A stretch of 38,727 bases of DNA, taken from Candidatus Aquitaenariimonas noxiae (GTDB lineage Bacteria > Omnitrophota > Gorgyraeia > Aquitaenariimonadales > Aquitaenariimonadaceae). The DNA lies in assembly GCA_002780005.1 (NCBI GenBank), contig PEWV01000041.1, positions 1 to 38,727 on the forward strand, in the 5' to 3' direction. Position numbers and translations under genes: made by a program. Positions 1 through 38,727 of this stretch are shown piece after piece; the stretch's first letter is position 1; each line of letters starts with the position of its first letter. Under the pieces are notes generated by a model. That model had not been told where the DNA came from. It saw only the letters and a program-made list of their open reading frames with translations, and did not search any database.

Positions 1-111
1 CTTGAAATAGGTTCTGACTCTTTGATGTCGGGACCCCATCCTACTTCGCCGATGCATGTGTAGGAGAAAGATAGGCTACGTAGGGATAACTTGGGAGCGA
101 TAGGTCCTGCG

Positions 112-147
112 AAGCTCGTACCATGGTTTAAGCTCGTACCATGGTTT
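112..147. repeat. 18-bp exact tandem duplication
   Basis: AAGCTCGTACCATGGTTT is present twice with no spacer, at 112-129 and 130-147. The right-end copy of the same module (38413-38430) carries a single unit with one base change. The duplication is therefore local to the left copy and probably arose by slippage. Confidence 0.9.
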
Positions 148-182
148 AAGCGCTGAAGAGCGAAGCAGACTCGTCACCCACC

Positions 183-230
183 CCATTCTTCTTCGCTCAA
201 TCGTTTTCACGATTGAGCTTCGAAGGAATG
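183..230. repeat. 48-bp hairpin repeat module, left copy
   Basis: This segment is identical over 48 bp to 38343-38390. Its core is a perfect 9-bp stem, GCTCAATCG at 195-203 and CGATTGAGC at 210-218, with the loop TTTTCA. The outer arms CATTC (184-188) and GAATG (226-230) also pair. The arrangement resembles REP/BIME-like intergenic palindromes. No nearby transposase was found that could mobilise it. Confidence 0.85.
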
Positions 231-340
231 AAGAGGTCCTACGAAGCGCATACCAGCGCTTGCATTCTGTAGCGCGAAGTAGACCCGTCACCCACCCCAA
301 TTTTTTGAAATTCTAATTAAAAAATAGGCAAGGAAAGGCT

Positions 341-904
341 ATGGCACAGAAAAAGATCGCTGTTTTTGTAGGAAGCCTTCGCAAGGAATCATTTAACCGC
401 AAAATGGCAAAGGCGTTAATTAAGGTTTCACCCGACTCGCTCAAGTTAGAGATCGTCGAGATCGGAGGGCTGCCTATATATAATCAGGACTTCGATGATA
501 ACCCGCCTGTTCCATATACGCAATTTCGAGAATCGTTAAAAAAGTTCGATGGGGTTTTGTTTGTCACACCCGAATACAATCGATCCGTTCCCGCCGTACT
601 TAAGAACGCTATTGATGTTGGATCGCGTCCCTATGGGCAAAGTGCGTGGGACGGGGAACCGGGTGCGGTTATAAGCGTATCGATAGGTGCAATAGGAGGA
701 TTCGGCGCAAATCATCATCTGCGTCAGTCGCTGGTTTTCCTTAACGTTCCCATGATGCAACAGCCGGAAGCATACGTCGGGAATGCCGCGAATCTTTTTG
801 ATGAAAAGGGTAATCTTACTAATGATTCAACTCGGGAATTTATAACAAAATTTATGCAGGCATTTGCGGAGTGGATTGCACGCTGCACATCAAATCGAAA
901 GTAA
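341..904 (+). CDS. NAD(P)H-dependent FMN reductase family protein
   Basis: A 187-residue soluble flavodoxin-like protein. The N-terminal GSLRKESFNRKMA is the phosphate-binding loop of the NADPH-dependent FMN reductase / chromate reductase family. The segment TPEYNRSVPAVLKNAID is the second family hallmark, next to the flavin. Such enzymes reduce free or bound FMN, quinones or metal oxyanions with NAD(P)H in the cytoplasm. The start is supported by AAGGAAAGG just upstream. The gene ends in its own terminator, before the arsenic operon. ArsH belongs to the same superfamily but is usually longer, so a role in arsenic metabolism is only a possibility. Family call firm, substrate unknown. Confidence 0.85.
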   Translation: MAQKKIAVFVGSLRKESFNRKMAKALIKVSPDSLKLEIVEIGGLPIYNQDFDDNPPVPYTQFRESLKKFDGVLFVTPEYNRSVPAVLKNAIDVGSRPYGQSAWDGEPGAVISVSIGAIGGFGANHHLRQSLVFLNVPMMQQPEAYVGNAANLFDEKGNLTNDSTREFITKFMQAFAEWIARCTSNRK

Positions 905-963
905 TTGCGGCCTAATTAGCGAGCACATATAAAAAAAAGGAGTTGAGATCGAGAGGGCCCTTT

Positions 964-997
964 AGCCCTGGTTACGTAACGTAATCAGGGCTTTTTT
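964..997 (+). terminator. rho-independent terminator after the FMN reductase gene
   Basis: AGCCCTGGTTAC (964-975) pairs with GTAATCAGGGCT (981-992) through one G-U pair and a 5-nt loop. The stem runs directly into a T-run ending at 997. It separates the reductase gene from the arsenic operon promoter. Confidence 0.88.
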
Positions 998-1047
998 ATA
1001 TCCTTTTCCGCCATCAAATAGAGAACAGGATTTTGCGCTAATTTTTG

Positions 1048-1075
1048 TTGACACAAATTCAGCATGTGATATAAT
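1048..1075 (+). promoter_or_regulatory. consensus sigma-70 promoter of the arsenic operon
   Basis: Perfect -35 TTGACA (1048-1053), a 16-bp spacer and perfect -10 TATAAT (1070-1075). The predicted start site, near 1082, falls inside the palindrome that follows. Such a strong promoter makes sense if it is normally held off by a repressor. Confidence 0.85.
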
Positions 1076-1077
1076 TA

Positions 1078-1097
1078 TTATGAACATATGTTCATAA
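1078..1097. promoter_or_regulatory. 20-bp perfect palindrome, candidate ArsR/SmtB-type operator
   Basis: TTATGAACATATGTTCATAA is a perfect palindrome that begins 2 bp after the -10 box and covers the likely start site. The core TGAACA-TA-TGTTCA has the 12-2-12 inverted-repeat layout known for ArsR/SmtB metalloregulator operators. Palindrome and position are seen directly; the regulator is inferred. No ArsR-family gene was found in the window. The adjacent DUF134 protein is a predicted DNA binder but of a different fold. Confidence 0.7.
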
Positions 1098-1113
1098 CAG
1101 GCAAGCGAAGATC

Positions 1114-1419
1114 ATGAGACCAAAAAAGACAAGATGGATAAAATGTGTTCCGGGCGAGAGGTGTTTTAAGCCTTTATGTAAACCGCTCAATAAAGTAGAG
1201 GGGGTCTATTTAAGCCTTGATGAGTTCGAGGCAGTCCGTCTTGCTTGTTTGGAAGAGCTAAAACAAATTGATGCCGCAAAACTGATGAAGATTTCCAGGC
1301 CGACATTTTCAAGGATTTTAACTTCTGCACAAAAAAAGATCGCAGATGGATTAGTGAATATTAAGTCTATTCGAATTGAAGGGGGCTGCTGCAAGGTTGG
1401 GGGGAGGAACATAAAATGA
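1114..1419 (+). CDS. DUF134 (UPF0251) predicted DNA-binding protein
   Basis: A 101-residue protein matching the DUF134 pattern: an N-terminal cysteine-containing stretch (CVPGERCFKPL), SLDEFEAVRLACLEEL, then a helix-turn-helix around residues 52-78 (AAKLMKISRPTFSRIL) resembling sigma region 4, and the terminal RIEGG box. The family is predicted to bind DNA; its targets are unknown. It is the first gene after the palindromic operator and overlaps the next gene by 4 bp (ATGA). That position suggests a regulator or accessory factor of the arsenic operon. The ribosome binding site is weak. CCKVGGRN at the C-terminus adds cysteines that could bind metal or arsenite; that is inference. Confidence 0.85.
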   Translation: MRPKKTRWIKCVPGERCFKPLCKPLNKVEGVYLSLDEFEAVRLACLEELKQIDAAKLMKISRPTFSRILTSAQKKIADGLVNIKSIRIEGGCCKVGGRNIK

Positions 1420-2588
1420 AGGATTGGAAAAAGTTTTTGTATATCTTAACGGCGTTTCTGGCATGTTTTTATCTACCTGTAGAAAATATACGTTTTAATA
1501 ATGCAATTTTTGAAGCCTTGGCATTAGTTAAATGGTATGCGCGGGAGCATGTGCTTTTATGCCTCGTTCCAGCATTTTTTATTGCAGGGGCGATATCAGT
1601 GTTTGTCAGCCAGGCATCAGTTATGAAGTATTTTGGCGCTAAAGCAAACAAGTTTCTTTCCTACAGCGTTGCTTCGGTATCAGGGGCAATTTTAGCGGTT
1701 TGTTCTTGCACCGTTTTGCCCTTATTCTCCGGTATATATAAAAGAGGAGCAGGGCTGGGCCCCGCAATCGCCTTCCTTTATTCAGGGCCTGCTATAAACG
1801 TTTTGGCTATTATTCTAACAGCGCGGATCCTAGGCTGGCAACTTGGGTTAGCAAGGGCCATAGGTGCGGTGGCATTTAGTGTAATTATAGGTTTATTAAT
1901 GCACCTTATATTCTTGAAGGAAGAAAGCGCGCGCCATGCAAACGGAGATTTCAATGTCGGAGAAGTAAAAGAAACGCGCTCCTTGGGGAAGACAATTCTT
2001 TATTTCGCTTCGATGGTCGCGTTTCTTGTTTTTGCTAATTGGGGCAAACCACTTGAAGGCGATCATGGAATCTGGTCAATAATTTATCAGTACAAGTGGT
2101 GGATTGCAGGATTTTCTCTTGCTGGTTTAGTTGTTATGCTCTTTAAATGGTTCAAAAAGGATGAATTAAAGGAATGGACTGGCGCGACATGGGGATTCGC
2201 CCTTCAGATACTGCCGTTTCTTTTGGGAGGGGTACTCGTTTCGGGGTTTTTGCTCGGGCGGGTTGGACATGAAGGCGTTATTCCTTCTCGTTTTGTGGTG
2301 GCGCTTGTAGGAGGCAATTCCGTGTGGGCGAATTTCTTCTCTTCAGTTGTTGCAGCATTTATGTATTTTGCGACACTTACAGAGGTGCCGATACTTCAAG
2401 GATTGATAAATTCCGGCATGGGTAAAGGGCCTGCCCTGGCGCTTCTTTTGGCCGGGCCTGCTTTAAGCTTGCCAAGCATGCTCGTATTACGCAGTATCAT
2501 GGGTACAAAAAAGACGGTTGTCTATGTGAGTTTAGTTGTTGTTATGGCGACTATATGTGGAATGATTTTTGGTTTTATCACAAGGTAG
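1416..2588 (+). CDS. ArsP/YraQ-like (DUF318) permease
   Basis: A 390-residue multi-pass inner-membrane protein. The paired cysteines C96 and C98 in VCSCTVLPLF, followed by YSGPAINVLAI, are the signature of the DUF318 permease family. A second half repeat carries LTEVPILQGLINSGMGKGPA and LLAGPALSLPSML. The family includes ArsP, which exports trivalent organoarsenicals, and the SO_0444-type transporters linked to metal export. Placed upstream of the arsenite methyltransferase, export of methylated arsenicals is an attractive inference. The start overlaps the DUF134 stop by 4 bp, which implies translational coupling. The substrate cannot be decided from sequence. Confidence 0.8.
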   Translation: MKDWKKFLYILTAFLACFYLPVENIRFNNAIFEALALVKWYAREHVLLCLVPAFFIAGAISVFVSQASVMKYFGAKANKFLSYSVASVSGAILAVCSCTVLPLFSGIYKRGAGLGPAIAFLYSGPAINVLAIILTARILGWQLGLARAIGAVAFSVIIGLLMHLIFLKEESARHANGDFNVGEVKETRSLGKTILYFASMVAFLVFANWGKPLEGDHGIWSIIYQYKWWIAGFSLAGLVVMLFKWFKKDELKEWTGATWGFALQILPFLLGGVLVSGFLLGRVGHEGVIPSRFVVALVGGNSVWANFFSSVVAAFMYFATLTEVPILQGLINSGMGKGPALALLLAGPALSLPSMLVLRSIMGTKKTVVYVSLVVVMATICGMIFGFITR

Positions 2589-2594
2589 GGGCGA

Positions 2595-2759
2595 ATGATA
2601 ACTGGAAAAACTATTAATCTTACGGATGACGATTTGCTTAAGGTAGAGCAGATCATTATGGATCGCGATAAAGAAGGCGCGTTGGATTTTGTCAAGGAAG
2701 TTGTGAAGAAACAAATCGACAGAGAAAACGCCTCGAGGATGAGACGTGAAAGGGTATAG
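2595..2759 (+). CDS. 54-residue small hypothetical protein in the arsenic operon
   Basis: ATG at 2595 opens a 54-codon frame ending at TAG 2757-2759, between the permease (6 bp upstream) and arsM (7 bp downstream). AGGTAGGGG lies upstream at a suitable distance. The product is highly charged and probably helical: TINLTDDDLLKVEQIIMDRD near the N-terminus, KEVVKKQIDRENASRMRRER at the end. No cysteines, signal peptide or membrane segment are seen. The spacing, the ribosome binding site and the clean fit between two operon genes support a real gene. I do not recognise the family. Confidence 0.62.
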   Translation: MITGKTINLTDDDLLKVEQIIMDRDKEGALDFVKEVVKKQIDRENASRMRRERV

Positions 2760-2766
2760 GATAAAT

Positions 2767-3555
2767 ATGAAAACAAAAGCTAAGGAAATTAAAAAGATCG
2801 TAAAGGAAGGCTATGCCAAGGTGGCAGCACAGAACGTTTCTTGTTGTTCTTCCGGTTCGTGTTGCGGAAGCGCAAACCAAGCGAAAGATATAAGCAAAGC
2901 TGTTGGATATGGCGAAGACGAGATGAATGCCGTTCCGGAAGGAGCCAATTTAGGTCTTGGTTGCGGCAATCCGGTTGCAATAGCATCTCTTAAAGAAGGA
3001 GAGGTCGTGCTTGATTTGGGAAGCGGGGCCGGTTTTGATGCCTTTCTTGCTTCACCGCGTGTTGGACCTGCCGGCCGTGTAATCGGCGTTGATATGACGC
3101 CTGAGATGATCGAGAAAGCACGCAAAAATGCCAAAAAAGGTAACTACGCGAATGTGGAATTTAGGCTAGGCGAAATAGAAAAACTCCCCGTAGAGGATAA
3201 CTCAATAGATGTAATTATTTCAAATTGCGTAATTAATCTTTCCCCGGAGAAGCAGAAGGTCTTCGAAGAGGCCTTCCGGGTGCTTAAACCCGGAGGCAGG
3301 CTTATGGTTTCGGATTTGGTGTTGGTTAAAGATCTGCCCGATTCTGTTAAACAATCGGTTGAGGCCTATATTGGCTGTTTGGCTGGGGCTGTGATGAAAG
3401 ACGAATATATTCGCTTCATTAAAAACGCGGGTTTCAGAGATATACGAATCATAAGTCAGAGCGGTTATCCGGTTGATGCGATGGTGCAAGATAAGGATAT
3501 AATCAATATAGCGAATTCAGTTGTGAGCATAAAAATTCATGCGGTCAGATCGTAG
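2767..3555 (+). CDS. arsM: arsenite S-adenosylmethionine methyltransferase
   Basis: About 262 residues from the ATG at 2767; a GTG at 2746 in frame overlaps the preceding small gene and is less likely. The product transfers methyl groups from SAM to arsenite in the cytoplasm. The SAM-binding motif is VLDLGSGAGFDAFLA and motif II is IGVDMTPEMIEKARK. The three cysteines required in ArsM enzymes are kept: C66 (LGLGCGNP), C154 (SNCVINLS) and C204 (YIGCLAGA). A double pair, C26 C27 and C32 C33, sits near the N-terminus and may deliver arsenite. The gene lies between an ArsP-like permease and the arsE/F/G genes, which supports the arsenic role. Confidence 0.93.
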   Translation: MKTKAKEIKKIVKEGYAKVAAQNVSCCSSGSCCGSANQAKDISKAVGYGEDEMNAVPEGANLGLGCGNPVAIASLKEGEVVLDLGSGAGFDAFLASPRVGPAGRVIGVDMTPEMIEKARKNAKKGNYANVEFRLGEIEKLPVEDNSIDVIISNCVINLSPEKQKVFEEAFRVLKPGGRLMVSDLVLVKDLPDSVKQSVEAYIGCLAGAVMKDEYIRFIKNAGFRDIRIISQSGYPVDAMVQDKDIINIANSVVSIKIHAVRS

Positions 3556-3572
3556 TAAGGAGGAGCGAGGAA

Positions 3573-3806
3573 ATGAAAATAGAAATTTTAGGAATAGGCT
3601 GTCCGAAGTGTAAACAACTCACTACTAATGCAGAGGCCGCGGCAAAAGAGCTCAATATAGCCGCCGAGATCTCCAAAGTGACGGATATCGACAAAATTAC
3701 CGAATATGGCGTGATGATGACGCCTGCATTAGTTGTTGACGGCACCGTTGTCTCAGCCGGTAAGGTGTTGAGCAAGGATGAAATAAAGAATATCTTAGTA
3801 AAGTAA
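3573..3806 (+). CDS. arsE: small thioredoxin-like protein, ArsE-like
   Basis: A 77-residue thioredoxin-fold protein without a signal sequence, so cytoplasmic. GIGCPKCKQL carries the redox CxxC (C10, C13), and MMTPALVVDG holds the cis-proline loop. This is the MTH895/TM0996 type of mini-thioredoxin. AAGGAGG and GAGGAA lie just upstream of the ATG. It is followed directly by ArsF-like and ArsG-like genes, matching the arsE-arsF-arsG order known from Shewanella, where the three act against aromatic arsenicals. Fold certain; the ArsE name rests on context and size. Confidence 0.75.
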   Translation: MKIEILGIGCPKCKQLTTNAEAAAKELNIAAEISKVTDIDKITEYGVMMTPALVVDGTVVSAGKVLSKDEIKNILVK

Positions 3807-3818
3807 CAGGAGGAAAAA

Positions 3819-4256
3819 TTGAAAAAAGCAATTCTCGCGTTTCTAATAATTGTTGCGGCAGTTAGCTTGAGGCTTGCATTCACCGTCAATTTTGCGTATG
3901 CCGAGCAGGTATCAGCGACAAAGGTCATCGCTTATTATTTTCACGGAACAATGCGCTGCCCGACCTGCCATAAGCTGGAGCAGTATTCAAAGGAAGCCGT
4001 AGAAACCAACTTTAAAGACGCGCTTGCGGCCGGAAAACTGGAGTATAAGGCCGTCAATGTGGAAGGCAAGGGCAATGAGCATTTCGCGAAAGACTATCAA
4101 CTTTACACCAAATCCCTTATATTGTCGTTAGTCAAAGACGGTAAGGAAACAAAATGGAAGAATCTGGATAAGATCTGGGAATATGTCCGCAATAAAGAGA
4201 GATTTATTGATTACGTAAAGAGCGGGGTCGCAGATCTATTAAGGGAAGCCCAATGA
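3819..4256 (+). CDS. arsF: ArsF-family protein, exported or membrane-anchored thioredoxin-like
   Basis: A 145-residue protein that starts at TTG 3819, just after a perfect AGGAGG at 3809-3814; no ATG fits as well. Residues 1-28 form a signal peptide or membrane anchor ending near FAYAEQ, so the rest should face the periplasm. The CxxC motif MRCPTCHKL (C47, C50) sits on a thioredoxin-like fold, and KAVNVEGKGNEHFAKDYQLY is typical of the family annotated as nitrophenyl-compound nitroreductase subunit ArsF. It overlaps the ArsG-like gene by 4 bp. A thiol-disulfide carrier role is inferred from the CxxC. Confidence 0.78.
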   Translation: MKKAILAFLIIVAAVSLRLAFTVNFAYAEQVSATKVIAYYFHGTMRCPTCHKLEQYSKEAVETNFKDALAAGKLEYKAVNVEGKGNEHFAKDYQLYTKSLILSLVKDGKETKWKNLDKIWEYVRNKERFIDYVKSGVADLLREAQ

Positions 4257-4942
4257 CAGAGATATTCTTAAGTTTCGCGTCAGCGTTGTGGCTTGGGATA
4301 TTAACTTCAATAAGCCCGTGTCCTTTGGCCAGTAACGTGGCTGCTATTTCTTTTCTGTCTAAGAAAATAGTCCATCCGGCGCTTGTATTCATTTCCGGAT
4401 TGGCGTATACATTTGGACGGATGATCGCGTACGCGGCTCTGGGCTGGGTTATTATCAATTCTCTTTTAAGTGTTCCCCAGGTTGCGCAATTCCTCGAGAA
4501 ATACATGGGCAAGGCCCTTGGCCCGATCCTGATCCTTACGGGCCTTATACTACTTGAAATAATTACTATTCGTTTGCCCGGACTGGCGCTTTCACAAAAG
4601 CATCATACCAGGCTCGCGGAATCCGGCGCCCCGGGCGCCTTTTTGCTTGGTTTTATTTTTGCTCTGGCGTTTTGTCCGATTTCAGCGGCATTATTCTTTG
4701 GGAGTCTTATTCCTTTAGCGATCAATAGCAAAAGTAGCATTGTTCTGCCGTTCATTTATGGAATTGGCACAGGGTTGCCGGTTCTTGTATTTGCTGTTGC
4801 CATTGCCTTAGGCGCGACATCATTGAGCCGCTGGTTTCATAGTTTGACTAAATTGGAATATTTCATGAGAAAGATCACAGGGATAGTATTTATTCTCGCA
4901 GGACTGTATTACGTCTTAATATATCTTATAAAAATCAGCTAG
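4253..4942 (+). CDS. arsG: ArsG-family membrane protein, CcdA/DsbD-like
   Basis: A 229-residue protein with about six membrane segments. The pair C23 (ISPCPLAS) and C141 (LAFCPISAA), each next to proline in pseudo-symmetric halves, is the redox-active pair of the CcdA/DsbD transmembrane domain. Proteins of this kind beside ArsF are annotated as aminobenzylarsenical efflux permeases (ArsG). The retained cysteines also fit electron transfer from a cytoplasmic thioredoxin (the ArsE-like protein) to a periplasmic one (the ArsF-like protein). It overlaps the preceding stop by 4 bp. Fold and context are clear; efflux versus electron transfer is open. Confidence 0.78.
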   Translation: MTEIFLSFASALWLGILTSISPCPLASNVAAISFLSKKIVHPALVFISGLAYTFGRMIAYAALGWVIINSLLSVPQVAQFLEKYMGKALGPILILTGLILLEIITIRLPGLALSQKHHTRLAESGAPGAFLLGFIFALAFCPISAALFFGSLIPLAINSKSSIVLPFIYGIGTGLPVLVFAVAIALGATSLSRWFHSLTKLEYFMRKITGIVFILAGLYYVLIYLIKIS

Positions 4943-4954
4943 GGGAGGATCGCG

Positions 4955-5998
4955 ATGTCAGAAAAATTTGTAAAAAAGCTATCGTTCTTAGACAAGTTTT
5001 TAACGCTTTGGATATTATCGGCCATGGCGTTAGGAGTTTTATCCGGTTATTTTTACCCGCAGATCGTTCACTTCTGGAATAAGTTCCAGGCCGGGACAAC
5101 CAATATTCCGATCGCTATCGGTTTGATACTTATGATGTATCCGCCTTTGGCAAAGGTGAAATATGAAGAGATGGGGGACGTTTTTCGTAACACAAAAGTG
5201 CTTTGGCTTTCGCTTATCCAAAACTGGGTAATCGGACCGGTCTTTATGTTTATTCTCGCGGTTGTATTTTTGCGAGGGTATCCTGAGTACATGGCTGGGC
5301 TCATTATGATCGGCCTTGCTCGCTGTATTGCTATGGTTATTGTTTGGAACGAGTTGGCAAAAGGAGACAACGAATACTGTGCAGGGCTCGTGGCGTTTAA
5401 TTCCGTTTTTCAGGTGTTGTTTTATTCTGTTTATGCATGGCTTTTTATTACGGTATTACCGACATGGCTTGGGCTTAAAGGGTCAATAGTGCGGATTACG
5501 ATTGGGCAGATCGCCTGGAGTGTTTTTATTTATCTGGGGATACCGTTTATTGCTGGGATTACCAGCCGTTTCAGCTTGATTAAGATTAAAGGTAAAGAGT
5601 GGTATGAGAAGAAGTTTATTCCTCGGATTAGCCCTTTGACGCTTATCGCGCTTCTTTTTACCATAGTAGTTATGTTTTCTCTTAAAGGCGAATATATTGT
5701 TAAGATCCCGCTTGATGTGGTACGCATAGCGATTCCGCTTGTCATCTATTTCATAGTCATGTTTTTGGTGTCTTTTTATATGGGCAAAAAGGCAGGAGCG
5801 GATTATTCCAAGGCAGCTACACTTTCATTTACAGCAGCAAGCAACAATTTTGAGCTTGCTATCGCGGTGTCAGTATCGGTTTTTGGAATAAATTCAGGAG
5901 CGGCATTCGCTGCTGTAATTGGTCCCTTGGTAGAAGTCCCTGTTCTTATAAGTCTTGTTAATGTTTCGTTGTATTTTAAGAAAAGATTTTGGCATTAA
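4955..5998 (+). CDS. acr3: ACR3-family arsenite efflux transporter
   Basis: A 347-residue inner-membrane transporter with about ten helices, the normal ACR3 length. The essential cysteine is C124 in [19 protein letters not shown]. Conserved glutamates are E300 (NNFELAIA) and E327 (GPLVEVPV). It exports arsenite driven by the proton gradient. GGGGAGG precedes the ATG. The last residues (KKRFWH) are unlike the usual tail, and the stop TAA falls inside sequence that, in another frame, encodes the end of a second ACR3 (see 5988-6101). The 3' end therefore looks like a recombination junction, although the core of the transporter is complete. Confidence 0.92.
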
Positions 5999-6101
5999 TT
6001 CCGCGCAAGCGTTTGCCACGGTCATAGGCCCGCTTATTGAGGTGCCGGTTATGCTGCTTTTGGTCAATGTGGCAAGAAGGAGAAGCTTTGTTAAAAAATG
6101 A
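5988..6101 (+). pseudogene. 3' remnant of a second ACR3 gene
   Basis: Read from 5988, a frame different from the intact ACR3, the DNA encodes [16 protein letters not shown] then IEVPVMLLLVNV and a basic tail, ending in TGA at 6099-6101. This matches the last part of the intact ACR3 ([28 protein letters not shown]) at about 20 conserved positions, yet the DNA differs widely, so it derives from a diverged paralogue and not from a fresh copy. No start codon or upstream part is present. Its stop overlaps the ygiQ start (ATGA), the junction expected of the original operon. The junction lies in TTTTGG, which could be microhomology. Confidence 0.82.
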
Positions 6102-7897
6102 ATAAAAAATTTCTACCCATTAGTAAAGAAGAAATGAATGAACGCAGCTTGGAAGAGCTCGATGTCATTATTGTGACCGGAGATGCGTACGTAGACCATC
6201 CTTCGTGCGGCGCCGCTGTAATAGGGAGGGTGCTGGAAGATGCCGGCTTCAGTGTGGGGATCATTCCGCAGCCAGATTGCCAACGACTGGAAGATTTTCG
6301 AAGTTTAGGAAGACCAAAATTATTTTTCGGAGTTACCGCAGGCCATCTTGATTCTATGATAGCGAACTATACGGCCAATAAAAATCGCCGCCGTAACGAT
6401 GAACATTCGCCTAGCGCCAGATCCTATGCGAGGCCCGACAGGGCAAGCATAATTTATACTAACAAAATAAAAGAAGCTTTTCCTAATATACCGGTAGTTC
6501 TCGGCGGAATAGAGACGAGCCTGAGGCGTCTTGCGCATTATGACTATTGGTCTGACAAAGTGAGGCGCTCTATACTTCTGGACGCGAAAGCGGATATATT
6601 AGTCTATGGTATGGGGGAAAAACAGGTATTGGAAATAGCTAAGGGGCTTAAAGGAGGGCGTGACATACGGACGCTCGATAATATAAAAGGCACTGTTGTT
6701 GTAAGGAATAAAATAGGTTCCTTGGAAAAATACATAGAGATACCATCATTTGAAGAAGCCTCCGGCAATAAAAATAAATTCAATGAGGCGTTCAGGTTAG
6801 CTTATGCGGAATTTGATCCTTTCAGAGGGAAGACTATAATTCAAAAGCATGCTAGTAGGTTTGTCATCCAGTTTCCACCGGCGCTTCCCTTGACAACAGA
6901 AGAGATGGATAGGGTATATGGCCTGAATTACGCCAGGGCCGCTCATCCGGTATACGACAAAACCGGAGGCGTTCCGGGTTTTGAGGCCGTGCGATTTTCC
7001 ATAATATCGCATCGCGGCTGCCCGGGGGAATGCAGTTTTTGTTCACTGTATATGCATCAGGGAAGAATAATCCAAAGCCGGAGCTGTGAGTCTATTTTGA
7101 AAGAAGTAAAAGATCTCATCGGGCGAGCCGATTTCAGGGGGACCATAACAGATATTGGAGGCCCGACGGCGAATACATATAAAGCAGAATGCGAATTCTG
7201 GAAAGACAAAGGCGCCTGCAAAGATAAAAAATGCCTCCTGCCCTCCAAATGTAAGAATTTAAAATTAGGGAACGACGAAACTATAAAGTTGTGGAAGGCA
7301 GTGATGCGCCTCCCAAAAGTGAAGCATCTTTTTATAGGAAGCGGCGTAAGATACGACCTGTTGCTGGATAAGTCGTCAGAAGGATATTTGAAGGAACTAT
7401 GCGCAAACCATATAAGCGGGCAGTTGAAGGTCGCGCCCGAGCATAGTGACGAATCGGTCCTAAAATTGATGAATAAGCCGTCTTTTAAAATTTATGAGAA
7501 ATTTGTCGAAAAATTCGATGCTATGAATAAAAGTATCGGCAAAAACCAGTATCTTGTGAATTATTTTATCAGCTCGCATCCGGGCGCCACATTAGAAAGC
7601 GCTTTAAAGCTGTCGCTCGAATTAATGGATAAACATGTACATCCCGAACAGATACAGGATTTTATCCCGTTACCTATGACCATTTCCGGATGCATGTATT
7701 ATACAAAAAAAGACCCGTTTACCGAAAGGGACATTTACGTCGCGGCCGGGCTCAGGGAGAGGAAAACCCAAAGGGCCCTTATGCAATACAAGCAGGAGAA
7801 AAATAAAGTATACATCGTAGAGGCGTTGAGACGGCTTAATAAAATGAGTCTTATGGGCAGGTTCAGGTTTTATATGAAAGGTAAGCCCCGTTCTTAA
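6098..7897 (+). CDS. YgiQ-family radical SAM protein
   Basis: A 599-residue cytoplasmic protein. The radical SAM cluster motif CxxxCxxC is at C308, C312, C315 (RGCPGECSFCSLYMHQGR). The N-terminal half carries the YgiQ-specific domain (HPSCGAAVIGRVLEDAGFSVGIIPQP; ETSLRRLAHYDYWSDKVRRS), and the C-terminal half has PEHSDESVLKLMNKP and FIPLPMTISGCMYYT. The family reaction is unknown. The start overlaps the stop of the ACR3 remnant by 4 bp, so it is probably the last gene of the arsenic operon transcript. No arsenic-specific role is established. The gene is followed by a new promoter at 7905. Confidence 0.88.
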   Translation: MNKKFLPISKEEMNERSLEELDVIIVTGDAYVDHPSCGAAVIGRVLEDAGFSVGIIPQPDCQRLEDFRSLGRPKLFFGVTAGHLDSMIANYTANKNRRRNDEHSPSARSYARPDRASIIYTNKIKEAFPNIPVVLGGIETSLRRLAHYDYWSDKVRRSILLDAKADILVYGMGEKQVLEIAKGLKGGRDIRTLDNIKGTVVVRNKIGSLEKYIEIPSFEEASGNKNKFNEAFRLAYAEFDPFRGKTIIQKHASRFVIQFPPALPLTTEEMDRVYGLNYARAAHPVYDKTGGVPGFEAVRFSIISHRGCPGECSFCSLYMHQGRIIQSRSCESILKEVKDLIGRADFRGTITDIGGPTANTYKAECEFWKDKGACKDKKCLLPSKCKNLKLGNDETIKLWKAVMRLPKVKHLFIGSGVRYDLLLDKSSEGYLKELCANHISGQLKVAPEHSDESVLKLMNKPSFKIYEKFVEKFDAMNKSIGKNQYLVNYFISSHPGATLESALKLSLELMDKHVHPEQIQDFIPLPMTISGCMYYTKKDPFTERDIYVAAGLRERKTQRALMQYKQEKNKVYIVEALRRLNKMSLMGRFRFYMKGKPRS

Positions 7898-7904
7898 ATT
7901 TCCC

Positions 7905-7933
7905 TTGACATGACATCGTGAGTTGTTTATAAT
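7905..7933 (+). promoter_or_regulatory. consensus promoter of the B12 operon
   Basis: Perfect TTGACA (7905-7910), a 17-bp spacer and perfect TATAAT (7928-7933). Transcription should begin near 7940, shortly before the cobalamin riboswitch. Confidence 0.87.
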
Positions 7934-7958
7934 TTATACACTCTTTAACATATTGCTT

Positions 7959-8124
7959 TGTATAGGCGCTCGAGAGAGCTTAATAGGGAATTCCGGTCAT
8001 AAACGGAAACGGTCCCGCCGCTGTAGAGGATGACGAAATTCGAAAGTAGCCATTATCCTGAAGATCCAGGGTGAGAAGGCGCGAAGAGTAGGTTGATTCC
8101 TTAGTCAGAAGACCTGCCTATATA
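7959..8124 (+). promoter_or_regulatory. cobalamin riboswitch upstream of btuF
   Basis: The ends close as a perfect P1 stem, TATAGGC (7961-7967) with GCCTATA (8116-8122). Inside are the core elements of the large adenosylcobalamin class: AATAGGGAA, GGTCCCGCCGCTGTA, GAGAAGGCGCGAAGAG, and the 3' B12-box-like AGTCAGAAGACCTGCC. The terminator at 8179-8208 lies between the aptamer and btuF, so B12 binding should cause premature termination. The downstream genes all concern B12 uptake and salvage. Confidence 0.92.
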
Positions 8125-8178
8125 TGAATGATGTCGCCAGAACATCAATGTAGGGTTTTCAGTAGAACAGGGAACTGA

Positions 8179-8208
8179 CCCTTGGCATTTTTATGCCAGG
8201 GGTTTTTT
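8179..8208 (+). terminator. riboswitch-controlled intrinsic terminator
   Basis: CCCTTGGCAT (8179-8188) pairs with ATGCCAGGGG (8193-8202), a 10-bp stem with a TTTT loop followed by TTTTTT. It sits in the leader 31 bp before the btuF start. It is therefore the likely expression platform of the riboswitch rather than the end of a gene. Confidence 0.88.
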
Positions 8209-8238
8209 ATTTTTAAAGCACTAAGGCACTAGGGAAAG

Positions 8239-9087
8239 ATGAAAAACCGGCTTTTAATTACCAGTTTTGTTTTAGCATCGTTTCTTTTCTGCGCTGCGCA
8301 TTCTTTTTCCTCAAGCATTCCGGAACCGAGGATCATTTCACTTGCGCCCTCCACTACCGAAATCCTATTCGCGCTTGGGTTGGACGATGAGATCGTAGGA
8401 GTAAGCTCGTTCTGCGATTATCCCCCAAAGGCGCTTACCAAAGAAAAGGTAGGCACTTTCAGTCAGCCAAACGTCGAGAAAATTTTATCCCTAAGACCCG
8501 ATATTATATTTTGCACAGGGCTTGAGCAGGCACCGGTTATCACGAGGTTGCGGCAGTTGAATTTGAAAGTGTACGTCAGCGATCCGTCTAATTTCGTGGA
8601 ATTATTTAATTCCATCAAAGAAATAGGCAGGCTTACCGATACAGAAAAAGAAGCGGATTCCCTGATCGAAGGAATGAATAAAGGTATGGAGGAGATAATT
8701 TCCGAGGCCAAATCTATCCCGGAAGGAAAAAAAGTAAAAGTTTTTGTAGAGATCTGGTCTAGCCCCCTGATGACCGCCGGCAGAGGGTCTTTTATCGGCG
8801 AATTGATTGCTTTGGCCGGCGGAATTAATATCGCCTACGATGTTAAAAGGCCTTATAGCTATTTTAGCCCCGAGCAGGTATTAAAACGCGATCCAGACTG
8901 CATCATCTTGGCTTATATGGATAAAAAGGATCCAGTAAAAACGGCAGGAGAACGCTTTGGCTGGAGCAGTATAGCCGCCGTTAAAAATAATCGTGTGTAT
9001 AACGATATTAGTCCCGATCTGTTTCTCAGGCCGGGCCCGCGTTTGGTCGAGGGCTTAAAAGAGATCCATGAGAGGTTATATCCTTAA
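8239..9087 (+). CDS. btuF: cobalamin ABC transporter substrate-binding protein
   Basis: A 282-residue exported protein. Residues 1-25 form a signal peptide (basic start, hydrophobic core, SFSSS). The mature N-terminus PRIISLAPSTTEILFALG is the classic start of BtuF-like class III binding proteins, and VGVSSFCDYPPKA and VEIWSSPLMTAGRGSFIGEL follow the family. It captures B12 or cobinamide in the periplasm and hands it to BtuC/BtuD. It is the first gene behind the riboswitch, and the permease gene starts directly after its stop. A haem or siderophore binder has the same fold, but the riboswitch and the cob genes favour corrinoids. Confidence 0.88.
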   Translation: MKNRLLITSFVLASFLFCAAHSFSSSIPEPRIISLAPSTTEILFALGLDDEIVGVSSFCDYPPKALTKEKVGTFSQPNVEKILSLRPDIIFCTGLEQAPVITRLRQLNLKVYVSDPSNFVELFNSIKEIGRLTDTEKEADSLIEGMNKGMEEIISEAKSIPEGKKVKVFVEIWSSPLMTAGRGSFIGELIALAGGINIAYDVKRPYSYFSPEQVLKRDPDCIILAYMDKKDPVKTAGERFGWSSIAAVKNNRVYNDISPDLFLRPGPRLVEGLKEIHERLYP

Positions 9088-10050
9088 ATGACTTCATCTT
9101 TAAGAATAAAAATATTAGTGCTATTTATAATGCTGGCATTCGCGGTTGTTTTAGGGATCACCAAGGGTTCGGTCAATATACCTTTATTGGAATTATTCCT
9201 TGCTGAAAACAGGCAAATCCTCTATCTCAGGCTTTTACGTATTTTCCTGGCCATAATAGCGGGCAGCGGTTTAGCGGTTTCAGGGATAGCCCTTCAGGGT
9301 ATCTTAAGAAACCCGCTCGCAGAACCTTATCTATTGGGCACGTCGAGCGGCGCGGGGTTAGGGGCGGTAATAGCCATAATTATGGGCGTTGGCAGTTTTT
9401 ATCTTCCTGCCGCGGCATTTACAGGCGCTATCTTAAGTATCATCCTGGTTTATGCGATAGCCAAACAGGGTAACAGGATCCCGGCGCAATCGCTTATTTT
9501 ATCCGGGGCCATTGTATCGATAGTGCTCTCAGGCATAATTGTGTTTTTTATATCCATGTCGACGAATGAGGCCCTGCACGGGTTTATGTGGTGGCTATGG
9601 GGAAGCCTTGAGGTCTATGACGTAAGACTTCTTTTTATGGTCAGTATCGTTGTTTTATCCGGGATCGCCGCGATATATGTGTTTTCGCAGGACTTAAACG
9701 CGATGAGCATCGGGGAAGAAGAGGCCATACACCTGGGTATCAAAACAGAAACAACAAAAAAGATATTATTCTTTATCACTTCTTTGATTACGGCCAGCCT
9801 CGTCTCTATCTCCGGGATAATAGGTTTTGTAGGTTTGATCATCCCCCATATTATGAGATTTATAGTGGGGCCGAACCATAAAGTTCTTATACCTTGTTCC
9901 TGCTTAGCGGCGGCAACATTTATGGTTCTATGCGATACCATTAGCCGGACCGCCTTTTCACCTTTAGAAATTCCCATAGGTGTCATTACAGCCGTTATCG
10001 GCGCGCCTATATTTGTTATTTTATTGAAGAGAAGCCAGGGGGTTAAATAG
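9088..10050 (+). CDS. btuC: cobalamin ABC transporter permease (FecCD family)
   Basis: A 320-residue inner-membrane protein with about ten helices. LRLLRIFLAIIAGSGLAVSG, ILRNPLAEPYLLGTSSGAG and GFVGLIIPHIMRF are hallmarks of the FecCD/BtuC family, and RTAFSPLEIPIGVITAVIG is the conserved C-terminal part. It forms the membrane channel of the B12 importer. The ATG follows the btuF stop with no gap. Confidence 0.9.
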   Translation: MTSSLRIKILVLFIMLAFAVVLGITKGSVNIPLLELFLAENRQILYLRLLRIFLAIIAGSGLAVSGIALQGILRNPLAEPYLLGTSSGAGLGAVIAIIMGVGSFYLPAAAFTGAILSIILVYAIAKQGNRIPAQSLILSGAIVSIVLSGIIVFFISMSTNEALHGFMWWLWGSLEVYDVRLLFMVSIVVLSGIAAIYVFSQDLNAMSIGEEEAIHLGIKTETTKKILFFITSLITASLVSISGIIGFVGLIIPHIMRFIVGPNHKVLIPCSCLAAATFMVLCDTISRTAFSPLEIPIGVITAVIGAPIFVILLKRSQGVK

Positions 10051-10053
10051 GCC

Positions 10054-10860
10054 ATGGATGTTTTATTGAAAGCAGACAATATCTCAGGCGGCTACAATAA
10101 TAAGGAAGCGGTGATACGGGATGTTTCTTTGGAGGTAAAACGGGGAGATTTTTTAGGCATTATCGGCCCTAACGGTTCCGGTAAATCCACCCTGTTAAGA
10201 TTAATGACCCATGTATTGATCCCGCAGAAAGGCAAAGTTACGCTTGAGGGAAAAGATATAACTCGGATGAATTTAAAAGAATTCTCCCGCAAGGCCGCCT
10301 TTGTCCCCCAGGAGACCTTGATCAACTTTTCTTTTAAGGTTCAGGAGATCGTGCTTATGGGAAGGATCCCACACCTTAAGAGGCTGCAGTTCGAGACAAA
10401 AAAAGATTTTCTTGCCGCGGAAGACGCGCTTTCATTGACCGACGCGTTGTATCTAAAAGATAAAGAGATAGACCGCTTAAGCTCCGGGGAGCGCCAACGC
10501 GTTATTATCGCCAAGGCCCTGGCGCAGGAGCCGGTATTATTATTTTTAGACGAGCCCACGTCCCATCTGGACATAGGCCACCAGATACAGATATTGGATC
10601 TGTTAAAGAAGTTGAATCAGGAAAAGAAACTTACCATAGTTATAGTTTTGCACGACTTAAACCTGGTCAGCGAATACTGCGACCGGATAGTTTTGCTTAA
10701 TGAAGGCAGGATCTTCTGCGAGGGAACGCCTTCCGAGGTGCTGACTTACCAGAATATAGAAGCCGTTTATAAAACCATCGTAGTGGTGAACAAAAATCCT
10801 ATTTCTTTTAAACCCTACGTGGTTTTGGTTTCAGGGAACCGGGTATGCCGACGAGATTAA
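10054..10860 (+). CDS. btuD: cobalamin ABC transporter ATP-binding protein
   Basis: A 268-residue ABC ATPase. Walker A is GPNGSGKST (residues 38-46). The Q-loop is FVPQET, the signature RLSSGERQRVIIA, Walker B LLFLDEPTSHLDIG, and the switch histidine lies in IVLHDLNL. It powers the BtuC channel. Its start is 3 bp after the btuC stop and its 3' end overlaps the next gene by 16 bp. About 15 residues at the C-terminus extend past the usual core. Confidence 0.92.
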   Translation: MDVLLKADNISGGYNNKEAVIRDVSLEVKRGDFLGIIGPNGSGKSTLLRLMTHVLIPQKGKVTLEGKDITRMNLKEFSRKAAFVPQETLINFSFKVQEIVLMGRIPHLKRLQFETKKDFLAAEDALSLTDALYLKDKEIDRLSSGERQRVIIAKALAQEPVLLFLDEPTSHLDIGHQIQILDLLKKLNQEKKLTIVIVLHDLNLVSEYCDRIVLLNEGRIFCEGTPSEVLTYQNIEAVYKTIVVVNKNPISFKPYVVLVSGNRVCRRD

Positions 10861-11492
10861 TTCTAATAAGACATGGCGAAACGAGCTGGAATTTACAGAA
10901 GCGCTATCTCGGCCGCGCAGATATAGGCCTTAATGATAAAGGGATAAAGCAGGCAAGATCGCTTGGCCGGAGGCTCGGCAAAGAAAAGATCCATAAGGTA
11001 TATTCCAGCGATGCGAGGCGTGCTTTAAAATTCGCCGGAATAGCCTTTAAGGGCCTTACCATAACGAAGGCGCCCGGATTAAAGGAGATGGATTTTGGGA
11101 TCTTTGAAGGCATGACGTATGAGCAGATCATGCGAAAATATCCGGAAATTTACAGCAATTGGCTGCGCAGCCCTTTTAAGACGGTTATACCAGAGGGCGA
11201 GGACTTAAATGATTTCAGGAAAAGGGTCATGAAAATATTTAAGAAAATCATCGCTCTCAATAGAAATAAAACTTTTGTAATAGTGACCCATGCGGGCCCG
11301 ATAAGGGTAATTATAGGCGATATCCTGAAGCCGGGGAGCATCTGGGACCGAACCCCGGATTTAGCCGGTATTAATATTATCGAATTTAAAAAGAGAGAAG
11401 CAAAAAATGGGAAAACTTATATTTATTTTAGGCGGGGCGAGAAGCGGAAAAAGCCTGTATGCCGCAAAACTGGCTATGGGGAAGGTTATTAA
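10845..11492 (+). CDS. cobC: histidine phosphatase, probable alpha-ribazole phosphatase
   Basis: A 215-residue phosphoglycerate-mutase-like enzyme. LILIRHGETSWN holds the catalytic histidine, YSSDARRALKFAG the second arginine, LKEMDFGIFEGMTYEQI the conserved acidic part, and VIVTHAGPIRVIIGD the second catalytic histidine. In B12 operons such proteins remove the phosphate from alpha-ribazole phosphate or from cobalamin phosphate. The call as CobC rests on its place between btuD and cobU, because the fold is shared with many other phosphatases. The last 28 codons overlap the cobU start by 86 bp in a different frame; this basic tail (KRKKPVCRKTGYGEG) is probably not functional. Confidence 0.8.
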   Translation: MPTRLILIRHGETSWNLQKRYLGRADIGLNDKGIKQARSLGRRLGKEKIHKVYSSDARRALKFAGIAFKGLTITKAPGLKEMDFGIFEGMTYEQIMRKYPEIYSNWLRSPFKTVIPEGEDLNDFRKRVMKIFKKIIALNRNKTFVIVTHAGPIRVIIGDILKPGSIWDRTPDLAGINIIEFKKREAKNGKTYIYFRRGEKRKKPVCRKTGYGEGY

Positions 11493-11937
11493 AAAAGTGG
11501 CTTTTATCGCCACTTGCCAGCCTTTGGATAAAGAAATGAAGGAGCGTATCAGGCGTCACAAGGAAGCGCGGCCTGAAAATTGGAAGACGCTCGAGGAAGA
11601 CAGGGATGTCGCGTCTTTATTGGCGAAGATGGATAACAGTTTTGACTGTATTGTTGTTGACTGCCTGACCCTTTTGGTTTCCAATCTTCTTTTGCGCGGG
11701 CGCAACGAGGACGAGATCTTAAAAAAGATCGGGTCAATGCTGGCAAATTTAAGGAAGAAAAAGGCAAAGGCAATATTGGTATCCAATGAAGTCGGCCTGG
11801 GAATAGTGCCAGTAAGCAAGCTTGGCAGGGATTTTCGCGACATCGCAGGGAAGGTGAACCAGTTAACGGCCAAAGAGGCTGACGAGGTGTTCTTTATGAT
11901 CTCAGGGATACCGACAAGGATAAAAAGGAGAAAGTAA
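11407..11937 (+). CDS. cobU: adenosylcobinamide kinase / adenosylcobinamide-phosphate guanylyltransferase
   Basis: A 176-residue protein, normal length for CobU. The P-loop is GGARSGKS (residues 9-16), and DCLTLLVSNLL and VSNEVGLGIVPVSKLGRDFR are family signatures. It phosphorylates adenosylcobinamide and then attaches GMP, giving the substrate of CobS. The start lies inside the end of the preceding phosphatase gene, an 86-bp overlap. It is followed without a gap by cobT. Confidence 0.93.
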   Translation: MGKLIFILGGARSGKSLYAAKLAMGKVIKKVAFIATCQPLDKEMKERIRRHKEARPENWKTLEEDRDVASLLAKMDNSFDCIVVDCLTLLVSNLLLRGRNEDEILKKIGSMLANLRKKKAKAILVSNEVGLGIVPVSKLGRDFRDIAGKVNQLTAKEADEVFFMISGIPTRIKRRK

Positions 11938-12996
11938 GTGGAAGTAATAAAGAAGGTGGCCGGGAATATTTCTCTTATCGATGAGAACTTTGTGAAAAAA
12001 ACGCAAGTCAAACTTGATAATTTAACCAAGCCCCGTGGAAGTTTAGGGAGGCTTGAAGAGCTGGCAAAACAAATATGCGGGATAACTGGGAAAGAAAGCC
12101 CGCTGTTGCGTAATAAGGTTATTTTTACTTTAGCCGCGGACCACGGTGTAGTAAGAGAGGGCGTCAGCGCCTACCCTCAAGAGGTAACAGCCCAGATGGT
12201 TTATAATTTCCTTTCGGGAGGCGCCGGCATAAACGTGCTGGCAAACCATGTGGGCGCAAGGGTTGTGATCGTGGACATAGGCGTTGCCGTTGACCTTAAG
12301 CCGGACCCTCGCCTCGTAATTAAAAAAATAAATTACGGGACAAAGAATATGGTTAAAGGCCAGGCGATGACAAGGGCAGAGGCGATAAAGGCTATCCGCG
12401 CCGGTATCGAGATGTTCGAAGATGAGTTTAAGCGCGGTATCGATATCGCCGGGACAGGCGACATGGGTATCGGCAATACTACCGCCGCAAGCGCGGTAAC
12501 CGCCTGCTTTACCAAAAAGCCTATCGAAGAAATTACCGGCAGGGGCGCGGGTTTGGATGATAAGGGGCTAAAAAATAAAATAGATATCATCAAAAAATCC
12601 ATATCCATAAATAAGCCGGACCCCTCTGACCCTATAGACGTTTTATCCAAAGTCGGAGGGTTTGAGATCGGAGGCCTCGCGGGAATAATCCTGGCAGCCG
12701 CTTCAAGGAAAGTTCCGGTAGTCATTGACGGGTTTATATCAGGCGCTGCGGCGCTGGTCGCTTTTTATATCGAACCCAGGGTGAAAGATTATATGATCCC
12801 GGCACATTGCTCGGTGGAAAAAGGGCACAAGGTGATCCTGGAACATATAGGGTTGGAGCCGCTTTTAGATCTGGACTTGAGGCTTGGAGAAGGGACGGGC
12901 GGGGCATTGGCCATAGGATTGGCCGATGCCGCGATCAAGATCCTCACCCAGATGGCTACTTTTAAAAGCGCCAATATTTCAGAGAGGAAACAATGA
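11938..12996 (+). CDS. cobT: nicotinate-nucleotide-dimethylbenzimidazole phosphoribosyltransferase
   Basis: 352 residues, the usual CobT length, starting at GTG 11938 behind AAGGAGA. Motifs include KPRGSLGRLEELA, AADHGVVREGVSAYPQEVT, GDMGIGNTTAASAV, VIDGFISGAAAL and a catalytic glutamate region in LRLGEGTGGALA. It activates the lower-ligand base as alpha-ribazole phosphate. Its stop overlaps cobS by 4 bp. Either dimethylbenzimidazole or another base could be used; no base-synthesis gene is present here. Confidence 0.94.
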   Translation: MEVIKKVAGNISLIDENFVKKTQVKLDNLTKPRGSLGRLEELAKQICGITGKESPLLRNKVIFTLAADHGVVREGVSAYPQEVTAQMVYNFLSGGAGINVLANHVGARVVIVDIGVAVDLKPDPRLVIKKINYGTKNMVKGQAMTRAEAIKAIRAGIEMFEDEFKRGIDIAGTGDMGIGNTTAASAVTACFTKKPIEEITGRGAGLDDKGLKNKIDIIKKSISINKPDPSDPIDVLSKVGGFEIGGLAGIILAAASRKVPVVIDGFISGAAALVAFYIEPRVKDYMIPAHCSVEKGHKVILEHIGLEPLLDLDLRLGEGTGGALAIGLADAAIKILTQMATFKSANISERKQ

Positions 12997-13724
12997 ATAG
13001 CTTTTTATTAGCGATACAATTTTTGACTGTTGCGCCGCTTAAGATAAAAGAGTATAGCGAAAGAACTATGGCCGGCGCAACGATATATTTTCCTCTTGTC
13101 GGCCTCCTTTTAGGGCTTATGCTTTTCGGGATAAATGCGTTGTTGGGTTTTTTTAATTTTTATCCGTTCGCCGCGAATGTGATTTTAGTTATCGCTTTGA
13201 TCGTAATGACAGGAGGCATACACCTTGACGGGCTTTCAGATACGGCTGATGCCTTTTTAAGCGGGAAACCTAAAGAAGAGATGCTTGCGATCATGCGCGA
13301 TCCCCATATTGGGGCAATGGGGGTTTTAAGCATCATAAGTATTATACTTTTAAAGATAGGCCTGCTTTCTTCCGTAGAACCATCATCAAAAGCAGCCGCG
13401 CTGTTTCTTATGGGCGCGGTAAGCCGGTGGTCCGCGGTGTTTTCGATATTTTTATTTCCTTACGCCCGCCAGGACGGGAAGGCCGGAACATTTATCCGGG
13501 GGATGAATTTAAAGATTTTTCTCATCTCTTTGGCGACTGTGATCATATTTGCATTCGCGATCTGGCGTTTGAAGGGATTAATTGTTTTATTAATTGTAGC
13601 GGGCTTTACCTATTTGATCGGAAAATTTGCAGGCAGAAAAATTGAAGGAATAACCGGTGATACGCTGGGCGCAACCATTGAGCTGGCAGAGCTTGTTACC
13701 CTATTCGCTGTTTGCATCGGTTAG
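12993..13724 (+). CDS. cobS: adenosylcobinamide-GDP ribazoletransferase (cobalamin synthase)
   Basis: A 243-residue inner-membrane protein. QFLTVAPLK near the N-terminus, then GGIHLDGLSDTADAFLSG with the acidic metal-binding residues, and MRDPHIGAMGVLS are signatures of CobS. It joins adenosylcobinamide-GDP to alpha-ribazole (phosphate), the last step of nucleotide-loop assembly. ATGA overlap with cobT; GAGAGGAA precedes the start. Confidence 0.94.
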   Translation: MNSFLLAIQFLTVAPLKIKEYSERTMAGATIYFPLVGLLLGLMLFGINALLGFFNFYPFAANVILVIALIVMTGGIHLDGLSDTADAFLSGKPKEEMLAIMRDPHIGAMGVLSIISIILLKIGLLSSVEPSSKAAALFLMGAVSRWSAVFSIFLFPYARQDGKAGTFIRGMNLKIFLISLATVIIFAFAIWRLKGLIVLLIVAGFTYLIGKFAGRKIEGITGDTLGATIELAELVTLFAVCIG

Positions 13725-13735
13725 AAAGGAGAGGT

Positions 13736-14410
13736 ATGGATAACGTTTTGGCGATATCTTCATGGAGCGGCGGCAAGGACAGCTGTCTGGCTTGTTATAA
13801 GGCTATCCAGCAGGGCTATAGGATAAAGTATCTATTGAACTTTATGTCCCGGGAATCCAAGAGGGGCTGCTTTCACGGCATTGAGTTTAGACTCCTGAAA
13901 TTCCAGGCAGGTCTTGTAGGTATTCCGCTTGTGCAGAAAGAAGTGAGCCCCGATATGAAAAAATATGAGGATGAATTCAAGGCCGCAGTTACAGAGCTTA
14001 GAGGTGAGGATGTGGGGACGATGGTTTTCGGCGATATTTATCTTGAGGAACACGAAAACTGGATCAAGCGGGTCTGCGGTGAATTAAATATTAATGCGCT
14101 GGAGCCGCTCTGGCAGAATTCCCCGGAAAAGATTATCGATGAATTTGTAGAGGCTGGATTTAAAGCGATTATTGTCAGTTGTAAAGCAGACGTGATGGGC
14201 AAGGAGTTCTTGGGCCGCTATGTCGATAAAAACCTTGTCGAAGAGCTCAAAAAAAAAGGTGTTTGTCCCTGCGGGGAGAAAGGAGAATTCCATACATTGG
14301 TGGTTGATGGGCCGATATTCAGCAAACCGATCAAAATAGTTGAAGCGGAGCCTGTAATAAAAGAAAGTTTTTGGAAACACTGGTTTTTAGACATCAAAAA
14401 ATACGAATGA
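13736..14410 (+). CDS. Dph6-like PP-loop ATP pyrophosphatase in the B12 operon
   Basis: 225 residues from the ATG at 13736, chosen because AAGGAGAGGT lies directly upstream; an in-frame ATG at 13712 has no such site. The PP-loop SGGKDS is at residues 11-16. MVFGDIYLEEHENW, NINALEPLW and PCGEKGEFHTLVVDGPIF match diphthine-ammonia ligase (Dph6)-type enzymes, which activate a carboxylate with ATP to form an amide. Bacteria do not make diphthamide, so the substrate must be different. It sits 11 bp after cobS and just before the btuB riboswitch, so a corrinoid-related amidation is an attractive inference, but unproven. Confidence 0.82.
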   Translation: MDNVLAISSWSGGKDSCLACYKAIQQGYRIKYLLNFMSRESKRGCFHGIEFRLLKFQAGLVGIPLVQKEVSPDMKKYEDEFKAAVTELRGEDVGTMVFGDIYLEEHENWIKRVCGELNINALEPLWQNSPEKIIDEFVEAGFKAIIVSCKADVMGKEFLGRYVDKNLVEELKKKGVCPCGEKGEFHTLVVDGPIFSKPIKIVEAEPVIKESFWKHWFLDIKKYE

Positions 14411-14427
14411 GTTTTTCGTATTAAAAA

Positions 14428-14522
14428 CCGGATAGGTGGAGGAAGTCCCGGTGCAATTCCGGGCGCTGTCCCGCAACGGTAAGCCTTATAGAGGCAAGTC
14501 CGGTCGACCACCTGTTCAGGTA
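14428..14522 (+). promoter_or_regulatory. second cobalamin riboswitch, upstream of btuB
   Basis: Compact aptamer with GTCCCGGTGCAATTCCGGG, GCTGTCCCGCAACGGTAA and the 3' element AAGTCCGGTCGACCACCTG. AGGTGG (14434-14439) pairs with CCACCT (14508-14513). No promoter was found between the preceding stop and the aptamer, and no terminator follows. The btuB ribosome binding site GGAGG (14532-14536) lies between CTCT (14527-14530) and AGAG (14538-14541), so translational control is likely. It is shorter than the first riboswitch and differs from it in peripheral helices. Confidence 0.88.
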
Positions 14523-14544
14523 AGTACTCTCGGAGGAAGAGAAA

Positions 14545-16389
14545 ATGAGAAATTTTATCAGAAAATTATTGATTTTATCATATTTTATTTCAGTTGTTTC
14601 TTCAAATGTATTTGCAGAAGATGTTGAGTTGAGCAAAATTGTGGTAACCGCTTCCAGGGTGGAGGAGAAAAGCTCCGGCGTCGCGAGAAAAATTGATGTA
14701 ATTACAGCCGAAGATATAGAAAGAAGTCAAGCCCAGGATTTAGCGCAGGTTTTGACCGGTCTTACCTCCGTCAATATGAGCGATTATGGCGGCCCGGGTG
14801 CCACAAAAACTATCAGGATGCGGGGTTCAGCCGCAAGCCAGGTCCTGGTTTTAGTGGACGGGAGGCCCATAAATAATCCGCGGGACGGGACAGCGGAATT
14901 AAGCACTATCCCGCTGGGGAATATAAAGAAGATAGAGGTTATGCATGGGCCCGGTTCAAGCCTCTATGGTGCGGGGGCGATGGGCGGGACAGTGAATATC
15001 ATTACCAAGAACCCTCCGAAAGAAAAACAGGAAACAGAACTGACTTCAAGTTTCGGGACTTTCAGGACGTACAACGAAAACTTTTCGCATGGGGCAAGGA
15101 TCTCCAATTTCGGCTATCTTATTACTGGCGGGTATCAAAATTCAGAAGGTTATCGCGCAAATTCTGAATTCGATGCCAAGGATCTGAGCGCCAAACTTGA
15201 ATATGAGTTCAACGATAATAATACTGTAACTCTAAATTCCGGGTTCGACAGGAATAAGCAGGGCGTTCCGGGCAATATCAACGCATCGGACATAGATGAC
15301 AAACAGGTAAATATTAAAAATTTCCAGGATTTAGGCTGGAATTTTGAACCTGATGATACAACGGCATTATCGGTAAGGGCTTATCAGAATTATGACCGGT
15401 TGGAATTTATTGAGAATACCTCCGGTTCGGCATTCGATGCGGCCAACAACAGGGATGCCCATACCACCAAGGCAAGAGGCGGTAATCTCCAGCTAAGTAA
15501 AGAGTTATTTAATTATTATCAGGGCATATTGGGGCTTAGCTACCTGGCCAATTTTAATGACAGCTCGGCTTCGGGAAAGCATGAATACGACGTGCGCGCC
15601 GTATATTTGGAAAACAAATTTGATCTATTCAACGAACGCTTAAAACTGAATTTCGGCTCAAGGCTTGATGATTATTCCAACTTCGGCACTGAAATTAATC
15701 CTTCTTTTAGCCTTCTCTACGCGTTGAGGGATAATGTAAGGTTTCACGGCCTGATAAGCCGGTCTTTCCGGGCACCCACGTTTAACGATCTTTACTGGCC
15801 TGATGAAGGATGGGCCAAGGGTAATCCAGACTTAAGCCCGGAAAAGGGCATCACAGAAGAAATAGGCGTAGAATCGGAGATCAATAAACATCTTACCTCG
15901 GGTATCACGTATTATAGGAGCGACTACAAAGATCTTATTAACTGGGCAGAGAGCTCAGGCGTATGGCAGCCGATGAACGTCAATTCCGCCCTGATCGACG
16001 GCATAGAATTCGAGAATAGGATAAAAATCACGGATAATTGGGGTCTTGACGCTTCTTATACCTATTTGTGTGCTAAGGACGCCGATTCTCATAAATATCT
16101 TATTTATCAGCCGAGGCATAAGGTTGATCTTTCTTTGAAGTATATAACCTCGAACGGTTTTGTCTGTGAACTCAAAGAACAATTTGTCGATAAAAGATTT
16201 CATGATGCCGAGAATTTGACCGAAGTAAAAAAATTCTTTGTTTTAGGATTAAGCGTGTCAAAAAAATTCAAATCCGGGATCACCTGTTTTGCAGCAATAG
16301 ATAATCTCCTGGCCCGGAAGTATCAGGTTATAAAAGATTATCCGATGCCCGGATTTTCCCTGACGAGCGGGTTAAAGGTAGAATTTTAA
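14545..16389 (+). CDS. btuB: TonB-dependent outer-membrane receptor, probable BtuB
   Basis: 614 residues. Signal peptide residues 1-24 (cut after NVFA), then a TonB-box-like stretch ELSKIVVTASR. The plug domain holds VLVLVDGRPINNPRDGTAEL and IKKIEVMHGPGSSLYGAGAM; the barrel follows, with SRSFRAPTFNDLYWP and a C-terminal phenylalanine (LKVEF) typical of outer-membrane insertion. It is normal length for BtuB. The cobalamin riboswitch in front and the preceding salvage genes indicate B12 or a related corrinoid as ligand. TonB, ExbB and ExbD are not in the window. Confidence 0.9.
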   Translation: MRNFIRKLLILSYFISVVSSNVFAEDVELSKIVVTASRVEEKSSGVARKIDVITAEDIERSQAQDLAQVLTGLTSVNMSDYGGPGATKTIRMRGSAASQVLVLVDGRPINNPRDGTAELSTIPLGNIKKIEVMHGPGSSLYGAGAMGGTVNIITKNPPKEKQETELTSSFGTFRTYNENFSHGARISNFGYLITGGYQNSEGYRANSEFDAKDLSAKLEYEFNDNNTVTLNSGFDRNKQGVPGNINASDIDDKQVNIKNFQDLGWNFEPDDTTALSVRAYQNYDRLEFIENTSGSAFDAANNRDAHTTKARGGNLQLSKELFNYYQGILGLSYLANFNDSSASGKHEYDVRAVYLENKFDLFNERLKLNFGSRLDDYSNFGTEINPSFSLLYALRDNVRFHGLISRSFRAPTFNDLYWPDEGWAKGNPDLSPEKGITEEIGVESEINKHLTSGITYYRSDYKDLINWAESSGVWQPMNVNSALIDGIEFENRIKITDNWGLDASYTYLCAKDADSHKYLIYQPRHKVDLSLKYITSNGFVCELKEQFVDKRFHDAENLTEVKKFFVLGLSVSKKFKSGITCFAAIDNLLARKYQVIKDYPMPGFSLTSGLKVEF

Positions 16390-16421
16390 CTAAAATCGTT
16401 ATCCTTAAACCAAAAAAATCC

Positions 16422-16450
16422 TTGATATATTAAGACATTCCATATATAAT
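16422..16450 (+). promoter_or_regulatory. promoter of the Hyf-like operon
   Basis: TTGATA (16422-16427), a 17-bp spacer and TATAAT (16445-16450), in the longer context CTTGATATA-N13-TATATAATTG that recurs at 24872 and 34416. About 140 bp of leader without a clear known element lies between it and the first gene at 16593. Confidence 0.75.
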
Positions 16451-16592
16451 TGAAAAGAAAGAGAAGGAATTAGGCAGTTTAGGGAACATATAAGAGGCTG
16501 AAGTTTTTAAGCGGCCTTTATAAATATATAGAAGGTAAATTTAAAAAAACCTCGATTTTCTTCCCTACCAACACCTTTTCCACGGTATAAAT

Positions 16593-18428
16593 ATGGAACA
16601 CCTTAACATTGATTCATTATTTTTATTTGATCCGCTTTCAGCGTTCTTCCTTTGCGTAATTTTTCTTATTTCACTGCCTTCGGCTGTTTATTCTATCGGA
16701 TATCTAAAAGGGGAGAGTTCCGGGTTAAAGACCGCCTTAGCGTGGTTTTTGTTAGTGCTTTTCTTAATATCCATGGGATTGGTCGTATCGGTCAGGAACG
16801 TCTTTGTTTTTCTTATCGCCTGGGAAATCATGTCTTTAGTCTCGTATTTCCTTGTCGTCTTTGATACAAAACATGAAAAATCCATTCAGGCAGGTACTAT
16901 TTATATTGTGATGACGCATATAGGAACGGCGTTTCTGATCGCCGCGTTCCTTATAATGTTTAAATACGCGCATTCGTTTAATTTTGCCGCGATAAAAAGC
17001 GCGTGTTCGCTAATGCCGCCGCAGACCAGGAATATAGTTTTCTTATTTCTCTTAATAGGGTTTGGCACCAAGGCCGGTATAGTGCCTTTGCATATCTGGC
17101 TGCCATATGCCCATCCGCAGGCCCCAAGCCACATTTCCAGCATTATGTCAGGTGTAATGATCAAGACAGCTATATATGGAATAATCCGGTTTGTGATATT
17201 TATTCTCGGCGTAAACTCTTCCTGGTGGGGGGTATTGATACTGATGCTGGCGGTGATCTCCTGTCTCGTAGGAGTTATCTATGCGCTGATGGAGCACGAT
17301 ATTAAAAAACTTCTTGCCTACCATAGTGTGGAAAATATAGGGATCATTCTACTGGGGGTGGGCCTCGCAATGCTCTTCATCAGCATGAATATGCCGTATT
17401 TAGCCGTATTTTCATTGATCGCCGGATTATACCACCTGATCAATCACGCTATTTTTAAGGGCCTTTTATTTTTGTGCGCCGGCGCCGTATATAAAGCTAC
17501 AGAAACGCGTGATATTGAAAAGCTGGGAGGCCTTATTAAAAAAATGCCGCAGACGGCGGTTTATTTTCTATTAGGGGCAATGGCAATTTCCGCATTGCCG
17601 CCTCTGAACGGTTTTGTAAGCGAATGGCTGACCCTGCAGGCGTTCTTTTTAGGCGCGTTCAGCGTAGAAGGCGGGTATAGGCTTTTTTTAGGGCTGTGCG
17701 CGGCGATGCTGGCCCTGACAAGCGGATTAGCCGCGGCCTGTTTTGTAAAGGCCTTTGGAATAACATTTCTGGCGCAGCCACGCAGCCGTTACGCGCAGAA
17801 CGCAAAAGAAGTTTCCTTATCTATGAGGGCAGGGATGTTTTTTCTGTCTTTCCTGATCGTTGTTTTCGGATTAGCTGCCGCTATTATTATAAAATTATTG
17901 GCAAAAGTCGCAAGCGCTGCAACTGGTATCAATACAAGCAGCATGAGTTTTTCTTTGAACAATTTCATATTGAGCCCGCAAGCGGGAAAGGGCGTTTATC
18001 TTTCAACGCCGCTACTGGCCGCTGTATTAGCGACGCTCGGGATTGCCGGTTTCGCTATATATAAGTTGGTTAACAGGGAGAAGGCTGTGATATACAAGAC
18101 CTGGGACTGTGGGTATTACAAGTTAGACTCACGAAATGAATATACGGCGACCACTTTTTCCAAACCTTTCAGGATCGCGTTCAGCTTTTTTCTTTTACCT
18201 TACCGCAAAACGCAGAAGATCAGGGAATCATTTTATCATGTCAAATCCTTCGCGTACGAGACGCACACGACCATGGTTTTCAAAAAATACATATATGAGC
18301 CCATCCTTGGTTTGGTATTTAGATCAGCAAAATTCATGAGAAAGATCCAGCCGGGGAGCATTCATTTATACCTGTCTTATATTTTCGTAACCGTATTGAT
18401 CTTAATAATATTCATGCGCAAATTTTAA
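16593..18428 (+). CDS. HyfB-like proton-translocating membrane subunit
   Basis: A 611-residue protein with many membrane segments, of the NuoL/NuoM/MrpD antiporter-like family. Key parts are AWEIMSLVSYFLVVF with the conserved glutamate, FGTKAGIVPLHIWLPYAHPQ with the lysine and histidine of the ion path, and LLAYHSVENIGIILLG. The C-terminal WDCGYYKLDSRNEYTATTFS is typical of HyfB/HycC rather than NuoL. It should couple electron transfer to ion pumping. First gene of a hyfBCEFGI-like operon. No strong ribosome binding site is visible, but no better start was found. Confidence 0.87.
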   Translation: MEHLNIDSLFLFDPLSAFFLCVIFLISLPSAVYSIGYLKGESSGLKTALAWFLLVLFLISMGLVVSVRNVFVFLIAWEIMSLVSYFLVVFDTKHEKSIQAGTIYIVMTHIGTAFLIAAFLIMFKYAHSFNFAAIKSACSLMPPQTRNIVFLFLLIGFGTKAGIVPLHIWLPYAHPQAPSHISSIMSGVMIKTAIYGIIRFVIFILGVNSSWWGVLILMLAVISCLVGVIYALMEHDIKKLLAYHSVENIGIILLGVGLAMLFISMNMPYLAVFSLIAGLYHLINHAIFKGLLFLCAGAVYKATETRDIEKLGGLIKKMPQTAVYFLLGAMAISALPPLNGFVSEWLTLQAFFLGAFSVEGGYRLFLGLCAAMLALTSGLAAACFVKAFGITFLAQPRSRYAQNAKEVSLSMRAGMFFLSFLIVVFGLAAAIIIKLLAKVASAATGINTSSMSFSLNNFILSPQAGKGVYLSTPLLAAVLATLGIAGFAIYKLVNREKAVIYKTWDCGYYKLDSRNEYTATTFSKPFRIAFSFFLLPYRKTQKIRESFYHVKSFAYETHTTMVFKKYIYEPILGLVFRSAKFMRKIQPGSIHLYLSYIFVTVLILIIFMRKF

Positions 18429-18429
18429 C

Positions 18430-19353
18430 ATGATAAAAATATTGATAATTTTACTGCAATTGATTTTCTTTATAGCGGTTTCGCCGTTTATAAGCGGTGT
18501 GATCACCAAGATAAAGAATAACGCGAGGATGCGTAAAGGGCAAAGCGTTTTTCAGCCGTATTGCAACCTTGTAAAACTTTTTTCTAAAGGCGAGGTGATT
18601 TCAGAAACCTCTTCATGGATATTTAAGGCCGCGCCTTTTATAGTTATTTCTTCTTCGCTGGGAGCGGCTTTATTGATCCCCGTGTTCATATTTTCCGGCC
18701 AGACGTATTATATAGGAGATTTTTTAGCGCTGATATTTATTCTGGCATTAGGCCGTTTTTTCCTAGCGCTTGCGGCCCTTGATACTGCCAGCGCTTTTGG
18801 CGGGATGGGGTCATCGAGAGAAATGTTTATATCAAGCCTTGTCGAGCCTGCCGCCTGCCTTGTGGTTTTTTCCGTCTCTTTACAATTTGGCTCCACCAAT
18901 ATCGCCTCTTTCAGCGGGATGCATCCGGTGTCAATTTCTTCGCTTGTCGCCTCATTTGCCTTGTTTCTTGTCGCGATCGCGGAAACATCGCGCATTCCTG
19001 TCGATAATCAGGAAACCCATCTAGAATTAACCATGGTGCACGAGGCAATGGTCCTGGAATATTCGGGTAAACGCCTCGCGTTAATAGAAATGTCTTCCTA
19101 CATAAAACAGATGATATGGTTTTTCCTTATAGCGCAGATCATTTTTCCGATCGCTGTACCTTGCTCGATCAATACAGCGCAAATCATTCCCTGGTGCTTA
19201 TGGTATCTGGCCAGGATATTTATGATAGCCGGAGCAGTAGCTCTTGCGGAAGTTTCTGTGGCGAAAATGCGCCTTTTCAGGGTGGCAGATTTTCTTAGTT
19301 TTGCGTTTGTATTGGCGATCATCGCGACGATTTGCGCGATTCTGGGGGTTTAA
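18430..19353 (+). CDS. HyfC-like membrane subunit (NuoH family)
   Basis: A 307-residue inner-membrane protein of the complex I subunit 1 family. RMRKGQSVFQPYCNLVKLFSKGEV and the strongly conserved IPVDNQETHLELTMVHEAM, lining the quinone-like cavity in complex I, are clear. It links the hydrophilic module to the membrane arm. It starts 1 bp after the hyfB-like stop and ends 1 bp before the next gene. Confidence 0.9.
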   Translation: MIKILIILLQLIFFIAVSPFISGVITKIKNNARMRKGQSVFQPYCNLVKLFSKGEVISETSSWIFKAAPFIVISSSLGAALLIPVFIFSGQTYYIGDFLALIFILALGRFFLALAALDTASAFGGMGSSREMFISSLVEPAACLVVFSVSLQFGSTNIASFSGMHPVSISSLVASFALFLVAIAETSRIPVDNQETHLELTMVHEAMVLEYSGKRLALIEMSSYIKQMIWFFLIAQIIFPIAVPCSINTAQIIPWCLWYLARIFMIAGAVALAEVSVAKMRLFRVADFLSFAFVLAIIATICAILGV

Positions 19354-19354
19354 T

Positions 19355-19990
19355 ATGCAGGCAATAATTCTATTCGGCGTCTTAGCTTCAACGTATCTAA
19401 TGGTTATCGCGAAACGAACGCCGGCTTTGATCCGTTACTTCCGTTATCAGTCGTTCTTTTTGTTTCTGGCAACTTTTGCCGTAGCGATCGAGGAGCGCCA
19501 AATAGACCTATACATAATTGCGGGGCTCTTGTTTGTCATAAAAGTATGTGCGATACCATATTTTTTAAACCGTATCATAAAAAGAATGAAAGTAAGCGAA
19601 GATCTGGGATTATTTGTTAACGCGCAGTTATCTTTATTATGCGTTTTAGGGTTTACGTATCTTTCGTGGGTTTTTGCCGAACGCATACTTGCCCCGCGTA
19701 ACGAAGCGCAGGCTATTATGCTGGCAGTGGCATTTTTTGTCGTGCTGGCCGGGATGTTCCTCATGGTATTCAGGATGACCGCGCTTGCCCAGATCATAGG
19801 GCTCCTGGTGATGGAAAACGGCTTATTTCTCTTGGCCTCAACGGTTTCGGGAGGTATGCCGTTTTTTGTGGAGATAGCCATATTTTTTGACGTATTCGTA
19901 AGCGTGATCATTATGGGCTTTTTTGTTTATAGGATCAACAAACTGTTTACTCATATTGACGTAAATAAACTCTCGCGTTTAAAAGGTTAA
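19355..19990 (+). CDS. HyfE-like membrane subunit (NuoK-related)
   Basis: 211 residues with about seven membrane segments, starting at ATG 19355 directly after the hyfC-like stop. A longer in-frame extension back to 19244 lies inside the previous gene and is rejected. LLVMENGLFLLA corresponds to the NuoK-like motif with a conserved glutamate, and the fused extra helices make it HyfE-like. It is one of the small ion-path subunits of the complex. Confidence 0.82.
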   Translation: MQAIILFGVLASTYLMVIAKRTPALIRYFRYQSFFLFLATFAVAIEERQIDLYIIAGLLFVIKVCAIPYFLNRIIKRMKVSEDLGLFVNAQLSLLCVLGFTYLSWVFAERILAPRNEAQAIMLAVAFFVVLAGMFLMVFRMTALAQIIGLLVMENGLFLLASTVSGGMPFFVEIAIFFDVFVSVIIMGFFVYRINKLFTHIDVNKLSRLKG

Positions 19991-19998
19991 GGCAAATT

Positions 19999-21456
19999 AT
20001 GCAGATATTTTTTATTCTCGCTATTCCGATCTTCCTGGCGGCAGGAGCTTTCCTTATCGGGAAGCAAAAGATTTTCTGTACGCTTAATGCCATAGGGTAT
20101 CTCGCAGTATTGGTCGCCAGCGTAATGCTTTTAAGAAAAATGGTATTATCGGAGAGCGCCAATTCATATTTCAGTTTTATCTATTTTGATGCTTTAAGCG
20201 CATTTTTTATTTTTGTTATCTCAGTAATTGCTTTTGCAGCTGCGCTTTATTCTATTAGTTACATTAAAAAAGATATAGATAGCGGAGTAATATCCGAGCG
20301 AAAAGCAAAGATCTATTATATTCTCTTTAATTTATTCTGCTTTTCAATGCTTCTTGTTCCGGCAGTAAATAATTTAGGTATGCTTTGGGTTGCCATTGAA
20401 ATGACTACACTTATTTCGGCATTTCTTGTAGGGTTTTACAACAACAAGGAATCGATAGAGGCTGCCTGGAAGTATATCATTATTTGTTCAGTAGGTATAA
20501 TCTTTGCGCTTTTAGGCACGATCCTTTTTTCTTATGCTTTTTCACTTCTGGGAGATGTGAAAAGCTTAAATTGGTCAGACATGGTTGCTAACGCCGGAAG
20601 AATGGATAAAAATATACTAAAGATCGCTTTTATTTTTATCCTGGTCGGCTACGGAACAAAGGCGGGCCTAGCTCCAATGCATACGTGGTTACCCGATGCG
20701 CATAGTCAAGCAGTTGCCCCTATAAGCGCGCTCCTCTCCGGAGTTTTATTAAAGACCGCTATTTATGCTATCTTAAGATTTGGTATTATCACAATCAAGG
20801 GCGTTGGTTTTGCGTATTTTGGCAATCTAATGGTCTTGCTGGGGATAATTTCTCTGGCTATATCTTGCGGTTTTATTTTGGTCCAAAAGGATTTAAAGAG
20901 ATTGCTTGCCTATCATAGCATCGAACATATCGGCATAATTTCAATTGGTTTTGGGATCGGCGGAATCTTGGGGGTAGGAGGCGCTTTACTGCACGTATTC
21001 AATCATGCGGTAACAAAGGCATTGATGTTTTTTGGTGCCGGTAATGTTGTAAATAAATACCGGACACACAATATGCACGTCATACGAGGAGTAATAGGTA
21101 CAATGCCTTTTACTGGATTTATGCTTCTTATGGGAGCCTTTGCTCTTGCAGGTATGCCGCCGTTCTCTATTTTTATAAGTGAAATCTTGATAATATGCGC
21201 CGTTTTTCTTAAAGGATATTATCTGGTGACTTTTTTGTTATTGGGATTTATAGCTATCATTTTCGGTGCAGTCGTGCATCATTTTAGCAAGATCTTATTC
21301 GGCAGTATCCCTAAGGGTATGTCTGTGGTAAAAGAACCATTAAGCGGGAAAATGGCGTTTTTATTTTTATTCGTTCAGATTTGTGCCTTAGGAATTGTGC
21401 TGCCGTTTATTAAAAAGGATTTAATATGGATGGTTCAGAAATTATTTCAGGGATAA
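19999..21456 (+). CDS. HyfF-like proton-translocating membrane subunit
   Basis: A 485-residue protein of the NuoL/M/N antiporter-like family, the second one in this operon. LWVAIEMTTLISAFLVGFYN has the conserved glutamate, GYGTKAGLAPMHTWLPDAHS the ion-path lysine and histidine, and RLLAYHSIEHIGII and VFNHAVTKALMFF follow. The length fits HyfF. The last 31 bp overlap the start of the large-subunit gene. Two antiporter-like subunits suggest more than one ion-pumping unit. Confidence 0.88.
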   Translation: MQIFFILAIPIFLAAGAFLIGKQKIFCTLNAIGYLAVLVASVMLLRKMVLSESANSYFSFIYFDALSAFFIFVISVIAFAAALYSISYIKKDIDSGVISERKAKIYYILFNLFCFSMLLVPAVNNLGMLWVAIEMTTLISAFLVGFYNNKESIEAAWKYIIICSVGIIFALLGTILFSYAFSLLGDVKSLNWSDMVANAGRMDKNILKIAFIFILVGYGTKAGLAPMHTWLPDAHSQAVAPISALLSGVLLKTAIYAILRFGIITIKGVGFAYFGNLMVLLGIISLAISCGFILVQKDLKRLLAYHSIEHIGIISIGFGIGGILGVGGALLHVFNHAVTKALMFFGAGNVVNKYRTHNMHVIRGVIGTMPFTGFMLLMGAFALAGMPPFSIFISEILIICAVFLKGYYLVTFLLLGFIAIIFGAVVHHFSKILFGSIPKGMSVVKEPLSGKMAFLFLFVQICALGIVLPFIKKDLIWMVQKLFQG

Positions 21457-23003
21457 AAACGAAACTGCAGGATTTTAACGCGATTTCAGTCTCGAAGAAT
21501 TATTCAGACGAGATCTGCATAAAAGTGGACCCCCAAGTTTTTAAAGATACATGCCTTGCGCTGCACAAGATCCTTCCTTCTCCGGTAATGATGCTTTTCG
21601 CGCTTGACGAACGCAAGGCGATGGGTAAATTCGTGATCAATGCTGTGTTCGCAAGTTTCAGGAGAAGCCAGTGGGTTATTCTAACTATGGATATTCCGCA
21701 AGAAAACCCTTGCTTTGATTCTCTGGCGAAAAGTATGTATTCAGCTAACCTTTTTGAGCGGGAGATATGGGAAATGTTCGGTATTGAGCCGAAAGGCAAC
21801 CCTGATTTAAGAAGGCTTTATTTACACGACGAGGTCTGGCCTCAGGGAAACTATCCGCTGCGCAAGGATTTTCAAAAAATGAAAGTCGGGAATTTAGGCG
21901 AGTATAAGTTTGGCAGAGTAGAAGGGGAAGGTATTTTTGAAGTTCCGGTCGGACCGGTGCACGCAGGAATAATCGGCCCGGGCCATTTCAGATTCAGCGT
22001 TGCCGGGGAACCGATAATAAATTTAGAGATCAGGTTTGGCTTCACTCATCGCGGTGTGGAAAAGATCTTTGAAGGTAAATCTATTTCTGACGCGATACGT
22101 TTTTCAGAACGCGTATCAGGAGATTCTTCTTTTGCCCACAGTCTTTCTTTCGCCCAGGCGGCAGAAAAAATTTCAGGCATATCGGTCTCTTTGCGTACAG
22201 CCTATCTAAGAGGCATATTTTTAGAACTTGAGCGCATGTATAATCACGCCAACGATGCTGGGGGCATAGCGCTAGATGTCGGTTTTAGCTTTCCGGCTGC
22301 TTATGCCTCGATCATAAAAGAGTCTATTCTGGCATTGAACGAAAAACTTACCGGAAGCAGGTATCTTAAAAATATCAATTCGGTGGGAAGGGTTTCAGTT
22401 GATTTTGACGGCTCCAAAAAATCAATACTTCAGGAGTCTATCGGAAAAATAAAACAGGATTTTGACGAATTGGTCAAAATATTAAATTCCAGCGTTTCTT
22501 TTATGGATAGGGTGGATACCGCCGGCGTCTTAAAGAAAAAGACAGCTTTTGATCTGGGCGTGGTCGGTCTTGCCGGGCGGGCCTCGGGGATCCCGACAGA
22601 TCTAAGAAAATATTTCCCCGGGATCTATAAGGAAGCAAAGTTTAAAATGGTAACGCAGGGAGCAGGAGACGTGCTCGCCAGGCTCAGGGTCAGAATTTTT
22701 GAATTTGAGGAATCATGCCGTCTCATCGAAGAATTTGCCGCAAGGATGCCCGGAGATGAGAAAATCGAAAATGATCCAAAACCAAAGGAAGGGAGCGCTT
22801 TGGGCTATGTAGAAGGATGGAGGGGGCCGGTATTATACTGGCTTAAAACCGACTCCTCAGGTTTGATCGAAAGATGCAAGATCGTGGACCCTTCTTTTCA
22901 TAACTGGCAGGCCCTTTCATACGCTGTATTGGGGAATATTATACCGGATTTTCCGCTTTGCAACAAAAGTTTTGACCTGTCATATTCAGGAAATGACCTA
23001 TGA
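21426..23003 (+). CDS. HyfG/NuoCD-like large subunit lacking all nickel ligands
   Basis: 525 residues. Residues 1-155 are a NuoC domain (FEREIWEMFGI, GNYPLRKDFQ) and residues 175-525 a NiFe large-subunit/NuoD domain (VPVGPVHAGIIGPGHFRF, GFTHRGVEKIFE). In hydrogenases the first nickel motif reads RVCGxC; here it is RVSGDSSFAH, with serines S231 and S234. The second motif, DPCxxC, is DLSYSG, with S519 and G522. All four nickel-binding cysteines are missing, so no NiFe site can form. This is the pattern of energy-converting-hydrogenase-related (Ehr) complexes. The fusion and length are otherwise normal for HyfG/HycE, so this is not a broken gene. ATGA overlap with the next gene. Confidence 0.88.
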   Translation: MDGSEIISGIKTKLQDFNAISVSKNYSDEICIKVDPQVFKDTCLALHKILPSPVMMLFALDERKAMGKFVINAVFASFRRSQWVILTMDIPQENPCFDSLAKSMYSANLFEREIWEMFGIEPKGNPDLRRLYLHDEVWPQGNYPLRKDFQKMKVGNLGEYKFGRVEGEGIFEVPVGPVHAGIIGPGHFRFSVAGEPIINLEIRFGFTHRGVEKIFEGKSISDAIRFSERVSGDSSFAHSLSFAQAAEKISGISVSLRTAYLRGIFLELERMYNHANDAGGIALDVGFSFPAAYASIIKESILALNEKLTGSRYLKNINSVGRVSVDFDGSKKSILQESIGKIKQDFDELVKILNSSVSFMDRVDTAGVLKKKTAFDLGVVGLAGRASGIPTDLRKYFPGIYKEAKFKMVTQGAGDVLARLRVRIFEFEESCRLIEEFAARMPGDEKIENDPKPKEGSALGYVEGWRGPVLYWLKTDSSGLIERCKIVDPSFHNWQALSYAVLGNIIPDFPLCNKSFDLSYSGNDL

Positions 23004-23509
23004 TGTATATACTAAAAAGTAGAATCCTAAAAGGCGTTGTGACTAGACACATTGATCCGAAGCTATCCGGAGAAATAGAATCGGCGGGCCTTGAACTGAA
23101 GTCGTTGATCCGGAAAAAGTTCGCGAGATCCCTCTATATACGCGAAGTGGACACAGGCTCATGCGGAGCCTGCGAATCAGAAATAATTTCAGCCAATAAC
23201 CCTATTTATGATATTCAGAGATTCGGCATCAATTTTGTTGCTTCCCCAAGGCACGCGGACGCCCTTTTAGTAACCGGGCCCGTATCAAAAAATATGCTGG
23301 TCGCCTTGAAAAAAACTTTTGAGGCAATGCCTGAACCGAAATTTGTCATTACCTTAGGAGATTGCGCGTTGAACGGAGGTATTTTTAAAGATTCTTATTA
23401 CATCGAAGGCCCGGTAAAAGATATATTACCTGCCGCGCTGCACATTCCTGGATGCCCACCAACGCCTATGGCAATTATAAAAGCACTATTAGCTTTCTTG
23501 AAAAAATAA
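23000..23509 (+). CDS. HyfI/NuoB-like iron-sulfur small subunit
   Basis: A 169-residue soluble protein with the four cysteines of the proximal 4Fe-4S cluster: C55 and C58 in GSCGACESE, C122 in LGDCALNGG and C152 in IPGCPPTP. It would pass electrons next to the large subunit. The cluster site is intact although the neighbouring subunit has lost nickel binding, which argues for a complex that still carries electrons. No ferredoxin-like HyfA/HyfH/NuoI subunit lies in the window. Confidence 0.88.
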   Translation: MMYILKSRILKGVVTRHIDPKLSGEIESAGLELKSLIRKKFARSLYIREVDTGSCGACESEIISANNPIYDIQRFGINFVASPRHADALLVTGPVSKNMLVALKKTFEAMPEPKFVITLGDCALNGGIFKDSYYIEGPVKDILPAALHIPGCPPTPMAIIKALLAFLKK

Positions 23510-23511
23510 TT

Positions 23512-24852
23512 ATGAGCTTAAAAGAAACTTTGCGAAATAAATTTCAGATCAAAGAGATCTGGTCACTGAGCTGGCCTATGGCGCTTATTATGTTTTATGA
23601 GTTTTTAATAGGCCTAACAGACGTATATATCGCCGGCAAATTCGGTAAAGAGATCCAGGCAGCATATGGCCTGGCCTTTCAACTGTACTTTGCTTTTATA
23701 ATTATCGGCATGGCGCTTGGCGTGGGAATAGTTTCGGTAAGTTCCAGACTATTTACATCCGGCAAAACAGATAAACTTAACATCGCGGTTAATTCTTCTC
23801 TGGCTTTGGCTATCGTATCGGGGATGTTTTTCAGTTTAATAGGTGTCTTATTTTCGGGGGACCTCATAAATACTCTTCACATACCGCAAGAGTTAAAGGC
23901 TTACGCGATACCATTTCTCACGATCTATTCTCTCGGCTTTCTTTTTGATTATATTCTGCTCAGCACAAACGGGATATTGCGCTCGTGCGCCATGATAAAA
24001 AAATCTTTATGGGTAATGAGCGTTGTTTGCGTTATGAATGTGGCGCTTAATTTTGCGCTGGCGCTGGGAACGCCGCTTGGATATAAAGGAATTGCCGCGG
24101 CTACCGTCATAAGCCTTTTTGCCGGGAGCATTTTAAGTATATTCTATGTCCGGAAACTCGTAACAGGTTTCAAATTCTCTTTGGGCATTGTCAAAGAGAT
24201 CCTGAATATAAGCTGGCCCTCAGGATTATTGCAGGTTTTTTGGCAGATCGGCGCGGTGGTTTTATTTTTGATCTTGAGTATGCTTCCTACGCACAATGTT
24301 GAAATTATAGCCGCCCTTACCAACGGGCTAAAGATAGAATCGTTCATTTTTCTCCCGGCGTTCGCTTTTAATATGGCGAGCGCGGTGCTCGTAGGTAATC
24401 TCTTGGGAAAAAATGATAAGGAAAACGCTTTCCGCGGAGGAGTGGCGACAGCTATTATAGGCGTCGCCATCGTCACAGTTCTAACGATAATAATTATATT
24501 TAACGCGAGGCACATAGCAGGATTTCTATCGAATAATGATACAGTGGTCAATGAAAGCATTAGATACATATACATAGCCCTTCTTTTCGAGCCTATTATG
24601 GCTTGGGGGGTTATTTTAGGGGGAGGACTGAGCGGGGCGGGAGATACAAGAAGCGTTATGATAGTTACGGCGCTTGGTATCTGGTGCGTGCGTATTCCCT
24701 TAAGCTATATTTTTGGGGTCTATTTCGGTTTTGGCGCGATCGCGATCTGGTGGTCGATGAATTTTTCAATATTGACTCAGGCGATCTTTTTATCCAAACG
24801 TTATTTCGGCAGAAGGTGGATAGCCCAGGCCGGAAACCGGATCGCCGATTGA
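23512..24852 (+). CDS. MATE-family efflux transporter
   Basis: 446 residues with twelve membrane helices. The start is taken at ATG 23512, 2 bp after the previous stop; the upstream extension to 23452 lies within that gene. SWPMALIMFYEFLIGLTDVYIAG is the family start, and VNESIRYIYIAL with GGGLSGAGDTRS the second half. MATE proteins export drugs or metabolites in exchange for sodium or protons. The tight junction puts it on the Hyf-like transcript. Whether it is linked to the ion gradient that complex makes is unknown. Confidence 0.88.
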   Translation: MSLKETLRNKFQIKEIWSLSWPMALIMFYEFLIGLTDVYIAGKFGKEIQAAYGLAFQLYFAFIIIGMALGVGIVSVSSRLFTSGKTDKLNIAVNSSLALAIVSGMFFSLIGVLFSGDLINTLHIPQELKAYAIPFLTIYSLGFLFDYILLSTNGILRSCAMIKKSLWVMSVVCVMNVALNFALALGTPLGYKGIAAATVISLFAGSILSIFYVRKLVTGFKFSLGIVKEILNISWPSGLLQVFWQIGAVVLFLILSMLPTHNVEIIAALTNGLKIESFIFLPAFAFNMASAVLVGNLLGKNDKENAFRGGVATAIIGVAIVTVLTIIIIFNARHIAGFLSNNDTVVNESIRYIYIALLFEPIMAWGVILGGGLSGAGDTRSVMIVTALGIWCVRIPLSYIFGVYFGFGAIAIWWSMNFSILTQAIFLSKRYFGRRWIAQAGNRIAD

Positions 24853-24872
24853 GAGTTTTCTTGAGAAAATTC

Positions 24873-24901
24873 TTGATATAGCGTGTTATTACTTATATAA
24901 T
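24873..24901 (+). promoter_or_regulatory. promoter of thiM-thiE
   Basis: TTGATA (24873-24878), a 17-bp spacer and TATAAT (24896-24901), with the shared context CTTGATATA-N13-TATATAATTG. The leader before the GTG is only about 18 nt, so there is no room for a TPP riboswitch. Confidence 0.78.
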
Positions 24902-24925
24902 TGCTATTAGGACTATAAAAGAGGG

Positions 24926-25747
24926 GTGGACGTAAGGAAAACCTTGAAAAAAATAAGGATTGACGCATATAGTTTGCTTGAAAAAGTAAGGAAGCAAAAG
25001 CCGGTCGTGCACCACTTGACGAATTGGGTAACGATCTATGATTGCGCGAATATCGTGAAAACATTAGGCGCCTCTCCTGTGATGGCCCACGCAAAAGAAG
25101 AAGTAGGAGAAATGGCAAAGATCGCCTCAAGCCTTGTTTTAAATATAGGCACGCTGACTCCTGAATTTGTGGAGTCGATGAAGACCGCGGCAAAAAGCGC
25201 TAATGAAAAAGGCATACCGGTCATTCTTGATGTTTGCGGGGCAGGGGCTACACAGTTGCGCGATAAAAAATCATTTGAGCTTCTTGATGAGACAAAAATA
25301 GATATTATTAAAGGAAATACCTCTGAGATCGCGAGGATAGGCGGAGAGAAGGTAAAGACAAAAGGTGTCGACGCCGGCCATGTCGGTAAGAATATGGTGA
25401 CGATAGCCCAAGATCTCGCCAAGACGCGCGAATGTATTGTGGTTGTGACCGGGAAAGAAGATATTGTCACAAATGGTAAAGAAACGTATATTGTGAAAAA
25501 CGGCCACTCGATGATGACGCATGTCGTCGGCACAGGATGCATGGCCGCTTCTATTATAGGTACCTTCGCCGCAGTAGAGAGCGATTTAGCATACGCGGCA
25601 GCTTCTGCGCTGGCCTGTTTTGGGATCGCGGCAGAATGCGCCGCAAAAATATCAACCGGCCCAGCAACATTCAAGGAAAAGCTTTTTGACAGCATTTTTA
25701 AATTGGATAAAAAAACAATTGAAAAAATGCAGAAAGTAGAATGTTGA
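24926..25747 (+). CDS. thiM: hydroxyethylthiazole kinase
   Basis: Up to 273 residues. GTG 24926 gives the longest product, but TTG 24944 has a better-spaced AAGGA and may be the real start. VHHLTNWVTIYDCANIVKTLGASPVMAHA is the family start (split here: VHHLTNWVT, then DCANIVKTLGASPVMAHA). LNIGTLTPEFVESM, DVCGAGAT, IKGNTSEIARIGG and the catalytic GTGCMAAS follow. It phosphorylates the thiazole moiety of thiamine, a salvage reaction. It overlaps thiE by 7 bp. ThiD is not in the window. Confidence 0.92.
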   Translation: MDVRKTLKKIRIDAYSLLEKVRKQKPVVHHLTNWVTIYDCANIVKTLGASPVMAHAKEEVGEMAKIASSLVLNIGTLTPEFVESMKTAAKSANEKGIPVILDVCGAGATQLRDKKSFELLDETKIDIIKGNTSEIARIGGEKVKTKGVDAGHVGKNMVTIAQDLAKTRECIVVVTGKEDIVTNGKETYIVKNGHSMMTHVVGTGCMAASIIGTFAAVESDLAYAAASALACFGIAAECAAKISTGPATFKEKLFDSIFKLDKKTIEKMQKVEC

Positions 25748-26370
25748 AAGGCTATTATTTTATAACAGACTCTAACCTAAGCCGCGCAGGAAATATTAAC
25801 GACGTAAAGTCTGCAGTGACTGCCGGCGTAAAAATTATCCAATATAGAAATAAAGATTCCAACGCAAGCGAAATGTATGAAGAGGCCCTGCGATTGAAGT
25901 CAATCTGTAAGGGCGCGATATTTCTTATTAATGACAGGCTGGATATAGCCTTGGCCGTAAATGCGGATGGAATACACATAGGCTGCGATGACCTGCCCTA
26001 TGAAGTAGCGAGAAAGCTCTTGGGGAAAAATAAAATCATCGGGGTCACAGTTCATAGCGTAAGGGAGGCAAAAAAGGCGCAAAGGCTCGGAGCGGATTAT
26101 ATCGGTGCATCACCCATATTTCCTACAAAAACAAAAATAGGCGCAGGAAAATCCACAGGCGTCGAACTTATCAAAAAAATAAAAAAACATGTATCGGTCC
26201 CTGTTGTTGCGATAGGCGGAATAAATTTATCAAATGCCGGTGAAGTGATAAAAGCGGGCTGCGACGGGTTATGCGCCATCTCGGCGGTCGTGACGAAGCC
26301 GGACGTAGCGAAGGAGATAAAAAAGTTTCAGGTATTATTCTTGAAAAAAAGAAATTTATTTATCGATTGA
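25741..26370 (+). CDS. thiE: thiamine phosphate synthase
   Basis: A 209-residue TIM-barrel enzyme joining thiazole phosphate and HMP-pyrophosphate to thiamine phosphate. GVKIIQYRNKD, INDRLDIALAVNADGIHIG, GVTVHSVREAKKA, GADYIGASPIFPTKTK and VAIGGINLSNAGEV are family motifs that cover the substrate and pyrophosphate sites. It completes a salvage pair with thiM. Confidence 0.93.
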   Translation: MLKGYYFITDSNLSRAGNINDVKSAVTAGVKIIQYRNKDSNASEMYEEALRLKSICKGAIFLINDRLDIALAVNADGIHIGCDDLPYEVARKLLGKNKIIGVTVHSVREAKKAQRLGADYIGASPIFPTKTKIGAGKSTGVELIKKIKKHVSVPVVAIGGINLSNAGEVIKAGCDGLCAISAVVTKPDVAKEIKKFQVLFLKKRNLFID

Positions 26371-26381
26371 AGCGAATTTTC

Positions 26382-26409
26382 TTGCTAATTGATATAATCC
26401 ATATATAAT
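26382..26409 (+). promoter_or_regulatory. promoter of the receiver-domain gene
   Basis: TTGCTA (26382-26387), a 16-bp spacer and TATAAT (26404-26409). A second TTGATA at 26389 has a poor 14-bp spacer to the next TATAAT. The start codon is at 26440. Confidence 0.6.
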
Positions 26410-26439
26410 ATAATACTATAAGCGTGGTGAGAGGGTTTT

Positions 26440-26832
26440 ATGGGTGATGCAGGTATAGCGAAAAAGAAGATATTGATAATCGACGATGAGAAAGATTGGG
26501 TTACCATGCTTTCCATAAGGTTAAAAAGTGAAGGGTATGATGTAGATGTTGCCTTTGACGCTGTAAGCGGCATGATGCAAATAAGGCAGGCCAATCCGGC
26601 GCTGGTTCTTTTAGATATTATGCTTCCGGCAGGCGGCGGTGTCAGCGTGCTTAAAAATATAAGAAATAATACGAAAACATTTTCCCTTCCGGTTATAGTT
26701 GTGTCAGCCAGGTTGGATGACGCGATAAAAGAAGAAACGAAAAAGCTTGGCATTACGGATTATTTTGTTAAAAGTAACGACACGGCCGAGCTCATGACAG
26801 GAATAAAAAAACTTCTGGAGCCCAAAAATTAA
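26440..26832 (+). CDS. single-domain response regulator
   Basis: A 130-residue receiver domain with no output domain. Acidic residues D15 and D16 (LIIDDEKDW), phosphate-accepting D59 (LVLLDIMLP), switch S89 (VVSARLD) and K111 (DYFVKSND) are all present, so it should be phosphorylated normally. Such stand-alone receivers act by protein contact or as phosphorelay parts. No histidine kinase lies nearby, so its partner is unknown. Confidence 0.88.
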   Translation: MGDAGIAKKKILIIDDEKDWVTMLSIRLKSEGYDVDVAFDAVSGMMQIRQANPALVLLDIMLPAGGGVSVLKNIRNNTKTFSLPVIVVSARLDDAIKEETKKLGITDYFVKSNDTAELMTGIKKLLEPKN

Positions 26833-26892
26833 AAAGATGCATTCCCTTCCGACGCCTAAACGGGCCCCGATAATTTTTAATGTTCTGAATAA

Positions 26893-26952
26893 GCCAACGT
26901 TAGGTTTCTTAGTTTTAGTCTAAGCGAGAGACGGGAATAGCGTTGGCATTTT
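26893..26952 (+). terminator. terminator-like branched hairpin before pckG
   Basis: GCCAACGTTA (26893-26902) pairs with TAGCGTTGGC (26938-26947), 10 bp with one G-U pair, followed by ATTTTTATT. The 35-nt interior contains a further hairpin, CTTAG (26908-26912) with CTAAG (26920-26924). ATTCCC (26841-26846) can pair with GGGAAT (26933-26938), next to the same stem. It may end the receiver gene transcript or attenuate pckG, which starts at 26989. No separate pckG promoter was identified. Confidence 0.55.
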
Positions 26953-26988
26953 TATTCGCGATTCCTAATAAAAAGGGGGTAGTATATT

Positions 26989-28773
26989 ATGGCAACACCG
27001 CTTGAGAAATGGGTTGAAGAGCAGGCAAGACTTACCAAGCCTGACAAAATTCACTGGTGCGACGGATCTGAGGAGGAAAAACTCAAACTCGAGAGAGAAT
27101 GCGTCGAAGAAGGAGAGTTGATCGAGCTCAATCAAGAGAAACTTCCGGGATGTTTCCTGCACAGGACTGCGATAAATGATGTTGCGCGGACAGAACACCT
27201 GACGTTTATATGCACCAAGAAAAAGAAGGATGCCGGCCCGACAAATAACTGGATGTCTCCCAGGGAAGCCTATGCAAAGGCCAGGGCGATATTCAGCGGT
27301 TCCATGAAGGGCAGGACCATGTACGTAATACCGTTCTCGATGGGGCCGGTCGGTTCGCCCTTCAGCAAAATAGGCGTCGAGTTAACCGACTCGCGCTATG
27401 TTGTCCTTAACATGCGCATCATGACTAGGATAGGCAGTGACGTCTTGAAAGAGCTCAATAAGACCGGAGAATTCACAAGGTGCCTCCATTCAAAGGCTGA
27501 TCTTGACATTAATAAGCGCCTCATACTTCATTTTCCCGAAGATAACACGATCTGGTCTGTTGGATCCGGCTACGGCGGCAACGTACTTTTAGGCAAGAAG
27601 TGTTTATCTTTAAGAATAGCGAGCTTCTTGAGCTATAAAGAAGGCTGGTTTGCCGAGCATATGCTGATAATGGGCGTAGAAGATCCAAGCGGGCATATTG
27701 AGTACATCGCCGCGGCATTCCCTAGCGCGTGCGGCAAAACGAATCTAGCGATGCTTCGTCCACCGGATAGTCTGAAGAAAAAAGGATACCGCATCTGGAC
27801 GGTCGGAGACGATATAGCTTGGATGCGTATCGATTCGGACGGTAAACTATGGGCCATCAATCCAGAGACGGGATTCTTCGGCGTAGCTCCGGGTACGAAT
27901 TCTAACACAAATCCCAACATGGTAGAGACGATAAAGAAGAACACTATTTATACGAACGTTCTCTTAAGGCCGGACAGGACAGTTTGGTGGGAAGGCGCCG
28001 ATCAAGCTCCGCCGGCAGAAGGCGGAATTGACTGGCAAGGCAGGCCATGGAAGCCCGGAATGACAGATGAAACAGGCAAGCCGGTTCCGGGCGCGAATCC
28101 TAACAGCCGATTTACGGCACCTATCAGTCAATGTCCGTCATCGACGTTCAGACTTGATCATCACCACGGAGTGCCTATCTCGGCGATAGTTTTCGGCGGC
28201 AGGCGGACGCATCTGGCGCCGCTAGTCTATGAGGCATTCGACTGGCAGCACGGTGTCTTTGTCGGAGCGACGATGGCGTCGGAGAGGACTGCGGCGCAGG
28301 TTGGAAAATTAGGCGAAGTGCGCCGGGATCCTATGGCCATGCTCCCATTCTGCGGTTACAATATGGGCAAATATTTCAAGCATTGGCTTACCATGTGTAA
28401 AAAGATGAAAAAACCGCCAAAGATATTTAATGTTAATTGGTTTAGGGTTGACGACAAGGGTAAGTTCTTATGGCCCGGCTACCGAGAGAATTTGAGGGTT
28501 CTTGAGTGGGTGCTCGACAGGTGCAGCAATAAGGCTGAAGCCGTAAAATCGCCCATAGGCTATTTACCGAAAGATACTGATATAGATATCTCGGGTTTAA
28601 ATATACAGCGTTCGCACATAAAAAAACTTCTTGAAGTTGACGCGGGCCAGTGGCTTGAAGAGTTGAAAGATATAAAAACATTTTTTGGGCGGTTCAAAGA
28701 CGATCTTCCGAAAGAATTATGGCAGGAGTATCGATCTTTAGAACGGCGCCTAAAGAAAAAGAAAAGGGCGTAA
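26989..28773 (+). CDS. pckG: phosphoenolpyruvate carboxykinase (GTP)
   Basis: A 594-residue enzyme of the GTP-dependent class. The kinase loop FPSACGKTNLAML begins at residue 244 with the reactive cysteine C248. GDDIAWM is the metal-binding kinase-2 motif, and PFSMGPVGSPFSKIGVELTD and LDHHHGVPISAIVFGGRRT are family signatures. It interconverts oxaloacetate and PEP in gluconeogenesis or anaplerosis. AAGGGGGT precedes the ATG. purC follows after 4 bp. Confidence 0.95.
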   Translation: MATPLEKWVEEQARLTKPDKIHWCDGSEEEKLKLERECVEEGELIELNQEKLPGCFLHRTAINDVARTEHLTFICTKKKKDAGPTNNWMSPREAYAKARAIFSGSMKGRTMYVIPFSMGPVGSPFSKIGVELTDSRYVVLNMRIMTRIGSDVLKELNKTGEFTRCLHSKADLDINKRLILHFPEDNTIWSVGSGYGGNVLLGKKCLSLRIASFLSYKEGWFAEHMLIMGVEDPSGHIEYIAAAFPSACGKTNLAMLRPPDSLKKKGYRIWTVGDDIAWMRIDSDGKLWAINPETGFFGVAPGTNSNTNPNMVETIKKNTIYTNVLLRPDRTVWWEGADQAPPAEGGIDWQGRPWKPGMTDETGKPVPGANPNSRFTAPISQCPSSTFRLDHHHGVPISAIVFGGRRTHLAPLVYEAFDWQHGVFVGATMASERTAAQVGKLGEVRRDPMAMLPFCGYNMGKYFKHWLTMCKKMKKPPKIFNVNWFRVDDKGKFLWPGYRENLRVLEWVLDRCSNKAEAVKSPIGYLPKDTDIDISGLNIQRSHIKKLLEVDAGQWLEELKDIKTFFGRFKDDLPKELWQEYRSLERRLKKKKRA

Positions 28774-28777
28774 ATCC

Positions 28778-29662
28778 ATGGCTACAGAAAACGTTCTTTT
28801 GAAAACCAATTTTAAGAACATCCCTCTCTTTCGCCGAGGCAAGGTCAGGGATGTCTATGACCTGCAGGATAAACTTCTGGTCGTATCTACCGACAGAATA
28901 TCCTGTTTTGATGTAGTGTTGCCGACAGGCATACCCCACAAAGGAGAAGTCCTGACAGCATTGAGCCTCTTCTGGTTTAATCTTACCCAGGGTATTTGCC
29001 CGAATCATCTTATTACCGCCAATGTTGAAGAATACCCAAAACAGCTTGCACAGTACAGGGACATCTTAAAGAAGCGCTCTATGCTCGTCAAAAAAGCAAA
29101 ATCAATACCTGTCGAATGCATCGTAAGGGGTTATTTATCCGGTTCAGGCTGGAAAGAGTATCAAAAGAGCCAATCGATTTGTGGAATAAAGCTGCCGCCA
29201 GGGCTTAAAGAATCAGACAGATTGCCCGAGCTGATCTTTACTCCCTCGACTAAAGAAGAAGCTGGGCATGACATCAATGTGTCGCAGGAGTATGTGGCCG
29301 GGGAATTAGGCAAGGACGCTACTGGCAAACTTAAAGAGCTTAGTGTCGCCATCTATAAAAAAGCATCGAACTACGTCGAAAAACACGGCATCATTATCGC
29401 AGATACGAAGTTTGAATTTGGTTTTTGCGACGGCAAGATCATTCTTATCGATGAAGTGCTTACCCCAGATTCTTCGCGTTTTTGGCCGATGAGTGAATAT
29501 AAGCCAGGCGGCCCTCAAATGAGTTTCGACAAACAGTTTGTCAGGGATTATCTAGAGACTTTGGAATGGGACAAGACCCCGCCGGGCCCAGAACTGCCGA
29601 AAGAAATAGTCGAAGAGACGAGTAAAAAATATCTAAGGATGACGGATCTGTTTTTAAAGTGA
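28778..29662 (+). CDS. purC: phosphoribosylaminoimidazole-succinocarboxamide synthase
   Basis: A 294-residue SAICAR synthase of purine synthesis. FRRGKVRDVYDLQDKLLVVS is the ATP-binding start, followed by DRISCFDVVLPTGIPHKGEV, PVECIVRGYLSGSGWKEY, and LIDEVLTPDSSRFWP with the metal ligands. The length fits the single-domain enzyme that includes the longer C-terminus found in many bacteria. Probably co-transcribed with pckG. Confidence 0.95.
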   Translation: MATENVLLKTNFKNIPLFRRGKVRDVYDLQDKLLVVSTDRISCFDVVLPTGIPHKGEVLTALSLFWFNLTQGICPNHLITANVEEYPKQLAQYRDILKKRSMLVKKAKSIPVECIVRGYLSGSGWKEYQKSQSICGIKLPPGLKESDRLPELIFTPSTKEEAGHDINVSQEYVAGELGKDATGKLKELSVAIYKKASNYVEKHGIIIADTKFEFGFCDGKIILIDEVLTPDSSRFWPMSEYKPGGPQMSFDKQFVRDYLETLEWDKTPPGPELPKEIVEETSKKYLRMTDLFLK

Positions 29663-29676
29663 AATGACGATTAAGC

Positions 29677-29704
29677 TTGACAAGTCCGGCTAAAGTGGTA
29701 TAAT
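29677..29704 (+). promoter_or_regulatory. promoter of the DEAD-box helicase gene
   Basis: TTGACA (29677-29682), a 16-bp spacer and TATAAT (29699-29704). The leader to the start codon is about 75 nt and contains the hairpin described next. Confidence 0.82.
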
Positions 29705-29727
29705 ATTTCCCAGATTAGAAAAACCTT

Positions 29728-29768
29728 AAGCCGTGGGGGGGGAACAAGCTAACCTTAACGGCTTTTTT
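29728..29768 (+). terminator. leader terminator/attenuator of the helicase gene
   Basis: AAGCCGT (29728-29734) pairs with ACGGCTT (29758-29764), which runs into a T-run ending at 29768. The 23-nt loop starts with eight guanines (29735-29742). CCTTAA occurs just before or within each stem arm. It lies between promoter and start codon, so most transcripts could stop after about 60 nt. Attenuation by helicase level, temperature or a trans factor is inferred. Confidence 0.65.
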
Positions 29769-29784
29769 CTTATCAGGACAGGAT

Positions 29785-31074
29785 ATGATGAATAAACCAA
29801 CAGATAAAAATAGCATTTCACAAGGCGTAGTGCACCCTGAACCGAGTTTTGACGGGTTAGGCATCGCTCCGAAGATCCTGGAGCTCCTCGGGCATATAAA
29901 ATTCAAAGTGCCGACGCCTATTCAGCGAAAGGCCATACCCGCGGCTATTGCAGGCAAGGACGTTATAGGTATTGCCCAGACAGGAACCGGAAAGACCCAT
30001 TCTTTTGTGATCCCTATGATCCAGCGCCTTGCTCAGCAAAAGGGGATAGGTTTGGTGCTTGCGCCTACAAGGGAATTAGCTATTCAGATCGATGAGGTTT
30101 TTCGCGGCATAGCGCCTTCATTCAGCATGCGGACAGCCTGCCTTATAGGCGGCGCGCCTATGTATAGTCAGATACAAGCGCTTCGCAGAAGTCCTCGCGT
30201 TATAATAGCAACGCCGGGGAGGCTTATTGATCACATATGGCAGCATAATGTGGTGCCTGATAATGTGGTGATGCTGGTGCTTGATGAAGCGGATCGCATG
30301 CTTGACATGGGTTTTGCTCCGCAGATCGAGCAGATTTTACGTTTCCTTCCTAAAGAAAGACAGACCATGCTTTTTTCAGCGACTATTCCCAAAGAAATCA
30401 TAGCAATTGCCGCTAAATATATGAAACTTCCGGTTTGCATGGAAATCGCCCCTTCAGGGACCACTGCCGAAGGTATCACGCAGGAATTATTTATTGTCAA
30501 AAAAGAAGCGAAATTCAAGCTTCTCACTAAAATACTCGCTCAATATCACGGCGCGGTTCTTTTATTTTCTCACACAAAGCATAATGCCAAAAGGGTCACG
30601 CGGATGCTGAGAGATTCAGGCTATAGCGCTGCAGAAATACATTCAAATCGTTCATTAGGCCAGCGTCGCGAGGCCCTTGAAGGTTTTAAAGCAGGCAGGT
30701 ACAAAGTTTTGGTAGCTACCGATATAGCATCCAGAGGTATTGATGTCATCGGAATAGAGCTAGTTCTTAATTATGATCTGCCGCAGGACGCTCAAAACTA
30801 TGTCCACCGTATCGGGCGCACTGGAAGGGCAGGGCATAAAGGTCACGCTATTTCTTTTGCCACACCAGATCAAAGCTATGAGGTCCGAGACATAGAAAAG
30901 CTTATCAGGTCCACTCTTCCGATATCTAGGCATCCTGAAATTTCTACGGAACAGTTCGTCCAATCTTCGCATCGACCCAGCGACAGATACCATAAACACA
31001 ATTATAAACCGCATTGGAATAAGTACCGTAAACCTCAATCTAATCATCATTTTCGCACACCACAGGCGTCTTAA
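29785..31074 (+). CDS. DEAD-box ATP-dependent RNA helicase, RhlE-like
   Basis: 429 residues from ATG 29785; ATG 29788 is next and has better spacing from AGGA. Motifs in order: Q-motif PTPIQRKAIPAA, motif I AQTGTGKT (residues 64-71), APTRELAIQ, TPGRLIDH, motif II VLDEADRMLDMGF, motif III FSATIP, ATDIASRGIDV and HRIGRTGRAG. The basic histidine-rich C-terminal tail probably binds RNA. Such helicases unwind structured RNA, often during cold stress or ribosome assembly. It has its own promoter and leader hairpin. Confidence 0.93.
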   Translation: MMNKPTDKNSISQGVVHPEPSFDGLGIAPKILELLGHIKFKVPTPIQRKAIPAAIAGKDVIGIAQTGTGKTHSFVIPMIQRLAQQKGIGLVLAPTRELAIQIDEVFRGIAPSFSMRTACLIGGAPMYSQIQALRRSPRVIIATPGRLIDHIWQHNVVPDNVVMLVLDEADRMLDMGFAPQIEQILRFLPKERQTMLFSATIPKEIIAIAAKYMKLPVCMEIAPSGTTAEGITQELFIVKKEAKFKLLTKILAQYHGAVLLFSHTKHNAKRVTRMLRDSGYSAAEIHSNRSLGQRREALEGFKAGRYKVLVATDIASRGIDVIGIELVLNYDLPQDAQNYVHRIGRTGRAGHKGHAISFATPDQSYEVRDIEKLIRSTLPISRHPEISTEQFVQSSHRPSDRYHKHNYKPHWNKYRKPQSNHHFRTPQAS

Positions 31075-31095
31075 CAGCGTATTGCACAAAATAAC

Positions 31096-31124
31096 TTGCT
31101 ACAACGAGATATTGTGTGTATAAT
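31096..31124 (+). promoter_or_regulatory. promoter of the SLC13-type permease gene
   Basis: TTGCTA (31096-31101), a 17-bp spacer and TATAAT (31119-31124), ending 22 bp before the start codon. Confidence 0.72.
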
Positions 31125-31146
31125 TTCTATAAACAAATAGAAAAAA

Positions 31147-32529
31147 ATGGTTAAAAAATTCATAATATTAATAGCGATCGCAGCGGGATTAGGCTTTTTA
31201 ACAAAAAGCATAGGCCTTAATAGCCAGCAGGCGCTGTCTATATCGGTGTTTTCAGCTTCCGTATTGGGAACATTATTCTTTTGGGATTTCAGGTTAAGCT
31301 TTGTTTTTCTCGGCACTTCCGTACTTCTCATAACCCGAACCATTGACCTGGAGCACTTGGTCAGGTACTCATCCCTGGAAGTTATCCTCTTTCTCGTAGG
31401 CATGATGGTTTTGGTCGGGCTATTGAAGGAAAGCGGATTTTTCGCGCTTATTACGCGCCTTTTCTTAGAAATAGAAAATATAACAGGCCGCAAATTCGTA
31501 ATTATAATGTGCGTCGTTTCAGCTCTTTTTTCCGCGACAGTCGATGAAGTTACCTCTATTATATTTATGGTCGCCATCGTGCTTGAGATATGCGATCGCC
31601 TTAAAGTCGATGCGGTGCCGTTTGTTATTATGTCGGTTCTGGCGACTAATGTAGGCAGCGCGGCTACGGTGTTAGGGAACCCCATAGGCGTCTTGATCGC
31701 CTCAAAATCCGGCCTTACCTTCGAAGACTTTATTATTAAATCAGCGCCTATTTGCCTAATTTGTTTGATAGTTGCCGTAATTATAGTGATGGTATGGTAT
31801 AAAAAACCTATCCAACAAATGGATGAGAACATAAAGAAAGCGAAAGCGAAAGGGTTAAAGATTGAGCATCACCCTATAGTTTTCACGCATGATTTAAAGG
31901 TTAGCGTTGGCATATTTATCATTACGTTATTTTTTATATCCTTGCATCGCCGGCTTGAGCTTTTATGGAATCTCCAACCCAATACGATTCTCCTCACCAT
32001 GCCGCTTATATCAAGCGGGATCGCGATGATATGGAAGTGGAGGAATGCCCGTAAGTATATAGAAAAAGATGTAGAGTGGTGGACGCTGTTATTTTTTCTG
32101 CTTCTTTTCGCGCAGGCCGGGACTTTGTGCTATACCGGTGTAACAGATGTATTGGCGAGAAGCCTCACGAACGTTACAGGCACAGGATGGACGTTTCTTA
32201 CGAGCCTTATCATATGGATCGCAGCTATCGGTTCAAGCATTTTAGATAACGTGGTTTTGGTCGCGGCGCTTATACCGGTCATTCAGAGCTTCAAGGCGAT
32301 GGATGTGGTTTTAGAGCCTTTATGGTGGGCGCTTCTTTTGGGAGGGTGTTTCGGCGGCAACATTACGCTTGTCGGATCTACGGCAAATATAGTTGCCTTA
32401 GGCATTTTGGAGAAAGAGCGAAAAGTTCGCATAACATTTATGCGATGGTTCGGCATCGGGTTGACAGTAGGGGTAGTAACCACTGTTATAGCTTGGGCAA
32501 TGCTTTTATTTATTCCGTTTTATCATTAA
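31147..32529 (+). CDS. ArsB/NhaD-type (SLC13 family) ion transporter
   Basis: A 460-residue protein with about eleven membrane helices. FSATVDEVTSIIFM and LATNVGSAATVLGNPIGVLI form the first family repeat; GSSILDNVVLVAALIPV with NITLVGSTANIVALGI forms the second. The ion-transporter superfamily contains ArsB arsenite pumps, NhaD sodium/proton antiporters, P-protein-like and citrate carriers. It stands alone with its own promoter, more than 25 kb from the arsenic operon and not close to it in function, so an antiporter or anion carrier role is as likely as arsenite. The ribosome binding site is weak. Confidence 0.82.
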   Translation: MVKKFIILIAIAAGLGFLTKSIGLNSQQALSISVFSASVLGTLFFWDFRLSFVFLGTSVLLITRTIDLEHLVRYSSLEVILFLVGMMVLVGLLKESGFFALITRLFLEIENITGRKFVIIMCVVSALFSATVDEVTSIIFMVAIVLEICDRLKVDAVPFVIMSVLATNVGSAATVLGNPIGVLIASKSGLTFEDFIIKSAPICLICLIVAVIIVMVWYKKPIQQMDENIKKAKAKGLKIEHHPIVFTHDLKVSVGIFIITLFFISLHRRLELLWNLQPNTILLTMPLISSGIAMIWKWRNARKYIEKDVEWWTLLFFLLLFAQAGTLCYTGVTDVLARSLTNVTGTGWTFLTSLIIWIAAIGSSILDNVVLVAALIPVIQSFKAMDVVLEPLWWALLLGGCFGGNITLVGSTANIVALGILEKERKVRITFMRWFGIGLTVGVVTTVIAWAMLLFIPFYH

Positions 32530-32642
32530 GACCCATTCCGCATTTTAAGAGGTATGAAGTAAAGTTTTCTGACGACACTGCTGAAGTGATCCGAGAATAA
32601 AACGCCTGCAGTAATATCGGGTTTAAAGTTTAAAAATTTTCC

Positions 32643-32671
32643 TTGCCTTAATGATGAGGCATATATATAAT
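32643..32671 (+). promoter_or_regulatory. promoter of the phosphate-transport pair
   Basis: TTGCCT (32643-32648), a 17-bp spacer and TATAAT (32666-32671). It overlaps an upstream in-frame ATG at 32651, which excludes that codon as the start of the next gene. Confidence 0.7.
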
Positions 32672-32719
32672 ATGCCTGTTGAATCTAACCGTAATTCAAA
32701 ACAATCAAAGGAGACACCT

Positions 32720-33346
32720 ATGCTTTTTAATTTCTTTCCCAAAGATGTAAATTTTTTTGACCTTTTTGAAAAGCAAGTTGAGCATGCCGTTAGCGCGGCA
32801 AAACATTTTAAAGAAGTAGTGTCGAAAGGCAAAATAAATCAGGAGTCGCTTGAGAAGATGCAGTCCATCGAGCATCAAGGCGACGACGTTGCCCACGATA
32901 TTATGAACCAATTAGATAAGAGTTTCATCACGCCCTTTGACCGTGAAGACATCCATGCTTTAGTAAAAGAATTAGACGATGTCATTGATATGATCAATAC
33001 TATTATGAGCAGATTGGTAGTTTATAGGGTTACAGGCATAGATAAAAATCTTGTGGAATTTTCCAATGTCATTGAAGACTCGGTTTTAGCACTGGCTTGT
33101 GCTGTAAAAGGAATGCGTAATAAGAAAAACTCGAAATCGGTCTCAGAGTCGTGCGTAGAAGTTAATCGCCTTGAGAACGTAGGCGATACGATGAGGGACG
33201 CGATGCTTGGAAAGCTTTTTGAAACAGAAAAAGACCCTATCGCTATAATAAAATGGAAGGAAATATACCAGGACGCCGAAACAGTCCTTGATATTTGCGA
33301 AGACGTAGCGCACGTGGTGCGGTCCATATTAGTAAAACATGCATAA
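32720..33346 (+). CDS. DUF47 family PhoU-like protein
   Basis: 208 residues from ATG 32720, chosen because AAGGAGA lies directly upstream and the promoter covers the earlier ATG. FFPKDVNFFDLFEKQVEHA is the typical DUF47 start, and EHQGDDVAHDIMNQLDKSFITPFDRED is the PhoU-like metal-binding core (here in two parts: EHQGDDVAHDIMNQL, then ITPFDRED). The protein is all helical. DUF47 genes precede Pit transporter genes in many bacteria and probably control them. The gene ends 3 bp before pit. Confidence 0.9.
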   Translation: MLFNFFPKDVNFFDLFEKQVEHAVSAAKHFKEVVSKGKINQESLEKMQSIEHQGDDVAHDIMNQLDKSFITPFDREDIHALVKELDDVIDMINTIMSRLVVYRVTGIDKNLVEFSNVIEDSVLALACAVKGMRNKKNSKSVSESCVEVNRLENVGDTMRDAMLGKLFETEKDPIAIIKWKEIYQDAETVLDICEDVAHVVRSILVKHA

Positions 33347-33349
33347 TAG

Positions 33350-34342
33350 ATGACTTTTAGCGTACTTTTTTTAATAATACTTGCTTTGGCCTTTGATTTT
33401 CTGAATGGTTTTCATGATTCAGCAAATTCCATAGCGACAATTGTTTCAACTAGAGTCCTCTCACCGCGCCTGGCCGTTATGTGGGCAACCTTTTTTAATT
33501 TTATCGCATTTCTTTTCTTCGGGTTACACGTTGCCAATACTATCGGCAAGGGGATCATTGATATAGCGATTGTGGATAAAGGTATAATTTTTGGAACGCT
33601 TATAGGTGCCTGCGGGTGGAATATACTTACCTGGTATTTTGGCCTGCCTACCAGCTCTTCCCATGCGCTAATCGGAGGTATGATAGGGGCTGCTTTGGTT
33701 AAAACTGGGCCAAGATCTCTCATGTGGCATGGCATTCTAAAAACAGTAACATTCATATTTGTTGCGCCAATAGCCGGGCTTATTTTAGGTTTAGGGTTTG
33801 GTTTGGTCGTATATTGGATATTTAAAAGAAGCTCCCCCTCAAAGGTGGACCATTTTTTTAGAAAAGGACAGTTGCTTTCAGCTTCTTTGTATAGTATAGG
33901 CCACGGGGGTAACGATGCTCAAAAAACGATGGGTGTTATAGCAGGACTCCTTTTTAGCGCCGGTTTATTGGGTGATAAATTTTATATTCCGTTCTGGGTT
34001 GTGATCGCATGTTATTTTGCTATCGCTTTCGGTACTATGTTTGGCGGATGGCGCATTGTCAAGACTATGGGGCAGAAAATAGCAAAACTTAAACCTGTGG
34101 ATGGTTTTTGCGCAGAATTGAGCGCTGCGGTCACTCTATTCGTTTCCTCATGGTTTGGTATACCTGTTAGCACTACGCATACAATAGCAGGTTCTATTAT
34201 GGGCATAGGTTCGCTTAAGCGGTTGACAGCAGTTAAATGGGGTGTGGCCGGTACTATTATATGGGCTTGGATATTAACAATTCCATGCTCAGCAGTTATT
34301 TCTGCCACAGCTTATAGTTTATACCGCTTAAAAAGTCATTAA
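33350..34342 (+). CDS. pit: inorganic phosphate transporter, PiT family
   Basis: 330 residues, about ten membrane helices. The first PiT signature is FLNGFHDSANSIATIVSTR and the second, in the C-terminal half, is YSIGHGGNDAQKTMGVIAG. GLPTSSSHALIGG and GIPVSTTHTIAGSI are the matching symmetric motifs. It imports phosphate with protons or sodium. In some bacteria PiT-type carriers also let arsenate in, a possible link with the arsenic genes. Co-transcribed with the DUF47 gene. Confidence 0.93.
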   Translation: MTFSVLFLIILALAFDFLNGFHDSANSIATIVSTRVLSPRLAVMWATFFNFIAFLFFGLHVANTIGKGIIDIAIVDKGIIFGTLIGACGWNILTWYFGLPTSSSHALIGGMIGAALVKTGPRSLMWHGILKTVTFIFVAPIAGLILGLGFGLVVYWIFKRSSPSKVDHFFRKGQLLSASLYSIGHGGNDAQKTMGVIAGLLFSAGLLGDKFYIPFWVVIACYFAIAFGTMFGGWRIVKTMGQKIAKLKPVDGFCAELSAAVTLFVSSWFGIPVSTTHTIAGSIMGIGSLKRLTAVKWGVAGTIIWAWILTIPCSAVISATAYSLYRLKSH

Positions 34343-34416
34343 CATATTGTCAGATAAGAAGTTGCATTAATCCACTCCCAATATCTCAACAGCATATCCT
34401 AATATCCAAAAAGTTC

Positions 34417-34445
34417 TTGATATAATAGGTTATTGAGTATATAAT
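34417..34445 (+). promoter_or_regulatory. promoter of the KimA-like permease operon
   Basis: TTGATA (34417-34422), a 17-bp spacer and TATAAT (34440-34445); third copy of the CTTGATATA-N13-TATATAATTG pattern. The leader is only about 25 nt, too short for a ydaO-type c-di-AMP riboswitch. Confidence 0.78.
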
Positions 34446-34476
34446 TGTGCCTTGTTATTAAAAGGAAGGGCATTAA

Positions 34477-36453
34477 ATGTCTTTAATAAAACGTGCAAAA
34501 ACACTTGTAATAGGCCGTTCTAGAAGCCCTCAGGATACCACGATCTTTCGTAAGATCTCCCTGATAGCGTTCTTTGCGTGGGTAGGGCTTGGGGCAGATG
34601 GGCTATCATCTTCGTGTTATGGCCCTCAGGAAGCCTTTCTTACATTAAGCGGACATGCGTATTTGAGTATTTTTGTCGCCCTCGGCACCGTTTTGACGAT
34701 TTTTATTATTTGCACAAGCTATTCGCAGATTGTTGAACTTTTCCCGACAGGAGGAGGCGGATATCTTGTGGCCAGTAAATTATTATCTCCTACATTGGGA
34801 ATGATCTCAGGCTGCGCGCTTCTTATAGATTACGTGCTTACAATCACCGTGTCTATTACCAGCGGCGCAGACGCAATATTTAGCTTATTGCCCCTGGGCC
34901 TACATTCATATAGGCTTGCTTTCGCGATCTCGGTCGTAATAATCTTGATGTTATTAAATATGCGGGGGGTTAAAGAATCCGTAGTAGCAATGCTGCCCAT
35001 CTTCCTTATTTTTATTGCTACTCACCTTTTTATAATAATATATGCCTTTGCCACTCATTTAAAAATCTTACCCCATATTGCTTCCGCTACGGTAAGTGAT
35101 ATGCATAGCACAGCCTCAAGCGTAGGTGTTTTCGGGATGTTGTTTTTAATAATGCGTTCTTATAGTATGGGTGCCGGAACGTATACAGGTATCGAAGCTG
35201 TAAGTAACGGCATACCGGTCTTGAGGGAACCCAGAGTCCATACTGCTAAAAAAACAATGCTTTATATGGCTATTTCTTTGGCTTTTATTGTAATGGGTTT
35301 AATGCTTTCTTATCTTTTTTATGAGGTTACTCCTCAGGCCGAAAAAACTTTAAACACGATTTTTTTTGAACAAGCAACACAGGGGTGGAGGATGGGTTAT
35401 ATTTTTGTTTTTGTCGCTCTCATGTCAGAAGCCTTCCTTCTTTTTGTCGCCGCCCAAACAGGTTTCGTAGACGGTCCTAGGGTATTATCAAATATGGCCC
35501 TGGACAGGTGGTTTCCTACGAGATTTTCTACGCTCAGCGATAGGTTGGTCATCCAAAACGGCGTTTTAATTATGGCCGGTTTATCCTTGATAATAATGGT
35601 TCTTGCGCATGGCTCTGTAAGATTTTTGGTCGTTCTTTATAGTATTAACGTTTTTATTACTTTTGTTCTATCGCAATTAGGAATGGTTAAACATTGGTGG
35701 GTTTCGCGGTCAAAAGTTAAAAACTGGCATAAAAAGCTTTTGGTAAACGGCATAGGATTACTCCTTACGGCTTTCATACTTATAGGAATGATAGTATTTA
35801 AATTTTACGAAGGCGGATGGATAACATTGGTTATTACATTTGCGCTTGTCGTTTTAGCTCTTTTAATAAAACGGCATTACTACAATACGGCAACACTGCT
35901 GCATAGGCTGAGCGGCCTGGTTACCGTCGCTGAACAATCGGCTTTGGCTACTATGGCAACCACAACCGACGGGAAAGATCACGGGGAATTCGATCCAAAG
36001 GCAAAGACCGCTATTTTGCTGGTCAGCGGGTTTAACGGAGTGGGTCTGCATACTCTTTTCGGTATAATCAGGATGTTTGCCGGGGTGTTCAAGAATTTTA
36101 TATTCATACAAGTAGGTGTTGTAGACGCCGGTAATTTTAAAGGCCGGGAAGAGATGGAGAACTTAGAATCCCAGGTAAAAAAAGATTTATACCGCTATGT
36201 AAACTTCATGAATCAGCAGGGATATTACGCGGAAGGTATTTCAGCGATAGGTATAGATGTCGTCGAAGAGGTAAATGCCATTGCTTCTAAGATATCGGAA
36301 CGCTTTCCGGATTCTGTTTTCTTCGGCGGGCAGCTGATTTTCCCGAAAGATTCTTTTGTTTCGCGCATGCTGCACAACTATACAGTATTTTCCCTGCAAA
36401 AAAGACTGTATAGGCAAGGTATTCCTTTTGTAGTATTACCTATTCGTGTCTAA
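34477..36453 (+). CDS. APC-superfamily permease, KimA/YdaO-like
   Basis: A 658-residue protein. Residues 20-470 hold about twelve membrane helices, starting with FRKISLIAFFAWVGLGADGL and SSSCYGPQEAFLTL, then ELFPTGGGGYLVASKLL. This beginning is typical of KimA (YdaO), a proton-coupled potassium importer, and of related amino-acid permeases. Residues 500-658 form a cytoplasmic domain (LLVSGFNGVGLHTLFGIIRM, then FGGQLIFPKDSF) that may sense a ligand. AAGGAAGGG precedes the ATG. Potassium is more likely than amino acids because of the start motif, but this is not settled. Confidence 0.78.
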   Translation: MSLIKRAKTLVIGRSRSPQDTTIFRKISLIAFFAWVGLGADGLSSSCYGPQEAFLTLSGHAYLSIFVALGTVLTIFIICTSYSQIVELFPTGGGGYLVASKLLSPTLGMISGCALLIDYVLTITVSITSGADAIFSLLPLGLHSYRLAFAISVVIILMLLNMRGVKESVVAMLPIFLIFIATHLFIIIYAFATHLKILPHIASATVSDMHSTASSVGVFGMLFLIMRSYSMGAGTYTGIEAVSNGIPVLREPRVHTAKKTMLYMAISLAFIVMGLMLSYLFYEVTPQAEKTLNTIFFEQATQGWRMGYIFVFVALMSEAFLLFVAAQTGFVDGPRVLSNMALDRWFPTRFSTLSDRLVIQNGVLIMAGLSLIIMVLAHGSVRFLVVLYSINVFITFVLSQLGMVKHWWVSRSKVKNWHKKLLVNGIGLLLTAFILIGMIVFKFYEGGWITLVITFALVVLALLIKRHYYNTATLLHRLSGLVTVAEQSALATMATTTDGKDHGEFDPKAKTAILLVSGFNGVGLHTLFGIIRMFAGVFKNFIFIQVGVVDAGNFKGREEMENLESQVKKDLYRYVNFMNQQGYYAEGISAIGIDVVEEVNAIASKISERFPDSVFFGGQLIFPKDSFVSRMLHNYTVFSLQKRLYRQGIPFVVLPIRV

Positions 36454-36477
36454 CTACATAAAGCCGGGAGGGCCGTC

Positions 36478-36963
36478 ATGAAGGCGCTTGTTGTCGACGG
36501 GTATAATGCTATTTATAAGATAGCCTATTTGAAGAAAATAATGGACAGAAGCCCCGAAGAGGCGCGCAAAGAAATAACAGCTTTGGCCAAGGAATACCAG
36601 AGAAAATGCGGCGGCATAGACAGGGTTTATGTTGTATTTGACGGCAAAGATGCTTACAGGGAAAATGCTTTTACGCCGCCTCCGAATCAGATTTTTTCTA
36701 GAACTGGTGAAGGTGACGAGGAAGTTGTGCGCGTTGTCAGTTGTCTATATAAAAAATATCACGTTGAAGTTGTTACGGATGATAATTTTATCAGGAATAA
36801 TTCCCGCTCCTACAACGCGAGCATTACTCCGGTAGGAGAATTTGCTGCTTGCCTGGACAAAAAGCACGCCAGGTCTGCTAAAAAGGGAGGAGAGAATAAA
36901 GTGACTCCTGATGCTGCATTCAAAATAAATGAAGATCTTAAAAAATACTGGAATATTAAATAA
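36478..36963 (+). CDS. NYN-domain (YacP-like) protein
   Basis: 161 residues. ALVVDGYNAIYKI at the N-terminus contains the first acidic residue of the PIN-like NYN nuclease fold; RVYVVFDGKDAYRE and VVTDDNFIRNN hold the others. YacP-like proteins are predicted RNases. Arginine and serine residues follow the last acidic one, as in the family. The stop overlaps the next start by 1 bp (TAATG). Confidence 0.82.
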   Translation: MKALVVDGYNAIYKIAYLKKIMDRSPEEARKEITALAKEYQRKCGGIDRVYVVFDGKDAYRENAFTPPPNQIFSRTGEGDEEVVRVVSCLYKKYHVEVVTDDNFIRNNSRSYNASITPVGEFAACLDKKHARSAKKGGENKVTPDAAFKINEDLKKYWNIK

Positions 36964-37592
36964 TGGGACTTATTTCGCTTTTATTTAAAGAACCGATTGC
37001 CTTTTTTATATTGGTCATACCTTTGATCTATTCTGTAATCATACACGAGGTCGCGCATGGCTGGGTGGCCTATTTTTTTGGGGACGATACGGCCAAACAT
37101 TCAGGCAGACTGTCGCTCAACCCTGTTCGGCACTTTGATCCCATGGGTATGCTTATGCTTTTTATTGTAGGTTTCGGATGGGCCAAGCCCGTGCCTGTTA
37201 ATTATTACAACCTTAAAAATTTCAGGATAGGGTTGATATTTGTTTCGCTAGCCGGTTGCCTCGCGAATATTATTATAGCAGCCGTCGCTATTTTTCTATT
37301 ACAATTCCAATATGTTACTTCTAATACTATCATAGTATCCATACTTGTAGTTTTAGCCAAGGTTAACATAATACTAGGGGCGTTCAATCTTATTCCCATT
37401 CCGCCATTAGACGGTTCTAAAATACTTATGGGATTTCTGCCCAAAGAAGCGCAATGGCGCCTGGCGAGACTTGAGCCATACGGGTTCTTCATATTAATTA
37501 TTTTACTATTTACGGGTTTACTCGACCCCGTTATTATTTTTGTGCAAAATATGATCCTTTTGCTTATATCGGCGGTAGTGCCTAAAATTTAG
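36963..37592 (+). CDS. site-2 protease family (M50) membrane metalloprotease
   Basis: 209 residues with about five membrane segments. The zinc site HEVAH is at residues 28-32 (SVIIHEVAHGWVAYFFGD). The second metal site is IPIPPLDGSK in the C-terminal half. FGWAKPVPVNYYNLKN is typical of the short bacterial form without a PDZ domain. It cleaves proteins inside the membrane; the substrate is unknown. It is coupled to the preceding nuclease-like gene. Confidence 0.92.
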   Translation: MGLISLLFKEPIAFFILVIPLIYSVIIHEVAHGWVAYFFGDDTAKHSGRLSLNPVRHFDPMGMLMLFIVGFGWAKPVPVNYYNLKNFRIGLIFVSLAGCLANIIIAAVAIFLLQFQYVTSNTIIVSILVVLAKVNIILGAFNLIPIPPLDGSKILMGFLPKEAQWRLARLEPYGFFILIILLFTGLLDPVIIFVQNMILLLISAVVPKI

Positions 37593-37618
37593 TATTTCAT
37601 ACAGGGTTATAGCGCAGC

Positions 37619-37647
37619 TTGATTAATAGTAAGAATTGAAGTATAAT
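37619..37647 (+). promoter_or_regulatory. candidate promoter upstream of the structured region and tRNA-Arg
   Basis: TTGATT (37619-37624), a 17-bp spacer and TATAAT (37642-37647), with no protein gene downstream. It would transcribe the hairpin series and perhaps the tRNA-Arg. Confidence 0.6.
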
Positions 37648-37684
37648 ACGGAGCACTGAAATATTATTTAGTAAATCTAAAATG

Positions 37685-37850
37685 ATCTCTCGACTGCTCC
37701 TATACGTGCAGTCTCGAGATGAAATTTTCTTCGAAAATTTCAGCGCCTGTAGCTTCCGCCTTCGCCAATGCATGCGTAGAAGAAAGATTAGCTTCGGCGC
37801 CCGCCATAATAGAACAGCGGGCGTCCGCTGAAGATTTTGTGGCGGACGGA
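37685..37850 (+). other. series of stem-loops, possible structured RNA
   Basis: Consecutive hairpins can be drawn: 37685-37697 with 37708-37720 (11 bp around a 2-by-2 internal loop); GAAATTTTC (37721-37729) with GAAAATTTC (37733-37741); GCGCCCGC (37797-37804) with GCGGGCGT (37817-37824); GTCCGC (37823-37828) with GCGGAC (37842-37847). The middle part (37751-37796) belongs to the repeat family seen at both window ends. It lies downstream of a promoter and holds no convincing gene. A non-coding RNA or a mere repeat cluster are both possible. Confidence 0.5.
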
Positions 37851-37921
37851 TTTCTCCATGAATAGCGAAAAGTAGGGTTTAGGCTCAACAAATTTTTTGT
37901 GCTAAAATGGTGGATTGAAAA

Positions 37922-37998
37922 GCGCCCGTAGCTCAAATGGATAGAGTGGCTGGCTTCGAACCAGTAGGTTGGGTGTTCGATTCACCCCGGGCGCGCCA
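37922..37998 (+). tRNA. tRNA-Arg (anticodon TCG)
   Basis: Complete cloverleaf. Acceptor GCGCCCG (37922-37928) pairs with CGGGCGC (37988-37994), followed by G and an encoded CCA. The anticodon loop CTTCGAA sits on a 5-bp stem, giving TCG, which reads CGA (arginine). The T-arm is GGGTG-TTCGATT-CACCC. Confidence 0.95.
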
Positions 37999-38010
37999 AC
38001 ATAGCAAATG

Positions 38011-38137
38011 GCAAATAGCCAATGGCATATGGTAAATAAAAAACAAAAACCATTAGCTATTTGTTAAAATGTGCTAGATTGCAAATAGCTAATGGCGAAT
38101 AGAAAAGAAGTTACCATTTGCTATTAGCTATATGCAA
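38011..38137. repeat. AT-rich inverted repeats between the two tRNAs
   Basis: CAAATAGCTAATGG at 38082-38095 is the exact inverted copy of CCATTAGCTATTTG at 38050-38063. A near copy lies at 38012-38025, and a further inverted, degenerate one at 38114-38137. No gene is seen. Strong cruciforms are possible. Confidence 0.8.
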
Positions 38138-38148
38138 TAAGCTAATAC

Positions 38149-38235
38149 GCGAGAGTGGCGGAACTGGCAGACGCGTACGGCTTAGGACCGTATGAGGGAA
38201 ACCTCTTGAGAGTTCAAGTCTCTTCTCTCGCACCA
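38149..38235 (+). tRNA. tRNA-Leu (anticodon TAG)
   Basis: An 87-nt class II tRNA. Acceptor GCGAGAG (38149-38155) pairs with CTCTCGC (38225-38231), followed by A and an encoded CCA. The anticodon loop CTTAGGA on the stem TACGG/CCGTA gives TAG, reading CTA (leucine). A long variable arm (TGAGGGAAACCTCTTG) is present. Confidence 0.95.
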
Positions 38236-38346
38236 TAGTGTAGGGTTCTCCCGCCTATGCAAAACTTTTAACTATGCATGGCGGGACCCCGCACATAGAT
38301 AGCGAAGAGTGGGGTTTAGGCGGGGAACTCCCTCCTCTCGCACCAT
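38236..38346. repeat. 110-bp segment flanked by copies of the tRNA-Leu 3' end
   Basis: The last 11 bases of tRNA-Leu plus the next base (CTCTCGCACCAT, 38225-38236) recur at 38335-38346. Between them lie a hairpin (CCCGCC near 38250 with GGCGGG near 38281) and a copy of the AGCGAARAGTGGGGTTTAGG repeat at 38298-38321. The layout resembles an insertion at a tRNA end, but no integrase is present. Confidence 0.6.
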
Positions 38347-38390
38347 TCTTCTTCGCTCAATCGTTTTCACGATTGAGCTTCGAAGGAATG
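38343..38390. repeat. 48-bp hairpin repeat module, right copy
   Basis: Identical to 183-230 over all 48 bp, including the 9-bp stem with the TTTTCA loop. It is followed at 38406-38462 by a copy of the GGTCCTGCGAAGC module that flanks the left copy, with one inserted purine-rich stretch between them. Confidence 0.88.
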
Positions 38391-38405
38391 GGCAAGAAGA
38401 AGAAT

Positions 38406-38462
38406 GGTCCTGCGAAGCTCGTACCATAGTTTAAGCGTCTAAGAGCGAAGCAGACCCGCAAG
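38406..38462. repeat. copy of the left-end GGTCCTGCGAAGC module
   Basis: GGTCCTGCGAAGC, then a single CTCGTACCATAGTTTAAGCG unit and AGAGCGAAGCAGACCCG, as at 103-172 with a few changes. The left copy carries the 18-bp unit twice. No gene seen. Confidence 0.8.
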
Positions 38463-38499
38463 GGGCATAAACTAAAGCAGGACTTGCGTCCGAAAAATG

Positions 38500-38530
38500 T
38501 TAAGGGGGAAAACGGAGTTTTCCCCCTTAA
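38500..38530. other. perfect 14-bp hairpin
   Basis: TTAAGGGGGAAAAC (38500-38513) and GTTTTCCCCCTTAA (38517-38530) pair completely around the 3-nt loop GGA. No T-run follows, so it is not a standard terminator on the + strand; on the other strand the same holds. Nearest gene is the tRNA-Leu, 265 bp upstream. Confidence 0.7.
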
Positions 38531-38640
38531 TGTACCTCCTTTCCTTATAGGAAGAGAATGTTCTTGTTATTTTTGTCAGTAAATAAATACTTTAATTAAA
38601 TTAAACTTTTTGATATAATATTGTGCTAATGGAAGATGTG

Positions 38641-38727
38641 CCCCCATAGCTTCCCGCTTCGCCAGTGCATGCGAAGAAGAAAGATTGGCTTCGTGGGATT
38701 TCGCCATGAATTGCGAAAAGTGGGGTT
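38641..38727. repeat. repeat copy cut by the window end
   Basis: 38648-38693 matches 37751-37796 with few changes, and 38704-38727 matches 37856-37879 (CCATGAATWGCGAAAAGTRGG). The window stops inside this second module. The stretch 38531-38640 before it is AT-rich and shows no gene. Confidence 0.85.

Follow-up and report, generated by a model that had tools for sequence, protein, structure and literature searches.

An Ehr-type complex without nickel ligands in Candidatus Aquitaenariimonas noxiae, and relatives without iron-sulfur ligands

What does a hydrogenase-like membrane complex do when its large subunit carries no ligands for nickel? This question is raised by an operon of Candidatus Aquitaenariimonas noxiae (Omnitrophota; assembly GCA_002780005.1). 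The analysed stretch of DNA, hereafter the window, covers 38,727 nucleotides of contig PEWV01000041.1. The initial annotation, made from the letters of the window alone, had described a Hyf-like ion pump at positions 16593-23509 that lacks the nickel ligands and whose electron route was left open. To follow it up, alignments, trees, family scans and structure models were prepared, and whole-genome questions were answered through family searches.

Operon structure and the two head subunits

The operon contains six co-directional ORFs on the plus strand, with neighbours overlapping or at most 10 bp apart. NCBIfam and Pfam family scans of these ORFs gave the gene order hyfB-C-E-F-G-I, as the initial annotation had read it, and the operon was intact. 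The features are as follows.

16593..18428, + strand: hyfB-like antiporter-like subunit (611 aa; NCBIfam hydrogenase 4 subunit B, E 5.6e-193, below cut-off)
18430..19353, + strand: hyfC-like / NuoH-like membrane anchor subunit (Pfam NADHdh, E 4.6e-31)
19355..19990, + strand: hyfE-like membrane subunit (NCBIfam hydrogenase 4 membrane subunit, E 2.1e-23, below cut-off)
19999..21456, + strand: hyfF-like antiporter-like subunit (NCBIfam hydrogenase 4 subunit F, E 3.4e-144, below cut-off)
21426..23003, + strand: hyfG-like large subunit, a NuoC-NuoD fusion without nickel ligands (S231, S234, S519, G522)
23000..23509, + strand: hyfI-like small subunit (Pfam Oxidored_q6, E 1.4e-28) with C55, C58, C122 and C152 as [4Fe-4S] cysteines

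Because nearly all NCBIfam matches were below the curated cut-offs, the subunits are regarded as relatives and not as confirmed equivalogs. The start of hyfE is most likely the ATG at 19355 and not the mechanically chosen TTG at 19244, as judged by inspection with the translation checked. Rfam detected two cobalamin riboswitches in the window (7947-8135 and 14414-14554), neither of them in front of hyfB.

The pump residues of HyfB (E78, K160, K191, K238, and E344) and HyfF (E134, K221, and K340) were conserved in the alignments, and HyfC E131, E139, E185, E199, and E210 were conserved across all groups aligned. The pump residues and the HyfC glutamates are held in common with E. coli Hyf. The description of both antiporter-like subunits as intact was thus confirmed for the operon and the pump residues, but HyfB, whose profile match starts at 75 of 669 and whose D13 aligns with E. 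coli D78, is missing about 65 residues at the N-terminus relative to the E. coli protein. Since HyfB of the closest relatives is likewise 608-611 aa, the short form is a clade trait and not a defect, and it distinguishes the window and its nearest relatives from other Ehr. Compared with the nearest relative (HyfG 75% identical), pN/pS was 0.13-0.30 across the six genes, with synonymous sites near saturation. These ratios indicate that purifying selection acts on all six genes.

The large subunit was aligned with E. coli HycE, P. furiosus MbhL, and T. thermophilus Nqo4, and also with 80 relatives. In both alignments, S231, S234, S519, and G522 occupied the four nickel-cysteine columns; the serine or glycine claimed for all four positions was therefore borne out, and a check of these columns for cysteines found none. 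Two paralogues from the same genome (contigs C24 and C26) carry four cysteines in those very columns. The substitutions are not sequencing errors, because relatives from independent assemblies share them; a relative in a one-contig Omnitrophota genome reads A-G-D-T ... S-Y-A-G. The two CxxC motifs by which [NiFe] hydrogenase group 4 is recognised are missing from this protein. The position of MbhL E21, a residue key to proton reduction in MBH (PMC7684303), is G184 in the window. Ten Omnitrophota/Saganbacteria sequences of the window's clade have G at this position, in contrast to E in the other 82, which sets this clade apart from other Ehr. The C-terminus lies three residues past the last nickel position in all Ehr examined and in the nickel-type sister clade.

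The AlphaFold model of the large subunit had a pLDDT of 90. Its best PDB match, and thus the closest solved structure, was HycE of the E. coli formate hydrogenlyase (7z0s_E, TM 0.93), and the proposed NuoC fusion proved to be of the NuoC-NuoD/HycE type. The B-C-E-F-G-I core is common to the window and E. coli Hyf, whereas the nickel cysteines, HyfA, HyfD, HyfH, and the C-terminal tail of E. coli Hyc/Hyf are absent from the window. The best explanation is that the window complex neither makes nor uses H2.

The small subunit retained its cluster ligands. In an alignment of 62 rows (the window, 58 relatives, and three E. coli references), C55, C58, C122, and C152 were all present in the window HyfI, with a hydrogenase-type CxxC of normal spacing, as the initial annotation had proposed. 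The best PDB matches of this subunit were MbhJ and HycG.

The Ehr family and its relatives without cluster ligands

At least 580 relatives, spread over numerous phyla of bacteria and archaea and with nitrifiers among them, were returned by the genome-collection scan, and the 80 relatives were fetched from these matches. The nickel positions read S-x-x-(S/T/N/E/M/H) ... S-x-x-G in 68 of the 80 and CCCC in eight. Single variants were SCSC (L108), CASA (L043), STSA (L060), and a sequence with internal stops (L047), which was left out of the trees. In a quick tree calculated without bootstrap, the nickel-less rows formed one clade of 71 rows (SH-aLRT 97). Its sister consists of nickel-type complexes, mostly from Bacillota with one planctomycete, and E. 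coli HyfG and HycE fall outside.

The window protein lies within the nickel-less clade together with Nitrospira moscoviensis and a Geobacter, and its nearest relatives among the matches listed were other Omnitrophota and Saganbacteria. Furthermore, a group 4-like large and small subunit stand in one operon with antiporter-like membrane subunits. On these grounds, the window complex is assigned to Ehr (Ech-hydrogenase-related), in agreement with the label it had been given; the alignment and tree suggested along with that label yielded nickel-less columns and a single nickel-less clade. Ehr is found in about half of Nitrospirales genomes (PMC12342949) and has been described in Saganbacteria and Riflemargulisbacteria (PMC6349859), in ammonia-oxidising archaea (PMC10432482), and in Geobacter as GSU0739-45 (PMC7894505). 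The window shares subunits, loss of nickel ligands, and the tree clade with the Ehr of Nitrospira, Geobacter, Saganbacteria, and ammonia-oxidising archaea. The family is already known, and the window operon is a further instance of it. The literature examined assigns no function to Ehr, and redox-coupled ion translocation is a suspicion there.

The small subunits of the family are not uniform. The ligand positions read CCCC in 53 of the 62 rows, and DCDD, TCDD, SEGD, or TEGN in the other nine. Small subunits without the iron-sulfur cysteines were found in 14 genomes, namely 13 of one Patescibacteria-rich part of the tree and L140. The 13 comprise the nine aligned rows, L061, and L137-L139 (phylum of L063); the deepest grouping of this part had weak support, and one member, L085, carries the label Thermoleophilia, perhaps through mis-binning of its contig. 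The positions of L140 read D, A, D, and N. This is a separate loss; two changes are needed on the tree, although the branch of L140 is long. Apart from L140 and the Patescibacteria clade, the four cysteines were kept in every readable small subunit.

These relatives have lost two to four of the ligand cysteines and retain at most one. Since one cysteine cannot hold an ordinary [4Fe-4S] cluster, the complexes probably carry no redox cofactor. The remainder of the small subunit is conserved, and a model of it (pLDDT 80) resembles MbhJ. The pocket motif of the large subunit is the same as in cluster-bearing Ehr, and HyfB, HyfC, and HyfF kept their main charged residues in all groups. HyfE E175 is replaced by Q in five of the seven cluster-less rows, so coupling in these forms may differ from that in the window. 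The operons of L061, L076, L115, and L117 are preceded by F1-ATPase genes with the same orientation (by Pfam for L076 and L117). Part of the Ehr family thus appears, from its ligand positions, to be a machine of the complex I type that has no redox cofactor, and electron transfer would not be required to keep the rest of the complex. No report of cluster-less Ehr was found in the literature searched, a search whose scope excluded preprints and most subscription journals. The cluster-less branch, partly beside ATP synthase, may be novel.

Electron partners and genome context

The absence of a ferredoxin-like subunit noted for the window was confirmed and is typical of the family. No HyfH-like ORF lies beside the operon in the window or in the other loci examined, except L064, L077, and L140. 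The archaeal nickel-less loci L064 and L077 carry a ferredoxin-like gene between hyfG and hyfI (L064 by Pfam), of the two-cluster type, which points to electron input in part of the family. L140 carries a HyfH-like part in fused form. HyfH was not found near the operons of the nickel-type sisters either, so docking without HyfH is plausible.

The search for HyfH/NuoI-like and hyp genes elsewhere in the genome, which had been recommended, led to the two true group 4 hydrogenases. The two best HyfH/NuoI-like matches are on their contigs, C26 and C24. The C24 operon is adjoined by hypF-, hypD-, and hypE-like ORFs and the C26 operon by a HycI-protease-like ORF, all named by eye. The genome also contains three POR-family genes, a possible source of reduced ferredoxin. 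No gene in the operon or its neighbourhood names a donor. When the neighbourhoods of the 80 loci were clustered, no partner gene proved widely conserved; the clustering gave a mixed regulator cluster (23 loci) and, in a few Patescibacteria, ATP synthase subunits.

Among genomes of the class, RnfC_N was present in 3 of the 9 that carry Ehr and in 37 of the 50 others (Fisher p 0.025, uncorrected for relatedness). Replacement of Rnf by Ehr was considered, and this contrast is not taken as proof.

Proposed mechanism and alternative readings

The reading that we favour, held with about even confidence, is that the window encodes an ion-translocating complex I relative fed by ferredoxin or a similar low-potential soluble carrier. 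A nickel-free head of HyfG and HyfI, holding a single [4Fe-4S] cluster, would sit on the membrane pump of HyfB, HyfF, HyfC, and HyfE. The cluster would be reduced by ferredoxin or a similar carrier bound to HyfI itself, with no HyfH in between, and would pass its electron to a small acceptor in what was once the NiFe/quinone pocket. A charge or conformational change, relayed by the beta1-beta2 loop and the glutamates of HyfC, would then drive H+ or Na+ through HyfB and HyfF. The complex would in this way move electrons between partners and pump ions, as the initial annotation had supposed. At the sequence level, this proposal draws on the subunits, the missing nickel ligands, the intact cluster ligands, the conserved pump residues, and the family membership; from these we infer the direction, the donor, the acceptor, the ion, and the redox activity of the cluster in turnover.

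The strongest rival, given that relatives without the cluster still have the pump and the pocket, is that Ehr essentially transports ions, or exchanges H+ for Na+ or K+, and is not an electron-transfer enzyme. Its folded head would serve for coupling or gating, and the cluster of the window would be a redox sensor or a structural part. We regard this as possible and clearly less probable than the ferredoxin-fed pump. The 14 genomes without cluster ligands argue for it, since the rest of their small subunits, the pocket motif, and the charged residues of HyfB, HyfC, and HyfF are conserved, as does the position of four of their operons behind F1-ATPase genes. Relatives without ligands that keep the same pump and pocket suggest that the conserved function may not need electrons. 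Precedents for complex I-type membrane subunits working without electron transfer are DAB2 (PMC13144422) and Mrp (PMC7419157); their head is unrelated or absent, whereas the window keeps the HyfG/HyfI head. Conversely, the cysteines are kept in all other small subunits examined, and the E175Q change in HyfE speaks against transferring the coupling of the cluster-less forms to the window. For the Patescibacteria, a full assembly without nickel, Fe-S cluster, or quinone site might exchange or gate H+/Na+ beside the F-type ATP synthase, with a dispensable head and the window as a cluster-bearing, perhaps redox-gated form; this too is a tentative reading. For the window, which keeps its cluster ligands, the ferredoxin-fed, redox-driven pump is favoured.

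The remaining readings were tested and are disfavoured. It is improbable that the complex is a nickel-less sulfur reductase like P. furiosus MBS (sulfane sulfur reductase), in which the proximal cluster would reduce polysulfide or a similar small molecule. The solved MBS is a complex I relative without nickel and without equivalents of H38, Y87, and E21 (PMC7684303), like the window protein; however, its catalysis takes place on a three-cysteine cluster with a shortened motif, and its large subunit has two cysteines, whereas HyfI of the window has four cysteines with a normally spaced CxxC motif and the large subunit of the window has no such pair. Reduction of quinone, as by complex I or Fpo, is very unlikely. 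Complex I has a homologous head and membrane arm without nickel, and the overall fold and the NuoC-NuoD fusion resemble it, but the operon lacks NuoE/F/G/I, the small subunit has CxxC instead of tandem CC, and both quinone-site residues are absent, Nqo4 H38 and Y87 aligning to I183 and G232. In addition, MqnA/D were absent from this genome, UbiA gave only weak matches here, and none was found in five of eight Patescibacteria genomes with Ehr. A formate dehydrogenase as electron donor was proposed from gene content for Saganbacteria and Margulisbacteria (PMC6349859), and Geobacter Ehr subunits were more abundant on formate than under hydrogen-containing conditions (PMC7894505). This partnership is scarcely to be expected here, because a search for Molybdop_Fe4S4 (PF04879) proteins yielded none in this genome, which is 97% complete, and none in six of the eight other Ehr-bearing genomes of the class. 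Equally doubtful is a hydrogenase that binds nickel another way or decays as a remnant. The hydrogenase fold is kept, but no nickel position holds a cysteine, the catalytic Glu is lost, and the six genes are under purifying selection. HypD was also absent from 14 of 18 nickel-less genomes searched, an absence made soft by incomplete genomes, and present in both nickel-type genomes and in that of L108.

These results suggest, as far as ligand residues can tell, that some Ehr relatives have lost every electron-carrying part and kept the ion-moving part. This wider pattern of cluster loss is more interesting than the window operon itself, and the cluster-less branch merits a study of its own. The family offers a graded series on one conserved pump, with nickel and cluster, with the cluster only, and with neither. 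Such a series makes it possible to examine directly which features the head must have for ion movement in the complex I superfamily. Ion transport by the cluster-less forms, if it occurs, would mean that coupling of the complex I type can do without electron transfer.

Cluster cysteines of the small subunit

The [4Fe-4S] cysteines of the HyfI-like small subunit were compared among relatives of the Ehr complex, the Ech-hydrogenase-related complex lacking nickel ligands. These cysteines were lost in 14 loci from other genomes (L060, L061, L063, L065, L076, L085, L093, L106, L115, L117, L137, L138, L139, and L140), where the four positions read, for example, T-C-D-D, and the remaining Ehr complex was conserved. 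The tree placed this loss at two origins.

The small subunit of L140 (9659-10402, minus strand) is a HyfH-HyfI fusion with a ferredoxin-like stretch at its N-terminus. The cluster ligands are absent from its HyfI part.

The Ni-type sister clade

In eight complexes of the Ni-type clade, the sister of the Ni-less Ehr clade (L075, L084, L086, L092, L099, L100, L110, and L121), the last nickel cysteine lies three residues before the end of the large subunit. Therefore, the C-terminal extension of HycE is absent from these large subunits. No HyfH gene was found nearby in the neighbourhoods of the same eight loci.

The Desulfosporosinus large subunit of L108 (4406-5824) was also placed within the Ni-type clade by the tree. 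Its nickel positions read S-x-x-C ... S-x-x-C, with each pair lacking the first cysteine and retaining the second.

Genes near the operon and in the genome

F1-ATPase genes are directly upstream of the Ehr operon on the same strand in L061, L076, L115, and L117. CitMHS/ArsB-type permease genes were observed close to the Ehr operon in three genomes, and the window contains two cobalamin riboswitches.

Permease genes and riboswitches
Window 31147-32529, CitMHS/ArsB-type permease gene, 7.6 kb from the Ehr operon
L141 4229-5536, CitMHS/ArsB-type permease gene, adjoining the Ehr operon
L076 12313-13587, CitMHS/ArsB-type permease gene, near the Ehr operon
Window 7947-8135, cobalamin riboswitch
Window 14414-14554, cobalamin riboswitch

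The ORFs downstream of both riboswitches, named by eye, resemble B12 uptake/salvage genes and a TonB-type receptor.

Contigs C24 and C26 of the window genome (L004 and L005) carry two group 4 [NiFe] hydrogenase operons, both intact; hyp-like genes adjoin one and a HycI-like ORF the other. Among 59 genomes of the class, RnfC_N was detected in 3 of 9 Ehr-bearing genomes compared to 37 of the 50 others (Fisher p 0.025, uncorrected for relatedness).
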